A stretch of 64,000 nucleotides of DNA. It comes from Sulfurovum sp. XGS-02 (lineage in GTDB: Bacteria > Campylobacterota > Campylobacteria > Campylobacterales > Sulfurovaceae). The DNA is taken from positions 1,488,001 to 1,552,000 of the forward strand of contig NZ_CP093312.1 in NCBI RefSeq assembly GCF_023213175.1. The letters are read 5' to 3'. Shown here piece after piece: positions 1 through 64,000 of this stretch; position 1 is the stretch's first letter, and each line of letters starts with the position of its first letter. The translations under genes were made by a program, and so were the position numbers. Under the pieces are notes generated by a model, which saw only the letters and a program-made list of their open reading frames with translations, did no database searches and was not told the DNA's origin.

Positions 1-246
1 TTTTTCAAGTGTATTTTTAACACCTTCTTTTTTCATCTTGTCAACAACTTGTTTAACTAAGTCTGGACGCGCTTTTGCTTTTCCGATCAGTGATTTTTTT
101 GCTAGATCCACCATCAGTTTTTCAGTACCAGCTGACACTAAAGATGCTGTTGTTTGAATAAGTACACCATTTTCTTGGCATACTGGAGCAGGTACATCAA
201 AAAGTCCTAACTCACCTGTTTTATAACTTTGTATCAATTGTTTCAT
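1..246 (-). CDS. N-terminus of a bi-domain (zinc alcohol dehydrogenase-like + GFO/IDH-like) oxidoreductase, partial
   Basis: The reverse strand reads from an ATG at 246 to the window edge, 82 codons without a stop, beginning MKQLIQSYKTGELGLFDVPA. The start has a good ribosome binding site (AAGGAAAA about 9 nt upstream). The opening, with the phrase LVSAGTEKLMVDLAKKSLIGKA, is typical of the MDR-type N-terminal domain of the long bi-domain oxidoreductases found in polysaccharide loci, where it is usually followed by a GFO/IDH/MocA domain. Only the N-terminal part is visible, so the second domain is assumed. It lies downstream of the glycosyltransferase cluster on the same strand and probably belongs to it. 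Confidence 0.7.
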   Translation of the reverse strand, partial: MKQLIQSYKTGELGLFDVPAPVCQENGVLIQTTASLVSAGTEKLMVDLAKKSLIGKAKARPDLVKQVVDKMKKEGVKNTLEK

Positions 247-305
247 TTTTTATTTTTCCTTTGTTAGATTGTGATAATATATTAAAAGATGACTAGCATG
301 GTTAA

Positions 306-1430
306 CTAGGTCAATGCAATATTTTCACATATTTTCAAATATTTTTTTGCTCTGGATTCTGCTGTCTCCATTTCTGACAATCGTTCTGCTCCCTTTACAA
401 TTAAATCATTTTGCAGTTGTTTATTTGTAGATAATTCTATTATCTTGTCTGCAATATTTTTAGCATCTAATGGATCAAAATAAAGTGCAGAATCTTTACA
501 AATGTCTTTTGCAAAAGATAAATCTGATGTCAAAATTGGTTTTTTCATTTTCATTGCTTCAGGATAAGATGCTGTAAAACATTCTAGAAGTGTTGGAAGG
601 AAAAGTGCATCACATTGATCATATACAGAAGGACAAAGATCAGTGTTTATTGGTTTAAGCGTAATTACATAGTCTTGTACATCTGAGAATAGTGATTCGT
701 AACTCTCCTGATCAATAGTCAATATAAATTTGTATTGTATTGGCTGTTCTTTCAAGTAAAGAATGATTTCTTTAATAATCTTCAAGTTTTTGTGAGGATA
801 ATTATGAGAAATTGTAACTAGTCGAAACTCTGATATTTGACGTTCAGGAAGAGAGGTATTTTGATTAATAGGCTCATTAAAGTATGAGCTATAAGTATTA
901 CCAACTACAAATATCTTATCTTCATTTATCTTATGGAATTTAGATAATCTAAATTTTGTATCCTCTGTTTCTGTTACATAAAAATCTGCATTCTTTTTTA
1001 TAAAATATGCCTTATATAGATTTTCTATTCTCTTCTTGACTCTTTTTAAAAAAGATAATTGACCAAAAGCAGATGAATCAGGATTGATCAACCAAGGTAA
1101 AGCAAATCCCATGACGTGTACTGTTTTCGGTGTCCAAAAAGTTGGTCCAAAAATGGAAAAAACAACATTTGGCTGGATAGACTCTTCTAACTTATCCAAC
1201 TGTTTAATTATCTCTTTTCTATGAGCTAAAGATGATGGTGACTTCTCTATAAGATAAAAATTAAAATTACTTGGAAAGCTTTTTTGATCTATCTGCTTAT
1301 TTGCAGCTTTCGAAAGAAAAATATGAAAATCATAATCTACATCTAGTAAGCGTAGCTCATTAATAAATGAAATAGCAACTTGTAATCCACCGCCAACATA
1401 AAGATTCGAAGTATTAATAATAAGTTTCAT
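306..1430 (-). CDS. Glycosyltransferase, GT-B fold (family 4-like)
   Basis: 374 residues. It starts MKLIINTSNLYVGGGLQVA, where the glycine-rich loop is the usual N-terminal acceptor-domain feature of GT4 enzymes. The C-terminal half carries an E-x7-E motif (E283 and E291 in LLECFTASYPEAM), the nucleotide-sugar binding signature of retaining GT-B transferases. It should add one sugar to a lipid-linked oligosaccharide at the cytoplasmic membrane face. The start ATG overlaps the stop of the upstream acetyltransferase gene (ATGA), so the two are translationally coupled. Sugar and acceptor cannot be read from sequence. The gene is AT-rich like its neighbours up to 7.1 kb. Confidence 0.88.
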   Translation of the reverse strand: MKLIINTSNLYVGGGLQVAISFINELRLLDVDYDFHIFLSKAANKQIDQKSFPSNFNFYLIEKSPSSLAHRKEIIKQLDKLEESIQPNVVFSIFGPTFWTPKTVHVMGFALPWLINPDSSAFGQLSFLKRVKKRIENLYKAYFIKKNADFYVTETEDTKFRLSKFHKINEDKIFVVGNTYSSYFNEPINQNTSLPERQISEFRLVTISHNYPHKNLKIIKEIILYLKEQPIQYKFILTIDQESYESLFSDVQDYVITLKPINTDLCPSVYDQCDALFLPTLLECFTASYPEAMKMKKPILTSDLSFAKDICKDSALYFDPLDAKNIADKIIELSTNKQLQNDLIVKGAERLSEMETAESRAKKYLKICENIALT

Positions 1431-1936
1431 ATAAGTCCCCTTTGCTCATACTTTATTAATTGTTCTTCAATAGTTCTAATTTTGACAGCAGGATTACCGA
1501 TATAAATTCCATTTTTTTCTAATCTTCCACGTACTACACTACCTGCACCAACAACAACATTATCTTCAATAACTGTTCCTGGCATTACAATAGAACGTGC
1601 TCCTATAAACACATTTCTACCTATTTTAACCGGTGACAAAATAGATTTTTCTTTTTCATTCGCTTTAAGTCTATCAACCGCATAAAGCATTCTTGAAACT
1701 GAAAAATCATGTGTAAGGACTCTTACACCAGAAGAAATAACTGTTTTGTCTCCGATCTCTATTAAACTATAGTCAGTCCCATCAAATGAAACTGTTGCAG
1801 AAATATAAATAGGATCACCCTCAATTTTCATGCCAAGCTTTTTCATTAATATATTATTATTTTTCATATAAAGACGATGATTAAATTTCCAAACAAGTTT
1901 ATTTATAAAAAATAAAAATTTATATATTTTTCTCAT
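1427..1936 (-). CDS. Hexapeptide-repeat (left-handed beta-helix) O-acetyltransferase
   Basis: 169 residues. From about residue 60 it shows imperfect hexapeptide repeats (IGDKTV, IGRNVFIGARSIVMPGTVI, VVVGAGSVV) ending in IYIGNPAVKIR, the hallmark of WcaF/maltose-acetyltransferase-like enzymes. The histidine in LTHDF near residue 76 is the likely catalytic base. It would transfer acetyl from acetyl-CoA to a sugar hydroxyl of the surface polysaccharide. It overlaps the upstream glycosyltransferase gene by 17 bp and the downstream one by 4 bp, so it lies inside one transcription unit. The acceptor sugar is unknown. Confidence 0.87.
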   Translation of the reverse strand: MRKIYKFLFFINKLVWKFNHRLYMKNNNILMKKLGMKIEGDPIYISATVSFDGTDYSLIEIGDKTVISSGVRVLTHDFSVSRMLYAVDRLKANEKEKSILSPVKIGRNVFIGARSIVMPGTVIEDNVVVGAGSVVRGRLEKNGIYIGNPAVKIRTIEEQLIKYEQRGLI

Positions 1937-3179
1937 TAATACCCTTTATAGATTTTTCAATAACTTTTAAAATATTCTTTTCATAGTTTTCTATACTTAT
2001 TTTAGGAAGTGTACTTTCTACTCCATTCACTAATTTATTATAATATTGAATATCGTGATAGATCGTCTCTAATTTATTTTGTATAGCTTTATAATCAGTA
2101 ATCGGAACAATACAACCATTAAATTCATCTATAATAATTGAACCAGAATTTACAGTTGTAATTACTGGTACTCCACTTGCTAATGCCTCATAAACAACTG
2201 TTGCAGAACCTTCACATAATGATGGGAAAACAAATAAGTCCGCCCACTCATACAATTTCATTATTTCAATTCGTGGTACCATACCGAGAAACTCAATATT
2301 TTTATCAAATTTCGAAATATATTCTGATGTAAAAGTTGTTGCACCGGCTAATTTTAAATTTACATTCATATCCTTTACCTGAGTAACTGCTTCTAATAAA
2401 GTATGTGCACCTTTATGAATACCAACCTTACCAACAAATAATATATTAAGACTGTGAAAAGGGCCACTTCGTTTTTTATCATGAAATTTAAAAGTATCCG
2501 TACTTACACCGTATGGAACCAAATGACATTTATTTCTATTTACACCCATCTTAATGAGACCTTGTAAAACAAAATCAGAAGGGACAATAATTATGTCAGC
2601 TAAATCCCATTCACGTTGTTCACGTACAATGTATGGGTGATTATCATCAATAAATATAGAATCATCAATATGATTCCATCGTTTACTTTCGGATTGAAGT
2701 AATTCTTGTTCTATTTTTTTAGGCGAACTCATTTGTTCTAAAATACACATAATATTTTTATTTTTAGCAAACTTAAAAATTTCAAGAGATGATACATTAA
2801 ACCCATATATTGCATCGACTTGATGAAAGTCATATTTAGACATTTTTTTATTAAACAATTTACTTATTTTAATAATTAAATTTGAATGATCTAATCCACT
2901 TTTAATTTTTCTACTTAAATACTTTTTATATAAGCCGAGTAAATCAAATGATACAATTTGACTATTATCCAGCTCATTAATTTGTCTGCCTTGTGCCGCT
3001 TTTAAAAGTTTCGATTTTGAACTAAATAGAGAAATAATTTTTAATAAAAAAGCTTTATTTCCTACAAAAAAATCGGTATACATTTTATGTAACATATTAT
3101 TTCTAGCTAAAATCTTTGGAACAGCATAGTGCATGCGAGCTCCTAAGGTTGCGACATCAATTTTAATAGTCTTTTTCAC
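1920..3179 (-). CDS. Glycosyltransferase family 4
   Basis: 419 residues. The C-terminal Rossmann half contains FVGKVGIHKGAHTLLEAV (donor-domain start) and an E-x7-E motif at E323/E331 within CEGSATVVYEAL, followed by SGVPVITT; these are core features of the Glycos_transf_1 family. The N-terminal half (about 1-200) is the acceptor domain. It is expected to be a peripheral cytoplasmic enzyme assembling the repeat unit. It overlaps the flippase gene upstream by 4 bp (ATGA-type junction) and the acetyltransferase gene downstream by 17 bp. Specificity cannot be inferred. Confidence 0.9.
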   Translation of the reverse strand: MKKTIKIDVATLGARMHYAVPKILARNNMLHKMYTDFFVGNKAFLLKIISLFSSKSKLLKAAQGRQINELDNSQIVSFDLLGLYKKYLSRKIKSGLDHSNLIIKISKLFNKKMSKYDFHQVDAIYGFNVSSLEIFKFAKNKNIMCILEQMSSPKKIEQELLQSESKRWNHIDDSIFIDDNHPYIVREQREWDLADIIIVPSDFVLQGLIKMGVNRNKCHLVPYGVSTDTFKFHDKKRSGPFHSLNILFVGKVGIHKGAHTLLEAVTQVKDMNVNLKLAGATTFTSEYISKFDKNIEFLGMVPRIEIMKLYEWADLFVFPSLCEGSATVVYEALASGVPVITTVNSGSIIIDEFNGCIVPITDYKAIQNKLETIYHDIQYYNKLVNGVESTLPKISIENYEKNILKVIEKSIKGINEKNI

Positions 3180-4708
3180 TTATTACCTTTTTTATATTTA
3201 TTGTTAAAAATATCTAATACATATCCCTTCTCATAAGAAGTCATACTCGTTTTAATAAAATACAACATCATAAAGATAGATATAATAAAAGTAAACAAAA
3301 CCTTTTCACCAACATCATAATATTTCAATCTATCAACTAAGTATAAATTAAACACAATAAACAATATTATTGACGGAAGAAATAATTTTAATATTTTTAC
3401 TAAAAGTTTCCAATAATTTTCATTTATTTTACTGCATGCAAATTTAGGTATGAAAAATGTCATAAACAAAAAATCAGAAATTATTAATATATAAATAAGA
3501 CCATATAATCCAATTGTCGGTAATAATAAGTAACTTAATATCAAAAAGAACAATGAACTTAAAAAAGACAACAGACCAAAATATTTAACATTATTATTTG
3601 CCATAAGCACAAAGGATGATGGGATCCATGTATAAAGAACCATAAGATAACACAATAGTAAAGAAATAAGATTGTAATCAAGGTAATCATCTGTTGATAA
3701 CCAAATACAAAATATATCATCAATAAAAAGAAAGATGAACAGACTAAAAAACGTTACTAAGATGATAGATATTTTGACAATTAACAAATGTAAGAATCTA
3801 AGCTTTTCATAATTTCCTTCAGCAAAAAGAGATGTTAATTCAGGCCAAATACTATGATTAACAATTTGAATGATTTGCCGACCAAGTCCTGATGTTATTG
3901 TTCTTGTAATAACGAACAAGCTTACTGTAGCTGCCCCCAATTGATGACTGATCAATAAAACACTTCCTTGCAGTATAAAAAATTGTGAAAAAGTAATTAA
4001 TTGAAAATAGCTACTCGTCTTGATACTAGTTAAAATATTTTGAATTTTAAAAAATACACGATTTGGAACAAGTTCTGGATTTTTAATTATAAAAACAATT
4101 AAACTTATACCTGTAATTGTTACAACTGATCCCAATACTATTACAGACATTGCAACAATTCCAAAATTAAAATACGACAATATAATAATAAGACATAATT
4201 GAATTAGAAGGTTTACGGATGACAATAATGGTTGAACACTGTACTTACCAATAGAGACATACAGATATGAAATTATTTCAAGAAAGATACTCCCAGCAAT
4301 ACTAAGCCCCAAAAGGAAAACAGCTAATTGAACATCTTTCTTTGGCCAATCAGTAATATTAAGTATTTCTATTAGATTGACATTTTCAATAATAATAAAT
4401 AAACCTACTCCAATAAAAAGGAAAATCACCAATGCCAAAATAATAGCTTCAGAAAATAGAACCTTATAATCATCTACTTTGTCTTTTAAATATAATTTAC
4501 GTAAATTATTACCATAAAACTTAGCAATACCAAAGTTAAGAAGAGATAATGATGTAACGAATGAAAAAATAACTAACCACTCTCCATATTTAATGTTACC
4601 CCATGCACTTAATAAAAATGGAGTAATTAAAAATTTATAACTAAAATTAACTATTTGCAATAAAAAATTGAAAATCATAGTAGTATAAATGGTTTTTCTT
4701 CTAGACAT
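3176..4708 (-). CDS. wzx: Wzx-type polysaccharide flippase (MOP superfamily)
   Basis: 510 residues, almost wholly hydrophobic, with roughly 12-14 predicted membrane segments separated by short charged loops. This layout, together with the N-terminal FNFLLQIVNFSYKFLITPFLL segment and the mid-protein FVITRTITSGLGRQI, matches RfbX/Wzx oligosaccharide flippases. It would move the undecaprenyl-linked repeat unit across the inner membrane. It starts 8 bp inside the end of the polymerase gene and overlaps the next glycosyltransferase by 4 bp. Assignment to Wzx rather than another MOP exporter rests on size and context. Strongly AT-rich. Confidence 0.82.
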   Translation of the reverse strand: MSRRKTIYTTMIFNFLLQIVNFSYKFLITPFLLSAWGNIKYGEWLVIFSFVTSLSLLNFGIAKFYGNNLRKLYLKDKVDDYKVLFSEAIILALVIFLFIGVGLFIIIENVNLIEILNITDWPKKDVQLAVFLLGLSIAGSIFLEIISYLYVSIGKYSVQPLLSSVNLLIQLCLIIILSYFNFGIVAMSVIVLGSVVTITGISLIVFIIKNPELVPNRVFFKIQNILTSIKTSSYFQLITFSQFFILQGSVLLISHQLGAATVSLFVITRTITSGLGRQIIQIVNHSIWPELTSLFAEGNYEKLRFLHLLIVKISIILVTFFSLFIFLFIDDIFCIWLSTDDYLDYNLISLLLCYLMVLYTWIPSSFVLMANNNVKYFGLLSFLSSLFFLILSYLLLPTIGLYGLIYILIISDFLFMTFFIPKFACSKINENYWKLLVKILKLFLPSIILFIVFNLYLVDRLKYYDVGEKVLFTFIISIFMMLYFIKTSMTSYEKGYVLDIFNNKYKKGNK

Positions 4709-6029
4709 TTTTAGAGTTCCAAAGTGCAGATTTAAAAAATTTTATATAAATAAAAGGTAGTAACATATAACCAAACGAAATTACATACCCTGGTAAATAT
4801 CCACGAGTTAAAAGTTGAAAGAATGAAACTATAATTGTAAGATAAAATGCTAAATGAACTGAATTTTTTGCTTTTTTTATCTTTTTAGTCAAAATCCCAA
4901 TTAAATAACCAATCACTATATAAAAAAGAATAATACCAATTACTCCAAATTCATAATAAACACCTCCAGTTGCTGCATATGCTTCACCTGCAAACTTACC
5001 TTCAGCACTTTCCCAAGATTCTGCAGATACTTTAACAGCTGGGGGGAACGGTTTTCCATCTGGAAAGAAAAAACTTGGAAGCATTCTAACAAAAATATGT
5101 CCAAACATTGTTTCTCCATAACCATATTCAATATCATTTTTTTCCATATATTTTACTAATGATGCAAAAGGCATATAGTTCCTTGTATAATGGCCAAACG
5201 TACTTAAAACTGTTTCATTAGCATAATCAGAGGATACTCGTTTTGCTTCCTGTCCAAGAATATTTGCACGGATCTCCCATCTATAATATGTTAATTGTGT
5301 CACAGTATATAAAGTTAATATAAGTAATAACCCTGTACTCATAAAGAATTTCTTATATGACTTAACATAAAAAAATATATAAATAAATGTATACGCAGAT
5401 ATTAATAAAATAATTCTATATCTAAATCCTTGTGATATATATATAATCAATGCAATCAAAGTCCAAATTGCAATTTCCTTTTTTTTCATATTGGAAAAAA
5501 AAGAAAGAGTTAGAATCGGAATAAATATCTCAACCATTTGGCGTAAATAATTATTCCCTTTTTCAATATTCATAAAGTTATCTAGATTATTACTTGCACC
5601 AAAATAGTCTAATAAAAATATATTATAAATAGAACGTCCAGAGGTTACTGCCCAAAGTATATAACCTAAAACTCCAATTAGCATACCAAATCTAATAAAG
5701 TTTTTATCAATATTTTTCAAAAGACTAATATTTATTTTTTTATTTTTTTTAGTATTTTTTATTGATAAAATATAACCAATAAAAAACATACTAATACCTA
5801 AAATATAATAAACAAGAACATCATCATAATAATCCCATAAATAATTTCCAAATAATGATTTGATATTATTAACATAACCATACAATGGGCCCAAAAACAT
5901 GAATGCAAACATAATTGTAATAATATAAAAAAGGGGCAAATTATTCTTTATATTATTTTTAAATATATATAAATATATTGATAGGAATATGCTAAATTCC
6001 ACGATAAACAACATAGTTACTTCAATCAT
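4701..6029 (-). CDS. wzy: Wzy-like O-antigen/oligosaccharide repeat-unit polymerase
   Basis: 442 residues with about 10-12 hydrophobic segments and one large hydrophilic loop around residues 250-340 (EAKRVSSDYANETVLSTFGH and onward). That is the usual topology of Wzy polymerases, in which the big periplasmic loop carries the active site. Wzy proteins share little sequence, so the call rests on topology and on its position directly upstream of wzx. It would polymerise flipped repeat units at the periplasmic face. It begins 5 bp after the end of the acyltransferase gene. An EpsG-like or other polytopic polymerase is possible. Confidence 0.7.
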   Translation of the reverse strand: MIEVTMLFIVEFSIFLSIYLYIFKNNIKNNLPLFYIITIMFAFMFLGPLYGYVNNIKSLFGNYLWDYYDDVLVYYILGISMFFIGYILSIKNTKKNKKINISLLKNIDKNFIRFGMLIGVLGYILWAVTSGRSIYNIFLLDYFGASNNLDNFMNIEKGNNYLRQMVEIFIPILTLSFFSNMKKKEIAIWTLIALIIYISQGFRYRIILLISAYTFIYIFFYVKSYKKFFMSTGLLLILTLYTVTQLTYYRWEIRANILGQEAKRVSSDYANETVLSTFGHYTRNYMPFASLVKYMEKNDIEYGYGETMFGHIFVRMLPSFFFPDGKPFPPAVKVSAESWESAEGKFAGEAYAATGGVYYEFGVIGIILFYIVIGYLIGILTKKIKKAKNSVHLAFYLTIIVSFFQLLTRGYLPGYVISFGYMLLPFIYIKFFKSALWNSKNV

Positions 6030-6034
6030 ATTCT

Positions 6035-7138
6035 TTATTTTTCCTTTGTAAGATTAAAAAAAGTATAAAGTTTAGATTTTATTAAAAACGTTTTCTTTTC
6101 AAAAAGTATATACATAATGAATGAAAATAAATATGTAATTATTATAGCGCATATAAATAATGGTAATTTATGATTAATAGTTTCTTTTGAATAAGCAAGA
6201 ACAAATACTATAAGTGGAAAATGAAAAAGATATAATGAATATGAAAATTTTGCTAAATTACTATTTATTTTAGAAAAAAATATTCTAGTATTATTAATAA
6301 ATGCTAAATTATTTATTAGGAATGCCAAACTTAATGAAATTATTAAATCATGTAAGAACTGGCTATCAAATAAATTTATTCTTGAAACTATAAATGAAAC
6401 TAAAAACAATAAGATACTAATATATATAATAAAAGGAAAATGAAACTTTTTTTTAAAAAGAAATACTAGTGCCCCTAATAACCAAGTTGAAAAATAAATT
6501 AATAAATTGTTATTTAAAATAAATATCATTATAAGAACAACTATAAATAATGTTGCTTTTAGAAAAATTTTATTTTTATTAAATATTATATAAAGTGCGG
6601 GCAATAGCATATAATACCACCATTCATTGGCTAAACTCCAAAGTGGACCATTGCTACCAAATGTATTAGACAGTGATGTTTGCATCATTAATATATTAAA
6701 AATTAACGTATTTATAGATAATCTATCTATCACACTATAATTCATAGCGGAAAAATGATACATGTTACTATAAATACCATTTGTATTCAAATAAGTTATA
6801 CCAATATAATCTAATATCCCTCCAATAACTATTGCAGGGAGAAACACAGTAAAAATTCTACTAAACCTTTTAATAAAATATATATAAAATTGTTTCTTAC
6901 ACTTATGCATACTTATAAATTCTCCACCTACTAAATATCCACTAAGTACAAAAAAAATAATTACTGCCTCATGTCCTAAACCTGTAATAAAATAGAATAT
7001 TGTTTCTAAAAAAGATGGATTGATAACTTGTGAATATTCAGGATATATCAAACTTCTTAAATGACCAATAACAACTAAAAATGCTGCTATCCATCTCAAA
7101 AAATTTAGATAATTCGATAACACTGGTGCAATATTCAT
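6035..7138 (-). CDS. Membrane acyltransferase, OafA/YrhL (acyltransferase 3) family
   Basis: 367 residues from the ATG at 7138 (MNIAPVLSNYLNFLRWIAAF). The frame also opens at a GTG at 7156, but that would lie inside wecC and has no ribosome binding site, so the ATG is preferred. About ten membrane helices are visible. Family motifs include FLRWIAAFLVVIGH near the start (catalytic-type histidine in the first helices) and FFVLSGYLVGGEF, then NGPLWSLANEWWYY. Members acylate sugars of O-antigen or exopolysaccharide across the inner membrane. Very AT-rich; probably the first gene of the island downstream of the nucleotide-sugar genes. Confidence 0.88.
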   Translation of the reverse strand: MNIAPVLSNYLNFLRWIAAFLVVIGHLRSLIYPEYSQVINPSFLETIFYFITGLGHEAVIIFFVLSGYLVGGEFISMHKCKKQFYIYFIKRFSRIFTVFLPAIVIGGILDYIGITYLNTNGIYSNMYHFSAMNYSVIDRLSINTLIFNILMMQTSLSNTFGSNGPLWSLANEWWYYMLLPALYIIFNKNKIFLKATLFIVVLIMIFILNNNLLIYFSTWLLGALVFLFKKKFHFPFIIYISILLFLVSFIVSRINLFDSQFLHDLIISLSLAFLINNLAFINNTRIFFSKINSNLAKFSYSLYLFHFPLIVFVLAYSKETINHKLPLFICAIIITYLFSFIMYILFEKKTFLIKSKLYTFFNLTKEK

Positions 7139-7145
7139 TTTATAT

Positions 7146-8336
7146 CTATATCCCACAAAAATCTAAATTTGTTTCAATATCCAAACTTTTAAACTCTTTG
7201 TGTGCGACAAGGAAGGAAATAATATCTGCTTTTTCTACAGCTTCTTGATAATCAAAAATCTCAAACTCTTTAAAATTCTCAATATTTGGTTCTACTGCTA
7301 ATACATTCAATCCATCTGCTATCAGACGTCTTGTGATGTATAATGCCGGTGATTCTCTCAGATCATCGATGTCTGGCTTAAATGCCAATCCCATACAAGC
7401 GACCTTTGCTTTTCTACCATTTACATTTTCAAACTTAAGTGCAGCATTTTTGATCTTCTCTATTACCCATTCAGTTTTGTAGGTATTTACCTCTCTGGCA
7501 GTTCTTATCATTTTAGCATCTTCACCACCTGCATGGACGATGAACCATGGATCTACTGCGATGCAGTGTCCACCTACACCAGCACCCGGTTGCAAGATAT
7601 TTACTCTTGGGTGCCTGTTAGCAAGGGCGATGAGTTCCCATACATCAATGTCGAACTTGTCACAAAGGATGGAAAGCTCATTGGCAAAAGCGATGTTGGT
7701 ATCTCTAAAACTGTTTTCCGTCAGTTTCGCCATCTCTGCAGTTTTCGCATCTGTTTCAAGTACCTCACCTTCTACAAATGTTTTGTAAAACTCTGCCGTT
7801 GCCTTGGTCGCTTCAGGGGTAATCCCTCCTACTATACGGTCATTCTCTACCAACTCACGCATGATGTGTCCAGGTAGAACACGCTCAGGACAGTGTGCTA
7901 CATGCACCTTGTTTGTATCAATCCCATGTGATGCCAACGCTTCTGCCACCTTATCTGTCGTGCCCACTGGTGAAGTAGACTCCAAAATGACAATGTTCCC
8001 TTCTTTTACAAAAGATGCTATCGCTTCAGTTGCAGAAATGACATAGTCTATGTTAGGAACATACCCTTCATGAAATGGAGTAGGAACAGCAATGATGAAG
8101 ACATCAGCTTCAGTCGGTTCTAGGTCAGCTTTTAACTTACCACTGTTGACCGCGGCATGAACAAAAGTATCTAACTCCGGCTCAACAATGTGGATCTCCC
8201 CACGATTGATAATGTCTACTGTACTCTGTACCACATCTACACCATGTACGTCATAACTACGGTTCGCAAGTAGTGCCGCAGTAGGTAACCCGATGTAGCC
8301 TAGACCTATGACACAAATCTTTTTTTCACTATGCAT
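7146..8336 (-). CDS. wecC: UDP-N-acetyl-D-mannosamine dehydrogenase
   Basis: 396 residues. An NAD-binding GLGYIG motif lies at residues 11-16 and the catalytic cysteine at C258 in GAGVGGHCIAVDPW, the signature of the UDP-glucose/GDP-mannose dehydrogenase family. The WecC subtype is suggested by HCPERVLPGHIMRELVENDR and NRHPRVNILQPG. It oxidises UDP-ManNAc to UDP-ManNAcA with two NAD+. The substrate needs the 2-epimerase WecB, yet only a stump of wecB is present immediately upstream (8337-8486), so a complete copy elsewhere or another enzyme must supply it. Base composition is less AT-rich than the glycosyltransferase block. Confidence 0.93.
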   Translation of the reverse strand: MHSEKKICVIGLGYIGLPTAALLANRSYDVHGVDVVQSTVDIINRGEIHIVEPELDTFVHAAVNSGKLKADLEPTEADVFIIAVPTPFHEGYVPNIDYVISATEAIASFVKEGNIVILESTSPVGTTDKVAEALASHGIDTNKVHVAHCPERVLPGHIMRELVENDRIVGGITPEATKATAEFYKTFVEGEVLETDAKTAEMAKLTENSFRDTNIAFANELSILCDKFDIDVWELIALANRHPRVNILQPGAGVGGHCIAVDPWFIVHAGGEDAKMIRTAREVNTYKTEWVIEKIKNAALKFENVNGRKAKVACMGLAFKPDIDDLRESPALYITRRLIADGLNVLAVEPNIENFKEFEIFDYQEAVEKADIISFLVAHKEFKSLDIETNLDFCGI

Positions 8337-8486
8337 TTACATTTTACCTTTTAAATATTCAATAACTTTTTTACATGCCTGACCATCACCGCAAGGATTA
8401 CTTGCTTGACTCATCTTGATATGCACCTCTTCATCGTCAATAAGTGTTTGTGCCTCTTTTATAATGAGATCTAATACAGGACTCAT
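8337..8486 (-). pseudogene. wecB: C-terminal remnant of UDP-GlcNAc 2-epimerase (wecB), 5'-truncated
   Basis: A 49-codon minus-strand frame from ATG 8486 to TAA 8337-8339 ends directly against the wecC start. It reads MSPVLDLIIKEAQTLIDDEE and continues with KMSQASNPCGDGQACKKVIEYL. The NP-x-GDG-x-A phrase and the helix after it match the extreme C-terminus of WecB/MnaA epimerases, normally about 370 residues long. An in-frame TAA lies 6 nt upstream of the ATG, so the rest of the gene is not merely frameshifted nearby. I infer a deletion that removed most of wecB and kept its last 50 codons, adjacent to wecC as in intact wecB-wecC operons. Confidence 0.75.
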
Positions 8487-8582
8487 AGATTACATAGACA
8501 TGCATAGAAATAAGGATATATTAAAAATATACCCCTTTATATACCCCTAAAATTCAATGTCCCACTTTCTCATGCTAAAATG

Positions 8583-9428
8583 CTACCCTTGTATTTTTTC
8601 ATAAAAATAATTCGTCGCTTCCACAAACCCATCCACAGAACCACAGTCAAAACGTTGACCCTTAAATTTATAAGCGATCACTTTACCTTGTTTGGCTTGT
8701 TCTAAAAGTGCATCTGTGATCTGAACTTCTCCATTTTTACCCGGTTTTGTTTCTCTAAGTATATCAAAGATATCCGGTGTAAGGATGTATCGTCCGATGA
8801 TAGCCATGTTGGTCGGTGCGTCTTTTGGGTCCGGTTTTTCTACCATGTCTGTTACTCTGTAGGTATCATCTGTATTGTCAACCAGTTTTCCGGCTATCAC
8901 ACCATACTTATATGTCTCTTCCTTAGGCACTTCTTCAATGGCGATGATGGAGCATTGGTATTTTTCATACACTTCTATCATTTGATTAAGTACACCATCA
9001 TCCCCATTGGTACAGAGATCATCCGCCAAAATAACGGCAAATGGCTCATTTCCTATAAGTGTTTCTCCTGTAAGGATAGCATGTCCCAGACCTTTCATCT
9101 CTACTTGTCTTGTGTAAGAGAAGGTACATTGGCTGATGAGAGAACGGATCTCATCTAAGAGAGGCTCTTTGCTCGTACCTTTGATCTGCTGCTCAAGTTC
9201 ATACGAAATGTCAAAATGGTCTTCTATCGCACGTTTACCGCGCCCTGTAATAATCGCCATCGTGTTGAGACCTGCTTCCAGTGCCTCTTCTACCCCATAC
9301 TGGATGAGTGGTTTAGTAAGGACCGGTAGCATCTCTTTAGGTGTAGCTTTTGTTGCCGGAAGGAAACGGGTACCGTATCCTGCAGCCGGAAATAGACATT
9401 TTTTGATTTTCAAATTTTTTTCTCCCAT
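8583..9428 (-). CDS. galU: UTP-glucose-1-phosphate uridylyltransferase
   Basis: 281 residues, the normal GalU length. The nucleotidyltransferase loop KKCLFPAAGYGTRFLPATKA is at residues 9-28, followed by PKEMLPV; later motifs FAVILADDLC, VEKPDP and GRYILTPDIF are typical. It makes UDP-glucose from UTP and glucose-1-phosphate, feeding GalE and polysaccharide synthesis in the cytoplasm. The start lies 19 bp inside the end of galE, so the two are coupled. No strong terminator follows; the 96 bp to the wecB remnant contain only a short tandem repeat TATACCCCT (two copies). Confidence 0.95.
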   Translation of the reverse strand: MGEKNLKIKKCLFPAAGYGTRFLPATKATPKEMLPVLTKPLIQYGVEEALEAGLNTMAIITGRGKRAIEDHFDISYELEQQIKGTSKEPLLDEIRSLISQCTFSYTRQVEMKGLGHAILTGETLIGNEPFAVILADDLCTNGDDGVLNQMIEVYEKYQCSIIAIEEVPKEETYKYGVIAGKLVDNTDDTYRVTDMVEKPDPKDAPTNMAIIGRYILTPDIFDILRETKPGKNGEVQITDALLEQAKQGKVIAYKFKGQRFDCGSVDGFVEATNYFYEKIQG

Positions 9429-10432
9429 TCTAATGTTGTTTGACAGATGACTTCCAGATCATCATAGCGCGGTTCCCAGTGCATGGCATTTTTTATTTTT
9501 GTATTATCAGAGATAAGGATAGCCGGGTCACCTGCACGTCGCTCTTTTAGTTCAACCGTAAAATCAACACCGGAGACTTTTTTCATCGTATCAATGACCT
9601 CTTTAACCGAGAAACCTCGACTGTACCCTACATTGAACACATCGCTTTCATACTCTTCAAGATACTCTAAAGCCTCTATATGTGCCTGAGCCAGATCTAC
9701 GACATGTATATAGTCTCGGATACCCGTACCATCAGGAGTAGGATAATCATCTCCGAAGATATACATCTTTTCACGTTTACCAGTGGCTGTTTCTGCCGCT
9801 ACTTTGATGAGCAGTGTAGCATTCTCAGTGGACTGACCGATACGCCCGTCAGGGTCAGAACCCGCTACATTAAAGTAACGCAGTGCAGCATACTTGAAAT
9901 CATCACGGGCAAAAGCCGTATCTTTCAGTACTCTTTCACTCATGAGCTTGCTCATCCCGTAAGGGTTGATAGGGTCTGTAGGGTCACTCTCTTTAAGGCC
10001 TGTCTCCAAGTTGACAACACTTGAATCAGGTTCCCCATATGTAGCTGCCGTGGAGGAGAATATAAATTTCTTGACCCTGTTTTGGGTAGCATATTTTATA
10101 AGGTTAGCTGTATTGGCAGTATTGTTAAGATAATATTTTAAAGGGTTCTCAACGCTTTCCGGTACCACAAGAGAAGCAGCAAAATGGATAATGGCATCAA
10201 ACTTATTTTCATGCATGATCTTTTCGACCTTGTGAAAATCAGAAAGATCTTCTTTGATGAAATTCAAGTCTACACCATTTTCTTTTGCGATGACCATTAA
10301 GGTATCGATCGTCTTTTGAAATCCTGTAACTAGGTTATCAAGAATGGTAATTTGATGATCACTGTTTTCAAGCAGTAACTTAACCACATGGCTACCGATG
10401 TACCCTGCTCCACCTGTAACAAGAATTTTCAT
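9410..10432 (-). CDS. galE: UDP-glucose 4-epimerase
   Basis: 340 residues. The Rossmann motif GGAGYIGSH is at 7-15, the SSTAATYGEP segment near 126-135, and the catalytic pair Y158-x3-K162 in NPYGMSK, all as in short-chain extended NAD-dependent epimerases. It interconverts UDP-glucose and UDP-galactose and could also act on the N-acetyl forms. It begins 143 bp downstream of the tviB-type dehydrogenase gene and overlaps galU by 19 bp. The start ATG has a GGGAGG Shine-Dalgarno sequence (rc of 10438-10443) about 5 nt upstream. Confidence 0.95.
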   Translation of the reverse strand: MKILVTGGAGYIGSHVVKLLLENSDHQITILDNLVTGFQKTIDTLMVIAKENGVDLNFIKEDLSDFHKVEKIMHENKFDAIIHFAASLVVPESVENPLKYYLNNTANTANLIKYATQNRVKKFIFSSTAATYGEPDSSVVNLETGLKESDPTDPINPYGMSKLMSERVLKDTAFARDDFKYAALRYFNVAGSDPDGRIGQSTENATLLIKVAAETATGKREKMYIFGDDYPTPDGTGIRDYIHVVDLAQAHIEALEYLEEYESDVFNVGYSRGFSVKEVIDTMKKVSGVDFTVELKERRAGDPAILISDNTKIKNAMHWEPRYDDLEVICQTTLEWEKKI

Positions 10433-10575
10433 AAACTACCTCCCTTTATTTAATCTAACTATTGACATCACTCAAAAAAATGCTGATACTTTAACCAAAA
10501 GATCTCATATTTGTGTCATACAGAAACTGCAAACAATATCTGCTCTCTGTTCTTGCTGTAAAAGAGTCTTTTATT

Positions 10576-11844
10576 TTATAGTCTCCAAGTAGGATTATCA
10601 ATAATACCTTTGATATCTATCAGTACAGGTTCGCCTGCACTAACTTGTTCCAATTTACTGTGTTCAAGTGCTTTAAACTCTTTATGTCCTACGGCGACGA
10701 TAATAGCATCATACTTTTTATTTTCTTTTATAGGGTCACTGATGAAGGCATAGTTTTTCTGATCCACATCTTTTTCTTCGATCCATGGATCATAAGCATC
10801 AACTGCACATCCATAATCTACCATCTCATCTATGATATCAAAGACTTTGGAGTTTCTAGTGTCTGGGCAATCCTCTTTAAAAGTCAAACCAAGCACTAGT
10901 ACATTAGCACCTTTAATTTTCTTATCATGTGCGATCATCTCTTTGATCGTACGTTCAGCTATATACTTACTCATACCATTGTTGATCTGACGTGCGCCAA
11001 GAATAAGGTTTGGTTTATAGCCAAGCTCTTGTGCTTTATGCGTTAAATAGTAAGGATCAACACCGATGCAGTGCCCGCCAACCAAACCAGGAGCAAGCTT
11101 GATGAAGTTCCATTTTGTTGCAGCAGCATTAATGACTTCAGTCGTATCTATCCCCATCGTGTCAAAGATGAGAGCAAGCTCATTGATCAATGCAATGTTT
11201 ACATCTCTTTGGGTGTTTTCAATGACCTTTGAGGCTTCAGCTACTTTGATAGATGATGCCAAGTGCGTCCCTGCTGTGATGATGCTTTTATAAAGATCAT
11301 CCACCACTTTTGCGATCTCAGGTGTAGAACCAGCAGTGACCTTGAGGATCTTAGTCACTGTGTGCTCTTTATCTCCTGGGTTGATACGCTCTGGAGAGTA
11401 ACCTGCAAAGAAATCATCATTGAACTTCAAGCCACTCATCTTTTCAAGGACAGGTACACACACCTCTTCAGTGACTCCAGGATACACTGTAGACTCATAA
11501 ATAACAATATCATCTTTTTTTAACACTTTCCCCACAGACTCGGAAGATTTAATAAGTGGTGTAAGATCAGGACGATTTGAACTGTCGATAGGTGTAGGAA
11601 CAGTCACTATATAAACATTACAATCAGCAATATCATCAAGATTAGCAGTAAATGACATACCGTGTCCCAAAGCTTCTTTCACTTGTGTTTCACTCAGTTC
11701 AAGCGTACGGTCCACTCCAGAGTTAAGCTCATCGATCCTCCACTGCGCAATGTCAAATCCTACAACTTCATATTTCTCCGAAAATGCATGTGCCAAAGGC
11801 AAACCTACATATCCAAGTCCGATCACAGCTATCTTATGGGGCAT
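10576..11844 (-). CDS. tviB: Nucleotide-sugar dehydrogenase, TviB/WbpO type (UDP-GlcNAc/GalNAc 6-dehydrogenase)
   Basis: 422 residues. NAD motif GLGYVG at 9-14, catalytic cysteine C259 in LVGGHCIGVDPYY, and a C-terminal UDP-binding domain with LGLTFKEDCPDTRNSKV. The sequence GYSPERINPGDKEHT and the lysine/asparagine pattern around residue 208 (KVIENTQRDVNIALINE) are characteristic of VipA/TviB/WbpO rather than WecC. It should oxidise UDP-HexNAc to UDP-HexNAcA. The window thus has two UDP-HexNAc dehydrogenases. A TATAAT hexamer (rc of 11874-11879) about 29 bp upstream of the ATG, with only a poor -35, is the likely promoter of the galE-galU side of the locus. Confidence 0.9.
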   Translation of the reverse strand: MPHKIAVIGLGYVGLPLAHAFSEKYEVVGFDIAQWRIDELNSGVDRTLELSETQVKEALGHGMSFTANLDDIADCNVYIVTVPTPIDSSNRPDLTPLIKSSESVGKVLKKDDIVIYESTVYPGVTEEVCVPVLEKMSGLKFNDDFFAGYSPERINPGDKEHTVTKILKVTAGSTPEIAKVVDDLYKSIITAGTHLASSIKVAEASKVIENTQRDVNIALINELALIFDTMGIDTTEVINAAATKWNFIKLAPGLVGGHCIGVDPYYLTHKAQELGYKPNLILGARQINNGMSKYIAERTIKEMIAHDKKIKGANVLVLGLTFKEDCPDTRNSKVFDIIDEMVDYGCAVDAYDPWIEEKDVDQKNYAFISDPIKENKKYDAIIVAVGHKEFKALEHSKLEQVSAGEPVLIDIKGIIDNPTWRL

Positions 11845-12111
11845 ATGTATAATTCCTGATTTAAATTGATAATATTATATCTAAAAGGGGTTAGACTCTA
11901 ATGACCTGACACTCAAAACAAATACACATCTCTTGAATAAAGATGAAATTACAATGAAAAGGTGGCATATCTACAATGTTTCAATAAATACTTCCAAATA
12001 ATAATTATGAAAAAAAAGGAACTTGCATAACATTATTTGAGTATTACCGCTGTTAGACCTAAGTCTTCCAGCAGTTCATCTGATCGATCCATTGTTATGA
12101 TCCTTAACCTC

Positions 12112-12717
12112 TTATAAGGACAACCGTTCGATATCCTTCACTGTAACTTGAGAGATCACCTGAATATCCTTACGTTCATCCTCTACATTGGCTTTCTCTT
12201 CTCCTGCTTTGGTAAAAAGTGCCAACTCATTGAGTGTGTTGCCTACGATACCACCCTTGTTGAGTTTCAACTCTTTTTGCGTATTGTTATAGACAACAGT
12301 ATCTCCTTGACGTATCGTTAAAGTTCTGTCTATCGTCGGAGCACTGACTGACACCGATCCCATATTAAAGTTACGTAGATAATTGATATCTAGATCCAAG
12401 GTCAAACACGATGGTGTACCTTGACAAGATCTTCCAGCTTGTTTCAGATATTTTTCTATATCCTCTTTAAAAAAGCTGGCTAACTCTTTCTCGTTCGGAT
12501 AATGCTTTTCTTCTTCACTGAAGTCATAGAAAACATGATCGGTCAATGTGACATTCACCTGTCCTACCTGATACCCTTCTGCACTTTGCAGTGTCTGTTT
12601 CGCTTCTGTACTCGGAGAGCTGCCTGCACACCCAGACAGCCCTACAAGACCAACCATTCCAAATACCATACTAACTACAACATTTCCAACTCTTTTTTTA
12701 CATTGATTTAATGACAT
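12112..12717 (-). CDS. Lipoprotein of unknown function
   Basis: 201 residues with a long N-terminal signal sequence and a lipobox LSGC at residues 28-31 (GLVGLSGCAGS), so the mature protein should be lipid-anchored at its cysteine. After a short linker the body contains YQVGQVNVTLTDHVFYDF and DLDINYLRNFNMGSVSVSAP, a beta-rich pattern seen in periplasmic-side lipoproteins, plus two cysteines in CQGTPSC that could form a disulfide. I do not recognise the family. It stands alone on the minus strand; 11860-12111 downstream holds nothing I can support. A possible micro-ORF of 19 codons (12033-12092) was noted but is not called. Confidence 0.75.
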   Translation of the reverse strand: MSLNQCKKRVGNVVVSMVFGMVGLVGLSGCAGSSPSTEAKQTLQSAEGYQVGQVNVTLTDHVFYDFSEEEKHYPNEKELASFFKEDIEKYLKQAGRSCQGTPSCLTLDLDINYLRNFNMGSVSVSAPTIDRTLTIRQGDTVVYNNTQKELKLNKGGIVGNTLNELALFTKAGEEKANVEDERKDIQVISQVTVKDIERLSL

Positions 12718-12970
12718 TTCTACCCTTTTTTTTCATACTATTACAAATAAACATACTACAGAACAAGACCAGCTAATGCTGTGTAATCTGTTCATCAACA
12801 TACTACCCCTTAAAACCCAATATACCCATAGCCTCCCCATAACTATCTGCATATCTCTTGTCATCCTCCTTTTATTTATTTTTCATTACCACTCATCTTG
12901 GATGTAAAGAGAGTCTAGTGTACGTTTCGCTCTTCTTTTGAGATCTTCGTAAGTGTATTCTTTAGTTGGT

Positions 12971-12995
12971 TGGAGGTCACAAAATGTGACCTCCA
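12971..12995 (+). repeat. Perfect inverted repeat, 11-bp arms (GTCACA core), followed by T6
   Basis: Arms TGGAGGTCACA (12971-12981) and TGTGACCTCCA (12985-12995) with a 3-nt loop AAA. Six T residues follow on the plus strand, so it would look like an intrinsic terminator, but no plus-strand gene precedes it. The core GTCACA-N3-TGTGAC recurs in the palindrome at 13126-13156. A protein binding site or a mobile small repeat is as likely as a terminator. Confidence 0.7.
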
Positions 12996-13125
12996 TTTTT
13001 TGCGGTGCCAATTTGACACTGCAAATTACAGAGAATATTTTATAACTAATTTCTTATATGGTGTCTATTAGGTTTAACCTGATCGCAATATGCGACTAGT
13101 TTATTTTTTATAAAATTATATCTTG

Positions 13126-13156
13126 AACTTGAAGTCACAATTTGTGACTTCAAGTT
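13126..13156 (+). repeat. Perfect inverted repeat, 14-bp arms (GTCACA core)
   Basis: Arms AACTTGAAGTCACA (13126-13139) and TGTGACTTCAAGTT (13143-13156) around ATT. It lies 44 bp upstream of the methyltransferase ATG at 13201, close enough to be an operator for the methyltransferase-HNH pair. It shares the 15-bp core GTCACA-A-W-W-TGTGAC with the repeat at 12971-12995, while the outer arm bases differ between the copies, which suggests compensatory change in a hairpin or two sites of one binding protein. Confidence 0.7.
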
Positions 13157-13200
13157 TTAAAACTCTATTATGTAAATACAAATAATGTTAGAATACTCAC

Positions 13201-13827
13201 ATGAACCAAGATCAAGACCGTATAAAGTCCACTATCAAATATTATAATCGAGCTGCTCAAAGACTTATACCAGCCTATGATTCTGCAAAAATGTCAATTT
13301 TTTATAATATATTACTCAATAACCTTACACACGGATCAAAAATATTAGATATTGGATTTGGATCTGGGAGAGATCTTGCATTTTTAAGAGATGAAGAATT
13401 TGAAATCTGGGGTGCTGATCCCTCACAGCAATTTGTAGACCATGCTAAAAAACGTTTTGAAGATATCTCTGATCATTTCTTTAATACTTCTCTACCTAAT
13501 CTTAATCTACCAAAAGAATTAGAGTACTCTTTTGATAGTATCATCCTTATAGCAGTTTGGATGCATTTACCCAAAAGTACGTATGAGTCATCTATTAAAT
13601 CACTCTGTTCTTTCTTGAAACCTGGTGGAAAGATAATACTTAGCTACAGCATTACAGCAAGAGCAGAAATAAGTGATCGTTACTTTGAAAATATAGACAC
13701 TACATTACTTGAAGCACTTTTTGAAGAATATGAGTGTAAGAAAATCTCTAAAAACACCAATAAAGATGGTCTTGAGGAAAGAGAGATTACATGGGTAACA
13801 GAGGTTTATAGTTATGATAAGCTTTGA
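13201..13827 (+). CDS. Class I SAM-dependent methyltransferase, partner of an HNH protein
   Basis: 208 residues. Motif I is KILDIGFGSGRDLAFL at about 47-62, followed by the acidic ribose-binding position in IWGADPSQQF, and a motif-IV-like region IILIAVWMHLP. There is no DPPY/NPPY-type motif of DNA adenine or cytosine-N4 methylases nor the PCQ motif of C5 methylases, so this is not an obvious restriction-modification methylase; it resembles Methyltransf_11/25 small-molecule or RNA enzymes. The ATG lacks a clear ribosome binding site. Its end overlaps the HNH gene by 14 bp, implying coupled expression. The pair is AT-rich against its surroundings and sits at the 3' side of tRNA-Asn, which suggests acquisition. 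Confidence 0.82.
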   Translation: MNQDQDRIKSTIKYYNRAAQRLIPAYDSAKMSIFYNILLNNLTHGSKILDIGFGSGRDLAFLRDEEFEIWGADPSQQFVDHAKKRFEDISDHFFNTSLPNLNLPKELEYSFDSIILIAVWMHLPKSTYESSIKSLCSFLKPGGKIILSYSITARAEISDRYFENIDTTLLEALFEEYECKKISKNTNKDGLEEREITWVTEVYSYDKL

Positions 13828-14932
13828 ATCACTTAGCCAAATCAACAAAATCATCGAACAAGATAAAATCTCAAGTACTTACAAGTTTGCACTATTGAAA
13901 AATACTATAGATGTCTGTCAACGTTATGATCATCTTATCAAGATCGAAGGAAGTCAAGCAAATCTTCCTTTGGGATTAATAATAGAAGGGTGGATCTTTG
14001 ACTACTTTCCATTTGTATTTAACCGCATACGTCAACAAAACAGTGGTCGAGTACTCAATAAACAAATTGAATCCATCTATGCTGAACTATTTGAATATAT
14101 GAAACTCTATCCTGAAAAAACTTCTTGGCAAGATGCGTATGCAAAAGTTTATATGAAGTACCTTTCGATGGAGCTTGATGCTATTCAATCCTCATTATTA
14201 ATAAAATTATCTAAAGAGATGGCAAAAACCATTACTCAAATGCCAATGAAGTACTCTGGTGAAGAAAAATATGAAATTTATTTGCCAGAAAGTAAAACCT
14301 TTGGGAAAATATCCAAAACAGAAAAATTCAATAGAGAGTTTCTAATTGAGAACTTTGGAAAATTCACTATCAAAAAAGATCATTATCATATCTTTCGATA
14401 TATGGGTCAAAGCCTCTATGGAAACTCTACTATTGCCAGACGTTGGAGAGAAACTACCTACAAACTCAATCAAAATAATTTTGCCACCGATAAAGTAGAT
14501 GCAATGATTTATAAAACCATTTTTTCAGACAGGAACACTACTGTTGGAAGAAAATATCTACCAGATGAATGTCAATGTGTGTGGAGTGGGAAAAAATTAC
14601 ATCAAGGTAAATATGATATTGATCATGTATTACCTTACTCTGTCTGGTTCAATAATGACCTGTGGAACCTACTTCCTTGTGATCCAAAAGTAAATGCTAA
14701 AAAGTCAGATAAGATCCCTTCACCTGAACTCATACTAAAACAAAGTGATTTGATTGTGTCTTATTGGGAAATGTATGAGGAAAAAGCTAAAGAACTTTTT
14801 GAATATCAGATCAAATCATCACTAATGTCAGCAGAAGACAAAGTGATAAACAAAATAAAACTGATAGAAGCACTTAGTGAAAAATCAAATTATTTAATTT
14901 CACAAAGAGGATATAGTGCTTTCTCTCTTTAA
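13814..14932 (+). CDS. HNH endonuclease-domain protein coupled to the methyltransferase
   Basis: 372 residues. The C-terminal part has an HNH/McrA-like nuclease core: C253/C255 with VWSGK, then D270-H271 (DIDHVLPYS), N280-N281/N285 in NNDLWNLLP and N294-x2-K-x-DKIP. This matches the HNH pattern with the catalytic histidine preceded by aspartate and the metal/phosphate-binding asparagines. Residues 1-240 match nothing I recognise and are mostly helical; they may recognise target or partner. The start at 13814 uses AGAGG about 10 nt upstream and lies within the methyltransferase gene. I infer a two-gene defence or modification-dependent nuclease module; target unknown. Confidence 0.82.
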   Translation: MISFESLSQINKIIEQDKISSTYKFALLKNTIDVCQRYDHLIKIEGSQANLPLGLIIEGWIFDYFPFVFNRIRQQNSGRVLNKQIESIYAELFEYMKLYPEKTSWQDAYAKVYMKYLSMELDAIQSSLLIKLSKEMAKTITQMPMKYSGEEKYEIYLPESKTFGKISKTEKFNREFLIENFGKFTIKKDHYHIFRYMGQSLYGNSTIARRWRETTYKLNQNNFATDKVDAMIYKTIFSDRNTTVGRKYLPDECQCVWSGKKLHQGKYDIDHVLPYSVWFNNDLWNLLPCDPKVNAKKSDKIPSPELILKQSDLIVSYWEMYEEKAKELFEYQIKSSLMSAEDKVINKIKLIEALSEKSNYLISQRGYSAFSL

Positions 14933-15013
14933 TTACTTATAATAAATATAAAATGAATTTAATACAAATTATCATAATAATTTTAAAATTTTTATGGGAT
15001 TATTTTTATGAAG

Positions 15014-15088
15014 TGGCTCCGGCACCAGGATTCGAACCTGGGACCAAATGATTAACAGTCATCTACTCTACCGCTGAGCTATGCCGGA
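15014..15088 (-). tRNA. tRNA-Asn (anticodon GTT)
   Basis: The reverse strand folds as a 75-nt cloverleaf: acceptor arm TCCGGCA paired with TGCCGGA, a D-arm with AGCGGTAGA, anticodon arm GACTGTTAATC with GTT at the loop, and a T-arm containing GGTTCGAATCC. A discriminator G and an encoded CCA (rc of 15014-15016) follow. It decodes AAC/AAT. Its 3' end faces the methyltransferase-HNH module, the usual side for island integration, although I found no direct-repeat copy of the tRNA end on the far side of that module. Confidence 0.97.
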
Positions 15089-15164
15089 ACAATGGTTGAA
15101 AGAAGCGTATGCTTGTTTCGTGGGTGAGATTATAGGGAAAAAGTCCTTTAATGTCAAGAGTTTT

Positions 15165-16100
15165 TTAGGCTTTTTTGTAAAATTCTACACCATTTGTTGA
15201 AACTTGCTTTATTTTCTTTTTATCTAGAAGATCTTCGACTCTTTTTTGGCTCTCTTCATCAAAAAGCGCTTCGATGTCTTCTGCCGTCAAAGGACGTTTT
15301 GAGAGCGTCTCGAGGATCTCCTCTTCAGAGTAGCTCGAAGCGGAGATCTCTGCTTTTTTTCGTGAGGCGATGTAGACCGGTAAAGAACTGTCAAAAAGGT
15401 GACTGATCTCCAGAAGCTTTTCATAACTCACTGGCTTTACATCATAGGCAGGCGGTCTGTCTATGGTTCCAATGTCGATGCGTGTGGGTTGGAGTTTCAG
15501 CAGGTATTCGTTGAGCTTGACAATCTCCTCTTCAGAGTCGTTGAGTGTTTTGACGATGAGTATCTCTATAACGAGCGGTCCTTTGTATCTGCTTTTGAAG
15601 GCCAGCATCCCTGCCTTGATATTCTCTACATCGATACCCTTATGGGAACGGTCAAGTTTATGCAAACACTTTTGTGTGGCACAGTCCAAAGAGAGTTTCA
15701 CTTCATCGAGTTTCAAGAGTGCATCCTGCACCTTCATAACATCGATGTTGGCTGCATTGGAAAGGATGAGTGTCTTGGTAGTGCCTTTGAAGCTGTTGAT
15801 CTCATCTATCAGCTCTGAAAGATAGGGGTAGAGTGTGGGTTCACCGTTGGCCGTGAGCGTGATGAAGTCTATGTCACCATGCTCTTTGAGTGCTGCTTTC
15901 AGTGCAGTGGTCACCTCCTCCACACTCACGACATCCTCATAGGTATCCATAGTCTTGGCCGGGTCAAGTTCACAGTAGAGACAGTCAAAGTTACACTGCT
16001 TTTTACCCGGGCTCAGGTCAACCCCTAAGGATTTGCCAAAACGTCTGGAATGTATGGGACCGAAGATCACCTTTGGCACGTTTTCAGTTTTATCAGACAT
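15165..16100 (-). CDS. Radical SAM protein (COG0731-like Fe-S oxidoreductase)
   Basis: 311 residues from the ATG at 16100; an in-frame GTG one codon upstream is less likely. The radical SAM cluster motif C-x3-C-x2-C is present as CNFDCLYC (C36, C40, C43), preceded by IFGPIHSRRFGKSLGVDL, a family-specific lead-in. FITLTANGEPTLYP is the glycine-rich SAM-binding GE motif. The C-terminal 60 residues look like a small winged-helix (SSYSEEEILETLSKRPLTAE). The [4Fe-4S] cluster would cleave SAM; the substrate is unknown. It overlaps the upstream HD gene by 8 bp. Confidence 0.88.
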   Translation of the reverse strand: MSDKTENVPKVIFGPIHSRRFGKSLGVDLSPGKKQCNFDCLYCELDPAKTMDTYEDVVSVEEVTTALKAALKEHGDIDFITLTANGEPTLYPYLSELIDEINSFKGTTKTLILSNAANIDVMKVQDALLKLDEVKLSLDCATQKCLHKLDRSHKGIDVENIKAGMLAFKSRYKGPLVIEILIVKTLNDSEEEIVKLNEYLLKLQPTRIDIGTIDRPPAYDVKPVSYEKLLEISHLFDSSLPVYIASRKKAEISASSYSEEEILETLSKRPLTAEDIEALFDEESQKRVEDLLDKKKIKQVSTNGVEFYKKA

Positions 16101-17469
16101 CACTTCTCTTTTTTAGTAATCTTTGACGCTTTTTTTCCAATTTCTTTTCAAAAGCCTCTACCGTATGCTTCTCTACCAGTTTGTCACGGTTTTCAAGTTT
16201 ATACCCAAGCTTTGCTTCAAATTTCAAGAGAGCGATCTTTTTGTAGAGTTCCATGATCTTCAGGTTGGTCAATCCTCCCAGAAAATTCCGCATCAGACTC
16301 AATTTCTCTCTTAGATAAGCTTCTTGCGTTACATCACTTTCACTTAACGCAGTCAGCTTCTCTTTATAGGTATTGCTGTCTATCAGCTCCATCTCGAATT
16401 CTTTGTTGATGAAGTAGTCAGCCACGGTCGTAAAATAGTGAGTGAAAGGTTTCTTGATCTTCTGTACCTTTTTTGAACCCCACAGATACTTAGCAGCGAC
16501 CTTCTGGAACTCTTTTCTTAACGCTTCTATCTCATCATCCACTGGCACCAGTTTTCCATCTTGACGTAATCGAAAGTTCCTGTTAAAAGCCATGGAGATG
16601 GTATTCATGGTATTTTGAAACTCCGTTTTGGCATTGCTGGAACGGTTCAGCAGTGCGATAAGAAGATCTTTGATCTTCATCTTATCATAGTGCACGCTTT
16701 CATAGCCAGGTACGCTAAGTGTTTTTAAATGAACCAGTTTACGTATATCTTTCACCCGCACTTCACTCTTGATGGAACGCAGGAGTATCTCTTGCAGTTT
16801 TTCTTTGGTGTAAATGTTGAGCGAATCGATGATGTCTGTCACTCGGTACCTGTTCTCATCCGCCAGGTCCATCGCCTGGCACAAAATGGTTTTACCTGTA
16901 ATGTTTTGGACCGTAATGCCTTTGGATGCAAGATACTTCTCTTCCAAAGCAATAGCATTAAGCACATACTCTTTTAAATAGAGATACTCAGGGTACTCTT
17001 CCAGCTCATACACACGCTTGACCAAAGAAGCCAACGCATACACTCTGACATCGTCCGGAAGGTTTTCATAGAACTCATACTTGAAGATACGTCTGAAGTT
17101 ATTGAGGTTCGCGTTGAATCTAAGTGGTCTATCGAAAGTTGCTGAAGCCTTTTGCAGCATCTTGTCCAGGATCACCTCACCGTCATGGCTGAATGCCGTA
17201 TGTCCAATATCATGCAGAATCCCTACAATCTTCCCTATCTTGAAAAAGTTCAAGTCGACATCATTTCCGAGTTGTCTGCTAATATGGTTGAGGATATACT
17301 CTGTGCTCAATCCTACTTCCATCGAGTGGCTGTAGCGGTTTCGTATACTGTCTTTGGTACGCTTGGAGAGATACATCGGGATATCTTTAAGACGTACGAA
17401 GACTTTGTGTCCTACGATCCCGAGTTCACATTCCTCAACCGCAATGTGATAATGTTCTCTCATCATCAT
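16093..17469 (-). CDS. dgt: dGTP triphosphohydrolase-like HD-domain protein
   Basis: 458 residues. The HD metal-binding set is visible: H48 in NRYSHSMEVG, H86-D87 in GILHDIGHTAFSHDGE, and later DLADENRYRVTDIID. This order and the RTKDSIRNRYSHS segment match the Dgt family (COG0232), which hydrolyses dGTP to deoxyguanosine and triphosphate and so tunes dNTP pools. Three consecutive ATG codons open the gene (17461-17469), with AAAGGG immediately upstream; the first is used here. It lies 13 bp after hemE and overlaps the radical SAM gene, so all are probably co-transcribed. The nucleotide preference cannot be read. Confidence 0.85.
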   Translation of the reverse strand: MMMREHYHIAVEECELGIVGHKVFVRLKDIPMYLSKRTKDSIRNRYSHSMEVGLSTEYILNHISRQLGNDVDLNFFKIGKIVGILHDIGHTAFSHDGEVILDKMLQKASATFDRPLRFNANLNNFRRIFKYEFYENLPDDVRVYALASLVKRVYELEEYPEYLYLKEYVLNAIALEEKYLASKGITVQNITGKTILCQAMDLADENRYRVTDIIDSLNIYTKEKLQEILLRSIKSEVRVKDIRKLVHLKTLSVPGYESVHYDKMKIKDLLIALLNRSSNAKTEFQNTMNTISMAFNRNFRLRQDGKLVPVDDEIEALRKEFQKVAAKYLWGSKKVQKIKKPFTHYFTTVADYFINKEFEMELIDSNTYKEKLTALSESDVTQEAYLREKLSLMRNFLGGLTNLKIMELYKKIALLKFEAKLGYKLENRDKLVEKHTVEAFEKKLEKKRQRLLKKRSDV

Positions 17470-17482
17470 GCCCTTTCAGGGA

Positions 17483-18529
17483 TTATTTTTTACTCACCCT
17501 CTGGCATTCGCTTACGAAGTGTTTTGCATTTTCTACAGGAACGTCCGGGAGGATACCGTGTCCGAGGTTAAAGATGTGTCTTTTACCACCCATGATCTCC
17601 TGGATCGCTTCTACACATGCTGTTGTTGCCTCTTGAGAGTAGAGTCTGCATGGCTCCATGTTCCCCTGAAGGACGTATTTGTCACCCAGTTTCTCTTTAG
17701 CCAATGCCATAGGTGTTCCCCAGTCCACACCGAAGACATCAAAGTTTCCATACACTTTTCCACTCGCTATAAATGCTGCAACACCTTTAGGGAACATGAT
17801 CACCGGAATATGCGGGTACTTCTCTTTAAGATACTCCGCGATCTCTACCATGTATTTCCATGAGAACTCGTCATACTTGCCCGGTTCGATCGCTGCTGCC
17901 CAAGAGTCGAAGATCTGCACGACATCGACACCCGCTTGTATCTGCTTCTCCATGTAAAGCTTTACAACATCGGTGACTTTTCTAAGGATATTGTGAAGAA
18001 GTTCAGGATTTGAATACATCATCTTCTTACAGATATTGTAGGTTTTGGTTCCCTGTCCTTCTATCATATAGGTTGCCAGTGTCCAAGGAGCACCGGTGAA
18101 CCCGATAAGCGCTTTTTCATCACCTCTTGCATCGAGCTGTGCTCTAAGAAGTTCGATCGTCTCATAGACATAGGTAAGTTTGCTGGCCGCTTCTTCACCG
18201 CCGATAAGTCTGTCCAGATCTTCCTGTGATTTGAGCGGGTCGGAAAATTTCGGCCCCTCCCCTTTTACAAAGCTCAGATCCATACCCATCTCATCAGGGA
18301 TCACAAGAATATCCGAGAATAATATAGCCGCATCCACACCCACGATATCAAGCGGCTGGATCGTTACTTCTGCTGCCTTTTCAGGGTCATGACACAAGTT
18401 AAGGAAGTTTCCTGCTGCTGCACGTACTTCCATATACTCCGGTAGGTAACGTCCTGCCTGTCTCATCATCCATACCGGTGTGTATGGTGTCTCTTTCCCT
18501 AGACATGCGTCTACAAATATTTTACTCAA
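17483..18529 (-). CDS. hemE: Uroporphyrinogen III decarboxylase
   Basis: Canonical HemE. I choose the TTG at 18529 (giving [20 protein letters not shown]) because an AAGGAA site lies just upstream and the family starts there; the frame stays open to 18589. [15 protein letters not shown] carries the substrate-binding arginines, and [12 protein letters not shown] the catalytic aspartate region. It decarboxylates the four acetate side chains of uroporphyrinogen III to coproporphyrinogen III in the haem branch; the same precursor feeds siroheme through the CysG encoded at 43.8 kb. Length of 348 residues is normal. Confidence 0.95.
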
Positions 18530-18677
18530 TTGTTTTTCCTTAAAATAATTCTCTTCTTTTTTACAAGAAGGACTTTCAGAAGAAATCATTTAGTGATTTC
18601 TTTGCATCATGCTTTAACATGGAAGTAACCTTAACGGTACAGCGAAGCAAAAGGAAGCACTTCCTTTTACCGTTTCT

Positions 18678-19187
18678 CTAGTGTTTACCTACTTTACCTA
18701 AAAAATAGAGCCCTACTGCCAATGCGGTAATAGAAAGTGCGAAATACATCATCTCGATAGGTGTAGCAAAGTTCGTATGCAATACCCTTTGAAAGAAGTT
18801 CACCACTAAAACCATCACGATGACCTTTGCGATCTTATCTTTAAGCTGGTCCAGTGAATCAATCGCCAGCAGTTTCGATCCGTTCTTTCCGCTTGCCTCA
18901 TCGATATCTGAAATGAAAAGCTCATAGAGTCCAAAAGAGAAGATGAACATCACCACGGCGATCAGATAGAGGTCGACCGCACCGATGATCCCGGCTACGA
19001 TATCTTCATGAAAGTTTTCAGGGTGTGCATGTGTGATGATCGTGTTGAGTGTATAGACACCTACATTCCATATATCCATGGATGCGACGACAAAAAGGAT
19101 CACTGCACCCACTAGACCAAAGACCACAGCCAAAAGTACGATAAATCTACTTCTCCAGATAGTACCTTCAAATAGTCTTTCAAGCAT
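18678..19187 (-). CDS. yqhA: YqhA family (UPF0114) inner-membrane protein
   Basis: 169 residues from the ATG at 19187 (MLERLFEGTIWRSRF), which overlaps the asd stop as TAATG. Longer in-frame starts would lie within asd and are rejected. Three or four hydrophobic segments are visible (IVLLAVVFGLVGAVILFVVA; LYLIAVVMFIFSFGLYELFI; VIVMVLVVNFFQRVL; YFALSITALAVGLYFLGKV) with the conserved FISDIDEA between them. YqhA proteins have no established function. Coupling to asd suggests only co-transcription. Confidence 0.88.
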   Translation of the reverse strand: MLERLFEGTIWRSRFIVLLAVVFGLVGAVILFVVASMDIWNVGVYTLNTIITHAHPENFHEDIVAGIIGAVDLYLIAVVMFIFSFGLYELFISDIDEASGKNGSKLLAIDSLDQLKDKIAKVIVMVLVVNFFQRVLHTNFATPIEMMYFALSITALAVGLYFLGKVGKH

Positions 19188-20224
19188 TAGGCATTTTCCT
19201 CTAATTTGATCCATTTTTGTGCGATTCTTACCGCATTGGTCGCAGCACCGACCCTTACCTGGTCTGCTACACCCCAAAGGTGTAAGATATTCTTCGCATA
19301 GATATCTTTTCTGATACGTCCTACATACGTATCATCTGTATCTGTTGCGGTCAAAGGCATCGGATACTCATTTTTAGACATGTCATCTACCACTTTTACA
19401 TTTTCAAAGTTACCCAATGCTTCTCTTGCTTTGTCTACATCCACATCTACATCCTCTCCAAATGTGATCGTGATAGATTCGGAATGGCTTCTGAGAACAG
19501 GTACACGTACACAGGTTGCAGAGACCGCAAAGTCACTGTGCATGATCTTGTTGGTCTCGTTGACCATCTTCATCTCTTCTTTCGTGTAACCGTTCTCCTG
19601 AGGCACATCGATATGAGGGATGACATTGAGTGCGATACGGTGGGCAAATGCTTCCACTTTCGCATCATCAAGTGTAAAGTTGAAGAAGGCCTGCATCTGT
19701 TTTACAAGCTCTTCCATCCCTTTTTTCCCTGCACCGCTTACTGCCTGGTAGGTACTTACATCCACTCTTTTGATCCCGTAAAGGTCATGAAGAGGCTTCA
19801 GAAGCTGTACCATTTGAATGGTCGAACAGTTAGGGTTGGCGATAATACCTGACTCTTTCCAGAGTGCAATGTCTCCAGGGTTTACTTCAGGTACCACAAG
19901 TGGTATATTTGGATCCATTCTGAAGTGGGAGGTATTGTCAATGACCACTGCTCCGGATTCTACTGCATACTTTGCATAGTGTGCAGAGATACTTCCACCC
20001 GCTGAAAAAAACGCGATATCTATACCACGCCCTTCAAACACCACTTCTGTCAATTCTTCTATCTTGTACTCGTTCCCTTGAAACTCTATCGTTTCACCTG
20101 CCGATCTTGCACTTGCCAAAGGCAAAAGATTTGATACAGGAAAGTTTACCTCTTCCAAAACTCTAAAAAGCTCTTCACCTACGGCACCACTTGCACCGAC
20201 TACTGCTACGTTATATTTCTTCAC
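19187..20224 (-). CDS. asd: Aspartate-semialdehyde dehydrogenase
   Basis: 345 residues. NADP-binding motif VVGASGAVGEEL at 8-19, catalytic cysteine C133 in ANPNCSTIQMV, and the active-site histidine region FAHRIALNVIPHID. It reduces aspartyl-phosphate to aspartate semialdehyde, the branch point to lysine/diaminopimelate, threonine and methionine. It follows gyrA by one base and overlaps yqhA by 1 nt (TAATG), so a gyrA-asd-yqhA transcription unit is likely. Confidence 0.96.
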   Translation of the reverse strand: MKKYNVAVVGASGAVGEELFRVLEEVNFPVSNLLPLASARSAGETIEFQGNEYKIEELTEVVFEGRGIDIAFFSAGGSISAHYAKYAVESGAVVIDNTSHFRMDPNIPLVVPEVNPGDIALWKESGIIANPNCSTIQMVQLLKPLHDLYGIKRVDVSTYQAVSGAGKKGMEELVKQMQAFFNFTLDDAKVEAFAHRIALNVIPHIDVPQENGYTKEEMKMVNETNKIMHSDFAVSATCVRVPVLRSHSESITITFGEDVDVDVDKAREALGNFENVKVVDDMSKNEYPMPLTATDTDDTYVGRIRKDIYAKNILHLWGVADQVRVGAATNAVRIAQKWIKLEENA

Positions 20225-20225
20225 G

Positions 20226-22727
20226 CTATTCTAATCCTAATGTATTATCTGTATTTTCTGTATCTTCACCGTTATTCTCATCCGGCGTCTCTTCTTTTTG
20301 GCATTTTGCAATGCTCACCACTCTGTCTTTTGCATCTACGTTAACAATCTTCACACCTGATGTGTTACGTCCCGCTTTACGGATGGTTTCCATGTCCACA
20401 CGTATCATCTTACCGATACTCGTCAGACACATGAGGTCTTTGTCTTCCTCTACAAATACAACACCGACCACATCACCTGTTTTAGGTGTGAGTTTCATAG
20501 AGATAACCCCTTTACCTGCACGGTTCTGTTCACGGTACTCACTTGCAGTGGTACGTTTACCCAGACCTTTTTCACTGATCATCAGAAGTTCATCATTCTC
20601 ATCTTCGATGGTCGTAGCACCGCAGACATGGTCACCCTCTATCTTGAACTTGATCGCAGTCACACCGCGTGATACCCTACCGATCTCCCTTGCATCTTCT
20701 ACTTTAAATCTGATACAGAGACCTTTTTTCGTTGCCACAAAGAGCCATTTTGTATCTGGCTTCACGATCTTCGCATCAACGATCGCATCATCTTCGTCAA
20801 GGTTGATCGCTCTTACACCATTGCTTCTGATGTTCGAGTACTCAGAGAGGTTGGTTCTCTTCACGATACCGTTTTGTGTAAAGAAAACCAATCCTTTGTC
20901 CGCTTCAAAATCCTCCGTAGGGATGATCGCCATGATCTTCTCATCCTGCTGAAGGTTGATAAGGTTCACTACTGCTTTACCTTTAGCTGTACGTGATCCC
21001 TCAGGGATACGGTAGACTTTGAGCCAGTAGAGCTGTCCTCTGTCTGTAACGAACATAAGCGTATCATGGGTATTTGACGTAAAGAACTTCTCGATGAAGT
21101 CATCATCATAGGTCGTCACAGCGATCTTCCCTTTACCGCCACGGTGCTGCTTCTCATACTGCTTCACCGGTACACGTTTGATGTATCCACGGTGTGTGAT
21201 CGTTACGACCATCGGCTCATTTGGAATCAGGTCTTCGATATCGATATCATCATAATCATCCACGATCTCTGTACGGCGTGGGGTTGTGTATTTTTCACGG
21301 ATCTCAATCAGCTCGTCACGGATGATAGCGTTGATCTTCTCTTCACTCTTCAAGATCGCTTCAAGTTCTGCGATAAGTTTAAGCAACTCATTCAACTCAT
21401 TCTCGATCTTCTCTATCTCTAAACCAGTCAGACGTCTCAGTCTCATCTCCAGGATCGCTTTTGCCTGGATCTCTGAAAGTTTGAAGCGTGACATGAGGTT
21501 TTCTCTGGCTTCCACATCATCTGAAGAGGCACGGATAATCTTGATCACCTCATCGATGTTGTCCACAGCGATCTTGAGACCTTCCAAAATGTGTGCTCTT
21601 GCTCTTGCCTTTTCAAGATCGAAGATCGTTCTTCTGATCACCACTGTTTTTCTGTGTTTCAAGAAAAGGTCGAAGAGCTCCATAAGATTAAAGACTTTTG
21701 GCTCTTTGTCTGCGATCGCAAGCATGATGATACCGAACGTCACTTGCATCTGTGTACTTTTGAAAAGGTTGTTCAGTACGATCTCACTCATCGCGTCACG
21801 CTTAAGTTCGATCACCACACGGATACCTTCTCTATCTGACTCATCACGAAGTTCTGAGATACCCTCTATCTGTTTGTCACGGACAAGCTGTGCAATGTTT
21901 TCTATGAGTCTTGATTTATTGACCTGGAAAGGCAGTTCATCGATGATGATGATCTCTTTAGAACCTTTTTGTTCTATGTGTGTCTTCGCACGCACTTTGA
22001 TACGTCCGCGTCCTGTCGTATAGGCATCTGTGATACCCTTGCGACCAAAGATGATACCACCTGTTGGGAAGTCAGGACCCTGTACGATCTTCATCATCTC
22101 TTCTACTGTAGAGTTCGGGTCATCTATCCTTGCGACCAATGCATCCACAAGTTCATCCAATCTGTGCGGAGGGATGTTCGTAGCCATACCGACCGCGATA
22201 CCGCTTGAACCGTTAAGAAGCAGGTTCGGTACACGTGAAGGAAGTACATCAGGCTCTTGGATGGAATCATCGTAGTTTGGTACAAAATCAACTGTGTCTT
22301 TGTCCAGATCAGAGAGAAGCTCTTCAGCGATCCTTGTCATACGCGCTTCAGTATATCTCATCGCTGCTGCATTGTCCCCATCGATCGAACCGAAGTTTCC
22401 TTGCCCATCCACAAGCGGTGCCTGCATAGAAAAGTCTTGTGCCATACGTACAAGTGCGTCATAGACCGAAGAGTCACCGTGAGGGTGATACTTACCGATC
22501 ACATCCCCGACGATACGTGCGGATTTTTTATACGGACTTCTATGTGCAAGATGAAGATCATTCATTGCATAGAGGATCCTTCTGTGTACAGGTTTCAACC
22601 CGTCTCTCGCATCAGGTAATGCCCTACCAATGATGACGCTCATAGAGTAGTCAAGGTAACTTGACTTCATACTATCTTCAATTAACACTTGTCCGGTATT
22701 TTGTTGCTCTTCAAACAGATCGCTCAT
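20226..22727 (-). CDS. gyrA: DNA gyrase subunit A
   Basis: 833 residues from the ATG at 22727 ([13 protein letters not shown]), which has AAGGAAA 6 nt upstream; the frame is open 15 codons further without support. The catalytic tyrosine is Y125 ([10 protein letters not shown]). The quinolone-resistance region [10 protein letters not shown] at 81-90 has serine and aspartate at the positions equal to E. coli S83 and D87, i.e. the usual susceptible-type residues. A GyrA-box-like HRGGKGK lies at the start of the C-terminal DNA-wrapping beta-pinwheel. With GyrB it introduces negative supercoils. Confidence 0.97.
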
Positions 22728-22799
22728 GCATTTCCTTGTTGTGTAAAAAATTGTATTGATTGTATCTAACATCGGCTTAAATAAAAAGGCTAAAAAGCG

Positions 22800-22831
22800 C
22801 TTAAAATGGACGCTAGGTGTCTTAAAATGGA
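22800..22831. repeat. Direct repeat CTTAAAATGGA, two copies 21 bp apart
   Basis: Identical 11-mers at 22800-22810 and 22821-22831, start-to-start 21 bp (two helical turns), in the 168 bp between the divergent gyrA and exbB genes. Downstream on the plus strand a TATAAT hexamer occurs at 22860-22865, about 30 bp before the exbB start. The spacing would suit a regulator bound on one face of the helix, but no regulator is identified. Confidence 0.4.
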
Positions 22832-22895
22832 TTTAACATAGTTTTAACACTATATTCTATATAATGCAGACTAAATTCATATATGAGGAAAAATA

Positions 22896-23336
22896 GTGCC
22901 AATTGAACAACTGAAAGATATCGTAGATTATGGGATCATAGGATTTCTCTTTTTCTTAAGTTTTATTACTTTTGCCTTTGCAATCGAGAGAGTACTTTTC
23001 TACCGTGGTCTCAAAGTGACAGACTACAAAAATAAAACTGCATTGGAACTTGACATTTCAAAACGTTTGGCAACCATTGCCTCTATCGGTTCGAATGCAC
23101 CCTATATAGGACTGCTCGGTACGGTACTTGCGATCATCCTTACATTCTACATCATCGGTGACCAACAAGATACGATCAATCCCGGTGAGATCATGAAGCA
23201 CCTGGCACTGGCACTTAAAGCGACCGCAGCCGGTCTGGTGGTGGCGATCCCTGCAACGGTTATCTATAATGCCCTGCTAACAAGAGTCGATACGATCTTG
23301 GCCCGATGGGAAATCGCACAGGATACAAACGCCTAA
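22896..23336 (+). CDS. exbB: ExbB/TolQ-type proton channel subunit
   Basis: 146 residues with a GTG start (MPIEQLKDIVDYGIIGFLFF) preceded by GAGGAA. Three membrane segments are visible: about 14-34, then LATIASIGSNAPYIGLLGTVLAIILTFYII, then LALALKATAAGLVVAIPATVIYNAL. The last two hold the conserved MotA/TolQ/ExbB threonine/alanine-rich channel region. At 146 residues it is of the short epsilonproteobacterial ExbB type. With ExbD it forms the proton-driven motor energising TonB; no tonB gene lies next to it here. Its stop overlaps the exbD start (TAATG). Confidence 0.92.
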   Translation: MPIEQLKDIVDYGIIGFLFFLSFITFAFAIERVLFYRGLKVTDYKNKTALELDISKRLATIASIGSNAPYIGLLGTVLAIILTFYIIGDQQDTINPGEIMKHLALALKATAAGLVVAIPATVIYNALLTRVDTILARWEIAQDTNA

Positions 23337-23713
23337 TGAGGAGAGAACGCTTTGACAAAATGAATGTCGTACCATTCATAGATATCGTACTCGTTCTACT
23401 GGTCATCGTACTTGCAACGGCTACGTTTGTAGAACATCAAGCGATCAAAGTGGATCTGCCGACTGCAAGTTCTAAAAAAAGTGAAGAGAAGAAAAACATC
23501 CAAATCGCTGTCGATAAAGATGGAGTCTACTCCTATGAGAAAGAAGTACTGAGTCTTGAGCTCATTAAAGAGAAACTGATGAAGCTAGACCCTAAAAAAG
23601 ACCTTATTTCACTGCGTATGGATAAAAGCAGTGAATTTCAGTACTTTGTAGACATCATCGATATTCTCAAGACCAAGGGGTTTGAGAATATTTCGATCAT
23701 TACGAAACAGTAA
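23336..23713 (+). CDS. exbD: ExbD/TolR-type biopolymer transport protein
   Basis: 125 residues from the ATG at 23336 (MRRERFDKMNVVPFIDIVLV), overlapping the exbB stop. One N-terminal membrane helix contains the conserved aspartate in VVPFIDIVLVLLVI, the proton-carrying residue of ExbD/TolR. The rest is a periplasmic domain (VDKDGVYSYEKEVLSLELI). The alternative upstream start at 23306 would overlap exbB by 31 nt and lacks a ribosome binding site. It works with ExbB in the TonB energy-transducing complex. Confidence 0.92.
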   Translation: MRRERFDKMNVVPFIDIVLVLLVIVLATATFVEHQAIKVDLPTASSKKSEEKKNIQIAVDKDGVYSYEKEVLSLELIKEKLMKLDPKKDLISLRMDKSSEFQYFVDIIDILKTKGFENISIITKQ

Positions 23714-23763
23714 TCAATTGTAGTTATTTTATCAAACTTCCGATCATCTAAACTGTGGCCTTG

Positions 23764-24000
23764 TTCTTCTCTTTACTTTTCTAGAAAAGTAAAACAAAAG
23801 TCGACACTATTCTCAAATCGCTTCGCTTACATGGGTGTTCATAGTGTCAGAAACGTACTGCGTACGATTTATGAAAAAGTTATTAATCGCACGAATGTGC
23901 GCCTTTGTCATGGCGAACGCCCTTGAAAGCAACGCGATTCGAGAGCCATGACGCTTTTTTGCTTCGTTTTTTCTAAAAAAATGAAGAGGGGTAACACTGC
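23764..24000. repeat. Hairpin-dense imperfect long palindrome (MITE-like or structured element)
   Basis: This fills most of the 355 bp gap between exbD and the thioredoxin gene. The two ends are related as an imperfect inverted repeat (about 23764-23803 against about 23952-24000). Inside are a perfect 22-bp palindrome at 23772-23793 (centre TTCTAGAA), GACACTAT/ATAGTGTC at 23803-23810/23841-23848, CGTAC-TGC-GTACG at 23854-23866, CGCAC-GAAT-GTGCG at 23888-23901, GTCATGGC/GCCATGAC at 23907-23914/23945-23952, and CTCAAATCGC/GCGATTCGAG (9 of 10) at 23812-23821/23934-23943. No open frame of note. A decayed non-autonomous mobile element or a repeated intergenic hairpin cassette is likely. Confidence 0.6.
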
Positions 24001-24068
24001 CGCAGTTTGAATGTTTAGGAAGTTCAGTAAAACGTTAAAAGTCTAAAGTTTCGGATGACGAACTGATA

Positions 24069-24386
24069 CTATTCCGTCATCATCCCATACGGCCGCTTCA
24101 ACTTCTCCGTTAACTGATGCATACTGACCGAGCGTCCTTCTCTGGCAAACTCTCTTCCATCCATAAAGACGATCATCGTAGGCACGGAAAAGACTTGAAA
24201 ATGTGCAGAGATCTTCGGGTTTTCATGTGCATCCAAATAGATCTGTTTGAGCTGGGGAAAATGCTCATCAAAGACCTCTTTAAATTTGGGTCTGAGCGCA
24301 TGACAGACACTACAGTGCTCTCCGGAAAAGTAGAGTAAAACCCCTACTTCGGTTCTTATAATCTCTTGTAGTTCTTCCAATGTCAT
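24069..24386 (-). CDS. Thioredoxin-family protein
   Basis: 105 residues. The active-site C25-x2-C28 lies in SGEHCSVCHALRPKF, a variant of the classic WCGPC; a cis-proline follows in FSVPTMIVFMDG. Without a signal peptide it should be cytoplasmic and act as a thiol-disulfide reductant or in thiol chemistry with an unknown partner. The ATG at 24386 overlaps the stop of the upstream membrane-protein gene, so the two are coupled. Confidence 0.88.
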   Translation of the reverse strand: MTLEELQEIIRTEVGVLLYFSGEHCSVCHALRPKFKEVFDEHFPQLKQIYLDAHENPKISAHFQVFSVPTMIVFMDGREFAREGRSVSMHQLTEKLKRPYGMMTE

Positions 24387-25261
24387 TTTTGTTCCTTTAT
24401 TTCTACTAATTTCGATACCGCTTCTCCATGTTCATACAAAACTACTTTTCCATTCCTGAATGAAACATAATTAAGAGACTCAAGTATCACTTTTGATGGT
24501 ACTGAATACTGAGCATATTCACCATTTAAATTCTCTTCTAAAATCATATCAAATAATCTAGCACTCTCTTGTATGTATTGTTTATATCTAATTCCATAAC
24601 TAAAAACGATTGTCCTTACAATCATATTGATAAAAAGTGCAATAAAATCAAATCCTAATGTAGATGTCTGTACAAATAATTTACCTCTGTTGATATCGTC
24701 TTTAACACTAAAAGGATTATCTAACATTCCCATAGAACTCATCCATCCCAGATCATCATTTCGATATAAATGGTTATGTATATTATGCACTTCATGAAGT
24801 TCTACGTCATAATATGTAAAGGATAAATGATATATCGTTAATATAAAAAATACAAAATATATTATTGTTAACATAACACTACTGGCAAAGATATAAGGTA
24901 GTATAGCTATCACCAAAGACAAAACAAAATATCTAATTGCCTTGTTAAAATGTTCTTTATTGACTAAATGTAATTTTTGATCTTTAAAATACATGATCAA
25001 AAAATAAAAAATCAGCAAAATATTATAGGGTAATAAAAACAATTTTGTATTACTTGCCATCATGATGAATCCATGATTAAAAAATGGTAAATCTGCATGA
25101 AATAGAAGTCCAAAAAACCACCAAAATGCCATAGGGACAATCACAATCAACAAAACCAAAAAGGAAACCCCACTAACAAATATCATGGTTTTTTGTTTCT
25201 CAATATCGATTTGGATCTCATTATAAATAACAGAACCATCATAATTGTTTTGTTTTTGCAT
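24383..25261 (-). CDS. Unknown integral membrane protein
   Basis: 292 residues with four or five hydrophobic segments (about 28-52, 66-92, 108-132, 133-150 and 202-222). The C-terminal 60 residues are hydrophilic. Aromatic-rich patches (MAFWWFFGLLFHADLPFFNH) and LSFTYYDVELHEVHNIHNHLYR are notable. I recognise no family. Base composition is clearly more AT-rich than the flanking thioredoxin and selO genes, which may mean separate acquisition. It overlaps the thioredoxin gene by 4 bp, a hint of joint function or at least joint translation. Confidence 0.7.
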   Translation of the reverse strand: MQKQNNYDGSVIYNEIQIDIEKQKTMIFVSGVSFLVLLIVIVPMAFWWFFGLLFHADLPFFNHGFIMMASNTKLFLLPYNILLIFYFLIMYFKDQKLHLVNKEHFNKAIRYFVLSLVIAILPYIFASSVMLTIIYFVFFILTIYHLSFTYYDVELHEVHNIHNHLYRNDDLGWMSSMGMLDNPFSVKDDINRGKLFVQTSTLGFDFIALFINMIVRTIVFSYGIRYKQYIQESARLFDMILEENLNGEYAQYSVPSKVILESLNYVSFRNGKVVLYEHGEAVSKLVEIKEQK

Positions 25262-25334
25262 GTATGTACCTTTAATATTGAAAAAAGGATACAGTATGTT
25301 GAGTTAAAATAGCTTAATATCTATTGTAAAAATT

Positions 25335-26771
25335 TTAAGAACTACAACTCAGCTTCTGGTTTTTAAATGCATCTGGGGTAGCCCCTGCCCATCTTTCATG
25401 GGCCTGACGTTCAGCATAGGGATCTTTAGCGATCTCAAATAACCTGTCTACGACACTAAAATCACCATCTTCAGCTGCTGTGATGGCTTCTTGCAGCATA
25501 TAGTTTTTGAGTACGTATTTTGGATTGGTCTGTAACATAGCACTGTGTCGCTCCTCTGTGGTGGAGGTATTTGCTTTCAATCTCTCATCATAACTGTCCA
25601 GCCACTCATGCATCGGCTTATGGAAAAGCCCCAAGCTCAACAGTGTGCTTCTCTCTCCCTCATAGTGACTGAGGGTTCTAAAGAAGAGTGTATAGTCTAT
25701 CTGCAGTCCCTGCATCATCCCCAATAAGTGTTTGATAAGTTCCAGATCTTCATCTTTCAATACATCCAAACCCAGCTTTTGACCCATCAGCTGAAGGTAT
25801 CGGTCGGTGTAGAGTTCCGTATACTGTGCCAATGCTTTTTCCAACTTATGGATATGTGCCATCGGTGAGAGCGTATGCATCAGTGCCTGCAGGTTCCACT
25901 CCCCTATATTGGGCTGGTTTCCAAAGCTGTAACGTCCGCCCTGGTCTGTATGGTTGCAGATGTACTTAGAATCATAGTCATCCAGAAAGGCGTAGGGACC
26001 ATAGTCTATGGTTAGACCTGCAATGGACATGTTGTCTGTGTTCATCACACCGTGGTTGAAGCCTACTGCTTGCCACTCTGCCATCAGTCTGGCTGTTCTG
26101 GCTACCACCTCTGTGAAAAACTGCAGGTATTTGTTGGGTGCATCTACCAGGTGCGGGTAGCTCTCTGCGATAGCATAGTCAGCCAATGCTTCCAACTCTT
26201 CATACCTTTTTTTGTGCGAAAAGTATTCAAAGGTACCAAAACGTATCCATGAGGGAGAGACACGAAGTACGATGGCACCGGTCTCCCATACTTCTCTGTA
26301 GACCTTGTGCTCTGAACCTATGAGTGCCAGTGCCCTTGTACTCTCTATACCAAGTCCATGCATCGCTTCGCTCATCAGATACTCTCGAATGGAAGAGCGA
26401 AGTACCGCACGGCCGTCTCCTGAACGGGAATAACGTGTCTGACCCGCCCCTTTAAGCTGGAGATGCCACTGTTTGATCGTCCCAATGTTAATGGCCCGTC
26501 CGTCTCCCAGACGAGGTACAAAATGGCCGAACTGATGCCCTGCATAACACATCGCGAAAGGATCAGACCCTTCAAGTTGCCAAGCACCATTGACAAATTC
26601 GACAAAAGCATCACTGTAGAGCTCTTCGCTGTCTATATCCAACAGTTTTGCCACTTCTTCATTGGCATGTATCAGAAATACATTCTCCAGCGGTGTGGGT
26701 TTGACTCTGGTATAGCACTCGTCTGGTAATGCCAAATAGGGATTGGTCAGTTTTATTTCACTCAGTTTCAT
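25335..26771 (-). CDS. selO: Protein adenylyltransferase SelO (YdiU/UPF0061)
   Basis: 478 residues, normal for SelO. Pseudokinase-fold motifs are clear: GDGRAINIGTI and QLKGAGQTRYSRSGDGRAVL (nucleotide loop), SSIREYLMSEAMHGLG, FNHGVMNTDNMSIAG (catalytic loop with D and N), and IDYGPYAFLDDYD (metal-binding aspartate). SelO transfers AMP to hydroxyl residues of proteins and is linked to redox stress. Stand-alone gene with its ATG at 26771, divergent from yebC 85 bp away. Confidence 0.94.
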   Translation of the reverse strand: MKLSEIKLTNPYLALPDECYTRVKPTPLENVFLIHANEEVAKLLDIDSEELYSDAFVEFVNGAWQLEGSDPFAMCYAGHQFGHFVPRLGDGRAINIGTIKQWHLQLKGAGQTRYSRSGDGRAVLRSSIREYLMSEAMHGLGIESTRALALIGSEHKVYREVWETGAIVLRVSPSWIRFGTFEYFSHKKRYEELEALADYAIAESYPHLVDAPNKYLQFFTEVVARTARLMAEWQAVGFNHGVMNTDNMSIAGLTIDYGPYAFLDDYDSKYICNHTDQGGRYSFGNQPNIGEWNLQALMHTLSPMAHIHKLEKALAQYTELYTDRYLQLMGQKLGLDVLKDEDLELIKHLLGMMQGLQIDYTLFFRTLSHYEGERSTLLSLGLFHKPMHEWLDSYDERLKANTSTTEERHSAMLQTNPKYVLKNYMLQEAITAAEDGDFSVVDRLFEIAKDPYAERQAHERWAGATPDAFKNQKLSCSS

Positions 26772-26856
26772 AGTTAAATTCTACACAGCACGGCTTTGAT
26801 GCTACTTAAGCCAAATAGGAGTATAATCACACAATTAAATTTGTAAGGAATCACTA

Positions 26857-27594
26857 ATGGGTAGAGCGTTTGAATACCGTAAAGCAGCGAAAATGAAAAG
26901 ATGGGGAACCATGTCTAGACTTTTCCCTAAATTAGGAAAGATCATCACGATGGCAGCCAAAGAAGGCGGTCAAGACCCTGACATGAACCCTAAACTTCGT
27001 ACAGCGATTCTCAATGCCAAAGCGCAAAACATGCCTAAAGACAACATCGATGCAGCGATCAAAAGAGCTTCAGCCAAAGATGCTGCAGATATCAAAGAGT
27101 TGACGTATGATGTCAAAGCCGTACATGGTGTGCAGATGATCGTAGAGTGTGCGACAGACAACAATACAAGAACGGTTGCCAATGTCAAGGCCATACTTGC
27201 CAGAAACGGTGGAGAGATGCTTACATCAGGTTCATTGAACTTCATGTTTACACGTAAATGTGTTTTTGTATTTAACAAAACCGATGATATGGACCTTGAA
27301 GAGCTGGAATTGGAACTCATTGACTTTGGTTTAGAAGAGATAGAAGAAGATATAGAGCCTCAAGAGGTAGGTGATGATATCAATATCGTGAGAGTCTATG
27401 GTGATTTTACTGCATTTGGCGAACTGAGTAAAGCACTCGAAGATATGAATATAGAGGTCAAAAAAGCGACACTTGAATATATTGCCAATACACCCATAGA
27501 GCTCAGTGACGAACAGATGGAAGAAGTCGATGTACTTATCGATAAACTAGAAGAAGATGAAGACGTTCAATCGGTCTTTACGAACATCGCCTAA
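26857..27594 (+). CDS. yebC: YebC/PmpR-family protein
   Basis: 245 residues. Starts [20 protein letters not shown], the family's conserved opening, then [16 protein letters not shown] and [14 protein letters not shown], which are YebC signatures. YebC proteins were first described as DNA-binding regulators and more recently linked to translation of difficult (for example proline-rich) sequences; which applies here is not visible. The start has a GTAAGGA site upstream. A 10-bp hairpin at 27639-27666 follows the gene. Confidence 0.94.
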
Positions 27595-27638
27595 AAGACA
27601 ACATAACTCATAGTACTTACAATAGATAATAAGGGGAG

Positions 27639-27666
27639 AAGCATATCCGTGATAGTGGATATGCTT
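27639..27666. terminator. Hairpin between yebC and a convergent small ORF, possible bidirectional terminator
   Basis: Arms AAGCATATCC (27639-27648) and GGATATGCTT (27657-27666) with an 8-nt loop GTGATAGT. It lies between the 3' ends of yebC (plus) and the small secreted peptide gene (minus). Neither side has a full T-run, so intrinsic termination is plausible but not certain. Confidence 0.5.
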
Positions 27667-27683
27667 AGGAGAAGTAGTCTTTC

Positions 27684-27821
27684 TTAATAAAATGTCATCA
27701 AAAGATGTGGTGAATCCTCATCGATATTCCACCCTGCCGTATCAGACTGTGCCATATGATGTGCAGAAGCACTTGATGCTAAACCGATAGCCAGTAGTAA
27801 TAGTGTGATTAATTTTTTCAT
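27684..27821 (-). CDS. Small secreted peptide, 45 residues
   Basis: A minus-strand frame from ATG 27821 to TAA 27684 with a good ribosome binding site (AAAGGA, about 7 nt spacing). The first 20 residues, MKKLITLLLLAIGLASSASA, are a textbook signal peptide with AXA cleavage, leaving a 25-residue mature peptide that starts HHMAQSDTAGWNIDEDSPHL. The histidine pair next to a methionine at the new N-terminus could bind Cu or Ni, but this is speculation. The rest of the 359 bp gap holds only the hairpin at 27639 and a promoter region. No family recognised. Confidence 0.65.
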   Translation of the reverse strand: MKKLITLLLLAIGLASSASAHHMAQSDTAGWNIDEDSPHLLMTFY

Positions 27822-27953
27822 AATTGAAATCCTTTCTTTTTTAAAGATGAGGAAGTATAGAATAGAAGTATGAAGAGAGTGTGAAGAGAGATTACATATT
27901 TACAATGTCATGATCACAGCATGGTAGGCTGTGATCACTGAAAGAAGAAAAGT

Positions 27954-29549
27954 TTACTGTTCGTGCTGCTCCACGAACGCCTCATATCCGCCCTCAAAAT
28001 CGATCATCGTTCCATCTTCATTGAGTTTGATGATGCGGTTTGCAAATGCATCGATGAGTTCCCTATCGTGAGAGACACAGATCACACCGCCCTGGTAGTT
28101 ATGTAATGCTTCACCTAAAGCAACGATCGCCTCAAGGTCGAGGTGGTTGTTTGGCTCATCCATCACCAGGAAGTTCGAAGCATCCATCATCATTTTAGAC
28201 ATCATGACACGGTGTTTTTCTCCACCCGAACATGCATCTATTTTCTTTTTCTGCTCTTCACCGCTAAAAAGCATACGACCCAGTGTTTTTCTAATATCAT
28301 CAATGTGCCATTTAGGATCAAACCCTTGTATCCATTGTGGCAACTCTTCATCACCCACGACAAGGTCTGTCGTATTTTGCGGGAAATAACTGGTGGTAAT
28401 GGTCTGTCCCCATTTAAACGTACCTGCATCAGCTTCACTCTCTCCCATAAGAATTTTAAGGAGTGTGGTTTTCCCTACACCGTTGGTACCAATCAGGGCA
28501 ATTTTATCCCCTTTGTTGATCTTGAACGTAAGATTTTCAAAAACTTTTTCATCATCATAGCTTTTAGAAAGACCCTCTACTTCCAGTACCTCGTTACCGA
28601 TCTCCCTGTGTGCCTTGAACATAATCGAAGGATCACGTCTTGAAGAGAGTTTGATCTCGCTGACATCCAGTTTGTCCAGTTGCTTTTGACGGCTTGTCGC
28701 CTGTTTCGCTTTAGAGGCATTTGCAGAGAATCTTGCGATGAACTTTTCAAGCTCTTCTTTCTCTTTAAGGGCTTTACCTCTATCTGCTTCTGCCTGTTTG
28801 GCGATAAGGTTGGCTGCAATATACCACTCATCGTAATTTCCTGTGAACTCACGGATATTTTGGAAGTCAAGGTCAAGGATATGTGTCACAACACCGTTAA
28901 GGAAATGTCTGTCGTGAGAGATCACAAGCAGGGTTCCTTCATGACGTTTCAGTTCATTCTCCAACCAAGTGATCGTATCCATATCCAGGTTGTTCGTAGG
29001 CTCATCCAGAAGTAATACATCAGGCTTCAAGAAAAGTACCTGTGCAAGCAGGATCTTGAACTTGTCCCCGCCTGTAAGTGAAGACATAAGCTCATCATGT
29101 TGAGATGCAGGAAAACCTAAAGCTTCAAGCAGTTTTTCTATCTTGACATCTGATTCATAGGTAGGGTCTTCGTCTGCACAGATCATTTCAAGTTCAGCCA
29201 AACGGTTGTTGACCTCATCACTCTCAAAGTCACCTTCCATATAGAGCTTTTCTTTCTCTTTTTGTGCATCAAAAAGTTTTTTGTTCCCATAGAGTACAGC
29301 ATCTTTGAGTGTATAGTTTTCAAATGCATACTGGTTTTGACCCAAAACACCCAGTTTGAGTCCAGGCTGAAGCTGCACTTCACCATCACTAGGTTCTATC
29401 TCACCCGAAAGAATTTTGAGGAAGGTTGACTTCCCTGCTCCGTTCGCTCCGATCAGGCCATAACGTTTTCCTGCATCCAGAGTGATATTGATCTTATCAA
29501 AAAGCACTCTTTTTCCATAGCGCTGTGTTAAATTTACTGTACTAAGCAT
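27954..29549 (-). CDS. ybiT: ABC-F family ATPase (YbiT-like)
   Basis: 531 residues with two fused ABC ATPase domains and no membrane segment. Walker A motifs are GANGAGKS at about 35-42 and GTNGVGKT near 354-361; Walker B/D-loops read LLLDEPTNNLD and LVMDEPNNHLD. The linker between the domains (about 240-300) is a lysine/glutamate-rich helix as in ribosome-binding ABC-F proteins. These act on the ribosomal E-site or in antibiotic protection; the closest recall is YbiT. Signature motifs are SLTGGDKFK and SGGEKHR. Confidence 0.88.
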   Translation of the reverse strand: MLSTVNLTQRYGKRVLFDKINITLDAGKRYGLIGANGAGKSTFLKILSGEIEPSDGEVQLQPGLKLGVLGQNQYAFENYTLKDAVLYGNKKLFDAQKEKEKLYMEGDFESDEVNNRLAELEMICADEDPTYESDVKIEKLLEALGFPASQHDELMSSLTGGDKFKILLAQVLFLKPDVLLLDEPTNNLDMDTITWLENELKRHEGTLLVISHDRHFLNGVVTHILDLDFQNIREFTGNYDEWYIAANLIAKQAEADRGKALKEKEELEKFIARFSANASKAKQATSRQKQLDKLDVSEIKLSSRRDPSIMFKAHREIGNEVLEVEGLSKSYDDEKVFENLTFKINKGDKIALIGTNGVGKTTLLKILMGESEADAGTFKWGQTITTSYFPQNTTDLVVGDEELPQWIQGFDPKWHIDDIRKTLGRMLFSGEEQKKKIDACSGGEKHRVMMSKMMMDASNFLVMDEPNNHLDLEAIVALGEALHNYQGGVICVSHDRELIDAFANRIIKLNEDGTMIDFEGGYEAFVEQHEQ

Positions 29550-29656
29550 CTCTCATCCTTGTATATAATTATTGGAATTTTAACATAATGGTCTGAAAGT
29601 GTCAGAAAGTATAAGTGAAAGGGGCTTCATGGAAGAAAACCCTTTCGAAATAGAGA

Positions 29657-30007
29657 TCAACCGAGCAGGTCGATAATATTTTCAATAGGACGGCCAATGG
29701 CAGCTTTGCCATCCTTGATGACAATAGGTCGCTCTATGAGCTTGGGATTTTCCACCATGGCTTCTATAAGCTTCTCCTCATCTGTCTCATCTTTTAGATT
29801 CAACTCTTTATAGATTGCTTCTTTGGTTCTCATCAGTTCCCTGGCAGAGATACCCAGCATGTTAAGCACTTCTTTAAGTTCCTCTTTGCTTGGAGGTGTA
29901 TCGAGGTACTTCACTACCTCTGCTTCGATGCCTTTTTCTTCTAAAAGTGCAGCTGCGTTTCTTGATTTTGAACATCTTGGGTTATGCCATATGGTTACAT
30001 TTGCCAT
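29657..30007 (-). CDS. arsC: ArsC-family reductase (arsenate reductase, glutaredoxin-dependent type)
   Basis: 116 residues. The catalytic cysteine is C12 in HNPRCSKSRNA, and the C-terminal pattern LIERPIVIKDGKAAIGRP is the usual ArsC oxyanion-binding region with conserved arginine. It would reduce arsenate to arsenite with glutathione/glutaredoxin, though many members outside ars operons have other thiol roles; no arsR, arsB or acr3 is nearby. It starts within the end of ppk2 (26 bp overlap) with AAGGAAAA as ribosome binding site. Confidence 0.85.
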   Translation of the reverse strand: MANVTIWHNPRCSKSRNAAALLEEKGIEAEVVKYLDTPPSKEELKEVLNMLGISARELMRTKEAIYKELNLKDETDEEKLIEAMVENPKLIERPIVIKDGKAAIGRPIENIIDLLG

Positions 30008-30830
30008 AGTATTTTCCTTTGTTATGTAATTTGACCATTTTTTTATCTACACCGGCGATCAGTTTCTTATCCTTACCGATATAGTCTATATTATCAAGCA
30101 AGTATCTTATCGCATTGATACGTGCTCTTTTTTTATCGTTGGCATCCACTTCACACCAAGGTGCATGTTTGGTGCCAGTTATTCTGAACATCTTATCACG
30201 CAGGATTTCGTAAGTATGATATGCGTTCATGGATTTATAATCGAGTTCAGAGAGTTTCCATCCTTTGAGTGGATTGTTTTCTCTATCTTTAATACGAGCT
30301 TTCTGTGTTTCGTGTGAAATATTCAGATAGAATTTGAAAAAGAGTATACCGTCATCTCTCAGCATCTCTTCTACACCGTTCACCTGTCTGTAAAAATGGT
30401 CATGCTGTTCTTGTGTACAGAAACCAAACACCTGTTCAATCCCTGCTCTGTTGTACCAGCTTCTGTCAAAAAATACAATCTCACCGGCATTGGGTATCTG
30501 TTTTAAGTGACGCTGAAAATACCACTGTCCCAACTCTTTTGAGTTTGGTTTTGGCAGTGCGACCGAACGAGCTTCTCTAGGGTTGAGATAGTTGTTGAAC
30601 TCTTTTATGGTAGAACTTTTCCCTGCCGTATCCATACCTTCAAAGATCACTAAAAGCCTCTTATTGTTATCGATCACCCATTTTTGCAGTTTGACCAGTT
30701 CATGCTGTAGTTTCAAAGACTCTTTTTCGTAAAATTCCCGTTCTATCTTCCCGGACTTCTTGAAAACTTTGGAAGGTTTCTCCTGATACTCAGGAAGTTT
30801 TTTTGTGTACCGTATCTTCTGATTAGTCAT
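29982..30830 (-). CDS. ppk2: Polyphosphate kinase 2
   Basis: 282 residues from the ATG at 30830 (MTNQKIRYTKKLPEYQEKPS) with a GGAGAT site; an upstream frame extension lies in rmuC and is rejected. Walker A FEGMDTAGKSS, Walker B/lid motifs EIVFFDRSWYNRAG and the RHLKQIP segment identify the PPK2 family. It uses polyphosphate to phosphorylate nucleoside mono- or diphosphates, or the reverse. It overlaps rmuC by 8 bp (ATGACTAA). Class assignment within PPK2 is not attempted. Confidence 0.93.
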   Translation of the reverse strand: MTNQKIRYTKKLPEYQEKPSKVFKKSGKIEREFYEKESLKLQHELVKLQKWVIDNNKRLLVIFEGMDTAGKSSTIKEFNNYLNPREARSVALPKPNSKELGQWYFQRHLKQIPNAGEIVFFDRSWYNRAGIEQVFGFCTQEQHDHFYRQVNGVEEMLRDDGILFFKFYLNISHETQKARIKDRENNPLKGWKLSELDYKSMNAYHTYEILRDKMFRITGTKHAPWCEVDANDKKRARINAIRYLLDNIDYIGKDKKLIAGVDKKMVKLHNKGKYYGKCNHMA

Positions 30831-32373
30831 CTTTATCTCCACCCAACCCTTTAGGGATATGCTTGTTTGTCTGTGCACCCAGTTCTTTGAGCTGTTCCAC
30901 CTGTCTTACAAGGTTTCCTTTACCATCACTCAATTTGTTTCGTGCCGCAGAGAAACTGTTCTGAATTCCGTCGATCTGCTTGGATATCTTCATCAGATCT
31001 TCAGAAAAGCCTACAAACTTGTCATACATGGCACCTGCCCTTCTTGCTATCTCTTGTGCATTCTGATTTTGCCGTTCGTATTTCCACACATTTTCAACGG
31101 CTCTCATCGCTACCAGCAGTGTGGTCGGTCCGACAAGCAGTATCTTGTTTTTAAAGGCATTGTCATAGATGCTGCTGTCGTGTTCCAGTGCCACAGCCAA
31201 TGCACCCTCTATAGGCATGAACATAAAGATGAAATCCAGGGTATTAACCTCTTTGAGACGTTCATAGTTCTTATTGGCAAGTCCTTCGACATGCGCCCTG
31301 ATGGAATTCAAATGCGTGGCAAGATGGAGTGCTCTTGCATCATCATCTGCTGCATTGACAAAACGTTCATAAGCCACAAGCGATGTTTTTGCATCAATGA
31401 TCACATCTCTATTGTCAGGCAGATGTACCACCACATCCGGCCGTAAGATCTCATTTTCGTCCGTACGCAGACTCACTTCACGTTCAAATTCAAACCCTTT
31501 ACGGAGTCCTGATGCTTCCAGTACATTTTCAAGTACCATTTCACCCCAAACCCCCTGCTGTTTACTGTCACCTTTGAGTGCATTGGTCAAATTGATCGCA
31601 TCTTTACTAATCTTTTTATTGAGCTCTTTGAGCGAATTGATCTCATTTTTCAACACTGCCCTGTCCTGGCTCTCCGTATTGTAGGTGTCCGCTACCTGTT
31701 TTTTAAACTCTGAGATCTGCGTTTGAAGCGGTTTGATCATGTTGTCCAGGTTCTCTTTTGAGAACTCAGCGAACTTCTGGGAATTTCCGTCAAAAACCTT
31801 TTTAGCCAGCGCTTCCAACTCATCTTTGATCTCTTTTTTATGGTTGAGCATCATCTCTTTTTGAGAGGACGCATGCCTCTCTTCACTCTCAAGCTTCATC
31901 AGTAGACGTGCATTGTTTGTACGGTACTTACTGTTCTCTTCAAGGATGGCATCCTGACGGCCCTTGAGCGTGTTATGCTCCTCTAAGAGTGTTGCATAGA
32001 TCCCTTGGGCACTTTCAAGCTGTGTTTTTGTCTGACTGAGTGCTTTTTCCAGTTCGTTGTATTTTCCCTGTAGCGCAGTCAGTGTTTCATTGGTCGATCT
32101 CAGTGCATCTTTCGTTTCTGCAAACTGTTGCAGCTCCTGTTCATTACTGGCATTTTTGATCTTATAGGCTTGAAGCTCATGCTCCAGTGCAGAGATATAT
32201 TCTGCTTTCTCCTGGTTATCCACCTTGGTATTCCAAAATCTGTCTTTATAGATCTTGACTTTCATGGCAGAAAGCACGACGACAAGCACAATGACCAAGA
32301 GTACAACCAATGCCAAACCTGCCATCAGCATCAAGGTAGAATCATTCTCTATTTTCATCAATAACGCTTGCAT
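30823..32373 (-). CDS. rmuC: DNA recombination protein RmuC
   Basis: 516 residues. An N-terminal membrane anchor (LMLMAGLALVVLLVIVLVVV) is followed by a long coiled coil (about 50-250) and the RmuC nuclease-like domain, with the PD-(D/E)xK-type core visible as RPDVVVHLPDNRDVIIDAKTSL. This is the standard RmuC architecture; the protein limits DNA inversions and is thought to cleave DNA at structured ends. It starts 2 bp after lolA and overlaps ppk2, so lolA-rmuC-ppk2-arsC form one unit. Confidence 0.92.
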   Translation of the reverse strand: MQALLMKIENDSTLMLMAGLALVVLLVIVLVVVLSAMKVKIYKDRFWNTKVDNQEKAEYISALEHELQAYKIKNASNEQELQQFAETKDALRSTNETLTALQGKYNELEKALSQTKTQLESAQGIYATLLEEHNTLKGRQDAILEENSKYRTNNARLLMKLESEERHASSQKEMMLNHKKEIKDELEALAKKVFDGNSQKFAEFSKENLDNMIKPLQTQISEFKKQVADTYNTESQDRAVLKNEINSLKELNKKISKDAINLTNALKGDSKQQGVWGEMVLENVLEASGLRKGFEFEREVSLRTDENEILRPDVVVHLPDNRDVIIDAKTSLVAYERFVNAADDDARALHLATHLNSIRAHVEGLANKNYERLKEVNTLDFIFMFMPIEGALAVALEHDSSIYDNAFKNKILLVGPTTLLVAMRAVENVWKYERQNQNAQEIARRAGAMYDKFVGFSEDLMKISKQIDGIQNSFSAARNKLSDGKGNLVRQVEQLKELGAQTNKHIPKGLGGDKDD

Positions 32374-32375
32374 AC

Positions 32376-32897
32376 TTATCCTTGTATCATGTCATACTCT
32401 ATGGGGTAATTACATTTCATACTTTGTGCAGGCAGATTTCCTTTTCCGTATTTCATCTGTTTGAAGAGTATCTGTACTTTGTTATCCAGGTCATCAAAAT
32501 AGGCGATACTGTGCAGTTTTTTCTGGGCATCGACCTGTATGGTGTATTTTTTATTTTCATACGCTGCTACATAGATATTTTTACTGTGTGGTTTTGCTTG
32601 TTTTACGATCTTGGCAATATTGATACCGTTTGATATACGGTAGGCAGAAACCTGCTCGAGGTCATGATCTACCACAAGCAGCTCCAAGCCGTCGGTACAT
32701 ACCTCTTTTTGTGTAGGTTCTTTATAGCTCCATTTGAAAAGTGTCTCATTGGAGAAACGTACGTTCCCGCTGTAGGTGATCACTTTGTTTTTTGTATTGG
32801 TTATTTTCTGTATAAAATCTGCTTGGAAATTTTCTGGTAGTTCTATACTTGCAGATAGCAGAGAAGATGCCAATAACAGTAACGATAATAGTCTCAT
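32376..32897 (-). CDS. lolA: Outer-membrane lipoprotein carrier LolA
   Basis: 173 residues. A signal peptide MRLLSLLLLASSLLSA precedes a LolA-like body: FQADFIQKITNTKNKVITYSG, then FKWSYKEPTQKEV (the W-x-Y-x-x-P signature), then the beta-sheet segments. LolA carries lipoproteins from the LolCDE transporter through the periplasm. A Lol-type permease gene lies at 35726, on the other side of secA. It is the first gene of the minus-strand unit and divergent from secA. Confidence 0.9.
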   Translation of the reverse strand: MRLLSLLLLASSLLSASIELPENFQADFIQKITNTKNKVITYSGNVRFSNETLFKWSYKEPTQKEVCTDGLELLVVDHDLEQVSAYRISNGINIAKIVKQAKPHSKNIYVAAYENKKYTIQVDAQKKLHSIAYFDDLDNKVQILFKQMKYGKGNLPAQSMKCNYPIEYDMIQG

Positions 32898-32913
32898 TCT
32901 TTTTCCTTTTAAA

Positions 32914-32928
32914 TGAACCTAAGGTTCA
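32914..32928. promoter_or_regulatory. 15-bp perfect palindrome in the lolA-secA divergent promoter region
   Basis: TGAACCTAAGGTTCA at 32914-32928 is a perfect inverted repeat around a single central A, 17 bp upstream of the lolA ATG. Position and symmetry suit a repressor operator for lolA, but no binding family is recognised. Confidence 0.45.
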
Positions 32929-32944
32929 AGTTGAAATATACCAA

Positions 32945-32967
32945 ATTAGCACTTGCAGAGTGTTAAT
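32945..32967. promoter_or_regulatory. Inverted repeat upstream of secA/lolA
   Basis: ATTAGCACT (32945-32953) and AGTGTTAAT (32959-32967) around TGCAG, one mismatch between the arms. It resembles a CIRCE half-site, but the spacing between arms is 5 rather than 9 bp, so I do not call a HrcA site. A candidate operator shared by the divergent lolA and secA genes. Confidence 0.35.
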
Positions 32968-33086
32968 ATCTGTCATATTGTCATAAAAATGTGAAACAAG
33001 CGTGTGGAGCACTCACCATTTCTTAACGGAATATTAATCGCTATTTGGATAAAATAATCACAATTTATGCAAAGGCAAAACCTACA

Positions 33087-35726
33087 ATGATAAAAAGCGT
33101 ACTTAAACTCTTTGGCACACAAAATGACAAGATCGTAAAAAACTATCTTAAAAAAGTAAAACAGATCAATCAACTTGAACCGCAATATGAAGCACTCGAT
33201 GATGATGCACTCAAAGCTGCATTTGAAACACTTAAAAGTGACGTACAGAGTGGCACAAAAGCACTCAATGAAGTACTTTATGACTCTTTTGCTATCACCA
33301 GAGAAGCGGCGAAACGGGCTTTAGGTATGAGACATTATGATGTACAGATGGTCGGGGGGCTGGTACTCAATGACGGCAACATCGCAGAGATGAAAACAGG
33401 TGAAGGTAAAACCCTTGTAGCGACACTGGCAGTCGTGCTTAATGCCATGACAGGGAAAGGTGTCCATGTCGTTACAGTCAATGACTACCTTGCAAAAAGA
33501 GACTCCGAAGAGATGGGTAAACTCTATGAATTCCTGGGCTATAGTGTAGGATGTATCACGGCGGACATCCATGATGATATGGGTAGAAAATCCCAGTACG
33601 ATGCCGATATCACCTATGGAACGAACAACGAATACGGTTTTGACTACCTTCGTGACAACATGAAAGTAAGGGTTGAAGAGAAAGTACAGCGTGAACACCA
33701 TTTTGCCATAGTGGATGAAGTAGACTCCATCCTCATTGATGAGGCAAGAACACCGCTGATCATCTCAGGACCTACACAACGTGACCATAACCATTATGCC
33801 AAAGCGGATGCTATTGCGAAGCAGATGAAACGCGGAGAGAAGATAGAGACAAAACCGGGTGAACCGGAGCAGACCACGGGTGATTTCATCGTGGATGAGA
33901 AGAACAGAACCATCGTCATGACAGAGGACGGGTTACAAAAAGCACAAGATCTCTTTGAAGTAGAAAACCTTTACAGCCTTGAAAATGCCGTACTTTCCCA
34001 TCACCTTGACCAGGCACTCAAAGCACACAATATCTTTGAAAAAGATGTCGACTATGTTGTACAGAACAATGAGATCATTATCGTGGATGAATTTACAGGA
34101 AGACTCTCTGAAGGTCGTAGATATTCAGAAGGATTGCACCAGGCACTCGAAGCCAAGGAAGGTGTAGAGGTTCAGGAGGAGTCACAAACACTTGCTGAGA
34201 TCACCTACCAAAACTACTTCAGGCTTTATGATAAGCTTGCCGGTATGACCGGTACGGCACAAACGGAAGCTACGGAGTTCTCACAGATCTATAATCTGGA
34301 TGTTATCTCTATCCCAACCAATCTGCCTATCGCCAGAATAGATAAAAATGACCTGATCTACAACACGGAGCGTGAGAAGTTGGATGCTGTCGTAAGACGG
34401 ATCAAAGAGCTCAATGAAAAGGGACAGCCCGTACTCATAGGTACCGCTTCCATCGAAAAATCTGAAATGATCCATGCACGTTTGAAAAAAGAGAAGATCG
34501 CGCATAATATCCTCAATGCAAAAAACCATGCACAAGAAGCAGAGATCATTGTCAATGCCGGACAGAAAGGTGCAGTGACCGTTGCTACCAATATGGCTGG
34601 ACGTGGGGTGGATATCAAGATCGATGACGAGGTAAGAAGTCTAGGCGGACTGATGATTCTGGGTACCGAACGTCATGAGAGTAGACGTATAGACAATCAG
34701 CTCAGAGGTCGTTCCGGACGTCAGGGTGACCCGGGAGAGAGTCAGTTCTTCCTAAGTCTAGATGACAACTTGCTCCGTATCTTTGGCGGAGAGAAGATCA
34801 GAAATATCATGAACAGACTCGGGGTGGAAGATGGTGAATACATCGACTCTAAGATCGTGACACGTTCGGTAGAGAAGGCACAGAAAAAAGTAGAGAACCA
34901 GCACTACGAGTCAAGAAAGCACATCTTGGAATATGATGATGTGGCCAACCACCAAAGAAAAGCGATCTATGCCTTTAGAAACCAACTCCTTGATCCGGAG
35001 TTCGACATTGCGGCAAAGATCAAAGAGAACCGTACAGAGTATATAGAGTATCTTTTAGCAGAAGCGGAGATCTTTGCAGGTATGCCGACAGAAGATTTTG
35101 ATGTAGAGAGACTTGCTGCATTGATCAAAGAAGAGCTGCGTATTGAAGTGCAAAGTGAGCAGTTCAAAGAGAAAGAAGTAGAAGAGCTCACTGCTATGAT
35201 CACAGAGATGATGGAGAACCTCTACGAACGTAAAATGTCTCAGATCGATCCGGAGCAGAGACAAGAGATCGAACGTATCCTATACCTTCAGGTACTTGAT
35301 CCACAGTGGAGAGACCACCTCTATGAAATGGATGTACTCAAAACAGGTATCGGACTAAGAGGGTATAATCAAAAAGATCCATTGACGGAGTACAAACAGG
35401 ACAGTTATAAACTCTTTACAGATCTTGTGTCACGTATCAAGATAGAAGCGGTAAAGGTACTTCAGCTTGTACAGTTTGATTTTGAATCTCCTGAGGAAGA
35501 GGAAGCTGCAGTTGAGCACATTAGAGAAGAGTTGGAAAGTGATGTTGCAAATACGACACTCAACCAATCTTTTGAAGAAGGTGTCATTACTGAAGATTCA
35601 TCAAAACTCAGTCCTATCACAGGCACTAAAAAACCTAAAAGAAATGATCCGTGTCCATGCGGTTCGGGTAAAAAATATAAGAACTGTTGTGGACAGAGCG
35701 GACCTAAAAAAGGTCTTTTGGCCTAA
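33087..35726 (+). CDS. secA: Preprotein translocase ATPase SecA
   Basis: 879 residues from the ATG at 33087 ([20 protein letters not shown]), with AAGG upstream; a TTG at 33045 would add 14 residues without support. Walker A lies in [14 protein letters not shown], Walker B/DEAD in [17 protein letters not shown], and helicase motifs in [13 protein letters not shown] and [13 protein letters not shown]. The C-terminus ends with the zinc-binding [14 protein letters not shown] tail used to bind SecB and phospholipid. It drives Sec-dependent export. The stop overlaps the start of the following permease gene (TAATG). Confidence 0.97.
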
Positions 35727-36952
35727 TGTCCACACCTGCCAAGATCTCCTCGCCTAATAAAAAGTTTATTAGGCATATCATCAAGCACTATCTCAAATAT
35801 GATAAAGAGAACCCTTTTATCTTTATCTCTGCAATGTTGGCTTTCTTGGGAATCGCTGCAGGTGTGATGGTACTGATGATCGCTATGGGGATCATGAACG
35901 GGACACAAAAAGAGTTCACCAAAAAACTTTTTGTGATGAATTATCCTCTGACCGTACTTCCATTGGAAGAGAATACTGTCAACGATGCACTCATCACATC
36001 ATTGGGAGAAAAATTTCCCCATCTTCAGTTCAGTCCTTATTACACCACGCAGGTTATTACAAAAAATGACGGTGCAGTACAGGGCTCATTGGTCTATGGG
36101 GTAGATTTTGATAAAGAGAGCAAAATCAATGCTATCTTCAAAGAGGCTACAGGCCATGAAACTAGCAAGTTCAGGGTGGTCATAGGGGAAGGACTCTCTT
36201 TTGAAATGAATGCCCCTAAAGGTGAAAAAGTCACACTTTACTTTTCAGAGCAGCAGGCTATCGGTTTCGGGACGATGCCGCTTCAAAAACGTTTTATTGT
36301 AGATGGTATTTTCAAATCCGGTCTTAAAGCCTATGACAAAGCGATCATGTATACCTCTTTGGAGGCTTTTGAAAAACTCTTGGACCGTACACATGGAAGC
36401 TATGACGGTCTGCATATCTATACGGAAAATCCTCTTGACGAAATAGACGCTATACGAAGAGTATTACCTGAAATGGTCGTCATAGAAGGTTGGTGGCAGC
36501 AGAATGGGAATTTCTTTGCAGCCATGGAAATGGAGAAGAAAGCACTCTTTCTAGTCTTGCTGCTTATTATCCTTGTCGCCTCGCTAAATATCATCTCCTC
36601 TTTGCTTATGACAGTGATGAGCCGAAGAAGAGAGATCGCCCTTATGCGCACACTGGGTGCCACAAAGATAGAGATAAAAGTGATTTTCTTTAGATTAGGA
36701 CTTATTATTGGAAGTGCAGGTATCGTGGCAGGTACACTGCTTGGCGGACTTGGCATCTGGATACTCACCACTTTTGACATCATCTCTATGCCTGCGGATG
36801 TTTACGGTACTTCAAAACTGCCTGTGGATCTTACATTTAATGATTTTGGATTGATCATTGTAGGTACCAGTATCATTATACTTCTTTCCGCCCTCTACCC
36901 AGCAAAAAAAGCATCTCAGACGGACCCGTTGACTGTACTTAGAAATGAGTAA
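35726..36952 (+). CDS. LolC/LolE-type ABC transporter permease (FtsX domain)
   Basis: 408 residues. An N-terminal membrane helix (about 30-55, IFISAMLAFLGIAAGVMVLM) is followed by a periplasmic MacB_PCD-like domain (about 55-270) and three C-terminal helices forming the FtsX domain with SRRREIALMRTLGATKIEIK. This is the lipoprotein-releasing LolC/E architecture, which extracts lipoproteins from the inner membrane for LolA. No LolD ATPase gene is adjacent. Expressed after secA by a 1-nt overlap. LolC versus LolE cannot be decided. Confidence 0.85.
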   Translation: MSTPAKISSPNKKFIRHIIKHYLKYDKENPFIFISAMLAFLGIAAGVMVLMIAMGIMNGTQKEFTKKLFVMNYPLTVLPLEENTVNDALITSLGEKFPHLQFSPYYTTQVITKNDGAVQGSLVYGVDFDKESKINAIFKEATGHETSKFRVVIGEGLSFEMNAPKGEKVTLYFSEQQAIGFGTMPLQKRFIVDGIFKSGLKAYDKAIMYTSLEAFEKLLDRTHGSYDGLHIYTENPLDEIDAIRRVLPEMVVIEGWWQQNGNFFAAMEMEKKALFLVLLLIILVASLNIISSLLMTVMSRRREIALMRTLGATKIEIKVIFFRLGLIIGSAGIVAGTLLGGLGIWILTTFDIISMPADVYGTSKLPVDLTFNDFGLIIVGTSIIILLSALYPAKKASQTDPLTVLRNE

Positions 36953-36960
36953 TAGAAGAT

Positions 36961-36980
36961 AAGATCTGATCAAAGATCTT
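36961..36980. terminator. Bidirectional hairpin terminator between convergent genes
   Basis: Arms AAGATCT (36961-36967) and AGATCTT (36974-36980) with a 6-nt loop, followed by two T residues on the plus strand. It lies in the 45 bp between the converging ends of the Lol-type permease and the AsmA-like gene. The T-tract is short, so efficiency is uncertain. Confidence 0.5.
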
Positions 36981-36997
36981 TTCATTATACACCATGC

Positions 36998-39589
36998 TTA
37001 TTCATTGATAATATGTTCCGGTGACTCCAATGCTCTTTTAAGTATTTTGAGTGGTAAAGAGAGTATATCTCCTCCTGCAGAGGTCTTGACCTGCGGATCA
37101 TCCAATCTACCTATAATTTGGAGTCCAAAGGTCATACTCTTGTCTTCGCCCATGATGATATAACCTACCAGAGGTAAACTCCCTACCAGTTTACCCAACT
37201 CTCTTGCTGATTGGATAGCAAGATTCAGATCGATGGTTTTTTTCTCAAGGTCAATCTCTCCTGTGCCTGCGATCGTTGCCGATACCCCTTTGATATAAAT
37301 AGAATCAAAAATGATCTTATTTTGTTCGATCATTCTATACTCGGCTATTCCCTTCTCTATCGTAAACCCTTTATCGGAATACCCGGGGCTCTGCAAGGAA
37401 GCTAAGGCAGGTATGGTATTGATAAAGGCCAGAGTGTTATTGTAGGCCTTGAAATCTTTCATCACTCCGCCCTCTATAATGATCTCACCCTTCATGGTCT
37501 TTTCAGGATCACCCGAGAATTTTAATGTATAGCGTCCATTCTGTAACCCCTGAAAATCAATAAGAGGATGGAGTGCTTTATCCTGTATACGCAGTGCCTG
37601 TATTGAAAAAATATCTTTCTCTTTAGAAAATTTAATAATGTCCCCGGATGAACTTCCTATGGCCTTAATATCTCCATTGGGTTTGATTTCCACATCATAA
37701 CTGTCGGTCACTAAGCTGTGCTTACCATACCTTAATTGACTGTTCTCTCCCAAAATGATCAAACTCTTAGCCGCCTTGACTTTATCTTTCTTTTTCCTCT
37801 TTTCACCAGCAGCTTTTTTTGCTTCTAGAGTTAAAAACTTTTCAAGATCAAAATTGAGATTGGTCAGTTTAATACGTGCATTGGCTTTGTTGTAATGAAA
37901 ACGTTTATCAAAGGCATAGAAATCCAATCCTTCGGATGTAACTGTACCCTCAAAAGGAACCCTTGTTTTACATTGATCATTTTTTTCATAGAGAAAACAG
38001 GATTCTCTTTTCAAGTTGCCTTTAAAGGTATAGGTAGTGAAGTCTTTTGTTTGAATAGTCACTTTCCCGCCATTTTCAATAGGACCCGGATCCGGTAGAT
38101 AGGGTTTGATCTTATTGAGGTCATTGAGTTGTATGGAGGTTTCATTGGTATCATTTGTAAGTTTTAAAGAGAATTTAGGTATCTTGATCTGGATGTTTTT
38201 TGCATAGTTGAGTGTAAACGGCAATGTTTCTTTGTTTAGACTAAAAAACGTCTCTTGTTCATCTCCCAAGGTAACACGCTTGGCATCAAAGATGAAATCT
38301 GATTTTTTCTTTTGCAGATCCAATGTACCATCGAGTTTCCCTTCATAGAATATCCCTTTTAAATAGATATTATTAAAAGAGATCAAGCCTTTTTTATACT
38401 GTACATTTCCTTTTTGAATAGGCAGTTTGACTTTACCCAGCAACACATCACTTTTGTTAAAATCAACATTGACAAAATAATCTTGATAACTGTTCTTCAA
38501 AGCCAAATCTGCCATGAACAACACATTGGCTTTCCCACTTTGTTGATCCACTGGCAACACAATATCATAGGCTTTGAGCAAATGCTGCATAGTAGCATCA
38601 AAGCGGTGGTCAGATCTTATTTTCAGTTTTAAATTCGTGTCGGCATTGAGTAGATTGAGTATGCTCACTTTGCTGCCCTGTAAACTGATACCTTCATAGG
38701 TCGGATCCTTCAGATCAAAATAGAGCCCTCCTTCGTGATAGGCTAATACAAAACTTGGTGCCAAAACCGGTGGCAGTGCTTCTTTAAAATGTATCTGTGT
38801 ATCTGAAAAGAGAACTTCCCCCTTCAGTGCATCAAAATCCATTTTAAAGGTGCCATCTTCCAAGGTTCCTTTACCCGTTAACGAGAGGAGTTTATAGTGA
38901 TCGGCTTTGACCTTATCTACGACCCAACTTCGCACACTTTCTTCAAGATCAAACATATCAATGATACGTTTCAAGTCACTGAAACTGTCACTCTCCAGTC
39001 CAAAATCGATCTTTTTTCCATCTTTGCTCGCGTTGAACCTTCCCAATACATCATAAAGCCTGAAAAAACCTTCTGTTGCTAATATCTTTTCATGTAGGTC
39101 ATAGGTCAATTTTCCGCTCATCGTTACATTATGTTTTTTCAAAAAAAGTAGAGGGATGGTCGCTTTTAACATCTTTCCTTCACGTCTTGCTGTCCCAGTG
39201 ATCTCATAGTCTTTGCTCGATAGCTTTAAAAAATCATTACTAAACTCAATACTCAAGACATTATTGTTGAACACTATATGTTTCAGTTCAATCGATTGAA
39301 AAAAGGTAAGTAGATATTTTATACGTTCGAATGTGTCATGTACACTATTAAAAGAAGGGTTGGCTTTACTTTGGGGGAGAATAACATGATCCGCTTTCAC
39401 TATAAGCTTTTTATCGAGTTTAATGTATAATCCCTCTACATAGTAGTCAGCGGCTTTTACCGTATCCAATTTGATACCTGCCATAAGCCATATAAAAAAA
39501 GCGAGAAAAAGGACAACCAGGAAGATGAGTGTATTACGTAAAAGCACATGGATAGCATGGGCAGAAAATATTACACTGGTTTTGATCAT
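36998..39589 (-). CDS. AsmA/YhdP-like membrane-anchored protein
   Basis: 863 residues. A single N-terminal membrane helix (LLRNTLIFLVVLFLAFFIWL, residues 16-35) is followed by a long beta-rich body. Its C-terminal part has the AsmA-like pattern FTIEKGIAEYRMIEQNKIIFDSIYIKGVSATIAGTGEIDLEKKTIDL and SLPLVGYIIMGEDKS, as in YhdP/TamB-group proteins that form periplasmic bridges for lipid transport to the outer membrane. The ATG at 39589 has AAGG about 10 nt upstream and lies inside the 5' end of the divergent mltG gene, a 65-bp head-to-head overlap. An internal GTG at 39547 lacks a ribosome binding site. Confidence 0.8.
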   Translation of the reverse strand: MIKTSVIFSAHAIHVLLRNTLIFLVVLFLAFFIWLMAGIKLDTVKAADYYVEGLYIKLDKKLIVKADHVILPQSKANPSFNSVHDTFERIKYLLTFFQSIELKHIVFNNNVLSIEFSNDFLKLSSKDYEITGTARREGKMLKATIPLLFLKKHNVTMSGKLTYDLHEKILATEGFFRLYDVLGRFNASKDGKKIDFGLESDSFSDLKRIIDMFDLEESVRSWVVDKVKADHYKLLSLTGKGTLEDGTFKMDFDALKGEVLFSDTQIHFKEALPPVLAPSFVLAYHEGGLYFDLKDPTYEGISLQGSKVSILNLLNADTNLKLKIRSDHRFDATMQHLLKAYDIVLPVDQQSGKANVLFMADLALKNSYQDYFVNVDFNKSDVLLGKVKLPIQKGNVQYKKGLISFNNIYLKGIFYEGKLDGTLDLQKKKSDFIFDAKRVTLGDEQETFFSLNKETLPFTLNYAKNIQIKIPKFSLKLTNDTNETSIQLNDLNKIKPYLPDPGPIENGGKVTIQTKDFTTYTFKGNLKRESCFLYEKNDQCKTRVPFEGTVTSEGLDFYAFDKRFHYNKANARIKLTNLNFDLEKFLTLEAKKAAGEKRKKKDKVKAAKSLIILGENSQLRYGKHSLVTDSYDVEIKPNGDIKAIGSSSGDIIKFSKEKDIFSIQALRIQDKALHPLIDFQGLQNGRYTLKFSGDPEKTMKGEIIIEGGVMKDFKAYNNTLAFINTIPALASLQSPGYSDKGFTIEKGIAEYRMIEQNKIIFDSIYIKGVSATIAGTGEIDLEKKTIDLNLAIQSARELGKLVGSLPLVGYIIMGEDKSMTFGLQIIGRLDDPQVKTSAGGDILSLPLKILKRALESPEHIINE

Positions 39590-40469
39590 CTCTTTTGCCT
39601 TTTATACAACACTACCCATTCAAACAACGCGGACACTTTTAGTACCGCAGGGATCTATTACTCACATTATATCACAGCTGACACAAAAAGGGTATGCATT
39701 AAGCCCTATTGATAAATATATTTTAGTCTTTCTTGGAAAACCTCAAAGTGGGTGGGTAGATATAGGTGCGACCCGTTTGAACCGTATCGATTTTTTATAC
39801 AGACTTACGACCGCAAAAGCGAAGATGGAAGAGATCACACTGATCCCGGGTGAGACCACAGAACTCTTCTTCACTACTGTAGCTACTGACCTGAAACTTG
39901 ATAAAACAAAACTGGATACCTATTATAAAGAGTTTTCAAATTACCCTGAAGCAGGCATCTATGCAGATACCTATTATGTGCCTTACGGTATCAGTGAAAA
40001 ACATTTTGTCCACTTTCTTATTTCTGCCTCTGAGAAAAGATATCAAGAGATCTCTGAAAAGATCTATGGAAACTATAATAAAAAACAGTGGTTAAATATA
40101 CTCATTATTGCCTCTATCATCCAAAAAGAAGCGGCCAATACAGAAGAGATGCCCATCGTTTCATCGGTGATCTACAACCGTCTTAAGCGAGGTATGCGTC
40201 TGCAAATGGACGGGACACTGAATTACGGTAAATATTCTCATGTCAAGGTCACGCCGGAACGCATTAAAAATGACACCAGTAGATTTAACACCTATAAATA
40301 TAAGGGACTGCCTCATATGCCTATAGGTGCAGTCTCTCTTGATGCGATCATCGCAGCGATCAAACCGGCGAAAACAAACTATCTTTACTTCATGAAAAAT
40401 GCTAAAGGGGTACATGACTTTACCCACAGCTATAAAACGCATCGTAAAAATATTCAAAAAGCGCGTTGA
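39525..40469 (+). CDS. mltG: Endolytic murein transglycosylase MltG
   Basis: 314 residues from the ATG at 39525 (MSVLRKSTWIAWAENITLVL) with AGGAAG upstream; the frame is open from 39471. One membrane helix at about 14-32, then the YceG domain with LNILIIASIIQKEAANTEEM (catalytic glutamate in QKEA) and VIYNRLKRGMRLQMDGTLNYG. It cuts nascent glycan strands near the inner membrane and helps terminate peptidoglycan synthesis. Its end lies 1 bp from the stop of the convergent kinase gene. Confidence 0.93.
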   Translation: MSVLRKSTWIAWAENITLVLIISFAFYTTLPIQTTRTLLVPQGSITHIISQLTQKGYALSPIDKYILVFLGKPQSGWVDIGATRLNRIDFLYRLTTAKAKMEEITLIPGETTELFFTTVATDLKLDKTKLDTYYKEFSNYPEAGIYADTYYVPYGISEKHFVHFLISASEKRYQEISEKIYGNYNKKQWLNILIIASIIQKEAANTEEMPIVSSVIYNRLKRGMRLQMDGTLNYGKYSHVKVTPERIKNDTSRFNTYKYKGLPHMPIGAVSLDAIIAAIKPAKTNYLYFMKNAKGVHDFTHSYKTHRKNIQKAR

Positions 40470-40470
40470 T

Positions 40471-42114
40471 CTAGAACCACAAAAGTTGTACGATATTCAA
40501 TACGATCATCCCTATAAAACCTATACGGCATGCAAGCATTGGATTTCTCTCTAAAATAGATTTACTTTTATCAAAGTAGGGTTTTACTTTCAAAGGGTTG
40601 CTTACTTCATATTGCATTTCCGAGTAGTTTCTGTAACGTTGATCCGTATCGGTATCCAGTGCTCTTAAAATCACACTCTCAAACCATGCAGGAATTTTAG
40701 GATTGAGTTTGCACGGTGCTTTGATACTCTTATCAAACGTAGGGTTTTGAAAAGGTTCTATCTCACCAAAGGGAAACTTTTGTGTCAAAACCTCATAGAG
40801 TGTCACACCTATGGCATAGATCTCTGTCTGCTCATTGATCGGCGCTTGCCTGAAACGTTCCGGGGCCAGGTAGGAAGGTGTACCTGCCCGTGTCACATTG
40901 GAGTAGGCTTCAGTGATACTCCCGAAGTCAACCATTTTAAATACCGGCTTTCCTTTACGTTCAGTCACTATGATATTTTCAGGCTTGATGTCCCCATGGA
41001 CCAGATCGTATTTCATGAGGAAGTTTGACATCTTGAGTAAAAAGCATGCCAATGCGACACTCAAATCTACAGAGAGCGGTTTTTTTGCACAATACGCTTT
41101 GAGTGTCTGACCTTCTATAAAACTCATAATGTAGTAACGGTGTGTACGATTTTTGGGGATCACTGCTTTAGGGAAAAAACCTGCTTTAAGTCTCTTTGCC
41201 ATCCAAGCTTCTTTTACAAACAGGTCAAGTATCATCTCATCGTCCATCGCTTCATTCGGTATGAACTTCATCACATAATTGAATCCCCGTTTTTCACAAA
41301 GCCAGGTACGTTCATTTTGGACCAAAGGTTTGATCAATCTGTAGCCATCGATCACTTCCCCCGCTTTATAATGCTCACGTGTCATGAGATCACTCTGTTT
41401 CAACCTGAACCGGGGATCCACCTCTTTGATCTCAAGGACAATGGCTGTGGTATCATCAGGAAGATCATCATGATGCAGTTTACTTGCTTTTTTTACTAAA
41501 AAAGAGGCACCCATTTTCATATCGGATCTTAGTTCATCTTCTGAAAGCTCATGGTAGAGCCCATCGCTGCAAAGTAGTATCAAGTCTCCGGCTGCAAGGT
41601 TGTTTTCAAAATAGTAGGGTGAAACACTCTCCTCAAGTCCCATCGCTGCCATGAGTACATTTTCCATACCCTCTTCATCCATAATATGATCTTCAGAGAG
41701 TTGGGTCAGTTGCGCATCACCATCAATATTTCTGTGTAGATAGATGCGACTGTCCCCTACATTTGCACCATAGAGTCTGTCACCTTCTATCACAACCAAT
41801 GCAAGTGTAGTGACAAGTTCTTCACGCTCATATTCTGCCATCGAATCAAGATAGAGAACTCTGTTGATATTTTCTATAAAGTGTTTGATGGACTTTTCCA
41901 TCGTCCAGCTTTTGGGTCTGTTCTTCAGTGCATTGATCAAAAAGTTGGTCGTGTGTTTGGCTGCCTGTGCCCCTTGTAATGCAGACCCTACCCCATCACA
42001 GACAACAGCGACAGTAATGTTCTCCATCACTTTTACTTCAAAAAAATCATCTCCTCTGAGCTGTGTACCCTTAGCAAGTGTGAATCCCGATGTTTCGATG
42101 CTTTGTTTTGACAT
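40471..42114 (-). CDS. PP2C phosphatase-Ser/Thr kinase fusion protein, nitrate-cluster associated
   Basis: 547 residues. Residues about 1-235 form a PP2C domain (RGDDFFEV, VAVVCDGVGSALQG, YGANVGDSRIYL, LILLCSDGLYHELSEDE: the metal-binding aspartates). Residues about 260-510 form a Ser/Thr kinase with lysine in YVMKFI, catalytic loop LVHGDIKPENIIV, MVDFGS and the activation-segment end AGTPSYLAPERF. A C-terminal membrane helix follows (about 526-547). Both active sites look intact. Fusions of this kind are known beside nitrate assimilation transporters. It lies immediately upstream of, and on the same strand as, nothing but itself; the nitrate transporter is 137 bp upstream on the same strand, so a joint transcript is likely. 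Confidence 0.9.
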   Translation of the reverse strand: MSKQSIETSGFTLAKGTQLRGDDFFEVKVMENITVAVVCDGVGSALQGAQAAKHTTNFLINALKNRPKSWTMEKSIKHFIENINRVLYLDSMAEYEREELVTTLALVVIEGDRLYGANVGDSRIYLHRNIDGDAQLTQLSEDHIMDEEGMENVLMAAMGLEESVSPYYFENNLAAGDLILLCSDGLYHELSEDELRSDMKMGASFLVKKASKLHHDDLPDDTTAIVLEIKEVDPRFRLKQSDLMTREHYKAGEVIDGYRLIKPLVQNERTWLCEKRGFNYVMKFIPNEAMDDEMILDLFVKEAWMAKRLKAGFFPKAVIPKNRTHRYYIMSFIEGQTLKAYCAKKPLSVDLSVALACFLLKMSNFLMKYDLVHGDIKPENIIVTERKGKPVFKMVDFGSITEAYSNVTRAGTPSYLAPERFRQAPINEQTEIYAIGVTLYEVLTQKFPFGEIEPFQNPTFDKSIKAPCKLNPKIPAWFESVILRALDTDTDQRYRNYSEMQYEVSNPLKVKPYFDKSKSILERNPMLACRIGFIGMIVLNIVQLLWF

Positions 42115-42250
42115 AGGCTGCCTTTATGCTTATTCTAAAGTATATGATAAAAATTATGACATAATTTAAAATAATAGTGAAAAGAGTATCTCAGTTTATA
42201 TGGATATAGCATGAACGTAATGTTCATGCTTATATTACACCAATGGAGAT

Positions 42251-43531
42251 TTAGATCATGCCGCCTGCTTTCAAACCCCAAGTGGTTCTCCATCTTGTCT
42301 TCACAAGTGAGATACCTGCGATCGCAATAAGAACCACTGCCGAAAATATCATAAATCCTGCGGTATACCCGTCAAAAGCACCTTTCGACCACCCTAGGGT
42401 CTTGATCAGTGCCGTACCGCCAAGACCACCGGCTGCACCGATGATACCTGTCATAATACCGATATCTTTACCAAACCTTTGCGGGACCAGCTGAAAGACT
42501 GCACCATTGGCCATACCCAAATTCGCCATAATAAGGAAAAGCACCACGATGGCTAACCCGAACGGTAATGAGATCGTAGCATTCACTACAGCCAGTGTTG
42601 CAACCGTACCAAAGAAGATATAGAGAGATTTTACACCACCCATTTTATCTGCAACAGCACCGCCTACAGGTCGAAGTACTGCACCGGCAAAAATACACAG
42701 TGCGCCAAAATAACCTGCAACGACTTTCACATTGCCTTCATCCAGGATATCAAGTCCAAATGCACTCATATCTACTTGATAGGTGTTCATCAAATAGACT
42801 TTCATATACCCTGCAAAACCTACAAACCCGCCAAAACTTACTGCATAGAAAAGGTTAAACCACCACGTATCTTTATCTTTAAGAAGTTTTCCATAATCAG
42901 AGAGCTTTTTAGGTCTGGCTTTATAGACAGATTCCGGTGCATCTTTAGCCAAAAATGCATATGCTATCCATACTACAATAGCCATGATGGCACCCACTAG
43001 AAATACAGATTCCCAACCCCATTTTTCTGCGATCTTAGGTGCAAATAAAAAGTCAATGACCACACCGATGTTACCTGCTCCGGCAAGACCAAGTACAACG
43101 CCTTGTAACTTAGGTGGATACCACTGACCTGCCTGAGGAAGCGCCACAGCAAACGATGCCCCTGCAAAACCAAGTCCAAGCGCTACAATAAGCAAGGCAT
43201 TGTAAGTAATGGTCTCACCCATAAAATATGCCATAAGCAGTGCTGCGATCACTACAGACTGTGCCATGAGTGCTGTCAGTTTTGCTCCGAGTTTATCTAC
43301 ACCAAAACCAAGTAAAATTCTTAACAATGCACCAGACAAAATAGGGAGTGAAAGTAACGTAGCTTTTTCACCTGCTGTTATCATATAACCTGTAGCTGCC
43401 AGTGCCTCACTTATTTCTGTCGAAAGTGGGCCTAGCATGGTCCAAACCATAAAACTCATATCAAAATATAAAAAAGCCATGAACAATGTCGGTGTATGTC
43501 CCTGTCCTTTCAATGCCTTAAATCCTGCCAT
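42251..43531 (-). CDS. nasA: Nitrate/nitrite MFS transporter (NarK/NasA type)
   Basis: 426 residues from the ATG at 43531 (MAGFKALKGQGHTPTLFMAF), which has AAGGAGA upstream. About 12 membrane helices. NNP-family features are visible: LGFGVDKLGAKL in the loop after helix 2, the nitrate-signature-like GLAGAGNIGVVIDF and the second-half GIIGAAGGLGGTAL. It should import nitrate (and/or exchange nitrite). Its promoter region carries a perfect TGATTA-N5-TAATCA palindrome (43599-43615) with a -10-like TATACT 31 bp further, in common with the other nitrogen genes. Confidence 0.92.
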   Translation of the reverse strand: MAGFKALKGQGHTPTLFMAFLYFDMSFMVWTMLGPLSTEISEALAATGYMITAGEKATLLSLPILSGALLRILLGFGVDKLGAKLTALMAQSVVIAALLMAYFMGETITYNALLIVALGLGFAGASFAVALPQAGQWYPPKLQGVVLGLAGAGNIGVVIDFLFAPKIAEKWGWESVFLVGAIMAIVVWIAYAFLAKDAPESVYKARPKKLSDYGKLLKDKDTWWFNLFYAVSFGGFVGFAGYMKVYLMNTYQVDMSAFGLDILDEGNVKVVAGYFGALCIFAGAVLRPVGGAVADKMGGVKSLYIFFGTVATLAVVNATISLPFGLAIVVLFLIMANLGMANGAVFQLVPQRFGKDIGIMTGIIGAAGGLGGTALIKTLGWSKGAFDGYTAGFMIFSAVVLIAIAGISLVKTRWRTTWGLKAGGMI

Positions 43532-43561
43532 TTTTTTCTCCTTAAGATAAATGTTCCGTGA

Positions 43562-43567
43562 AGTATA
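43562..43567 (-). promoter_or_regulatory. -10-like hexamer TATACT of the nitrate transporter promoter
   Basis: TATACT on the minus strand (rc of 43562-43567), about 31 nt before the ATG. There is no recognisable -35 at 15-19 bp; instead the palindrome at 43599-43615 ends 31 bp upstream. This suits an activator-dependent sigma70-type promoter. Confidence 0.45.
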
Positions 43568-43598
43568 CAATGATAAAAAGACAATATTAATGGGTACA

Positions 43599-43615
43599 TG
43601 ATTAATTTTTAATCA
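43599..43615. promoter_or_regulatory. Nitrogen-regulon palindrome, copy 1 (before nasA)
   Basis: TGATTAATTTTTAATCA: perfect inverted repeat TGATTA-N5-TAATCA. It is one of four perfect copies in the window, all before nitrogen genes. Its near edge is 31 bp from TATACT. Confidence 0.7.
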
Positions 43616-43674
43616 ATTATTTCTACCTACTTTTAGCTCTGAATTGATGTCTATATTATATGATTTGAATACAT

Positions 43675-43691
43675 TGATTAAAATATAATCA
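43675..43691. promoter_or_regulatory. Nitrogen-regulon palindrome, copy 2 (before cysG)
   Basis: TGATTAAAATATAATCA, the same TGATTA-N5-TAATCA with different spacer bases, flanked by a further T/A pair. The near edge lies 32 bp from TATAAT at 43724-43729, which is about 32 nt before the cysG ATG. No -35 is visible. Confidence 0.7.
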
Positions 43692-43723
43692 ATTTGATGG
43701 ATATCTATCCCTCCTTTAAGAGA

Positions 43724-43729
43724 TATAAT
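43724..43729 (+). promoter_or_regulatory. -10 hexamer TATAAT of the cysG-nirA operon promoter
   Basis: Perfect TATAAT on the plus strand. The 17-bp-upstream position reads ATATCT and is not a -35 element, again pointing to activation from the palindrome at 43675-43691. Confidence 0.5.
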
Positions 43730-43760
43730 TACATCAATTATAAAAAGGATAAACAGAGAG

Positions 43761-45023
43761 ATGAAAGAGAGACGAACTTTACCCATATTATTGAAAGAAC
43801 AGCATATTCTTTTGATCGGCGGTGGGAATGTTGCATTACAAAAAGCAGAAGTATTGGCAGAGAACCATATCTCTTTTTCTGTGATATCCAAAGAGGTACA
43901 TCCCAAGATAAAAATATTGTGTGCTGAGATACAGATCAAAAAGTTCAAAACAAAAGACATTCAAAACGAACTCATCGTGATAGATGCAACTGGAAATGAA
44001 AAAGTCACAAAAAAACTTTTGAAATACAAACAGAAACACCCTCTTTTGCTCAACGTGGTGGATCAGCCTAAGGTCTGTGATTTCTACTTTATGGCATTGA
44101 CAAAAAATGCACCTCTGCAGATCGCAGTGTCAAGTTCCGGTGCAAGTCCAACAGTGGCCAAATATTTCAGAGACAAATGTCAGGCATTTATGCCTGAGGA
44201 TATGGAAACATTTTTAGAATCGCTGCAGGCACAGAGGAACAAAGGTATTATTGAGATAGATAAAACGCTTGAAAAGATCGAACAAATGACAGCAAAAGCG
44301 TATCTGGTAGGATGTGGCCTAGGAGACCCTGAACTGCTTACGATCAAAGCCTATAACATTATCAAAGAGGTGGATGTCGTTCTCTATGACCACCTCATCA
44401 GTGATGAGATCATGAATATCGTACCAGAGCATACAAAAAAGGTCTTTGTGGGTAAAGAAAAAGGATTTCATACCAAACCTCAAGAAGAGATCAATAAACT
44501 CATACGCAAATATATCAAAAAAGGCTACTCTGTTGCACGACTGAAAAGCGGTGATCCCTTTATCTTTGGCCGTGGTGCCGAAGAGTTGCTCTACCTTTCA
44601 CAAAAAGGGATCAACACGGAAGTGATACCGGGTATCTCTTCGGCAGTATCAGGACCCCTGATGGGAAATATCCCTGTCACGGCAAGGGATTACAGTAATG
44701 CCTTTACCGTAGTCACCGCCCATTTAAAAGGAAATTCCATCAATCTTGACTGGATACCGATGCTGAAAAACAGAGATCATACGGTCATTGTACTGATGGG
44801 ACTTACACGGATCAAAGAGATCGTACAGCAGGCTAAATCATTAAACATAGAGATAGACACGCCTTGTGCCATCGTCTCCAATGCAAGCCGAAAAAACCAG
44901 ACTGTACTCACCACTACACTCGAGAACCTTGAAGAGGTTTCTCTAGGGGCGTCAAGACCATCTATTTTGGTCTTTGGAGATGTCATACACTATACAAACA
45001 GATTGAAAGAGAGTCAAAAATGA
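43761..45023 (+). CDS. cysG: Siroheme synthase CysG (precorrin-2 dehydrogenase + uroporphyrinogen-III C-methyltransferase)
   Basis: 420 residues. Residues about 1-165 are the NAD-dependent dehydrogenase/ferrochelatase part (LLIGGGNVALQKAEVL, VSSSGASPTVAKYFRDK). Residues about 178-415 are the SUMT methyltransferase (AYLVGCGLGDPELLTIKAY, VLYDHLIS, RLKSGDPFIFGRGAEE, EVIPGISSAVSGP, VTAHLKGN). It converts uroporphyrinogen III to siroheme, the cofactor of the nitrite reductase encoded next; the genes overlap by 4 bp (ATGA). It is the first gene of the nitrate-reduction operon. Confidence 0.94.
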   Translation: MKERRTLPILLKEQHILLIGGGNVALQKAEVLAENHISFSVISKEVHPKIKILCAEIQIKKFKTKDIQNELIVIDATGNEKVTKKLLKYKQKHPLLLNVVDQPKVCDFYFMALTKNAPLQIAVSSSGASPTVAKYFRDKCQAFMPEDMETFLESLQAQRNKGIIEIDKTLEKIEQMTAKAYLVGCGLGDPELLTIKAYNIIKEVDVVLYDHLISDEIMNIVPEHTKKVFVGKEKGFHTKPQEEINKLIRKYIKKGYSVARLKSGDPFIFGRGAEELLYLSQKGINTEVIPGISSAVSGPLMGNIPVTARDYSNAFTVVTAHLKGNSINLDWIPMLKNRDHTVIVLMGLTRIKEIVQQAKSLNIEIDTPCAIVSNASRKNQTVLTTTLENLEEVSLGASRPSILVFGDVIHYTNRLKESQK

Positions 45024-46939
45024 GCATTCTAGAAAAAGCCTCAAAGGCAAGAAATACCAAAGTCAACAAAGTAGAGACGACCAAAGCACTGAAGATGCCG
45101 ATGGATGTCTATAGTAAGCTCGAAGAGATCGCTGCAGCCGGGTATGAAGGTCTGGCCAAAGAAGACAGTGCCTATTTTTTAAAATGTTTTGGGCTCTTTG
45201 ACAAAGGTGAAGACTTTATGCTTCGTGTGCGTGTACCTGCAGGACAATTGAACTACGAACAGGCTTTGCGTATAGGTGAAGTGGCACAAAAGTATGGGAA
45301 TGATTATATCGATCTGACGACACGCATGCAGGTCGAACTGCGCTATTTACAGATAGCAGACATTGCCAAAGTACTACAGGAACTCAAAGAGGTCGGTATC
45401 TCTACTTTTCAGACCGGTGTGGACAACCCGCGTAACATCGTGACAGATCCGCTTGATGGCATCGCTTACGATAACATCATAGAGACAAATCCCATCATTA
45501 ATGAACTCCAAGCGATCTTCGGAGAAGATCCCGAATGGATCTCTGTATTGCCTCGTAAATTCAATACAGGTATACTGGGATCCCTTTCCAACTCCTGTAA
45601 CATCTTTGGACATGACTGTTGTTTTGTCTTAGCACAAAAAGACGGGGTATTTGGATTTAACATCTATTTAGGTGCCCGGGTAGGTGTGCAGGCACAAGAT
45701 GCAGATCTTTTTGTGAAGATAGATGAAGTGGGTCTTTTTTATAAATCTCTTCTAACTGTGTTTAAAACCTACGGATACCGAGACAACCGTAACAAAAACC
45801 GCTTGGTTTTTCTTATCAATGATGTCGGTATAGAAAACTTTGTCAAGGCTATTAAAGAAGAGTCTAATGCCCAGTTTGCCCCTGCAGGTACCACTATGGT
45901 ACAGTCTCAAAATATTGCACTGGGATCCAATAAAGTATTAGGACGCAACGGTAAATATAATCACAAGATCATCGTACCATCCGGTATATTTAGCGGTACA
46001 GACATGATAACTGCTGCACAAGCGGCAAAAGCGTATGGCTCAGGAGATATAAGACTGACCTATGACCAGAACCTCTATATCATCAACGTTGACAAAACAG
46101 ACCTGGAGGCACTAGAATCTGCAGATATCATCAAGACGTATGAAAAATTTAACAACCTCTACTTCAATGACATGATAGCCTGTGCAGGAACACAGACATG
46201 CAGTTTCGGGGTGATTCCCAACAAACCTGATGCCATAGAGATGGCACACTATCTCAATTCTGAAATACCTATAGAGAATGCAACGGTACGTATGAACTGG
46301 TCTGCCTGTCCTAAAGGGTGTGGCGTGCATGGTATCGCTGATATAGGATTTGAAGGATGTAAAGCCAAAGACGATGCAGGGAACCGTGTGGATGGTGTAC
46401 ATATTTTCGTCGGTGGGAAGATCACCCGTGTAGCAAAAGAAGCACATACTTTACATAAAGCCCTACCCTTGACGGAGGCTAAATATCATGTGAAATATCT
46501 GCTTAAGACCTATGCAGCGTTTAAACAAAGAGGTGAAACCTATGAAGCCTTTGATGACAGATTTTTATCGGCGAACTACTCTTTTCAAGCCCTTGGATTT
46601 TACACAAAGATAAACTATATCCTCAATGAAAAACTGGGATTGGATCTTTGGTTTGAACTTGAGAATGCACCCAAAACATTTAAAAAAGAGGAGTTTGAAA
46701 TTTTTACGTTTGGATTGAAGCTCTTTAAACTGCTTACCGGTGAAAAACGTTATGAATCGGTAGAAAACTTTGAACCTGTGCTGACCAAACCTAGAAACAT
46801 TACAAGAGATGAAGTCACGAAACTCAATCCGAAAGTCCCTCCAAAGCTTTCAGAAGTCATCTACAATATGACCCATCAGGAGAAAAGAGAACGGGCACAG
46901 GTATTCTCTGAACTGATCGTGGCACTTAAAGAGGTATAA
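45020..46939 (+). CDS. nirA: Siroheme nitrite reductase (NirA type) with a kinase-C-lobe-like tail
   Basis: 639 residues; typical NirA enzymes have 500-560. Two ferredoxin-like half-domains lead to the [4Fe-4S]-siroheme ligands C388-x5-C394 (ACAGTQTC) and C430-x3-C434 (ACPKGCG). It reduces nitrite to ammonium with six electrons, presumably from ferredoxin. The last 80 residues (560-639, encoded at 46697-46939) read EIFTFGLKLFKLLTGEKRYE, then KLNPKVPPKLSEVIYNM and a final SELIVAL. This is the pattern of protein-kinase subdomains IX-XI and resembles residues 431-503 of the kinase at 40471-42114. Nitrite rather than sulfite is inferred from context. Confidence 0.92.
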   Translation: MSILEKASKARNTKVNKVETTKALKMPMDVYSKLEEIAAAGYEGLAKEDSAYFLKCFGLFDKGEDFMLRVRVPAGQLNYEQALRIGEVAQKYGNDYIDLTTRMQVELRYLQIADIAKVLQELKEVGISTFQTGVDNPRNIVTDPLDGIAYDNIIETNPIINELQAIFGEDPEWISVLPRKFNTGILGSLSNSCNIFGHDCCFVLAQKDGVFGFNIYLGARVGVQAQDADLFVKIDEVGLFYKSLLTVFKTYGYRDNRNKNRLVFLINDVGIENFVKAIKEESNAQFAPAGTTMVQSQNIALGSNKVLGRNGKYNHKIIVPSGIFSGTDMITAAQAAKAYGSGDIRLTYDQNLYIINVDKTDLEALESADIIKTYEKFNNLYFNDMIACAGTQTCSFGVIPNKPDAIEMAHYLNSEIPIENATVRMNWSACPKGCGVHGIADIGFEGCKAKDDAGNRVDGVHIFVGGKITRVAKEAHTLHKALPLTEAKYHVKYLLKTYAAFKQRGETYEAFDDRFLSANYSFQALGFYTKINYILNEKLGLDLWFELENAPKTFKKEEFEIFTFGLKLFKLLTGEKRYESVENFEPVLTKPRNITRDEVTKLNPKVPPKLSEVIYNMTHQEKRERAQVFSELIVALKEV

Positions 46940-48544
46940 ATGGTCGAAGCACTCAGTAAGCATACCCCGTTAGAGAATTTCATCGAGCATAAAACCAATA
47001 CCGGTATGCAGTGTGGTAACTACAGTATCGACTTGCCCGAACTTGGTGATGGTGAACAGTTCCGTTTTCACTTTGATGCCACTGCCTGTGTGGGTTGTCA
47101 CTGCTGTGAAGTCGCCTGTAATGAACAAAATGCAAACCCCGATGAGATCAAATGGAGAAGGGTCGGAGAGCTGGAGATGGGTGCATTCCCTGATACGCTT
47201 CAGCTTTTTAACTCTATGAGCTGTAATCACTGTATAGAACCCGAATGTCTCATAGGCTGTCCTACAAACTCATACATCAAATTTGACAATGGTATCGTAT
47301 GGCATGATGATCCTTCATGCATTGGATGTCAATACTGTACTTGGAACTGCCCCTACGAAGTACCTACGTTCAATGCAGACCGGGGTATCGTCACCAAGTG
47401 TCATATGTGTGCCGATAAACTTGAAGCAGGCCAGAGTCCTGCCTGTGTACAGGCCTGCCCGAGTAATGCGATAGAGATCGAAACTTTCAGTGTCCAACAG
47501 TGGCTTGAAGAGGATATGAAAAAAGAAGGTGTCGCCCCTCACCTGCCGGATATAGAGATCACTAAACCTACGACACGTTATACCTTGCCAGAGCTCCAAG
47601 AGGGAGAAGCGTTGCGCATTGCAGATGAGCATTTGCTCAAACCTGCACATCCTGAACTCCCACTGGTTTTCATGACCGTACTGACACAAACAAGTCTGGG
47701 TGCATTTTTGGCACTCTTTTTGGGAGAGTTACTCTTTTCACTTGGCTTTAACTTGCCCAAACCTACGTTTGCTATGGCTCTGCTAGCCTTTTTGCCTTCT
47801 GCAATCGGTTTACCGCTTTCTGCACTCCATTTAGGCAGACCGGGTATGGCACTTATGGCAATGAAGAACTGGAGAACGTCGTGGCTTTCCCGTGAGGCCA
47901 TAGCCCTGGGTGCCTTTACAGGATTGGCTGCACTTGTGGCGATATGCTACTTTTTCAATGTCACTGGTTTAGGACTGCTTCTCCTTGAGGCCCTTACCCT
48001 TGCCACTGGAATCTACGGTATCTATGCACAATCAATGATCTACCGTATCAAAGCGCGTCCAAGCTGGAACAGAAAAAGTACCACCAAACGCTTTTTTGGT
48101 TCAGGCTACATAGGTTTTTTACTCATTGCCACAGCCCTGCTCATAGCGAATGGTACACAAGGTGTGATGGTTTTACTCTCTATCACCCTACTTGCAGGTA
48201 TGGGACAGGCATTGGCCATACTCGAAGAGGTCATGTTCTATCGACACTTAGACAAAGAAGACCCGCTCTACTACCAGTATAACAGAAGCCGTATACTGCT
48301 TCAAGAACATTTCGGTACAGTAAAGAAGTTTAGGATTTTCTCATTGTCACTCTTTGCATTAGGTTTGCCCCTCTTGGCTATTTTATTTACCGCAAGCGGC
48401 CTAATACATTTGGCAATTCCCACACTCATCGTCTCAACACTCGGTGCATTGACCAGTGAATTAGCAGGGAGATATCTCTTCTACAGAACAGTGGTGCCTT
48501 TAGGTTTGGCAGGAAATTTCTTTGCCGGTAACCAGAGACACTAG
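46940..48544 (+). CDS. DmsB-DmsC-like fusion: four-cluster ferredoxin joined to a quinol-oxidising membrane anchor
   Basis: 534 residues. Residues about 45-185 contain four cysteine groups typical of DmsB/NrfC ferredoxins (CVGCHCCEVACNEQN, CNHCIEPECLIGCP, CIGCQYCTWNCPYE, CHMCADKL and ACVQACPSNA). From about residue 235 eight hydrophobic segments follow with the DmsC-like features TSLGAFLALFLGELL, LHLGRPGMALMAMKNWRTSWLSREA. In DMSO-reductase-type enzymes these are separate B and C subunits. Here, placed between nirA and the nitrate reductase gene, the fusion would carry electrons from quinol to a cytoplasmic molybdoenzyme. No signal peptide. It begins right after the nirA stop. Confidence 0.88.
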   Translation: MVEALSKHTPLENFIEHKTNTGMQCGNYSIDLPELGDGEQFRFHFDATACVGCHCCEVACNEQNANPDEIKWRRVGELEMGAFPDTLQLFNSMSCNHCIEPECLIGCPTNSYIKFDNGIVWHDDPSCIGCQYCTWNCPYEVPTFNADRGIVTKCHMCADKLEAGQSPACVQACPSNAIEIETFSVQQWLEEDMKKEGVAPHLPDIEITKPTTRYTLPELQEGEALRIADEHLLKPAHPELPLVFMTVLTQTSLGAFLALFLGELLFSLGFNLPKPTFAMALLAFLPSAIGLPLSALHLGRPGMALMAMKNWRTSWLSREAIALGAFTGLAALVAICYFFNVTGLGLLLLEALTLATGIYGIYAQSMIYRIKARPSWNRKSTTKRFFGSGYIGFLLIATALLIANGTQGVMVLLSITLLAGMGQALAILEEVMFYRHLDKEDPLYYQYNRSRILLQEHFGTVKKFRIFSLSLFALGLPLLAILFTASGLIHLAIPTLIVSTLGALTSELAGRYLFYRTVVPLGLAGNFFAGNQRH

Positions 48545-48557
48545 AAAGGAATATACA

Positions 48558-50873
48558 ATGAGTATCATACAAAAAATAAAAGACTTTTTAGGTACAGATA
48601 TCAAAGAGGATAAATATGCCTTGTTCGATGATCCTATCTTTGGTAAAGTCGCCAAAAGCAAAGCACCCGATAAATGGGTCCGTTCAACCTGTGGATACTG
48701 CGGTGTAGGATGTGGTATGTATATCGGTGTAAAAAACGGTAAAGCCGTTTACTCCAAAGGGGATCCGCTGCATCCTGTCAATATGGGTACTCTGTGTCCC
48801 AAAGGTCTCAGTGAACACCAAATGGTCGAAGCCGACTCTCGTGTACGCTCTCCTCTGATCAGAAAAAACGGAGTGCTTACATCCGCTACATGGGAAGAGA
48901 CGTTTCAGACAACCTCTGATGCGTTCAAGCGTATACAAGCAGAACACGGGAAAGGTGCTGTTGCTGTCATCTCCACCGGGCAATTACTGACAGAAGAGTT
49001 CTATTCTTTAGGTAAATTTGTTCAACTCGGACTTGAAACTAATAACTACGATGGAAATACCACACTTTGTATGGCTTCTGCCGTCATGGGGTACAAACAA
49101 ACTTTTGGTTCTGATGGCCCGACCGGCTGTTATGAAGATTTTGAAAAAGCAGATGTTATACTGCTTATTGGCGCGAATATTGCAGACAATCATCCCATCT
49201 TAAAACTTCATATTGCAAAAAATGAATCTGTCACCGGAAAAAAACCGACTATCATTGTTGTAGACCCCCGTAAGTCCAAAACATCACAAATGGCCGATAT
49301 CTTTGTCCCTCTGGCTCCACGAAGTGATCTGGCACTGATCAATGGTCTATGTTACATTATTATGGAACAGGGTTGGGAAGATGAAAAATTCATCATGGAA
49401 CGTACGAACGGATATAAAGCCTTTAAAAAACATATACTGGCAAACTACCCTCCTCAGGAAGTTTCCCAGATCACAGGTATCGAGGTGAAAGAACTCTATA
49501 ACTTGGCAAAAGTTTACGCCACTGCGGACAAAGTAATGAGCGCATGGACCATGGGTGTGAATCAAAGCAGTATAGGTACAGACACCGTATCTGCTATCTG
49601 TAATCTTGCTTTGATTACAGGGAACCTTGGTCGTGAAGGTGCTGCACCTATGTCTATCACAGGTCAATGTAATGCGATGGGTACAAGAGAATTCGGTTTT
49701 ACCTCTTCCATCCCCGGATACAGAAATTATGCAAGCCAAAGTGACAGACAAAACTTTGCAGAGATCATCAATGTCCCTGAGGAGCTCATACCTACAGCAA
49801 GAGGTTATGCTTATCCTCAAATCATAGATGCGATCAATCGCGGTGAAATAAAAGCTTTATGGGTAGTAGCAACCAATCCTTTAGTCTCTTACCCTGACCA
49901 GAATGCTTTACGTTCAGCACTGAAGAAACTTGATATTCTTGTCGTTCAAGATGCCTTTTTGTCAGATACGGCCCAAATTGCGGATGTGGTTTTTGCTGCA
50001 GCCACCTGGAGTGAAAAAGAGGGTTGTTATACCAACTCTGAAAGACGTTGTAACTATGCTAAAAAAGCGGTAGAACCTCTAGGTGAAAGTAGAGCCGATC
50101 TTGACATAGTCAAAGAGTTTTCAAAATACTTTGAAGGCAAATACGATCTTCTTTTTAAAGATCTTCATACCCCTAGAGATGTCTTCAATGAGATTAAAAA
50201 AGTGAGCAAAGGCCAACTGTGTGACTACAGCGGTATGGACTACGAGCGTATCGAAGCGCTGGGTGGTATACAATGGCCTTGCAACGAAAATGCACCCGAT
50301 GGTACCAAGCGTCTATATTCTGAGGAGATGGCGTGTAATACATCGGACGGAAAAGCAAACCTCCTGGCTGTAGACTGGGAACCACTCTCTGAAACAGCAG
50401 GTGAAGGTTTACCTTTCATGCTCAACACAGGAAGAACCGTTGAACAGTTCCATACCAGAACAAAAACAGGAACTGTAGGTATACTCGATGCTCTTGCCCC
50501 GGAAGCATGGGTAGAGTTAAGTCCAAAAGATGCAGCTAAGCTCCAAGTACACATCGGTGACCGTATAGCACTCTCAGGTAGACGTGGTCGAGTTGAAGAT
50601 GTCATCGTAAAAGTAAGTGAAACAGTCAGAGAAGGTCATGTCTTTGTCCCTTTTCATTTCAACGAACAGCTCATCAACAAGGTCACCATCCCTGAGTTTG
50701 ACGCCAAGTCCTTTGAACCCAATTATAAACAATGTGCGGTTCAACTGCATTCAAAAGCAGTACCTGAGGGGATCGCCTATGAAGCTCCAGAGATAACGGG
50801 TTACCTGGAAAGCGTTAAGGTCGACAAGGAGGAGGTATTCAGTGAAGAAAAGGTTGAAAGTACTAAGAAGTAA
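48558..50873 (+). CDS. nasC: Assimilatory nitrate reductase catalytic subunit (molybdopterin)
   Basis: 771 residues from the ATG at 48558 (MSIIQKIKDFLGTDIKEDKY) with AAAGGAA upstream. The N-terminal [4Fe-4S] site is C45-x2-C48-x3-C52 plus C80 (CGYCGVGCGM, GTLCPKG). Mo-bis-MGD motifs follow: NNYDGNTTLCMASAVMGYK, IANIADNHP-like LLIGANIADNHPILKL, VVDPRKSKTSQMAD, and the C-terminal dinucleotide-binding HTRTKTG. No Tat signal, so it is cytoplasmic as expected of Nas/NarB. No C-terminal [2Fe-2S] domain is present. The 3' end overlaps the convergent DUF234 gene by 11 bp. Formate dehydrogenase is the main alternative; the nir/nas context disfavours it. Confidence 0.88.
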   Translation: MSIIQKIKDFLGTDIKEDKYALFDDPIFGKVAKSKAPDKWVRSTCGYCGVGCGMYIGVKNGKAVYSKGDPLHPVNMGTLCPKGLSEHQMVEADSRVRSPLIRKNGVLTSATWEETFQTTSDAFKRIQAEHGKGAVAVISTGQLLTEEFYSLGKFVQLGLETNNYDGNTTLCMASAVMGYKQTFGSDGPTGCYEDFEKADVILLIGANIADNHPILKLHIAKNESVTGKKPTIIVVDPRKSKTSQMADIFVPLAPRSDLALINGLCYIIMEQGWEDEKFIMERTNGYKAFKKHILANYPPQEVSQITGIEVKELYNLAKVYATADKVMSAWTMGVNQSSIGTDTVSAICNLALITGNLGREGAAPMSITGQCNAMGTREFGFTSSIPGYRNYASQSDRQNFAEIINVPEELIPTARGYAYPQIIDAINRGEIKALWVVATNPLVSYPDQNALRSALKKLDILVVQDAFLSDTAQIADVVFAAATWSEKEGCYTNSERRCNYAKKAVEPLGESRADLDIVKEFSKYFEGKYDLLFKDLHTPRDVFNEIKKVSKGQLCDYSGMDYERIEALGGIQWPCNENAPDGTKRLYSEEMACNTSDGKANLLAVDWEPLSETAGEGLPFMLNTGRTVEQFHTRTKTGTVGILDALAPEAWVELSPKDAAKLQVHIGDRIALSGRRGRVEDVIVKVSETVREGHVFVPFHFNEQLINKVTIPEFDAKSFEPNYKQCAVQLHSKAVPEGIAYEAPEITGYLESVKVDKEEVFSEEKVESTKK

Positions 50874-51714
50874 GTGCTTTCAGATCATTCAGATCAAATA
50901 AAAGCAGGTCATCATCCTGTGTTTGTAACAGCTCATTTGAAAAGCCGCTTTTGGAAAACAGTGCATAGACATCCACGTTTATACCTGACTCTGCTGCTTT
51001 GGCTTTAAGCTTGGTGAGTTCGTTCTTACAGACTTTTCGGTCTTTGTATTTGCACTCTCCCAAGATGACCTTTTTATCTTGACTTACTGCTAAAATGTCA
51101 AATTCACTGTGAATGTTCCAAAAACTTCCACTATCCACTATACTATTATGCGCTGCATAATGCTGGATTAAAAGTGCATCACAAAGCTGTTCATAGACCA
51201 AAGAACGTAAACGCTCATAATGTTTTTCAAAGTTCTTTAAAAAGGCATTCCCTTTCCCTAAAGCCAGATCTTTTTTATAATAGGTCACAAAACCGAACCA
51301 GAAACGCATGAATGGCTGTACAAAACGGAGTTTATCCTGTACACGGTAGGAGCGTTGCTCTTTTTTGAGTTTGTGTTTGGGATGGTTGCGCAATGGAGAT
51401 TCTCTTGAAGCTTCGACTCTCAGCACATTTAAGTCTACCAGTTCCTGGACTATCTTCTCTCCCAGAGCCTCACTTACTTTTGCCTTTCTAAGTACGGAGT
51501 AAAGTTTTCCGTCCCCTCTGGCTACTGCCATGAGAATTTCACGATACGGACTTTCCAAAAGATATGAGGGCGAGACAAGTGCTTGAAATTTTGAGAAATT
51601 TTGCACAAAATTTGACTCAACCATAGAAAAGACATCATCAAAATAGTCCAATTCTATATCTTTGCCGATACCGCCCAAAATAGAGAAATACTCAACAGCC
51701 TGTTCTAGTTCCAA
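50863..51714 (-). CDS. DUF234-domain protein (stand-alone C-terminal part of archaeal-type ATPases)
   Basis: 283 residues from a TTG at 51714. The body has a winged-helix segment (EILMAVARGDGKLYSVLRKA), the YRVQDKLRFVQPFMRFWFGF box typical of DUF234, and a PD-(D/E)xK-like core EFDILAVSQDKKVILGECKYK. The P-loop ATPase that normally precedes DUF234 is missing. The frame remains open 24 codons upstream, to a TAA at 51787-51789, with plausible protein (YEQRDFIKASFQRFYRHFSY) but no ATG or GTG, so the true start or intactness is in doubt. It is convergent with the nitrate reductase gene and unrelated to it by function. Confidence 0.72.
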   Translation of the reverse strand: MELEQAVEYFSILGGIGKDIELDYFDDVFSMVESNFVQNFSKFQALVSPSYLLESPYREILMAVARGDGKLYSVLRKAKVSEALGEKIVQELVDLNVLRVEASRESPLRNHPKHKLKKEQRSYRVQDKLRFVQPFMRFWFGFVTYYKKDLALGKGNAFLKNFEKHYERLRSLVYEQLCDALLIQHYAAHNSIVDSGSFWNIHSEFDILAVSQDKKVILGECKYKDRKVCKNELTKLKAKAAESGINVDVYALFSKSGFSNELLQTQDDDLLLFDLNDLKALTS

Positions 51715-51811
51715 GTAAGAAAAATGTCGGTAAAACCTTTGAAATGATGCTTTGATGAAATCCCTTTGTTCATAAACTAAGTTATTTTAACATACTTTTA
51801 TTTTAATTTTT

Positions 51812-51817
51812 GTATTA
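51812..51817 (+). promoter_or_regulatory. -10-like TATTAT of the NtrC-like gene
   Basis: TATTAT about 35 nt before the ATG. The predicted transcription start would fall near 51824, inside the imperfect palindrome at 51822-51838, suggesting repression or autoregulation there. No convincing -35. Confidence 0.35.
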
Positions 51818-51821
51818 TAAA

Positions 51822-51838
51822 TGATTAATTATTAAACA
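51822..51838. promoter_or_regulatory. Nitrogen-regulon palindrome, imperfect copy at the NtrC-like gene
   Basis: TGATTAATTATTAAACA matches TGATTA-N5-TAATCA with one mismatch (TAAACA). It ends 14 bp before the ATG of the NtrC-like gene, i.e. downstream of the -10, a repressor-type position. Confidence 0.5.
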
Positions 51839-51852
51839 CCCCAAAGAGTATT

Positions 51853-52587
51853 ATGGAAACATTTTTTAGCAAATCAGATAAAATACAACATATCATCAAG
51901 AGTTTTACCCTCACAAAAACACTTTTTGTATCATCGATCATCATCGGTGAAGCACATACAGGTAAGAAGTCACTTGCACGATACCTTTTCCCCGATACAC
52001 CTTTAGTGTCAGGTAGTGATCAAAAAGAAGTGGAAGAGGCACTTGAACACAATGATGAGCTTATCATCACCAACTTTGAAAAGCTCAGTAATCAAAATTC
52101 TCTTGACTTTACCAATAAACGCATTATTGCTACAGCAGATTATATGGGCAACCCAGAGCTCATTGATGACCTTTTTGCTTTTATCTATACCATGCCATCA
52201 CTGCAAGAGCGTCCTGAAGACATCGATTATTTAAAAGAGCTCTTCATTAAAGAGGCATGTTCCACGTTGATGATAGAAGAGGATACATGTGACTCTGAGC
52301 ACATCCCTCTAAATCTTACTAAAAACACTAAAAGTCTCAAAAGGTCAGTCTATATACACATTATGAAACAAAGCATGCATGCGCAAGATATAGAAGAGAT
52401 ACTTTACCACTATTTACTTACACACCTTGACGGTAATGATGCATACAGGGAACACCTAGGCTTATATGAGAGACCTCTTATAGAAGCGGGACTTCATAAG
52501 TTTGGGTCACAGCTGCAACTTTCACAGGTTTTGGGGATCAACAGAAACACACTTAGAAAGAAGATACATGAGCACAACATCGATTGA
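51853..52587 (+). CDS. NtrC-like regulator lacking receiver domain and GAFTGA motif
   Basis: 244 residues, half the length of NtrC. A shortened AAA+ domain is visible: Walker A SIIIGEAHTGKKSLARYLF, a weak Walker B ELIITNFEKLS in place of the usual acidic LDE, sensor-I-like NKRIIATAD, and DDLFAFIYTMPSLQERPEDIDYL, equal to the LPPLRERxEDI region of enhancer-binding proteins. The stretch between Walker A and B that normally holds GAFTGA is only about 25 residues and lacks it. The C-terminus is a clear Fis-type helix-turn-helix: LSQVLGINRNTLRKKIHEH. Without GAFTGA it should not drive sigma54; I infer a sigma70-type regulator of the nitrogen genes. It overlaps the next gene by 20 bp. Confidence 0.8.
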   Translation: METFFSKSDKIQHIIKSFTLTKTLFVSSIIIGEAHTGKKSLARYLFPDTPLVSGSDQKEVEEALEHNDELIITNFEKLSNQNSLDFTNKRIIATADYMGNPELIDDLFAFIYTMPSLQERPEDIDYLKELFIKEACSTLMIEEDTCDSEHIPLNLTKNTKSLKRSVYIHIMKQSMHAQDIEEILYHYLLTHLDGNDAYREHLGLYERPLIEAGLHKFGSQLQLSQVLGINRNTLRKKIHEHNID

Positions 52588-53269
52588 TTTTAAATCTTTT
52601 ATAGAATGGGACAACAATCCTTTCATTCTTTTTAATGATCAGGGAAAAATACTCTACCTCAATAATGCTGCAGAGATTTTATTTGGGTATGTCACTAAAA
52701 AAGAGCTTTATGATATTGCTTTATCTTATGCACCTCAAACTTTTGGTTATAAGACCACCTCACTAGCACTGAATTATGACACCTACAACTTTCATGCTAT
52801 TGCAGTAGGATATGAGAATGAAGAACAGATCTCTTTACGTCTATACAACACTCCGCGTATCAAACCAGCACGTAAAATAGAAAAAGACAAACTCATTACC
52901 ACCGATATTAACATCCTGCTTGAGGCAAATATAGCACTCTTTAGAACAAAAAACGCCAATCCTCTTAAACTTCTAACCGATCAGGATCTACCTCAATTTA
53001 AAATAGACCAAAATAATTTCTCTAAACTCATAAGAAAAACACTCAATGCATTTAGGTCTTCAGACTCCATTGATATCTCTCTGACGCTACTCGTTGGTCA
53101 GCATGTCATAATAGATGATAAAAGAGTATCTATCGCCCAGCTTTCCATACTTGCCAATGGACGTTACGCAGATACAGATGATGAGATATGCAGCCATGCA
53201 GAGACGAGCCAGATCAAATGTGTTCTTAAAGAACACTCGATTAAACTGGAAATACCTCTTATTCAATAA
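52568..53269 (+). CDS. PAS-domain, NtrB-like protein without a recognisable kinase active site
   Basis: 233 residues from ATG 52568 (MSTTSIDFKSFIEWDNNPFI). Residues about 12-95 form a PAS domain of NtrB type (ILFNDQGKILYLNNAAEILFGY). The C-terminal 100 residues (FKIDQNNFSKLIRKTLNAFR, ending CVLKEHSIKLEIPLI) follow the outline of a HATPase domain with an N-box-like helix, but the phospho-acceptor H-box (HExxNP), the N-box asparagines and the G-boxes are absent. I infer a degenerate NtrB that senses something through PAS and acts by binding its coupled NtrC-like partner. It ends 11 bp before the amtB-1 operator. Alternative: an unrelated PAS regulator. Confidence 0.65.
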   Translation: MSTTSIDFKSFIEWDNNPFILFNDQGKILYLNNAAEILFGYVTKKELYDIALSYAPQTFGYKTTSLALNYDTYNFHAIAVGYENEEQISLRLYNTPRIKPARKIEKDKLITTDINILLEANIALFRTKNANPLKLLTDQDLPQFKIDQNNFSKLIRKTLNAFRSSDSIDISLTLLVGQHVIIDDKRVSIAQLSILANGRYADTDDEICSHAETSQIKCVLKEHSIKLEIPLIQ

Positions 53270-53280
53270 GTTAGGCCTAT

Positions 53281-53297
53281 TGATTAAAAATTAATCA
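53281..53297. promoter_or_regulatory. Nitrogen-regulon palindrome, copy 3 (before amtB-1)
   Basis: TGATTAAAAATTAATCA, perfect TGATTA-N5-TAATCA; exactly the reverse complement of copies 1 and 4. Its near edge is 31 bp from TACTAT (53329-53334), the likely -10, which is about 35 nt before the amtB-1 ATG. No -35. Confidence 0.7.
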
Positions 53298-53368
53298 GAA
53301 AGCAAAGATAAAAAATTATCATTCATGTTACTATTGTCTTGTTAAAAATTAATTTAAAAGGAAATAGC

Positions 53369-54676
53369 ATGAAACTAAAACTTTCGGCTCTTATGGCAAT
53401 GTTTTTGCCTATCTTCGCTTTTGCTGAAGATAAACTGGACACAGGTGATACAGCATGGATGATGGTATCAACAGCATTTGTACTTCTTATGACACCAGCA
53501 GGACTGGCACTTTTCTATGGCGGTATGACAAGAGCTAAAAACGTACTCAATACCTATGCAATGGTAATGGGTGCATTTGTAGTAGCCTTTGTAGTATGGA
53601 TCATTGCAGGTTATTCTCTCGCATTTGGAACCAATGAAAGCGCTATGCTTCAAAATGTGTTTGGTGGATTCGGTAATGTGATGCTTGATGGTATTAAGTG
53701 GACTGACCTTTCTGGTTCATACCCTACGTATGTATTTATTGCATTCCAAGGTACGTTTGCTGCTATTACTGTAGCGATCGCTGCAGGTTCTGTGATCGAA
53801 CGTATGAAGTTTTCAACTTGGATGGTAGTTGTGATCCTTTGGGGCCTTCTTGTATATGCTCCTGTGACTCACATGGTATGGGGTGGTGACGGTGCACTTC
53901 TTTTTGATGCCGGTGCACTTGATTTTGCCGGTGGTACAGTTGTACACATGAATGGTGGTTTAGCTGGTCTTGTGCTTGCACTATTGGTTGGTAAGAGAGC
54001 TGGATACCCTAAAGTTGCTATGAAACCATATAGTATCCTTCTTACTGCTGTGGGTGCCGCATTATTATGGTTCGGTTGGTATGGATTTAATGGTGGTTCT
54101 GCATTCGGTGCAAACGCTATCGCTGGTCTTGCTGTCATGACAACAACTGTTGCAACTGCTGCTGCTGCTGTAACTTGGATGCTTCTTGAGTGGTTTGTCT
54201 TTAAAAAACCGACACTTCTTGGAATTGCTTCAGGTATCATTGCCGGTCTTGTTGCGATCACACCTGCCGCTGGTTTTGTAAGCGTTGGTGGAGCATTCAT
54301 CGTAGGTATCGTTGGTTCGATCGTTGCATTCTTCGGTGTTGTAACATTGAAGAAAAAACTTGGTTATGATGATTCTCTTGATGCATTTGGTATCCACTTC
54401 CTAGCAGGTCTATGGGGTGCGCTTGCAACAGGTCTTCTTGCACTTGATGACAAAGATCTACTTTGGGACGGTCCACTTAAAGAGAGCGGTGACAGAATGG
54501 GACAATTCATGGTACAACTTGAATCAGTTGTAGTTGTTGGTCTCTTTACACTTATCGGAACTGTGATCGTTTACTATATCGCTTCAGCAGTCACAGGTGG
54601 TGCAAGAGTAGATGAAGAAACTGAGTCAACTGGTCTTGATGAAACTGTTCACGGTGAAAATGTAGTGAATGCCTAA
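53369..54676 (+). CDS. amtB: Ammonium transporter AmtB, first copy
   Basis: 435 residues from the ATG at 53369 (AAAGGAA upstream). A signal peptide MKLKLSALMAMFLPIFAFA precedes the 11-helix Amt fold, as in many AmtB proteins. Family motifs: DTAWMMVSTAFVLLMTPAGLALFYGGM, the pore histidine regions FAGGTVVHMNGGLAGL and FGIHFLAGLWGALATG, and WFGWYGFNGGS. It conducts ammonium and is gated by GlnK binding; the glnK gene follows 37 bp downstream. Confidence 0.96.
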   Translation: MKLKLSALMAMFLPIFAFAEDKLDTGDTAWMMVSTAFVLLMTPAGLALFYGGMTRAKNVLNTYAMVMGAFVVAFVVWIIAGYSLAFGTNESAMLQNVFGGFGNVMLDGIKWTDLSGSYPTYVFIAFQGTFAAITVAIAAGSVIERMKFSTWMVVVILWGLLVYAPVTHMVWGGDGALLFDAGALDFAGGTVVHMNGGLAGLVLALLVGKRAGYPKVAMKPYSILLTAVGAALLWFGWYGFNGGSAFGANAIAGLAVMTTTVATAAAAVTWMLLEWFVFKKPTLLGIASGIIAGLVAITPAAGFVSVGGAFIVGIVGSIVAFFGVVTLKKKLGYDDSLDAFGIHFLAGLWGALATGLLALDDKDLLWDGPLKESGDRMGQFMVQLESVVVVGLFTLIGTVIVYYIASAVTGGARVDEETESTGLDETVHGENVVNA

Positions 54677-54710
54677 GGCATGCACTACGCTATAATTTAT
54701 AAAGGATTGA

Positions 54711-55055
<345 letters not shown>

Positions 55056-55102
55056 TCTTTTAGGGGGAGGAAAACAATGCCTTTCGAACTCTAATTTTTT
55101 AG

Positions 55103-55127
55103 AGGGAGAAGTAAAACGCTTCTCCCT
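55103..55127 (+). terminator. Hairpin after glnK-1
   Basis: Arms AGGGAGAAG (55103-55111) and CTTCTCCCT (55119-55127) with a 7-nt loop. It lies between glnK-1 and the operator of amtB-2, so it probably separates the two transcription units. A T-run does not follow directly; TTTTT comes 15 nt later inside the palindrome. Confidence 0.5.
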
Positions 55128-55134
55128 GCTCTAA

Positions 55135-55151
55135 TGATTAATTTTTAATCA
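55135..55151. promoter_or_regulatory. Nitrogen-regulon palindrome, copy 4 (before amtB-2)
   Basis: TGATTAATTTTTAATCA, identical to copy 1. A -10-like TAAACT begins 31 bp beyond its end (55183-55188), the same spacing as at nasA and amtB-1. A second candidate, TATATT (55174-55179), lies closer and would break the spacing rule. Confidence 0.65.
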
Positions 55152-55270
55152 CTTTTCTTCTTAGTTAAACCATTATATTTTTTAAACTGCTACATTTTCG
55201 AGCAATATCCACTTCCAATCTATTCCAATAATCGATACAATACCAACATCTAGAATATAAGGAACTAACT

Positions 55271-56443
55271 ATGGAAATAAATTTCGTCATAGATACCTTC
55301 TTCGCACTCTTCGCCATGACCCTTATCATCTTCATGGTGCCGGGTTTTGCTATGCTTGAAGCGGGATTGGTACGAACAAAGAATGTCACATCAGTACTGA
55401 CTGTAAACGTAATGATCTATGCGGTCGCTTCTCTAGCATTTTTACTGATAGGTTATGAGCTTGCATTTGGAAGCTGGGATCATCAAAACGGTATGAGTAA
55501 ATGGGCATTTTTTATGTTTCAAATGGCATTTGTAGGTAAAGTAGTCAATATCATGAGTGGTGGGGTAAGTGAACGTTCCCGTATCCTGCCTTTGGCTATA
55601 TTCACCATTGTTGTTGGAGCATTGATCTATCCGGTTATTGTAAACCTTACATGGGGAGCAAATTTTTTAGCCGGTACAGCCTTGGATATCTCATCACTTT
55701 CCGATCTTGCAGGATCCACAGTGATACATTCTACGGGAGGTTGGGCACTGCTTGCAGCCATTCTCATCATGGGGCCTAGACGCGGAAGATACAAAGACAA
55801 TATCGTTCGTGTTATCCCCGCATCCAATATCCCTTTGGTCACATTGGGAGCGCTTTTACTTTGGATCGGTTGGTTTGGGTTTAACGGTGGTTCTGTGGGA
55901 GCGATCTCCTCAAAAGAGAATGCTGATGCAGTGGCACTCACTATCATGAACACCAATACAGCGGGTCTTGCAGGTGCTATCGCAGGATGGCTACTGACGT
56001 ACTTTAGATATAAGAAATTCGATATCACGGTCATACTCAACGGTGCACTAGGTGGACTTGTCGCCGTTACAGCCGGACCAGACCAATATGATATCCATAC
56101 CCCTATTCTCATTGGTGCGATCGGTGGGGCCTTGGTTGTCCTCTTTGTACCTATTTTTGATAAATTCAGAATGGATGATCCTGTGGGTGCATTGTCTGTT
56201 CACTTGATCAATGGTATCTGGGGTACACTTGCAGTAGGTATTTTTGTAGCAGATGTAAGCATCTGGACACAATTAAAAGGTATACTTGTTGTAGGTATGA
56301 TTGTTTTTCCACTTTCATGGATTACAATATACATTATTAACAAAGTCTTTGTACTTCGTGCAAATGATGAAGAACAACTTGAGGGAATCGATGCGACAGA
56401 GTGTGGTATAGAGTCATACCCAGAATTTAAACGTAGCATATAA
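55271..56443 (+). CDS. amtB: Ammonium transporter AmtB, second copy
   Basis: 390 residues, shorter than copy one and without a cleavable signal peptide (MEINFVIDTFFALFAMTLII begins with the first helix). Motifs FMVPGFAMLEAGLVRTKN, LAGSTVIHSTGGWALL, WIGWFGFNGGS and LSVHLINGIWGTLAVG define an Amt channel, with the pore histidines H in STVIHSTGG and SVHLING. The two AmtB copies are divergent in sequence, unlike their GlnK partners. The start has AAGGAA upstream; glnK-2 follows by 11 bp. It may serve a different affinity range or a sensor role. Confidence 0.95.
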   Translation: MEINFVIDTFFALFAMTLIIFMVPGFAMLEAGLVRTKNVTSVLTVNVMIYAVASLAFLLIGYELAFGSWDHQNGMSKWAFFMFQMAFVGKVVNIMSGGVSERSRILPLAIFTIVVGALIYPVIVNLTWGANFLAGTALDISSLSDLAGSTVIHSTGGWALLAAILIMGPRRGRYKDNIVRVIPASNIPLVTLGALLLWIGWFGFNGGSVGAISSKENADAVALTIMNTNTAGLAGAIAGWLLTYFRYKKFDITVILNGALGGLVAVTAGPDQYDIHTPILIGAIGGALVVLFVPIFDKFRMDDPVGALSVHLINGIWGTLAVGIFVADVSIWTQLKGILVVGMIVFPLSWITIYIINKVFVLRANDEEQLEGIDATECGIESYPEFKRSI

Positions 56444-56451
56444 GGAGATAA

Positions 56452-56796
<345 letters not shown>

Positions 56797-56820
56797 GGAG
56801 AATATCTCTATAAGAACGAC

Positions 56821-56843
56821 AAGAAGGCTTTATAAGCCTTCTT
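56821..56843. terminator. Terminator hairpin between glnK-2 and yigZ
   Basis: Arms AAGAAGGCTT (56821-56830) and AAGCCTTCTT (56834-56843) with loop TAT: a 10-bp perfect stem. It overlaps the stop codon region of the convergent yigZ gene. The plus-strand 3' flank is CTTTC, so it is a plausible terminator for the amtB-2/glnK-2 unit and perhaps for yigZ. Confidence 0.6.
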
Positions 56844-57387
56844 CTTTCAACTGTTCAATTTTCTTTTCACTCCCAGTTAACTTCCAGACCACTTTATCCA
56901 CACCAAAATCACGTTCATAATGTGTTAAACCTAAATGTTTCAGTCTATAGAGTGTTTTGTCCACTTCTGAATAGCCTGTTTCAAACTCATAGGTTATCTG
57001 CTTTTCATAAGGCACCAAAGTTGCCTCATTCAAGACATTTTTGACCGATTCTGCATAGGCCCTGGCCATACCGCCTGTACCAAGCTTTATGCCTCCAAAG
57101 TAACGTACAATGAGTACTGCACAATTAATAAGTGCTTCGCCACGCAAAACATTCAGTGCAGGTACACCTGCACACCCCTTGGGTTCTCCCTCATCAGAAG
57201 CGTTTTCAACAATTTGTCCAAATTCATTGAGATGGCGTACAGCATAGACCACATGATTTGCTTTGGGATGCTCACTTTTCAGTTTGGCTTGTAACCCTTC
57301 ATACGCTGCGATAGGTACGAGATGCGTAATGAATTTCGAACGATTTACTTCAGTAGTATATACACTAGGGGAGGTGATGGTAACCAT
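56830..57387 (-). CDS. yigZ: YigZ/IMPACT family protein
   Basis: 185 residues from the ATG at 57387, which overlaps the hemH stop (TGATG). Motifs: RSKFITHLVPIA near the start, HVVYAVRHLNEFGQIVENASDEGEPKGCAGVPAL and CAVLIVRYFGGIKLGTGGMARAYAE, which are the hallmark of UPF0029/IMPACT N-terminal domains. YigZ proteins are linked to translation or RNA-related stress regulation; the bacterial role is unsettled. Confidence 0.93.
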   Translation of the reverse strand: MVTITSPSVYTTEVNRSKFITHLVPIAAYEGLQAKLKSEHPKANHVVYAVRHLNEFGQIVENASDEGEPKGCAGVPALNVLRGEALINCAVLIVRYFGGIKLGTGGMARAYAESVKNVLNEATLVPYEKQITYEFETGYSEVDKTLYRLKHLGLTHYERDFGVDKVVWKLTGSEKKIEQLKEEGL

Positions 57388-58403
57388 CAATACGTTGTCT
57401 CATCATGCTGTCCCGCTCCACAACAGAGACAGATACTGCAGTCAGCACAAGGAAACATAGGCGTTGGTTCTTTTGAGACATACTTTACAATGAGATCTAC
57501 AAATGCATCACTGTCATTCATACATTCGGCTACGATATAATCATCATATTTAATTTTTTCGGCGATCTCGCGATGTTCTATATCCAATTCAAACAGTGTT
57601 TCAGAGTTATCAATGGTAAATGCCAAAGGATAGATCAGTACTTTACGATTGACAGGATTACGTAATACATCCACCAGGTTGGGTTCTAACCAGGATGCAG
57701 ATCCAACTTTAGATTGATAGACCAGCTTCACATCTTTAAACACAATCCCTTTCACTGCTAACAATGTTCTAATCGCACTGACATTCGATTCAACTTGACG
57801 TTGGTAAGGATCTCCTGCTTTAATGATACTCATGGGTAGCCCATGTGCAGACAAGAGCAGGTCATATTCTCTAGTGTCCTTATCTCCTATCGCTTTTTCT
57901 ATCTGCGCTACATTTGCTTGAATGTAATCTATATCATCAAAATATTGGCATGTAGACATAGTGATCTTTGGATGATAATCCAAAGCTTTACATCTTCCAA
58001 TAATGTCTTCATAAGAGGAGAGTGTGGTAGTGGTTGAGTATTGTGGATACATCGGAAAGAGTATAAGCTCATCTACACCCTCTTCTTTGCACTGCTTTAA
58101 AGCATCTCCTGCAAAAGGGGGCACGTAACGCATGGCAGCATAAATAGGTATATCCAACCTACATTGCAGTTTATCGATAAGTTTCTGCGTCAACTCAGAT
58201 AAAGGGGATTTCCCACCCAAATGCGTATAGCTCTCTTTTGCATCATCTAGACGTTTAGTTATAATGATTTTACGAACCAATGCACGTGTCATAGGGTTAG
58301 TTGGCAAAATGTTTTTATCTGAGAACATATTATGTAAAAAAAGTTCTACTTCATCCAGATCATTGGGACCACCCATATTGAGAAGAAAAAGTGCTTTGTT
58401 CAT
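57387..58403 (-). CDS. hemH: Ferrochelatase HemH with a cysteine-rich C-terminus
   Basis: 338 residues from the ATG at 58403 (MNKALFLLNMGGPNDLDEVE); the ATG two codons upstream abuts the AAAGG ribosome binding site, so the second is preferred. LLNMGGP and the metal-site histidine region LLSAHGLPMSII, plus VYQSKVGSASWLEP, are ferrochelatase signatures; it inserts iron into the porphyrin. The last 20 residues hold five cysteines in FPCADCSICLCCGAGQ. This may form a [2Fe-2S] cluster as in some ferrochelatases, although the spacing is tighter than I would expect. Confidence 0.93.
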   Translation of the reverse strand: MNKALFLLNMGGPNDLDEVELFLHNMFSDKNILPTNPMTRALVRKIIITKRLDDAKESYTHLGGKSPLSELTQKLIDKLQCRLDIPIYAAMRYVPPFAGDALKQCKEEGVDELILFPMYPQYSTTTTLSSYEDIIGRCKALDYHPKITMSTCQYFDDIDYIQANVAQIEKAIGDKDTREYDLLLSAHGLPMSIIKAGDPYQRQVESNVSAIRTLLAVKGIVFKDVKLVYQSKVGSASWLEPNLVDVLRNPVNRKVLIYPLAFTIDNSETLFELDIEHREIAEKIKYDDYIVAECMNDSDAFVDLIVKYVSKEPTPMFPCADCSICLCCGAGQHDETTY

Positions 58404-58480
58404 TGACATCCTTTAAAGTCTTGTATCTTAGCATAGAAAGTGTAAAATTCATTAAAGTTATAACATATAAAGGTTAAATT

Positions 58481-59200
58481 ATGATTATTATCCCTGCACG
58501 CATAGGATCAAGCCGCTTTCCCAATAAAGTTTTAGCAGATATCGGAGGTGTACCGATGGTTGTCAGAACAGCAAAGGCTGTTGAAGATATAGATACCGTT
58601 GTCATAGCCACAGACTCACAGGAAGTCATAGACATAGCACTTACTCACGGAGTTCAAGCCGTACTCACGTCCGATACACATCAGAGCGGTACTGATCGTA
58701 TCTACGAAGCAGCACAAAAATTGGATCTTGATGAAGATGAGATCATTATCAATGTACAGGGGGATGAACCCTTTATCGAAACTGATGTCGTACAGGCTAT
58801 CTATGATCTAACAAAAAAGAATAAAGAAGATGCACGTATTATGATGAATTCCTGCTACAAAACCATTTCAAATCCGGAGGCGGATGATCCAAATATCGTA
58901 AAGGTTGTCACAGATACCAATGACCTGGCACTCTATTTTTCAAGAGCAAAAGTTCCCTATCCAAGAGACCATCACTTTGATGCCTACAAAGGGCATTTGG
59001 GTATCTATGGCTTTACTGTCAAATCATTACATCAATTTTGTATGCTTGAACCTGCACCATTGGAAGATATAGAGAAACTCGAACAACTTAGAGCCCTCTA
59101 TCATGGATATGAAGTTGCTATGATAGAGGTAGACACAGAGAGTTTTGGTATTGACACCATGGAGGATTTAGAAAAAGCGATTAAACACCATCGCTTATAA
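58481..59200 (+). CDS. kdsB: CMP-KDO synthetase (3-deoxy-manno-octulosonate cytidylyltransferase)
   Basis: 239 residues. Opens MIIIPARIGSSRFPNKVLAD, the nucleotide-binding loop of KdsB, with VINVQGDEPFIE and the later YFSRAKVPYPRD. It activates KDO with CTP for lipopolysaccharide inner core synthesis. Stand-alone gene, divergent from hemH; AAAGG precedes the ATG. The gene ends 9 bp before the terminator hairpin at 59210. Confidence 0.95.
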   Translation: MIIIPARIGSSRFPNKVLADIGGVPMVVRTAKAVEDIDTVVIATDSQEVIDIALTHGVQAVLTSDTHQSGTDRIYEAAQKLDLDEDEIIINVQGDEPFIETDVVQAIYDLTKKNKEDARIMMNSCYKTISNPEADDPNIVKVVTDTNDLALYFSRAKVPYPRDHHFDAYKGHLGIYGFTVKSLHQFCMLEPAPLEDIEKLEQLRALYHGYEVAMIEVDTESFGIDTMEDLEKAIKHHRL

Positions 59201-59209
59201 TTAAGAAAA

Positions 59210-59236
59210 AGAAGAGAGAAAATTATTCTCTCTTCT
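59210..59236 (-). terminator. Intrinsic terminator of the pilus operon (minus strand)
   Basis: Arms AGAAGAGAGAA (59210-59220) and TTCTCTCTTCT (59226-59236), 11 bp with a 5-nt loop. On the minus strand TTTTTCTT follows the stem, so it is a good rho-independent terminator for the PilC/GspF gene ending at 59242; kdsB converges on it from the other side. Confidence 0.75.
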
Positions 59237-59241
59237 ATGGT

Positions 59242-60486
59242 CTATTTTACCGCTTGTCCAAGATCCCACATTGGCATAAAGATACCCAGAGCCATGAGAA
59301 GTACCAATGCTGCAATAAAGAAGAGCATGATCGGTTCTATATAGGCAGCAAGATTATCGATCAGATCCTGGAATCGCATATCATAATAATCGGTCACTTT
59401 ATCCATCATGGCATCTAATTGACCACCCGCTTCACCCGCTTTTATCATCTGAAGCAACATATTTTCATACAGACCGGTCAACTGGAATGCTTCAGCCAGA
59501 CTCATACCACGGCCAATGTTTGCATTCACCGTTAACAACTTTTCTTTGATCACAGCATTATCAACCATACCGACAGCCGTCTCCAATGCTTCAGAGACAG
59601 GAATTCCTGATTTAACCAACTGGCCAAAGACCAAATTGTATTTATGCATAGTAGAGAGAAAGATCGCTTTATTGATCAAGTAAAACTTTGGGTGTATCAT
59701 CATCTTATCCATCTGGTATTTAAAATCTGTATTATTTTTATAGAGATATTTTACAACAACGACAGAAGCAAACAGGATAAAAAGAATGAGTAAACCATAA
59801 TTAGTGAATGCCCATTCCAGTTTAAGCAGTATCTGTGTAGGAATTGGAAGTTCTGTTTTAAATCTAGCAAAAATATCTTTAAATTTTGGTACAACCACCA
59901 TGATCAAGATAGTAAATGCAATAGCCATTGCGGCCAATGTGATCAATGGTGTTCTAATGGCTTTTTTAAATTTTGCCGTATTATCTCTGATCGTTTCAAG
60001 TATATCTGCAAGCTTGTGATAAGACTCTGAAATATTACCTGTTCTCTCTCCAAGATTTGTCATAGCGATAGCAACATGCCCAAACTCATTCGTATACGGC
60101 TCTATCGCATTTGAGATACTATTACCTGAATTAATATCTTTATTGATCGTTGTATAGATCTCTTTAAGCTGTTTATTCTCAGTATTTTCTGCAACTTCCA
60201 ACAATGTATCATTAATAGGAATACCCGCATCGGTCATGACGGCGATTTGTCTTATCGTTGATATTTTATCATTGAGTGGTATCTTGGATTTAAATGACTT
60301 TTGAACTCCTGAAAGGAGTTCAGATAAACTATCTTCAAGAGGTGCTGATGTCTCCATAGCCTTCATCACCATTGTCATAGGAAATTTTTGTTTCGCAAGG
60401 TCAATGGCTGCCATTTTATTGACGGCTTTCACTAGCTCTTGTCTTTTTTTACCCTTTTCCATTACTGTTACATTAAAATATTTCAT
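59242..60486 (-). CDS. gspF: Type II secretion/type IV pilus inner-membrane platform protein (GspF/PilC)
   Basis: 414 residues. Two repeated cytoplasmic T2SSF domains (about 60-180 and 275-395; LGERTGNISESYHKLADIL and IKAGEAGGQLDAMMDKVTDYYD are the conserved repeat ends) and three membrane helices (about 182-205, 230-250, 385-405). It forms the platform on which PilB/GspE drives pilin assembly. It ends at the terminator and starts 1 bp after the ATPase gene stops. Confidence 0.92.
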   Translation of the reverse strand: MKYFNVTVMEKGKKRQELVKAVNKMAAIDLAKQKFPMTMVMKAMETSAPLEDSLSELLSGVQKSFKSKIPLNDKISTIRQIAVMTDAGIPINDTLLEVAENTENKQLKEIYTTINKDINSGNSISNAIEPYTNEFGHVAIAMTNLGERTGNISESYHKLADILETIRDNTAKFKKAIRTPLITLAAMAIAFTILIMVVVPKFKDIFARFKTELPIPTQILLKLEWAFTNYGLLILFILFASVVVVKYLYKNNTDFKYQMDKMMIHPKFYLINKAIFLSTMHKYNLVFGQLVKSGIPVSEALETAVGMVDNAVIKEKLLTVNANIGRGMSLAEAFQLTGLYENMLLQMIKAGEAGGQLDAMMDKVTDYYDMRFQDLIDNLAAYIEPIMLFFIAALVLLMALGIFMPMWDLGQAVK

Positions 60487-60487
60487 C

Positions 60488-62227
60488 TTATAACCTCGCT
60501 ACTCTATAAATTTCTGCAATGGTCGTTTTACCTTCCAATGCTTTATGGACACCATCTTCAAACATCGTAATGAATCCTTCTTCCTCAGCTTGTTGTGTCA
60601 ATTCTTCTTTAGATGCGTTATTTGCGATCATACGTGACATCGTTTCACTGACAGTTAACACTTCAGATATCATCTCCCTTCCTGCATAACCGCTATGTCC
60701 ACACTCTTTACACCCTTCTCCTATATAGAAAGTAGGGTTTTCAGGGAGGTACTCTTCTACTGATTTTCTAAGCGTTACATCAAGTACCGTCTCTTTCTTA
60801 CAGTGAACACATATTTTACGAACAAGCCTTTGTGCCTGAATCGCAACCAATGCACCACTGACCAGATACTCTTCAATACCCATATCCAAAATTCTTGTAA
60901 CTGCAGAGATCGCATCATTGGTATGCAGAGTAGAGAGAACAAGGTGGCCCGTCAATGCTGCTTGAATGGCAATTCTCAATGTCTCCTTATCCCTGATCTC
61001 CCCAATCATGATTTTGTCTGGATCCTGTCTGAGTATAGATCTAAGTGCATCTGCAAAACCCAGACCAACATTTGGGTTGACATGTACTTGCTGTAAACCA
61101 CCCATCTGGTACTCCACCGGGTCTTCCACTGTGATGATCTTATCTTTTACATCTTTGATCGCATTGAGTGCACCGTAAAGCGTAGTCGTTTTACCAGATC
61201 CGGTAGGCCCGGTAACAAGCACAATACCATAGGGTACCTTGATCGATTCAGAAAATCTGTCATAACAAAATTTACTCATACCTGCTTCTTCAAGCCTGAT
61301 CATCGCTTTGGACTTATCCAAGATACGAAGAACAATTGACTCACCAAATATCGTAGGCAACGTTGAAACCCTAAAGTCAAAATCTTTTTGTGATACGGTC
61401 GCCGAGAACCTACCATCCTGTGGTTTTCTTTTTTCTGCAATATCCAGGTTTGAAAGTAGTTTCATTCTAGAAGCCAACGGGTTAAAAATATCTTTATCGA
61501 ATGTAAAACTTTGACGTAATATACCGTCTACACGGAACCTGACAATACAGTTTTTTTCCATTGCTTCAATATGAATATCACTGGTACCTGCAAATATAGC
61601 TGATTTCAATATCACATCGATCAATTTTAGAACCGCAGGCGATTCATCCGCTTTTTCATCAACCTTTCCCTCTTGTGCCAGATCCTTACGAATATCTGCA
61701 ACCAACCCTTTAATACTCTCATTGATCTCTAGACGCTGCAAATGCTGGTTGATCTGCGATGGTTTAGCAATAGCAATACGTATAGGTTTCTTCGGGAAAA
61801 GTCTTTGTATGGCATCTTGGGCTGCCATATCAAGAGGATCATCAAATACAATAAGTACATGCAAGTCACTCTCTTCTATAGGTATAATATTATATTTGAG
61901 CAATTGACTGTATGAAATTTTTGAAAAGAGTTTCATATCAATTTCAACATCATCCAGATCAATATATTCTACATGCAGTGTTTTTGCCACCTCTTCTATG
62001 ATAGGAATAATGTTGATTCCTTCGATCTTCTCAAGATGTGACAAAGTAATCACACCCTGCCTTATCTTCTTAGCCAGAAAGATCTCCACTGTATGCAGAT
62101 CTGTCATCCCTTCTGCTAAGAGGTTTGCAAAGGAAATCTTTTTGGGAGGTCTGCTTTTCACCAATGTAGAAATCGCTTCTTTCGTGATAAGGTTTTCTTT
62201 AAGCATGATTTCAATGAGTTTTACCAT
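60488..62227 (-). CDS. gspE: Type II secretion/type IV pilus assembly ATPase (GspE/PilB)
   Basis: 579 residues. The N-terminal half (about 1-160) is the GspE-N domain. Walker A VTGPTGSGKTTTL lies near 340, the Asp box and Walker B read VEDPVEYQMGG and RSILRQDPDKIMIGEIRD, the His box HLVLSTLHTND, and a four-cysteine zinc site CVHCKKE plus CKECGHSGYAGR is near residues 475-515. It hydrolyses ATP to power pilus or pseudopilus extension. Fits the MSHA/T4P gene order with the genes around it. Confidence 0.94.
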   Translation of the reverse strand: MVKLIEIMLKENLITKEAISTLVKSRPPKKISFANLLAEGMTDLHTVEIFLAKKIRQGVITLSHLEKIEGINIIPIIEEVAKTLHVEYIDLDDVEIDMKLFSKISYSQLLKYNIIPIEESDLHVLIVFDDPLDMAAQDAIQRLFPKKPIRIAIAKPSQINQHLQRLEINESIKGLVADIRKDLAQEGKVDEKADESPAVLKLIDVILKSAIFAGTSDIHIEAMEKNCIVRFRVDGILRQSFTFDKDIFNPLASRMKLLSNLDIAEKRKPQDGRFSATVSQKDFDFRVSTLPTIFGESIVLRILDKSKAMIRLEEAGMSKFCYDRFSESIKVPYGIVLVTGPTGSGKTTTLYGALNAIKDVKDKIITVEDPVEYQMGGLQQVHVNPNVGLGFADALRSILRQDPDKIMIGEIRDKETLRIAIQAALTGHLVLSTLHTNDAISAVTRILDMGIEEYLVSGALVAIQAQRLVRKICVHCKKETVLDVTLRKSVEEYLPENPTFYIGEGCKECGHSGYAGREMISEVLTVSETMSRMIANNASKEELTQQAEEEGFITMFEDGVHKALEGKTTIAEIYRVARL

Positions 62228-62278
62228 TTACCGCTCCCAACTATATTCAAAAAGTATACCATAATACTTAACTTAATT

Positions 62279-63016
62279 TTATAATTTATCATTTTCAATC
62301 CGATATAATAACTTTTTTGCTTCTCGTGAGTCTGACTGTTTCAGATAAGCATTTAAAATAGACAAGGCTTCATTTTTACGGCCCAATTTGACTTTTGATT
62401 TGACAAAAATAAGTAAACTCTCTTCCTTACTCTCATCAAGTTTATTCGTCTCCAATGCCCAATATTCAGCTTTTTGATAATTTCCATTTTTATAATAACT
62501 TTTAGCTAAAAATAAAGCATCATCTATGTCATGTGATTCAAAAAAACGCTTCTCTACATCTTTATATCCTGAGACACTTGTTGAATCAATGATCTCTAGA
62601 TGTATTTTCTTCTCTGCCACGATCTCTTCTTCAGAGTTATTTTCATTACTGTCATCAAGTATAGGTATATCGACCAGTATATTGTTATGTGTCTTCTCCA
62701 CTTTATCAGCCATCTCTATCATATTCTCTTTGACTTCCAAGTTGTCCAAAGCCTTATCAAGTAGTACACTCTCTTTGACATTCATCCTATCAGACGTTAC
62801 ACTATTTTTAGACGCTTCATTGTATTCAAGAGTTCGGTTGACATTTGAAGTCTCAAAATAGCCTTTCAAAGTACCAATATTCATGTTACTATTTGTTTGA
62901 AAAAAAATAATAAAAATGGCTAAAATAACAAGAATTCCAAAGCCTATATACCAAGGTTTTAACTTTTTCTTCCTATATCGTTTCCACTCTTCCTCTAACT
63001 GTTTTATATCATACAT
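62279..63016 (-). CDS. Single-pass membrane TPR-like protein (MshN-like position)
   Basis: 245 residues. Residues about 21-40 form a membrane helix after a basic cytoplasmic tail (KRYRKKKLKPWYIGFGILVI). A low-complexity acidic linker follows, then a C-terminal region of helical repeats (ALFLAKSYYKNGNYQKAEYWAL, DESKEESLLIFVKSKVKLGRK) typical of tetratricopeptides. By place between the ExeA/MshM-like ATPase and PilB it corresponds to MshN, but similarity is only architectural. It overlaps the upstream gene by 8 bp. Confidence 0.7.
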   Translation of the reverse strand: MYDIKQLEEEWKRYRKKKLKPWYIGFGILVILAIFIIFFQTNSNMNIGTLKGYFETSNVNRTLEYNEASKNSVTSDRMNVKESVLLDKALDNLEVKENMIEMADKVEKTHNNILVDIPILDDSNENNSEEEIVAEKKIHLEIIDSTSVSGYKDVEKRFFESHDIDDALFLAKSYYKNGNYQKAEYWALETNKLDESKEESLLIFVKSKVKLGRKNEALSILNAYLKQSDSREAKKLLYRIENDKL

Positions 63017-63821
63017 GAATGTATCCTAATTTCAGTGCTGCCATTTCAATAATTCGGTCTGATATCTTCGTATAGTTCACTTTTGAGGGTTCATTTTTAT
63101 CATAATATTCACAAATTTCAAAAATAGTAAACAAAAGTTTATTACACTCTCGGTAATTACCTTTAGTATATTTGTGAATACGTTTAATATTCTTCGCTTT
63201 AATACTGTTTGCTATTTCAAAAAGATTCTTCTTTAAAAGTTTTTTATGGATATAGGCAGTCTGATCTTCCTTTGTAGCATTTTTAAGCTCGATCACTTCC
63301 CATATACGAGATTGAAAATGCTCTTTGGCTATCAAATCTTCATCTTCTGTTTTATGTAAAGAAACGACAAATTTGACAGCACGGCTGTCAGAAAGAAGGC
63401 GAATCTTTTCCATCATCTCAGGACTATACATTTGTGCTTCATCCAGTAAGATAATGATCTCTCTTTTACCTCTGAGGTTTTTACAGAAATCAACTAATGA
63501 AGCAAAATTCACTTCCGTGTTGCTCGGTAGATCCTTTTTTGTTAAAACTTTAAATAATTTATGAAAAAACTCTTTTTCATTGATCGCAGGTGTATCAAAA
63601 TAGTGAATCTCTTTTTGGTGCTTTAGTTTTTCCTGGACTCGAGTGAGTAAAATACTTTTACCTGTACCAGGTTTACCAAATAGTAAGATCATCTTCAGCG
63701 GCTTATTCATGCTATGCTGCAATTGTTGAAAAGCCGTGACTGAAGAATCTAGATCAATGTAATCGTCAATATCTACCGAATCAACGAATACATTTTTAGC
63801 AGCTTCATATCTACTTTTCAT
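63009..63821 (-). CDS. ExeA/MshM-like AAA ATPase of the pilus operon
   Basis: 270 residues. Walker A FGKPGTGKS at about 48-56, Walker B IIILLDEAQMY near 118-128, sensor-like RLLSDSRAVKFVVSLH and an arginine-finger region QSRIWEVIELKN, as in the AAA_22/ExeA family. Such ATPases assist secretin assembly or pilus biogenesis, for example MshM. It overlaps the end of the secretin gene by 11 bp and its partner gene by 8 bp. Confidence 0.87.
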   Translation of the reverse strand: MKSRYEAAKNVFVDSVDIDDYIDLDSSVTAFQQLQHSMNKPLKMILLFGKPGTGKSILLTRVQEKLKHQKEIHYFDTPAINEKEFFHKLFKVLTKKDLPSNTEVNFASLVDFCKNLRGKREIIILLDEAQMYSPEMMEKIRLLSDSRAVKFVVSLHKTEDEDLIAKEHFQSRIWEVIELKNATKEDQTAYIHKKLLKKNLFEIANSIKAKNIKRIHKYTKGNYRECNKLLFTIFEICEYYDKNEPSKVNYTKISDRIIEMAALKLGYIHV

Positions 63822-64000
63822 TTAACTTTGCATATCCCAAGTCTTTTAATGAAACAGACTTAGAATTTTTAACGATATGTGGAGTGATAATAAATACCAA
63901 CTCTTCTACTGTATTAATTTTCTCTTGACGTTTAAATAAAGTACCTAACCCAGGGATATCACCCAAAAGTGGTACATGATTGTCTTTAAACCCTGTTTGT
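63811..64000 (-). CDS. C-terminus of a secretin (PilQ/MshL/GspD family), partial
   Basis: Minus-strand frame entering from the window edge to TAG 63811-63813. It reads NHVPLLGDIPGLGTLFKRQE and continues with VEELVFIITPHIVKN, the ending of secretin domains, which typically have PLLGDIPxLGxLF followed by LxIxITPxI. Secretins form the outer-membrane pore for pili or secreted proteins. It is the upstream neighbour of the ExeA/MshM-like ATPase, with an overlapping start/stop. Confidence 0.88.
   Translation of the reverse strand, partial: QTGFKDNHVPLLGDIPGLGTLFKRQEKINTVEELVFIITPHIVKNSKSVSLKDLGYAKLNEK

Follow-up and report, generated by a model that had tools for sequence, protein, structure and literature searches.

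Degenerate descendants of NtrC and NtrB as a candidate phosphorylation-free, sigma70-dependent nitrogen switch in Sulfurovum and other Campylobacterales

In the 64,000-nucleotide stretch of Sulfurovum sp. XGS-02 DNA analyzed here (the window, positions 1488001-1552000 of a 2.19-Mb genome on a single contig), two overlapping genes, here named A and B, very probably encode a sigma70-type nitrogen regulator, acting as activator of its targets and as autorepressor, and its partner. We consider it probable that the two proteins together form a nitrogen-status switch, with A as the activator and B relaying the state of PII to it by direct contact. A and B look like the main nitrogen-starvation switch in most free-living relatives of Campylobacter, with a DNA signature, apparently read by them, that can be traced group-wide. 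A preliminary description of the window had delimited the 244-residue reading frame and the partner overlapping it by 20 bp, and both frames stand (Table 1). It had also placed the pair between the nas operon and amtB; the flanking clusters are as described, but a divergently oriented DUF234 gene intervenes between nasA and A. The DUF234 gene adjoins A in most relatives of Sulfurovum (genera g1, g4, g5, and g6 of family f1).

Table 1. Features of the A/B locus and its predicted targets, in window coordinates
Feature	Position	Strand	Basis or remark
NarK-like MFS transporter	42251..43570	-	Pfam MFS_1; predicted target
Palindrome TGATTAATTTTTAATCA	43599..43615	.	between the NarK-like MFS gene and the nas operon
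Second palindrome TGATTAAAATATAATCA	43675..43691	.	nas/narK intergenic region
nas operon	43761..50873	+	sirohaem synthase, nitrite/sulphite reductase, Fe-S/DmsC protein, molybdopterin nitrate reductase; predicted target
DUF234 gene	50863..51714	-	separates nasA from A; divergent from A
Palindrome TGATTAATTATTAAACA	51822..51838	.	A's own promoter, just after candidate -10 TATTAT; operator position
Gene A	51853..52587	+	ATG start, 244 aa; NtrC-derived, degenerate AAA+ core and Fis-type HTH
Walker A of A, residues 32-38 (GEAHTGK)	51946..51966	+	alignment of 74 homologues
Lost Walker B site of A, residues 70-76 (LIITNFE)	52060..52080	+	alignment of 74 homologues
Fis-type HTH of A, residues 206-240	52468..52572	+	Pfam HTH_8, Fis alignment, conservation
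Gene B	52568..53269	+	best ATG 52568, 233 aa; NtrB-derived, PAS and degenerate HATPase-type domain, without His (DHp) domain
PAS domain of B, about residues 8-95	52589..52852	+	weak Pfam/NCBIfam matches; hhalign to NtrB PAS
Degenerate HATPase (CA) domain of B, about residues 108-233	52889..53266	+	hhalign; VIA-align 1r62
Palindrome TGATTAAAAATTAATCA	53281..53297	.	upstream of amtB-glnK
Candidate sigma70 extended -10 TGTTACTAT of amtB	53326..53334	+	-10 at 53329..53334; 40 bp from palindrome centre
amtB ammonium transporter	53369..54676	+	predicted target
glnK (PII)	54714..55055	+	PII family in genome, PII adjoins amt in related loci; predicted target and proposed signal for B
Palindrome TGATTAATTTTTAATCA	55135..55151	.	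upstream of amt2-glnK2
Second amt	55271..56443	+	predicted target
Second glnK (PII)	56455..56796	+	

Judged by its sequence, A is a descendant of the NtrC family that retains the Fis-type helix-turn-helix (HTH) and has lost the receiver, Walker B, and the GAFTGA loop together with its sigma54 partner. Single-sequence searches of Pfam and NCBIfam returned HTH_8 (E 9e-6), the ntrC HTH (8e-10), and the bEBP stretch 'PPLxERxED' but no match to a receiver domain, and A starts at the AAA+ core. When a profile of 48 homologues was compared with known structures, it matched the NtrC family (E about 1e-12), in the P-loop, 'PPLxERxED', and sensor II regions. In an alignment of 74 homologues, the Walker A residues G, G, and K are kept in 73, 74, and 71 sequences, respectively, but the D-E acid pair of Walker B is not conserved, and the aligned columns hold mainly T/E/S/Y and N/D. 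About 36 residues separate Walker A from the former Walker B site, which is too short for a GAFTGA loop. Five residues of the recognition helix (N230, R231, T233, L234, and K237) are invariant in the 74 homologues and align with N84, R85, T87, L88, and K91 of Fis. AlphaFold, supplied with 12 to 14 close homologues each of A and B, gave a low-confidence model of A (pLDDT 61.5). Foldseek searches with the models yielded no match below E 0.001 for either protein, and further structure comparison of the A model returned generic AAA+/P-loop proteins. Profile searches and alignment thus agree with the earlier reading of A as an NtrC-like HTH joined to a trimmed AAA+ core with a decayed Walker B and neither receiver nor GAFTGA.

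By similar comparisons, B is a descendant of NtrB that has kept the PAS domain but lost the DHp domain with its H-box and the nucleotide boxes. Alignment of B to NtrB with hhalign paired two regions, the PAS stretch (P 1e-5) and the first part of the HATPase (CA) domain (P 2e-4), the latter including the NtrB hairpin 'hGeRYrl', and skipped NtrB residues 47-196; this jump from residue 46 to 197 indicates that the His domain is absent from B. The NCBIfam NR(II) model was matched by 10 of 46 B homologues. The PAS part is well conserved among the homologues, no column of the 72-homologue alignment holds a conserved histidine, and the N, G1, F, and G2 boxes are absent from the aligned CA-like domain. 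Searching PDB sequences with the profile of B yielded marginal matches only, e.g., ZraS (E 0.5). The AlphaFold model of B is also of low confidence (pLDDT 59.4); VIA-align with its C-terminal half ranked the NtrB CA domain 1r62 first (Z 7.8, 92 residues, 3.4 Å), followed by CA domains of other histidine kinases. A Z score below 8 is by itself no proof of a CA-like fold, but it agrees with the sequence evidence. The NtrB-type PAS domain and the outline of a HATPase without H-box or nucleotide boxes, described earlier for this protein, are therefore borne out by hhalign, the NR(II) matches, conservation, and the structure match, and profile searches detected neither an intact HATPase nor a receiver in the pair.

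A survey of 200 Campylobacterales genomes identified A in 148 and B in 145, nearly always in single copy. Both genes were present in 143 genomes, B alone in two, and A alone in five, mostly incomplete assemblies (Fisher P about 1e-38). They are adjacent in families f1, f6, f14, f15, and f17, convergent or close in genus g23 of f18, and distant from each other in f4, f5, f9, f16, f20, f21, and part of f18. The reversal of the usual kinase/regulator order noted earlier is correct for the window, where A precedes B; in many other genomes the two genes are unlinked. Where the two are unlinked, A sits after tolB-pal, flanked by slyD and fabD (e.g., locus L085, 7227-9431), and B directly 3' of rpoD in almost every locus read; family f8 again has B mostly after rpoD, but A is found near amt-glnK. 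Co-retention of A and B despite their being unlinked argues for a joint function, and the pair is a conserved system, not a product of decay. PII was detected in 145 of the 148 A-positive but in only 24 of the 52 A-negative genomes, and PII-amt genes adjoin A or B in members of f1, f6, f8, f11, f15, f17, and f18. Co-occurrence of the pair with PII, Amt, and nas genes, as the earlier interpretation requires, is strong. Two observations count against the switch model: three A-positive genomes lack a PII match, and in many genomes neither gene is near nitrogen genes, B being placed after rpoD and A in the slyD-fabD interval. The position of B immediately downstream of rpoD (sigma70) recurs in about nine families, even with A elsewhere (L101, 8166-10710; L099-L117).

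Co-occurrence, synteny, and homology point to the relay of PII status by contact, analogous to NifL acting on NifA, as the best candidate mechanism for B. As an obligate partner of A, B would most likely use its CA-like domain to bind GlnK/PII in the unmodified state, in the manner of NtrB and NifL, and its PII-bound state would then inhibit or release A by direct contact. The CA domain is where PII binds NtrB. The host genome encodes a GlnD homologue, which makes a PII modification cycle plausible. The GHKL domain of NifL takes up GlnK in its unmodified form, binds nucleotide without hydrolyzing it, and inhibits NifA through direct contact (PMC9866876, PMC3466315). A tenable but clearly less probable alternative is that A and B do form a nitrogen switch in which B senses a different signal, either a small molecule or redox state through its PAS domain or ADP or 2-oxoglutarate directly, with PII acting on the ammonium channels only. 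The conservation of the PAS part is in keeping with this, as is the redox sensing through FAD by one NifL PAS domain (PMC3466315). However, the presence of PII tracks A and B, PII-amt genes adjoin them in several families, and the CA domain of NifL, homologous to that of B, is the docking place of PII (PMC3466315, PMC9866876).

A 17-bp palindrome, TGATTAAWWWTTAATCA, is a Fis-type site and marks nas/narK, amtB-glnK, amt2-glnK, glnA, and A itself. A Crp/Fnr-type site was considered for it and rejected because such sites have a different spacing. The presence of shared palindromes beside A and B, already part of the preliminary description, held up on counting: TGATTAANNNTTAATCA is present at window positions 43599, 43675, 51822, 53281, and 55135, i.e., five times versus 1.1 expected, and genome-wide 23 palindromes with at most two mismatches compare with four for the reversed pattern used as the control. 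Searched with a W centre and at most one mismatch, the palindrome was counted 294 times in A-positive genomes (control, 29), a tenfold excess, and 30 times in A-negative genomes (control, 17), which is close to background. At PII/amt loci, it was detected with at most two mismatches in 26 of 34 cases in genomes where A is unlinked, compared to none of six in A-negative genomes. Both A and B are missing from f10, f13, f23, and genus g13 of f8; in the latter genus and in members of f23, amt-glnK or glnK is retained but has no palindrome, so that other control must act there. Fis sites consist of a 15-bp AT-rich core bounded by G/C at positions +/-7, contacted by Arg85, with T favored at +/-8 (PMC4784862). 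The palindrome matches this geometry and is thus the kind of site expected for a Fis-type HTH such as that of A.

RpoN was not detected in the host genome or in four other genomes of its genus, and a search for NtrC in the host genome found no full-length NtrBC, intact NtrC, or sigma54 activator core elsewhere, so an intact NtrBC system as an alternative was rejected. Together with the domain losses and the co-occurrence, this lends good support to the earlier proposal of a nitrogen switch that works with sigma70 and without phosphotransfer. Of 67 target promoters, 44 have their best -10 box beginning 38 to 44 bp from the palindrome centre (mean 8 and maximum 18 in shuffled sequences); related promoters that are not independent contribute to this count, and the same spacing is seen in several families and at several target genes. 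In A promoters, the palindrome is 23 to 34 bp away from the start codon, upstream of it, and either touches the -10 box or comes after it, which places it on the core promoter. From a palindrome fixed about 40 bp before the -10 box at the targets but placed on the core promoter at A, we infer activation of the former and autorepression of the latter. A dimer of A would bind the palindrome, whose centre would be some 52 bp upstream of the transcription start, by its Fis-type HTH and activate the sigma70 promoters of amtB-glnK, amt2-glnK, nas/narK, glnA, and ABC uptake genes, and it would repress its own operon from the site on the core promoter. That A is instead a pure repressor, or an architectural Fis-like protein, appears unlikely: the operator-like site at its own promoter, the DNA bending by Fis-type HTHs, and the missing catalytic core for classical activation would suit such a role, but the sites at amt, glnK, nas, and narK stand clear of the -10 box, at a fixed 40 bp before it, as for a sigma70 activator.

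That the palindrome is read by A itself is most strongly indicated by the shift of the site alongside the recognition helix of A. The helix is changed in f8, f11, genus g23 of f18, and G041, a genome of the window's own family, mostly to NRITLRKK but also to NRATLTSK, NRVTLRK, or NRTTLRK. The amt, glnK, and A promoters of these genomes mostly carry TGTATAnnnnnTATACA at the same position, with the outer TG...CA kept. Among genomes with known A helices, those with NRNTLRK contain TGATTAA 120 times (control, 9) and TGTATA 74 times (control, 61; no real excess), and the NRITLRK group has the opposite pattern, with TGATTAA four times (control, 2) and TGTATA 36 times (control, 19). Helix class and site class do not correspond one to one: f15 genomes with the helix NRVTLTK retain the TGATTAA site, and G118 (RNTLRK) has no clean site but a hybrid palindrome, TGATTAAATATTATACA, half of each class, before a PII gene (L182, 1392-1408). 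The paired change of helix and site in several lineages represents a natural experiment on Fis-type DNA recognition. It also makes it improbable that another regulator co-occurring with A and B reads the palindrome while the pair does something else, since the palindrome, in addition, has exact Fis-type geometry, stands at the promoter of A, and is absent from the amt promoters of A-negative genomes.

The lack of a receiver, a His domain, and catalytic acids in A and B implies that the pair performs no phosphotransfer and probably no ATP hydrolysis, and the retained Walker A of A may still bind ATP or ADP. Many receiver-containing proteins are encoded in the genome, but a conventional phosphorelay persisting through another kinase or a hidden receiver is very improbable, given that A has no receiver and B has neither a His domain nor a conserved His. 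Functionless decay of an NtrBC remnant, suggested by the loss of catalytic motifs in both proteins, was rejected as having next to no probability, contradicted by open frames kept in about three quarters of the 200 genomes, invariant DNA-contact residues, and strict co-occurrence.

The proposed switch resembles NifL-NifA-GlnK of Azotobacter vinelandii in that a bEBP-type regulator would be under contact control by a PAS and GHKL protein receiving PII/GlnK. The strict co-occurrence of A and B is compatible with contact of this kind, which in NifL-NifA is modulated by GlnK and ADP. NifL, however, keeps the H domain and the ATP boxes, and NifA keeps a GAF domain and an AAA+ core working with sigma54, whereas A and B are shorter and devoid of catalytic parts, the genome has no sigma54, and the predicted targets are general nitrogen uptake genes. 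With NtrB-NtrC (GlnL-GlnG), A and B share the sequence ancestry of both proteins, ammonium, nitrate, and glutamine synthetase genes as predicted targets, PII as the likely input, palindromic sites for a Fis-type HTH, and, presumably, negative autoregulation; they differ in lacking receiver, His domain, GAFTGA, Walker B, and sigma54, and in their reversed or unlinked genes. NtrC proteins without GAFTGA that use sigma70 occur in Rhodobacter capsulatus and in Caulobacter, in the latter at nitrogen genes (PMC10274813). Unlike A, both still possess the receiver and are responsive to its phosphorylation by a functional NtrB, and Caulobacter NtrC still requires ATP binding and hydrolysis. The nucleoid protein Fis has a comparable HTH, with the recognition helix N-R-x-T-L-R-K-K and a site with a 15-bp AT-rich core, G/C at +/-7, and T/A at +/-8, but in contrast to Fis, A looks gene-specific and is fused to the remnant of an AAA+ core, and its near-perfect sites are few in each genome.

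Searches of open-access papers on Sulfurovum, Sulfurimonas, Arcobacter, or Sulfurospirillum yielded no earlier description of such a regulator. On balance, we lean toward a shared master nitrogen regulator of free-living Campylobacterota, in which a complete ancestral NtrB-NtrC pair would have turned into a phosphorylation-free, sigma54-free contact switch controlled by PII, its DNA specificity shifting repeatedly together with the promoter sites. If this is true, the ecologically important sulfur oxidizers of hydrothermal vents and sediments gain a master regulator of nitrogen whose regulon and binding site are predicted, and a textbook two-component system can drop phosphotransfer and sigma54 yet retain its biological job.

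The best sites of the host genome precede nas/narK (two sites), amtB, amt2, A, glnA, a urea-type ABC transporter, a nitrate-type ABC permease, and three porin-like genes. Weaker palindromes were located upstream of a second NarK gene and in the interval separating NrtA from NasC. Sites at 559209, 369822, and 1806069, as well as the intragenic sites at 1062985 and 2061461, look like chance occurrences and were set aside. In the porin-like genes (610804-612012, 612316-613506, and 1701448-1702695), two of which were searched and gave no Pfam match, the palindrome lies 27 to 73 bp upstream; they possibly encode nitrogen-regulated outer membrane channels. A 187-residue protein (1567569-1568132, minus strand) without a Pfam or NCBIfam match has a palindrome 127 bp upstream of its gene, which is located beside an argG-like gene.
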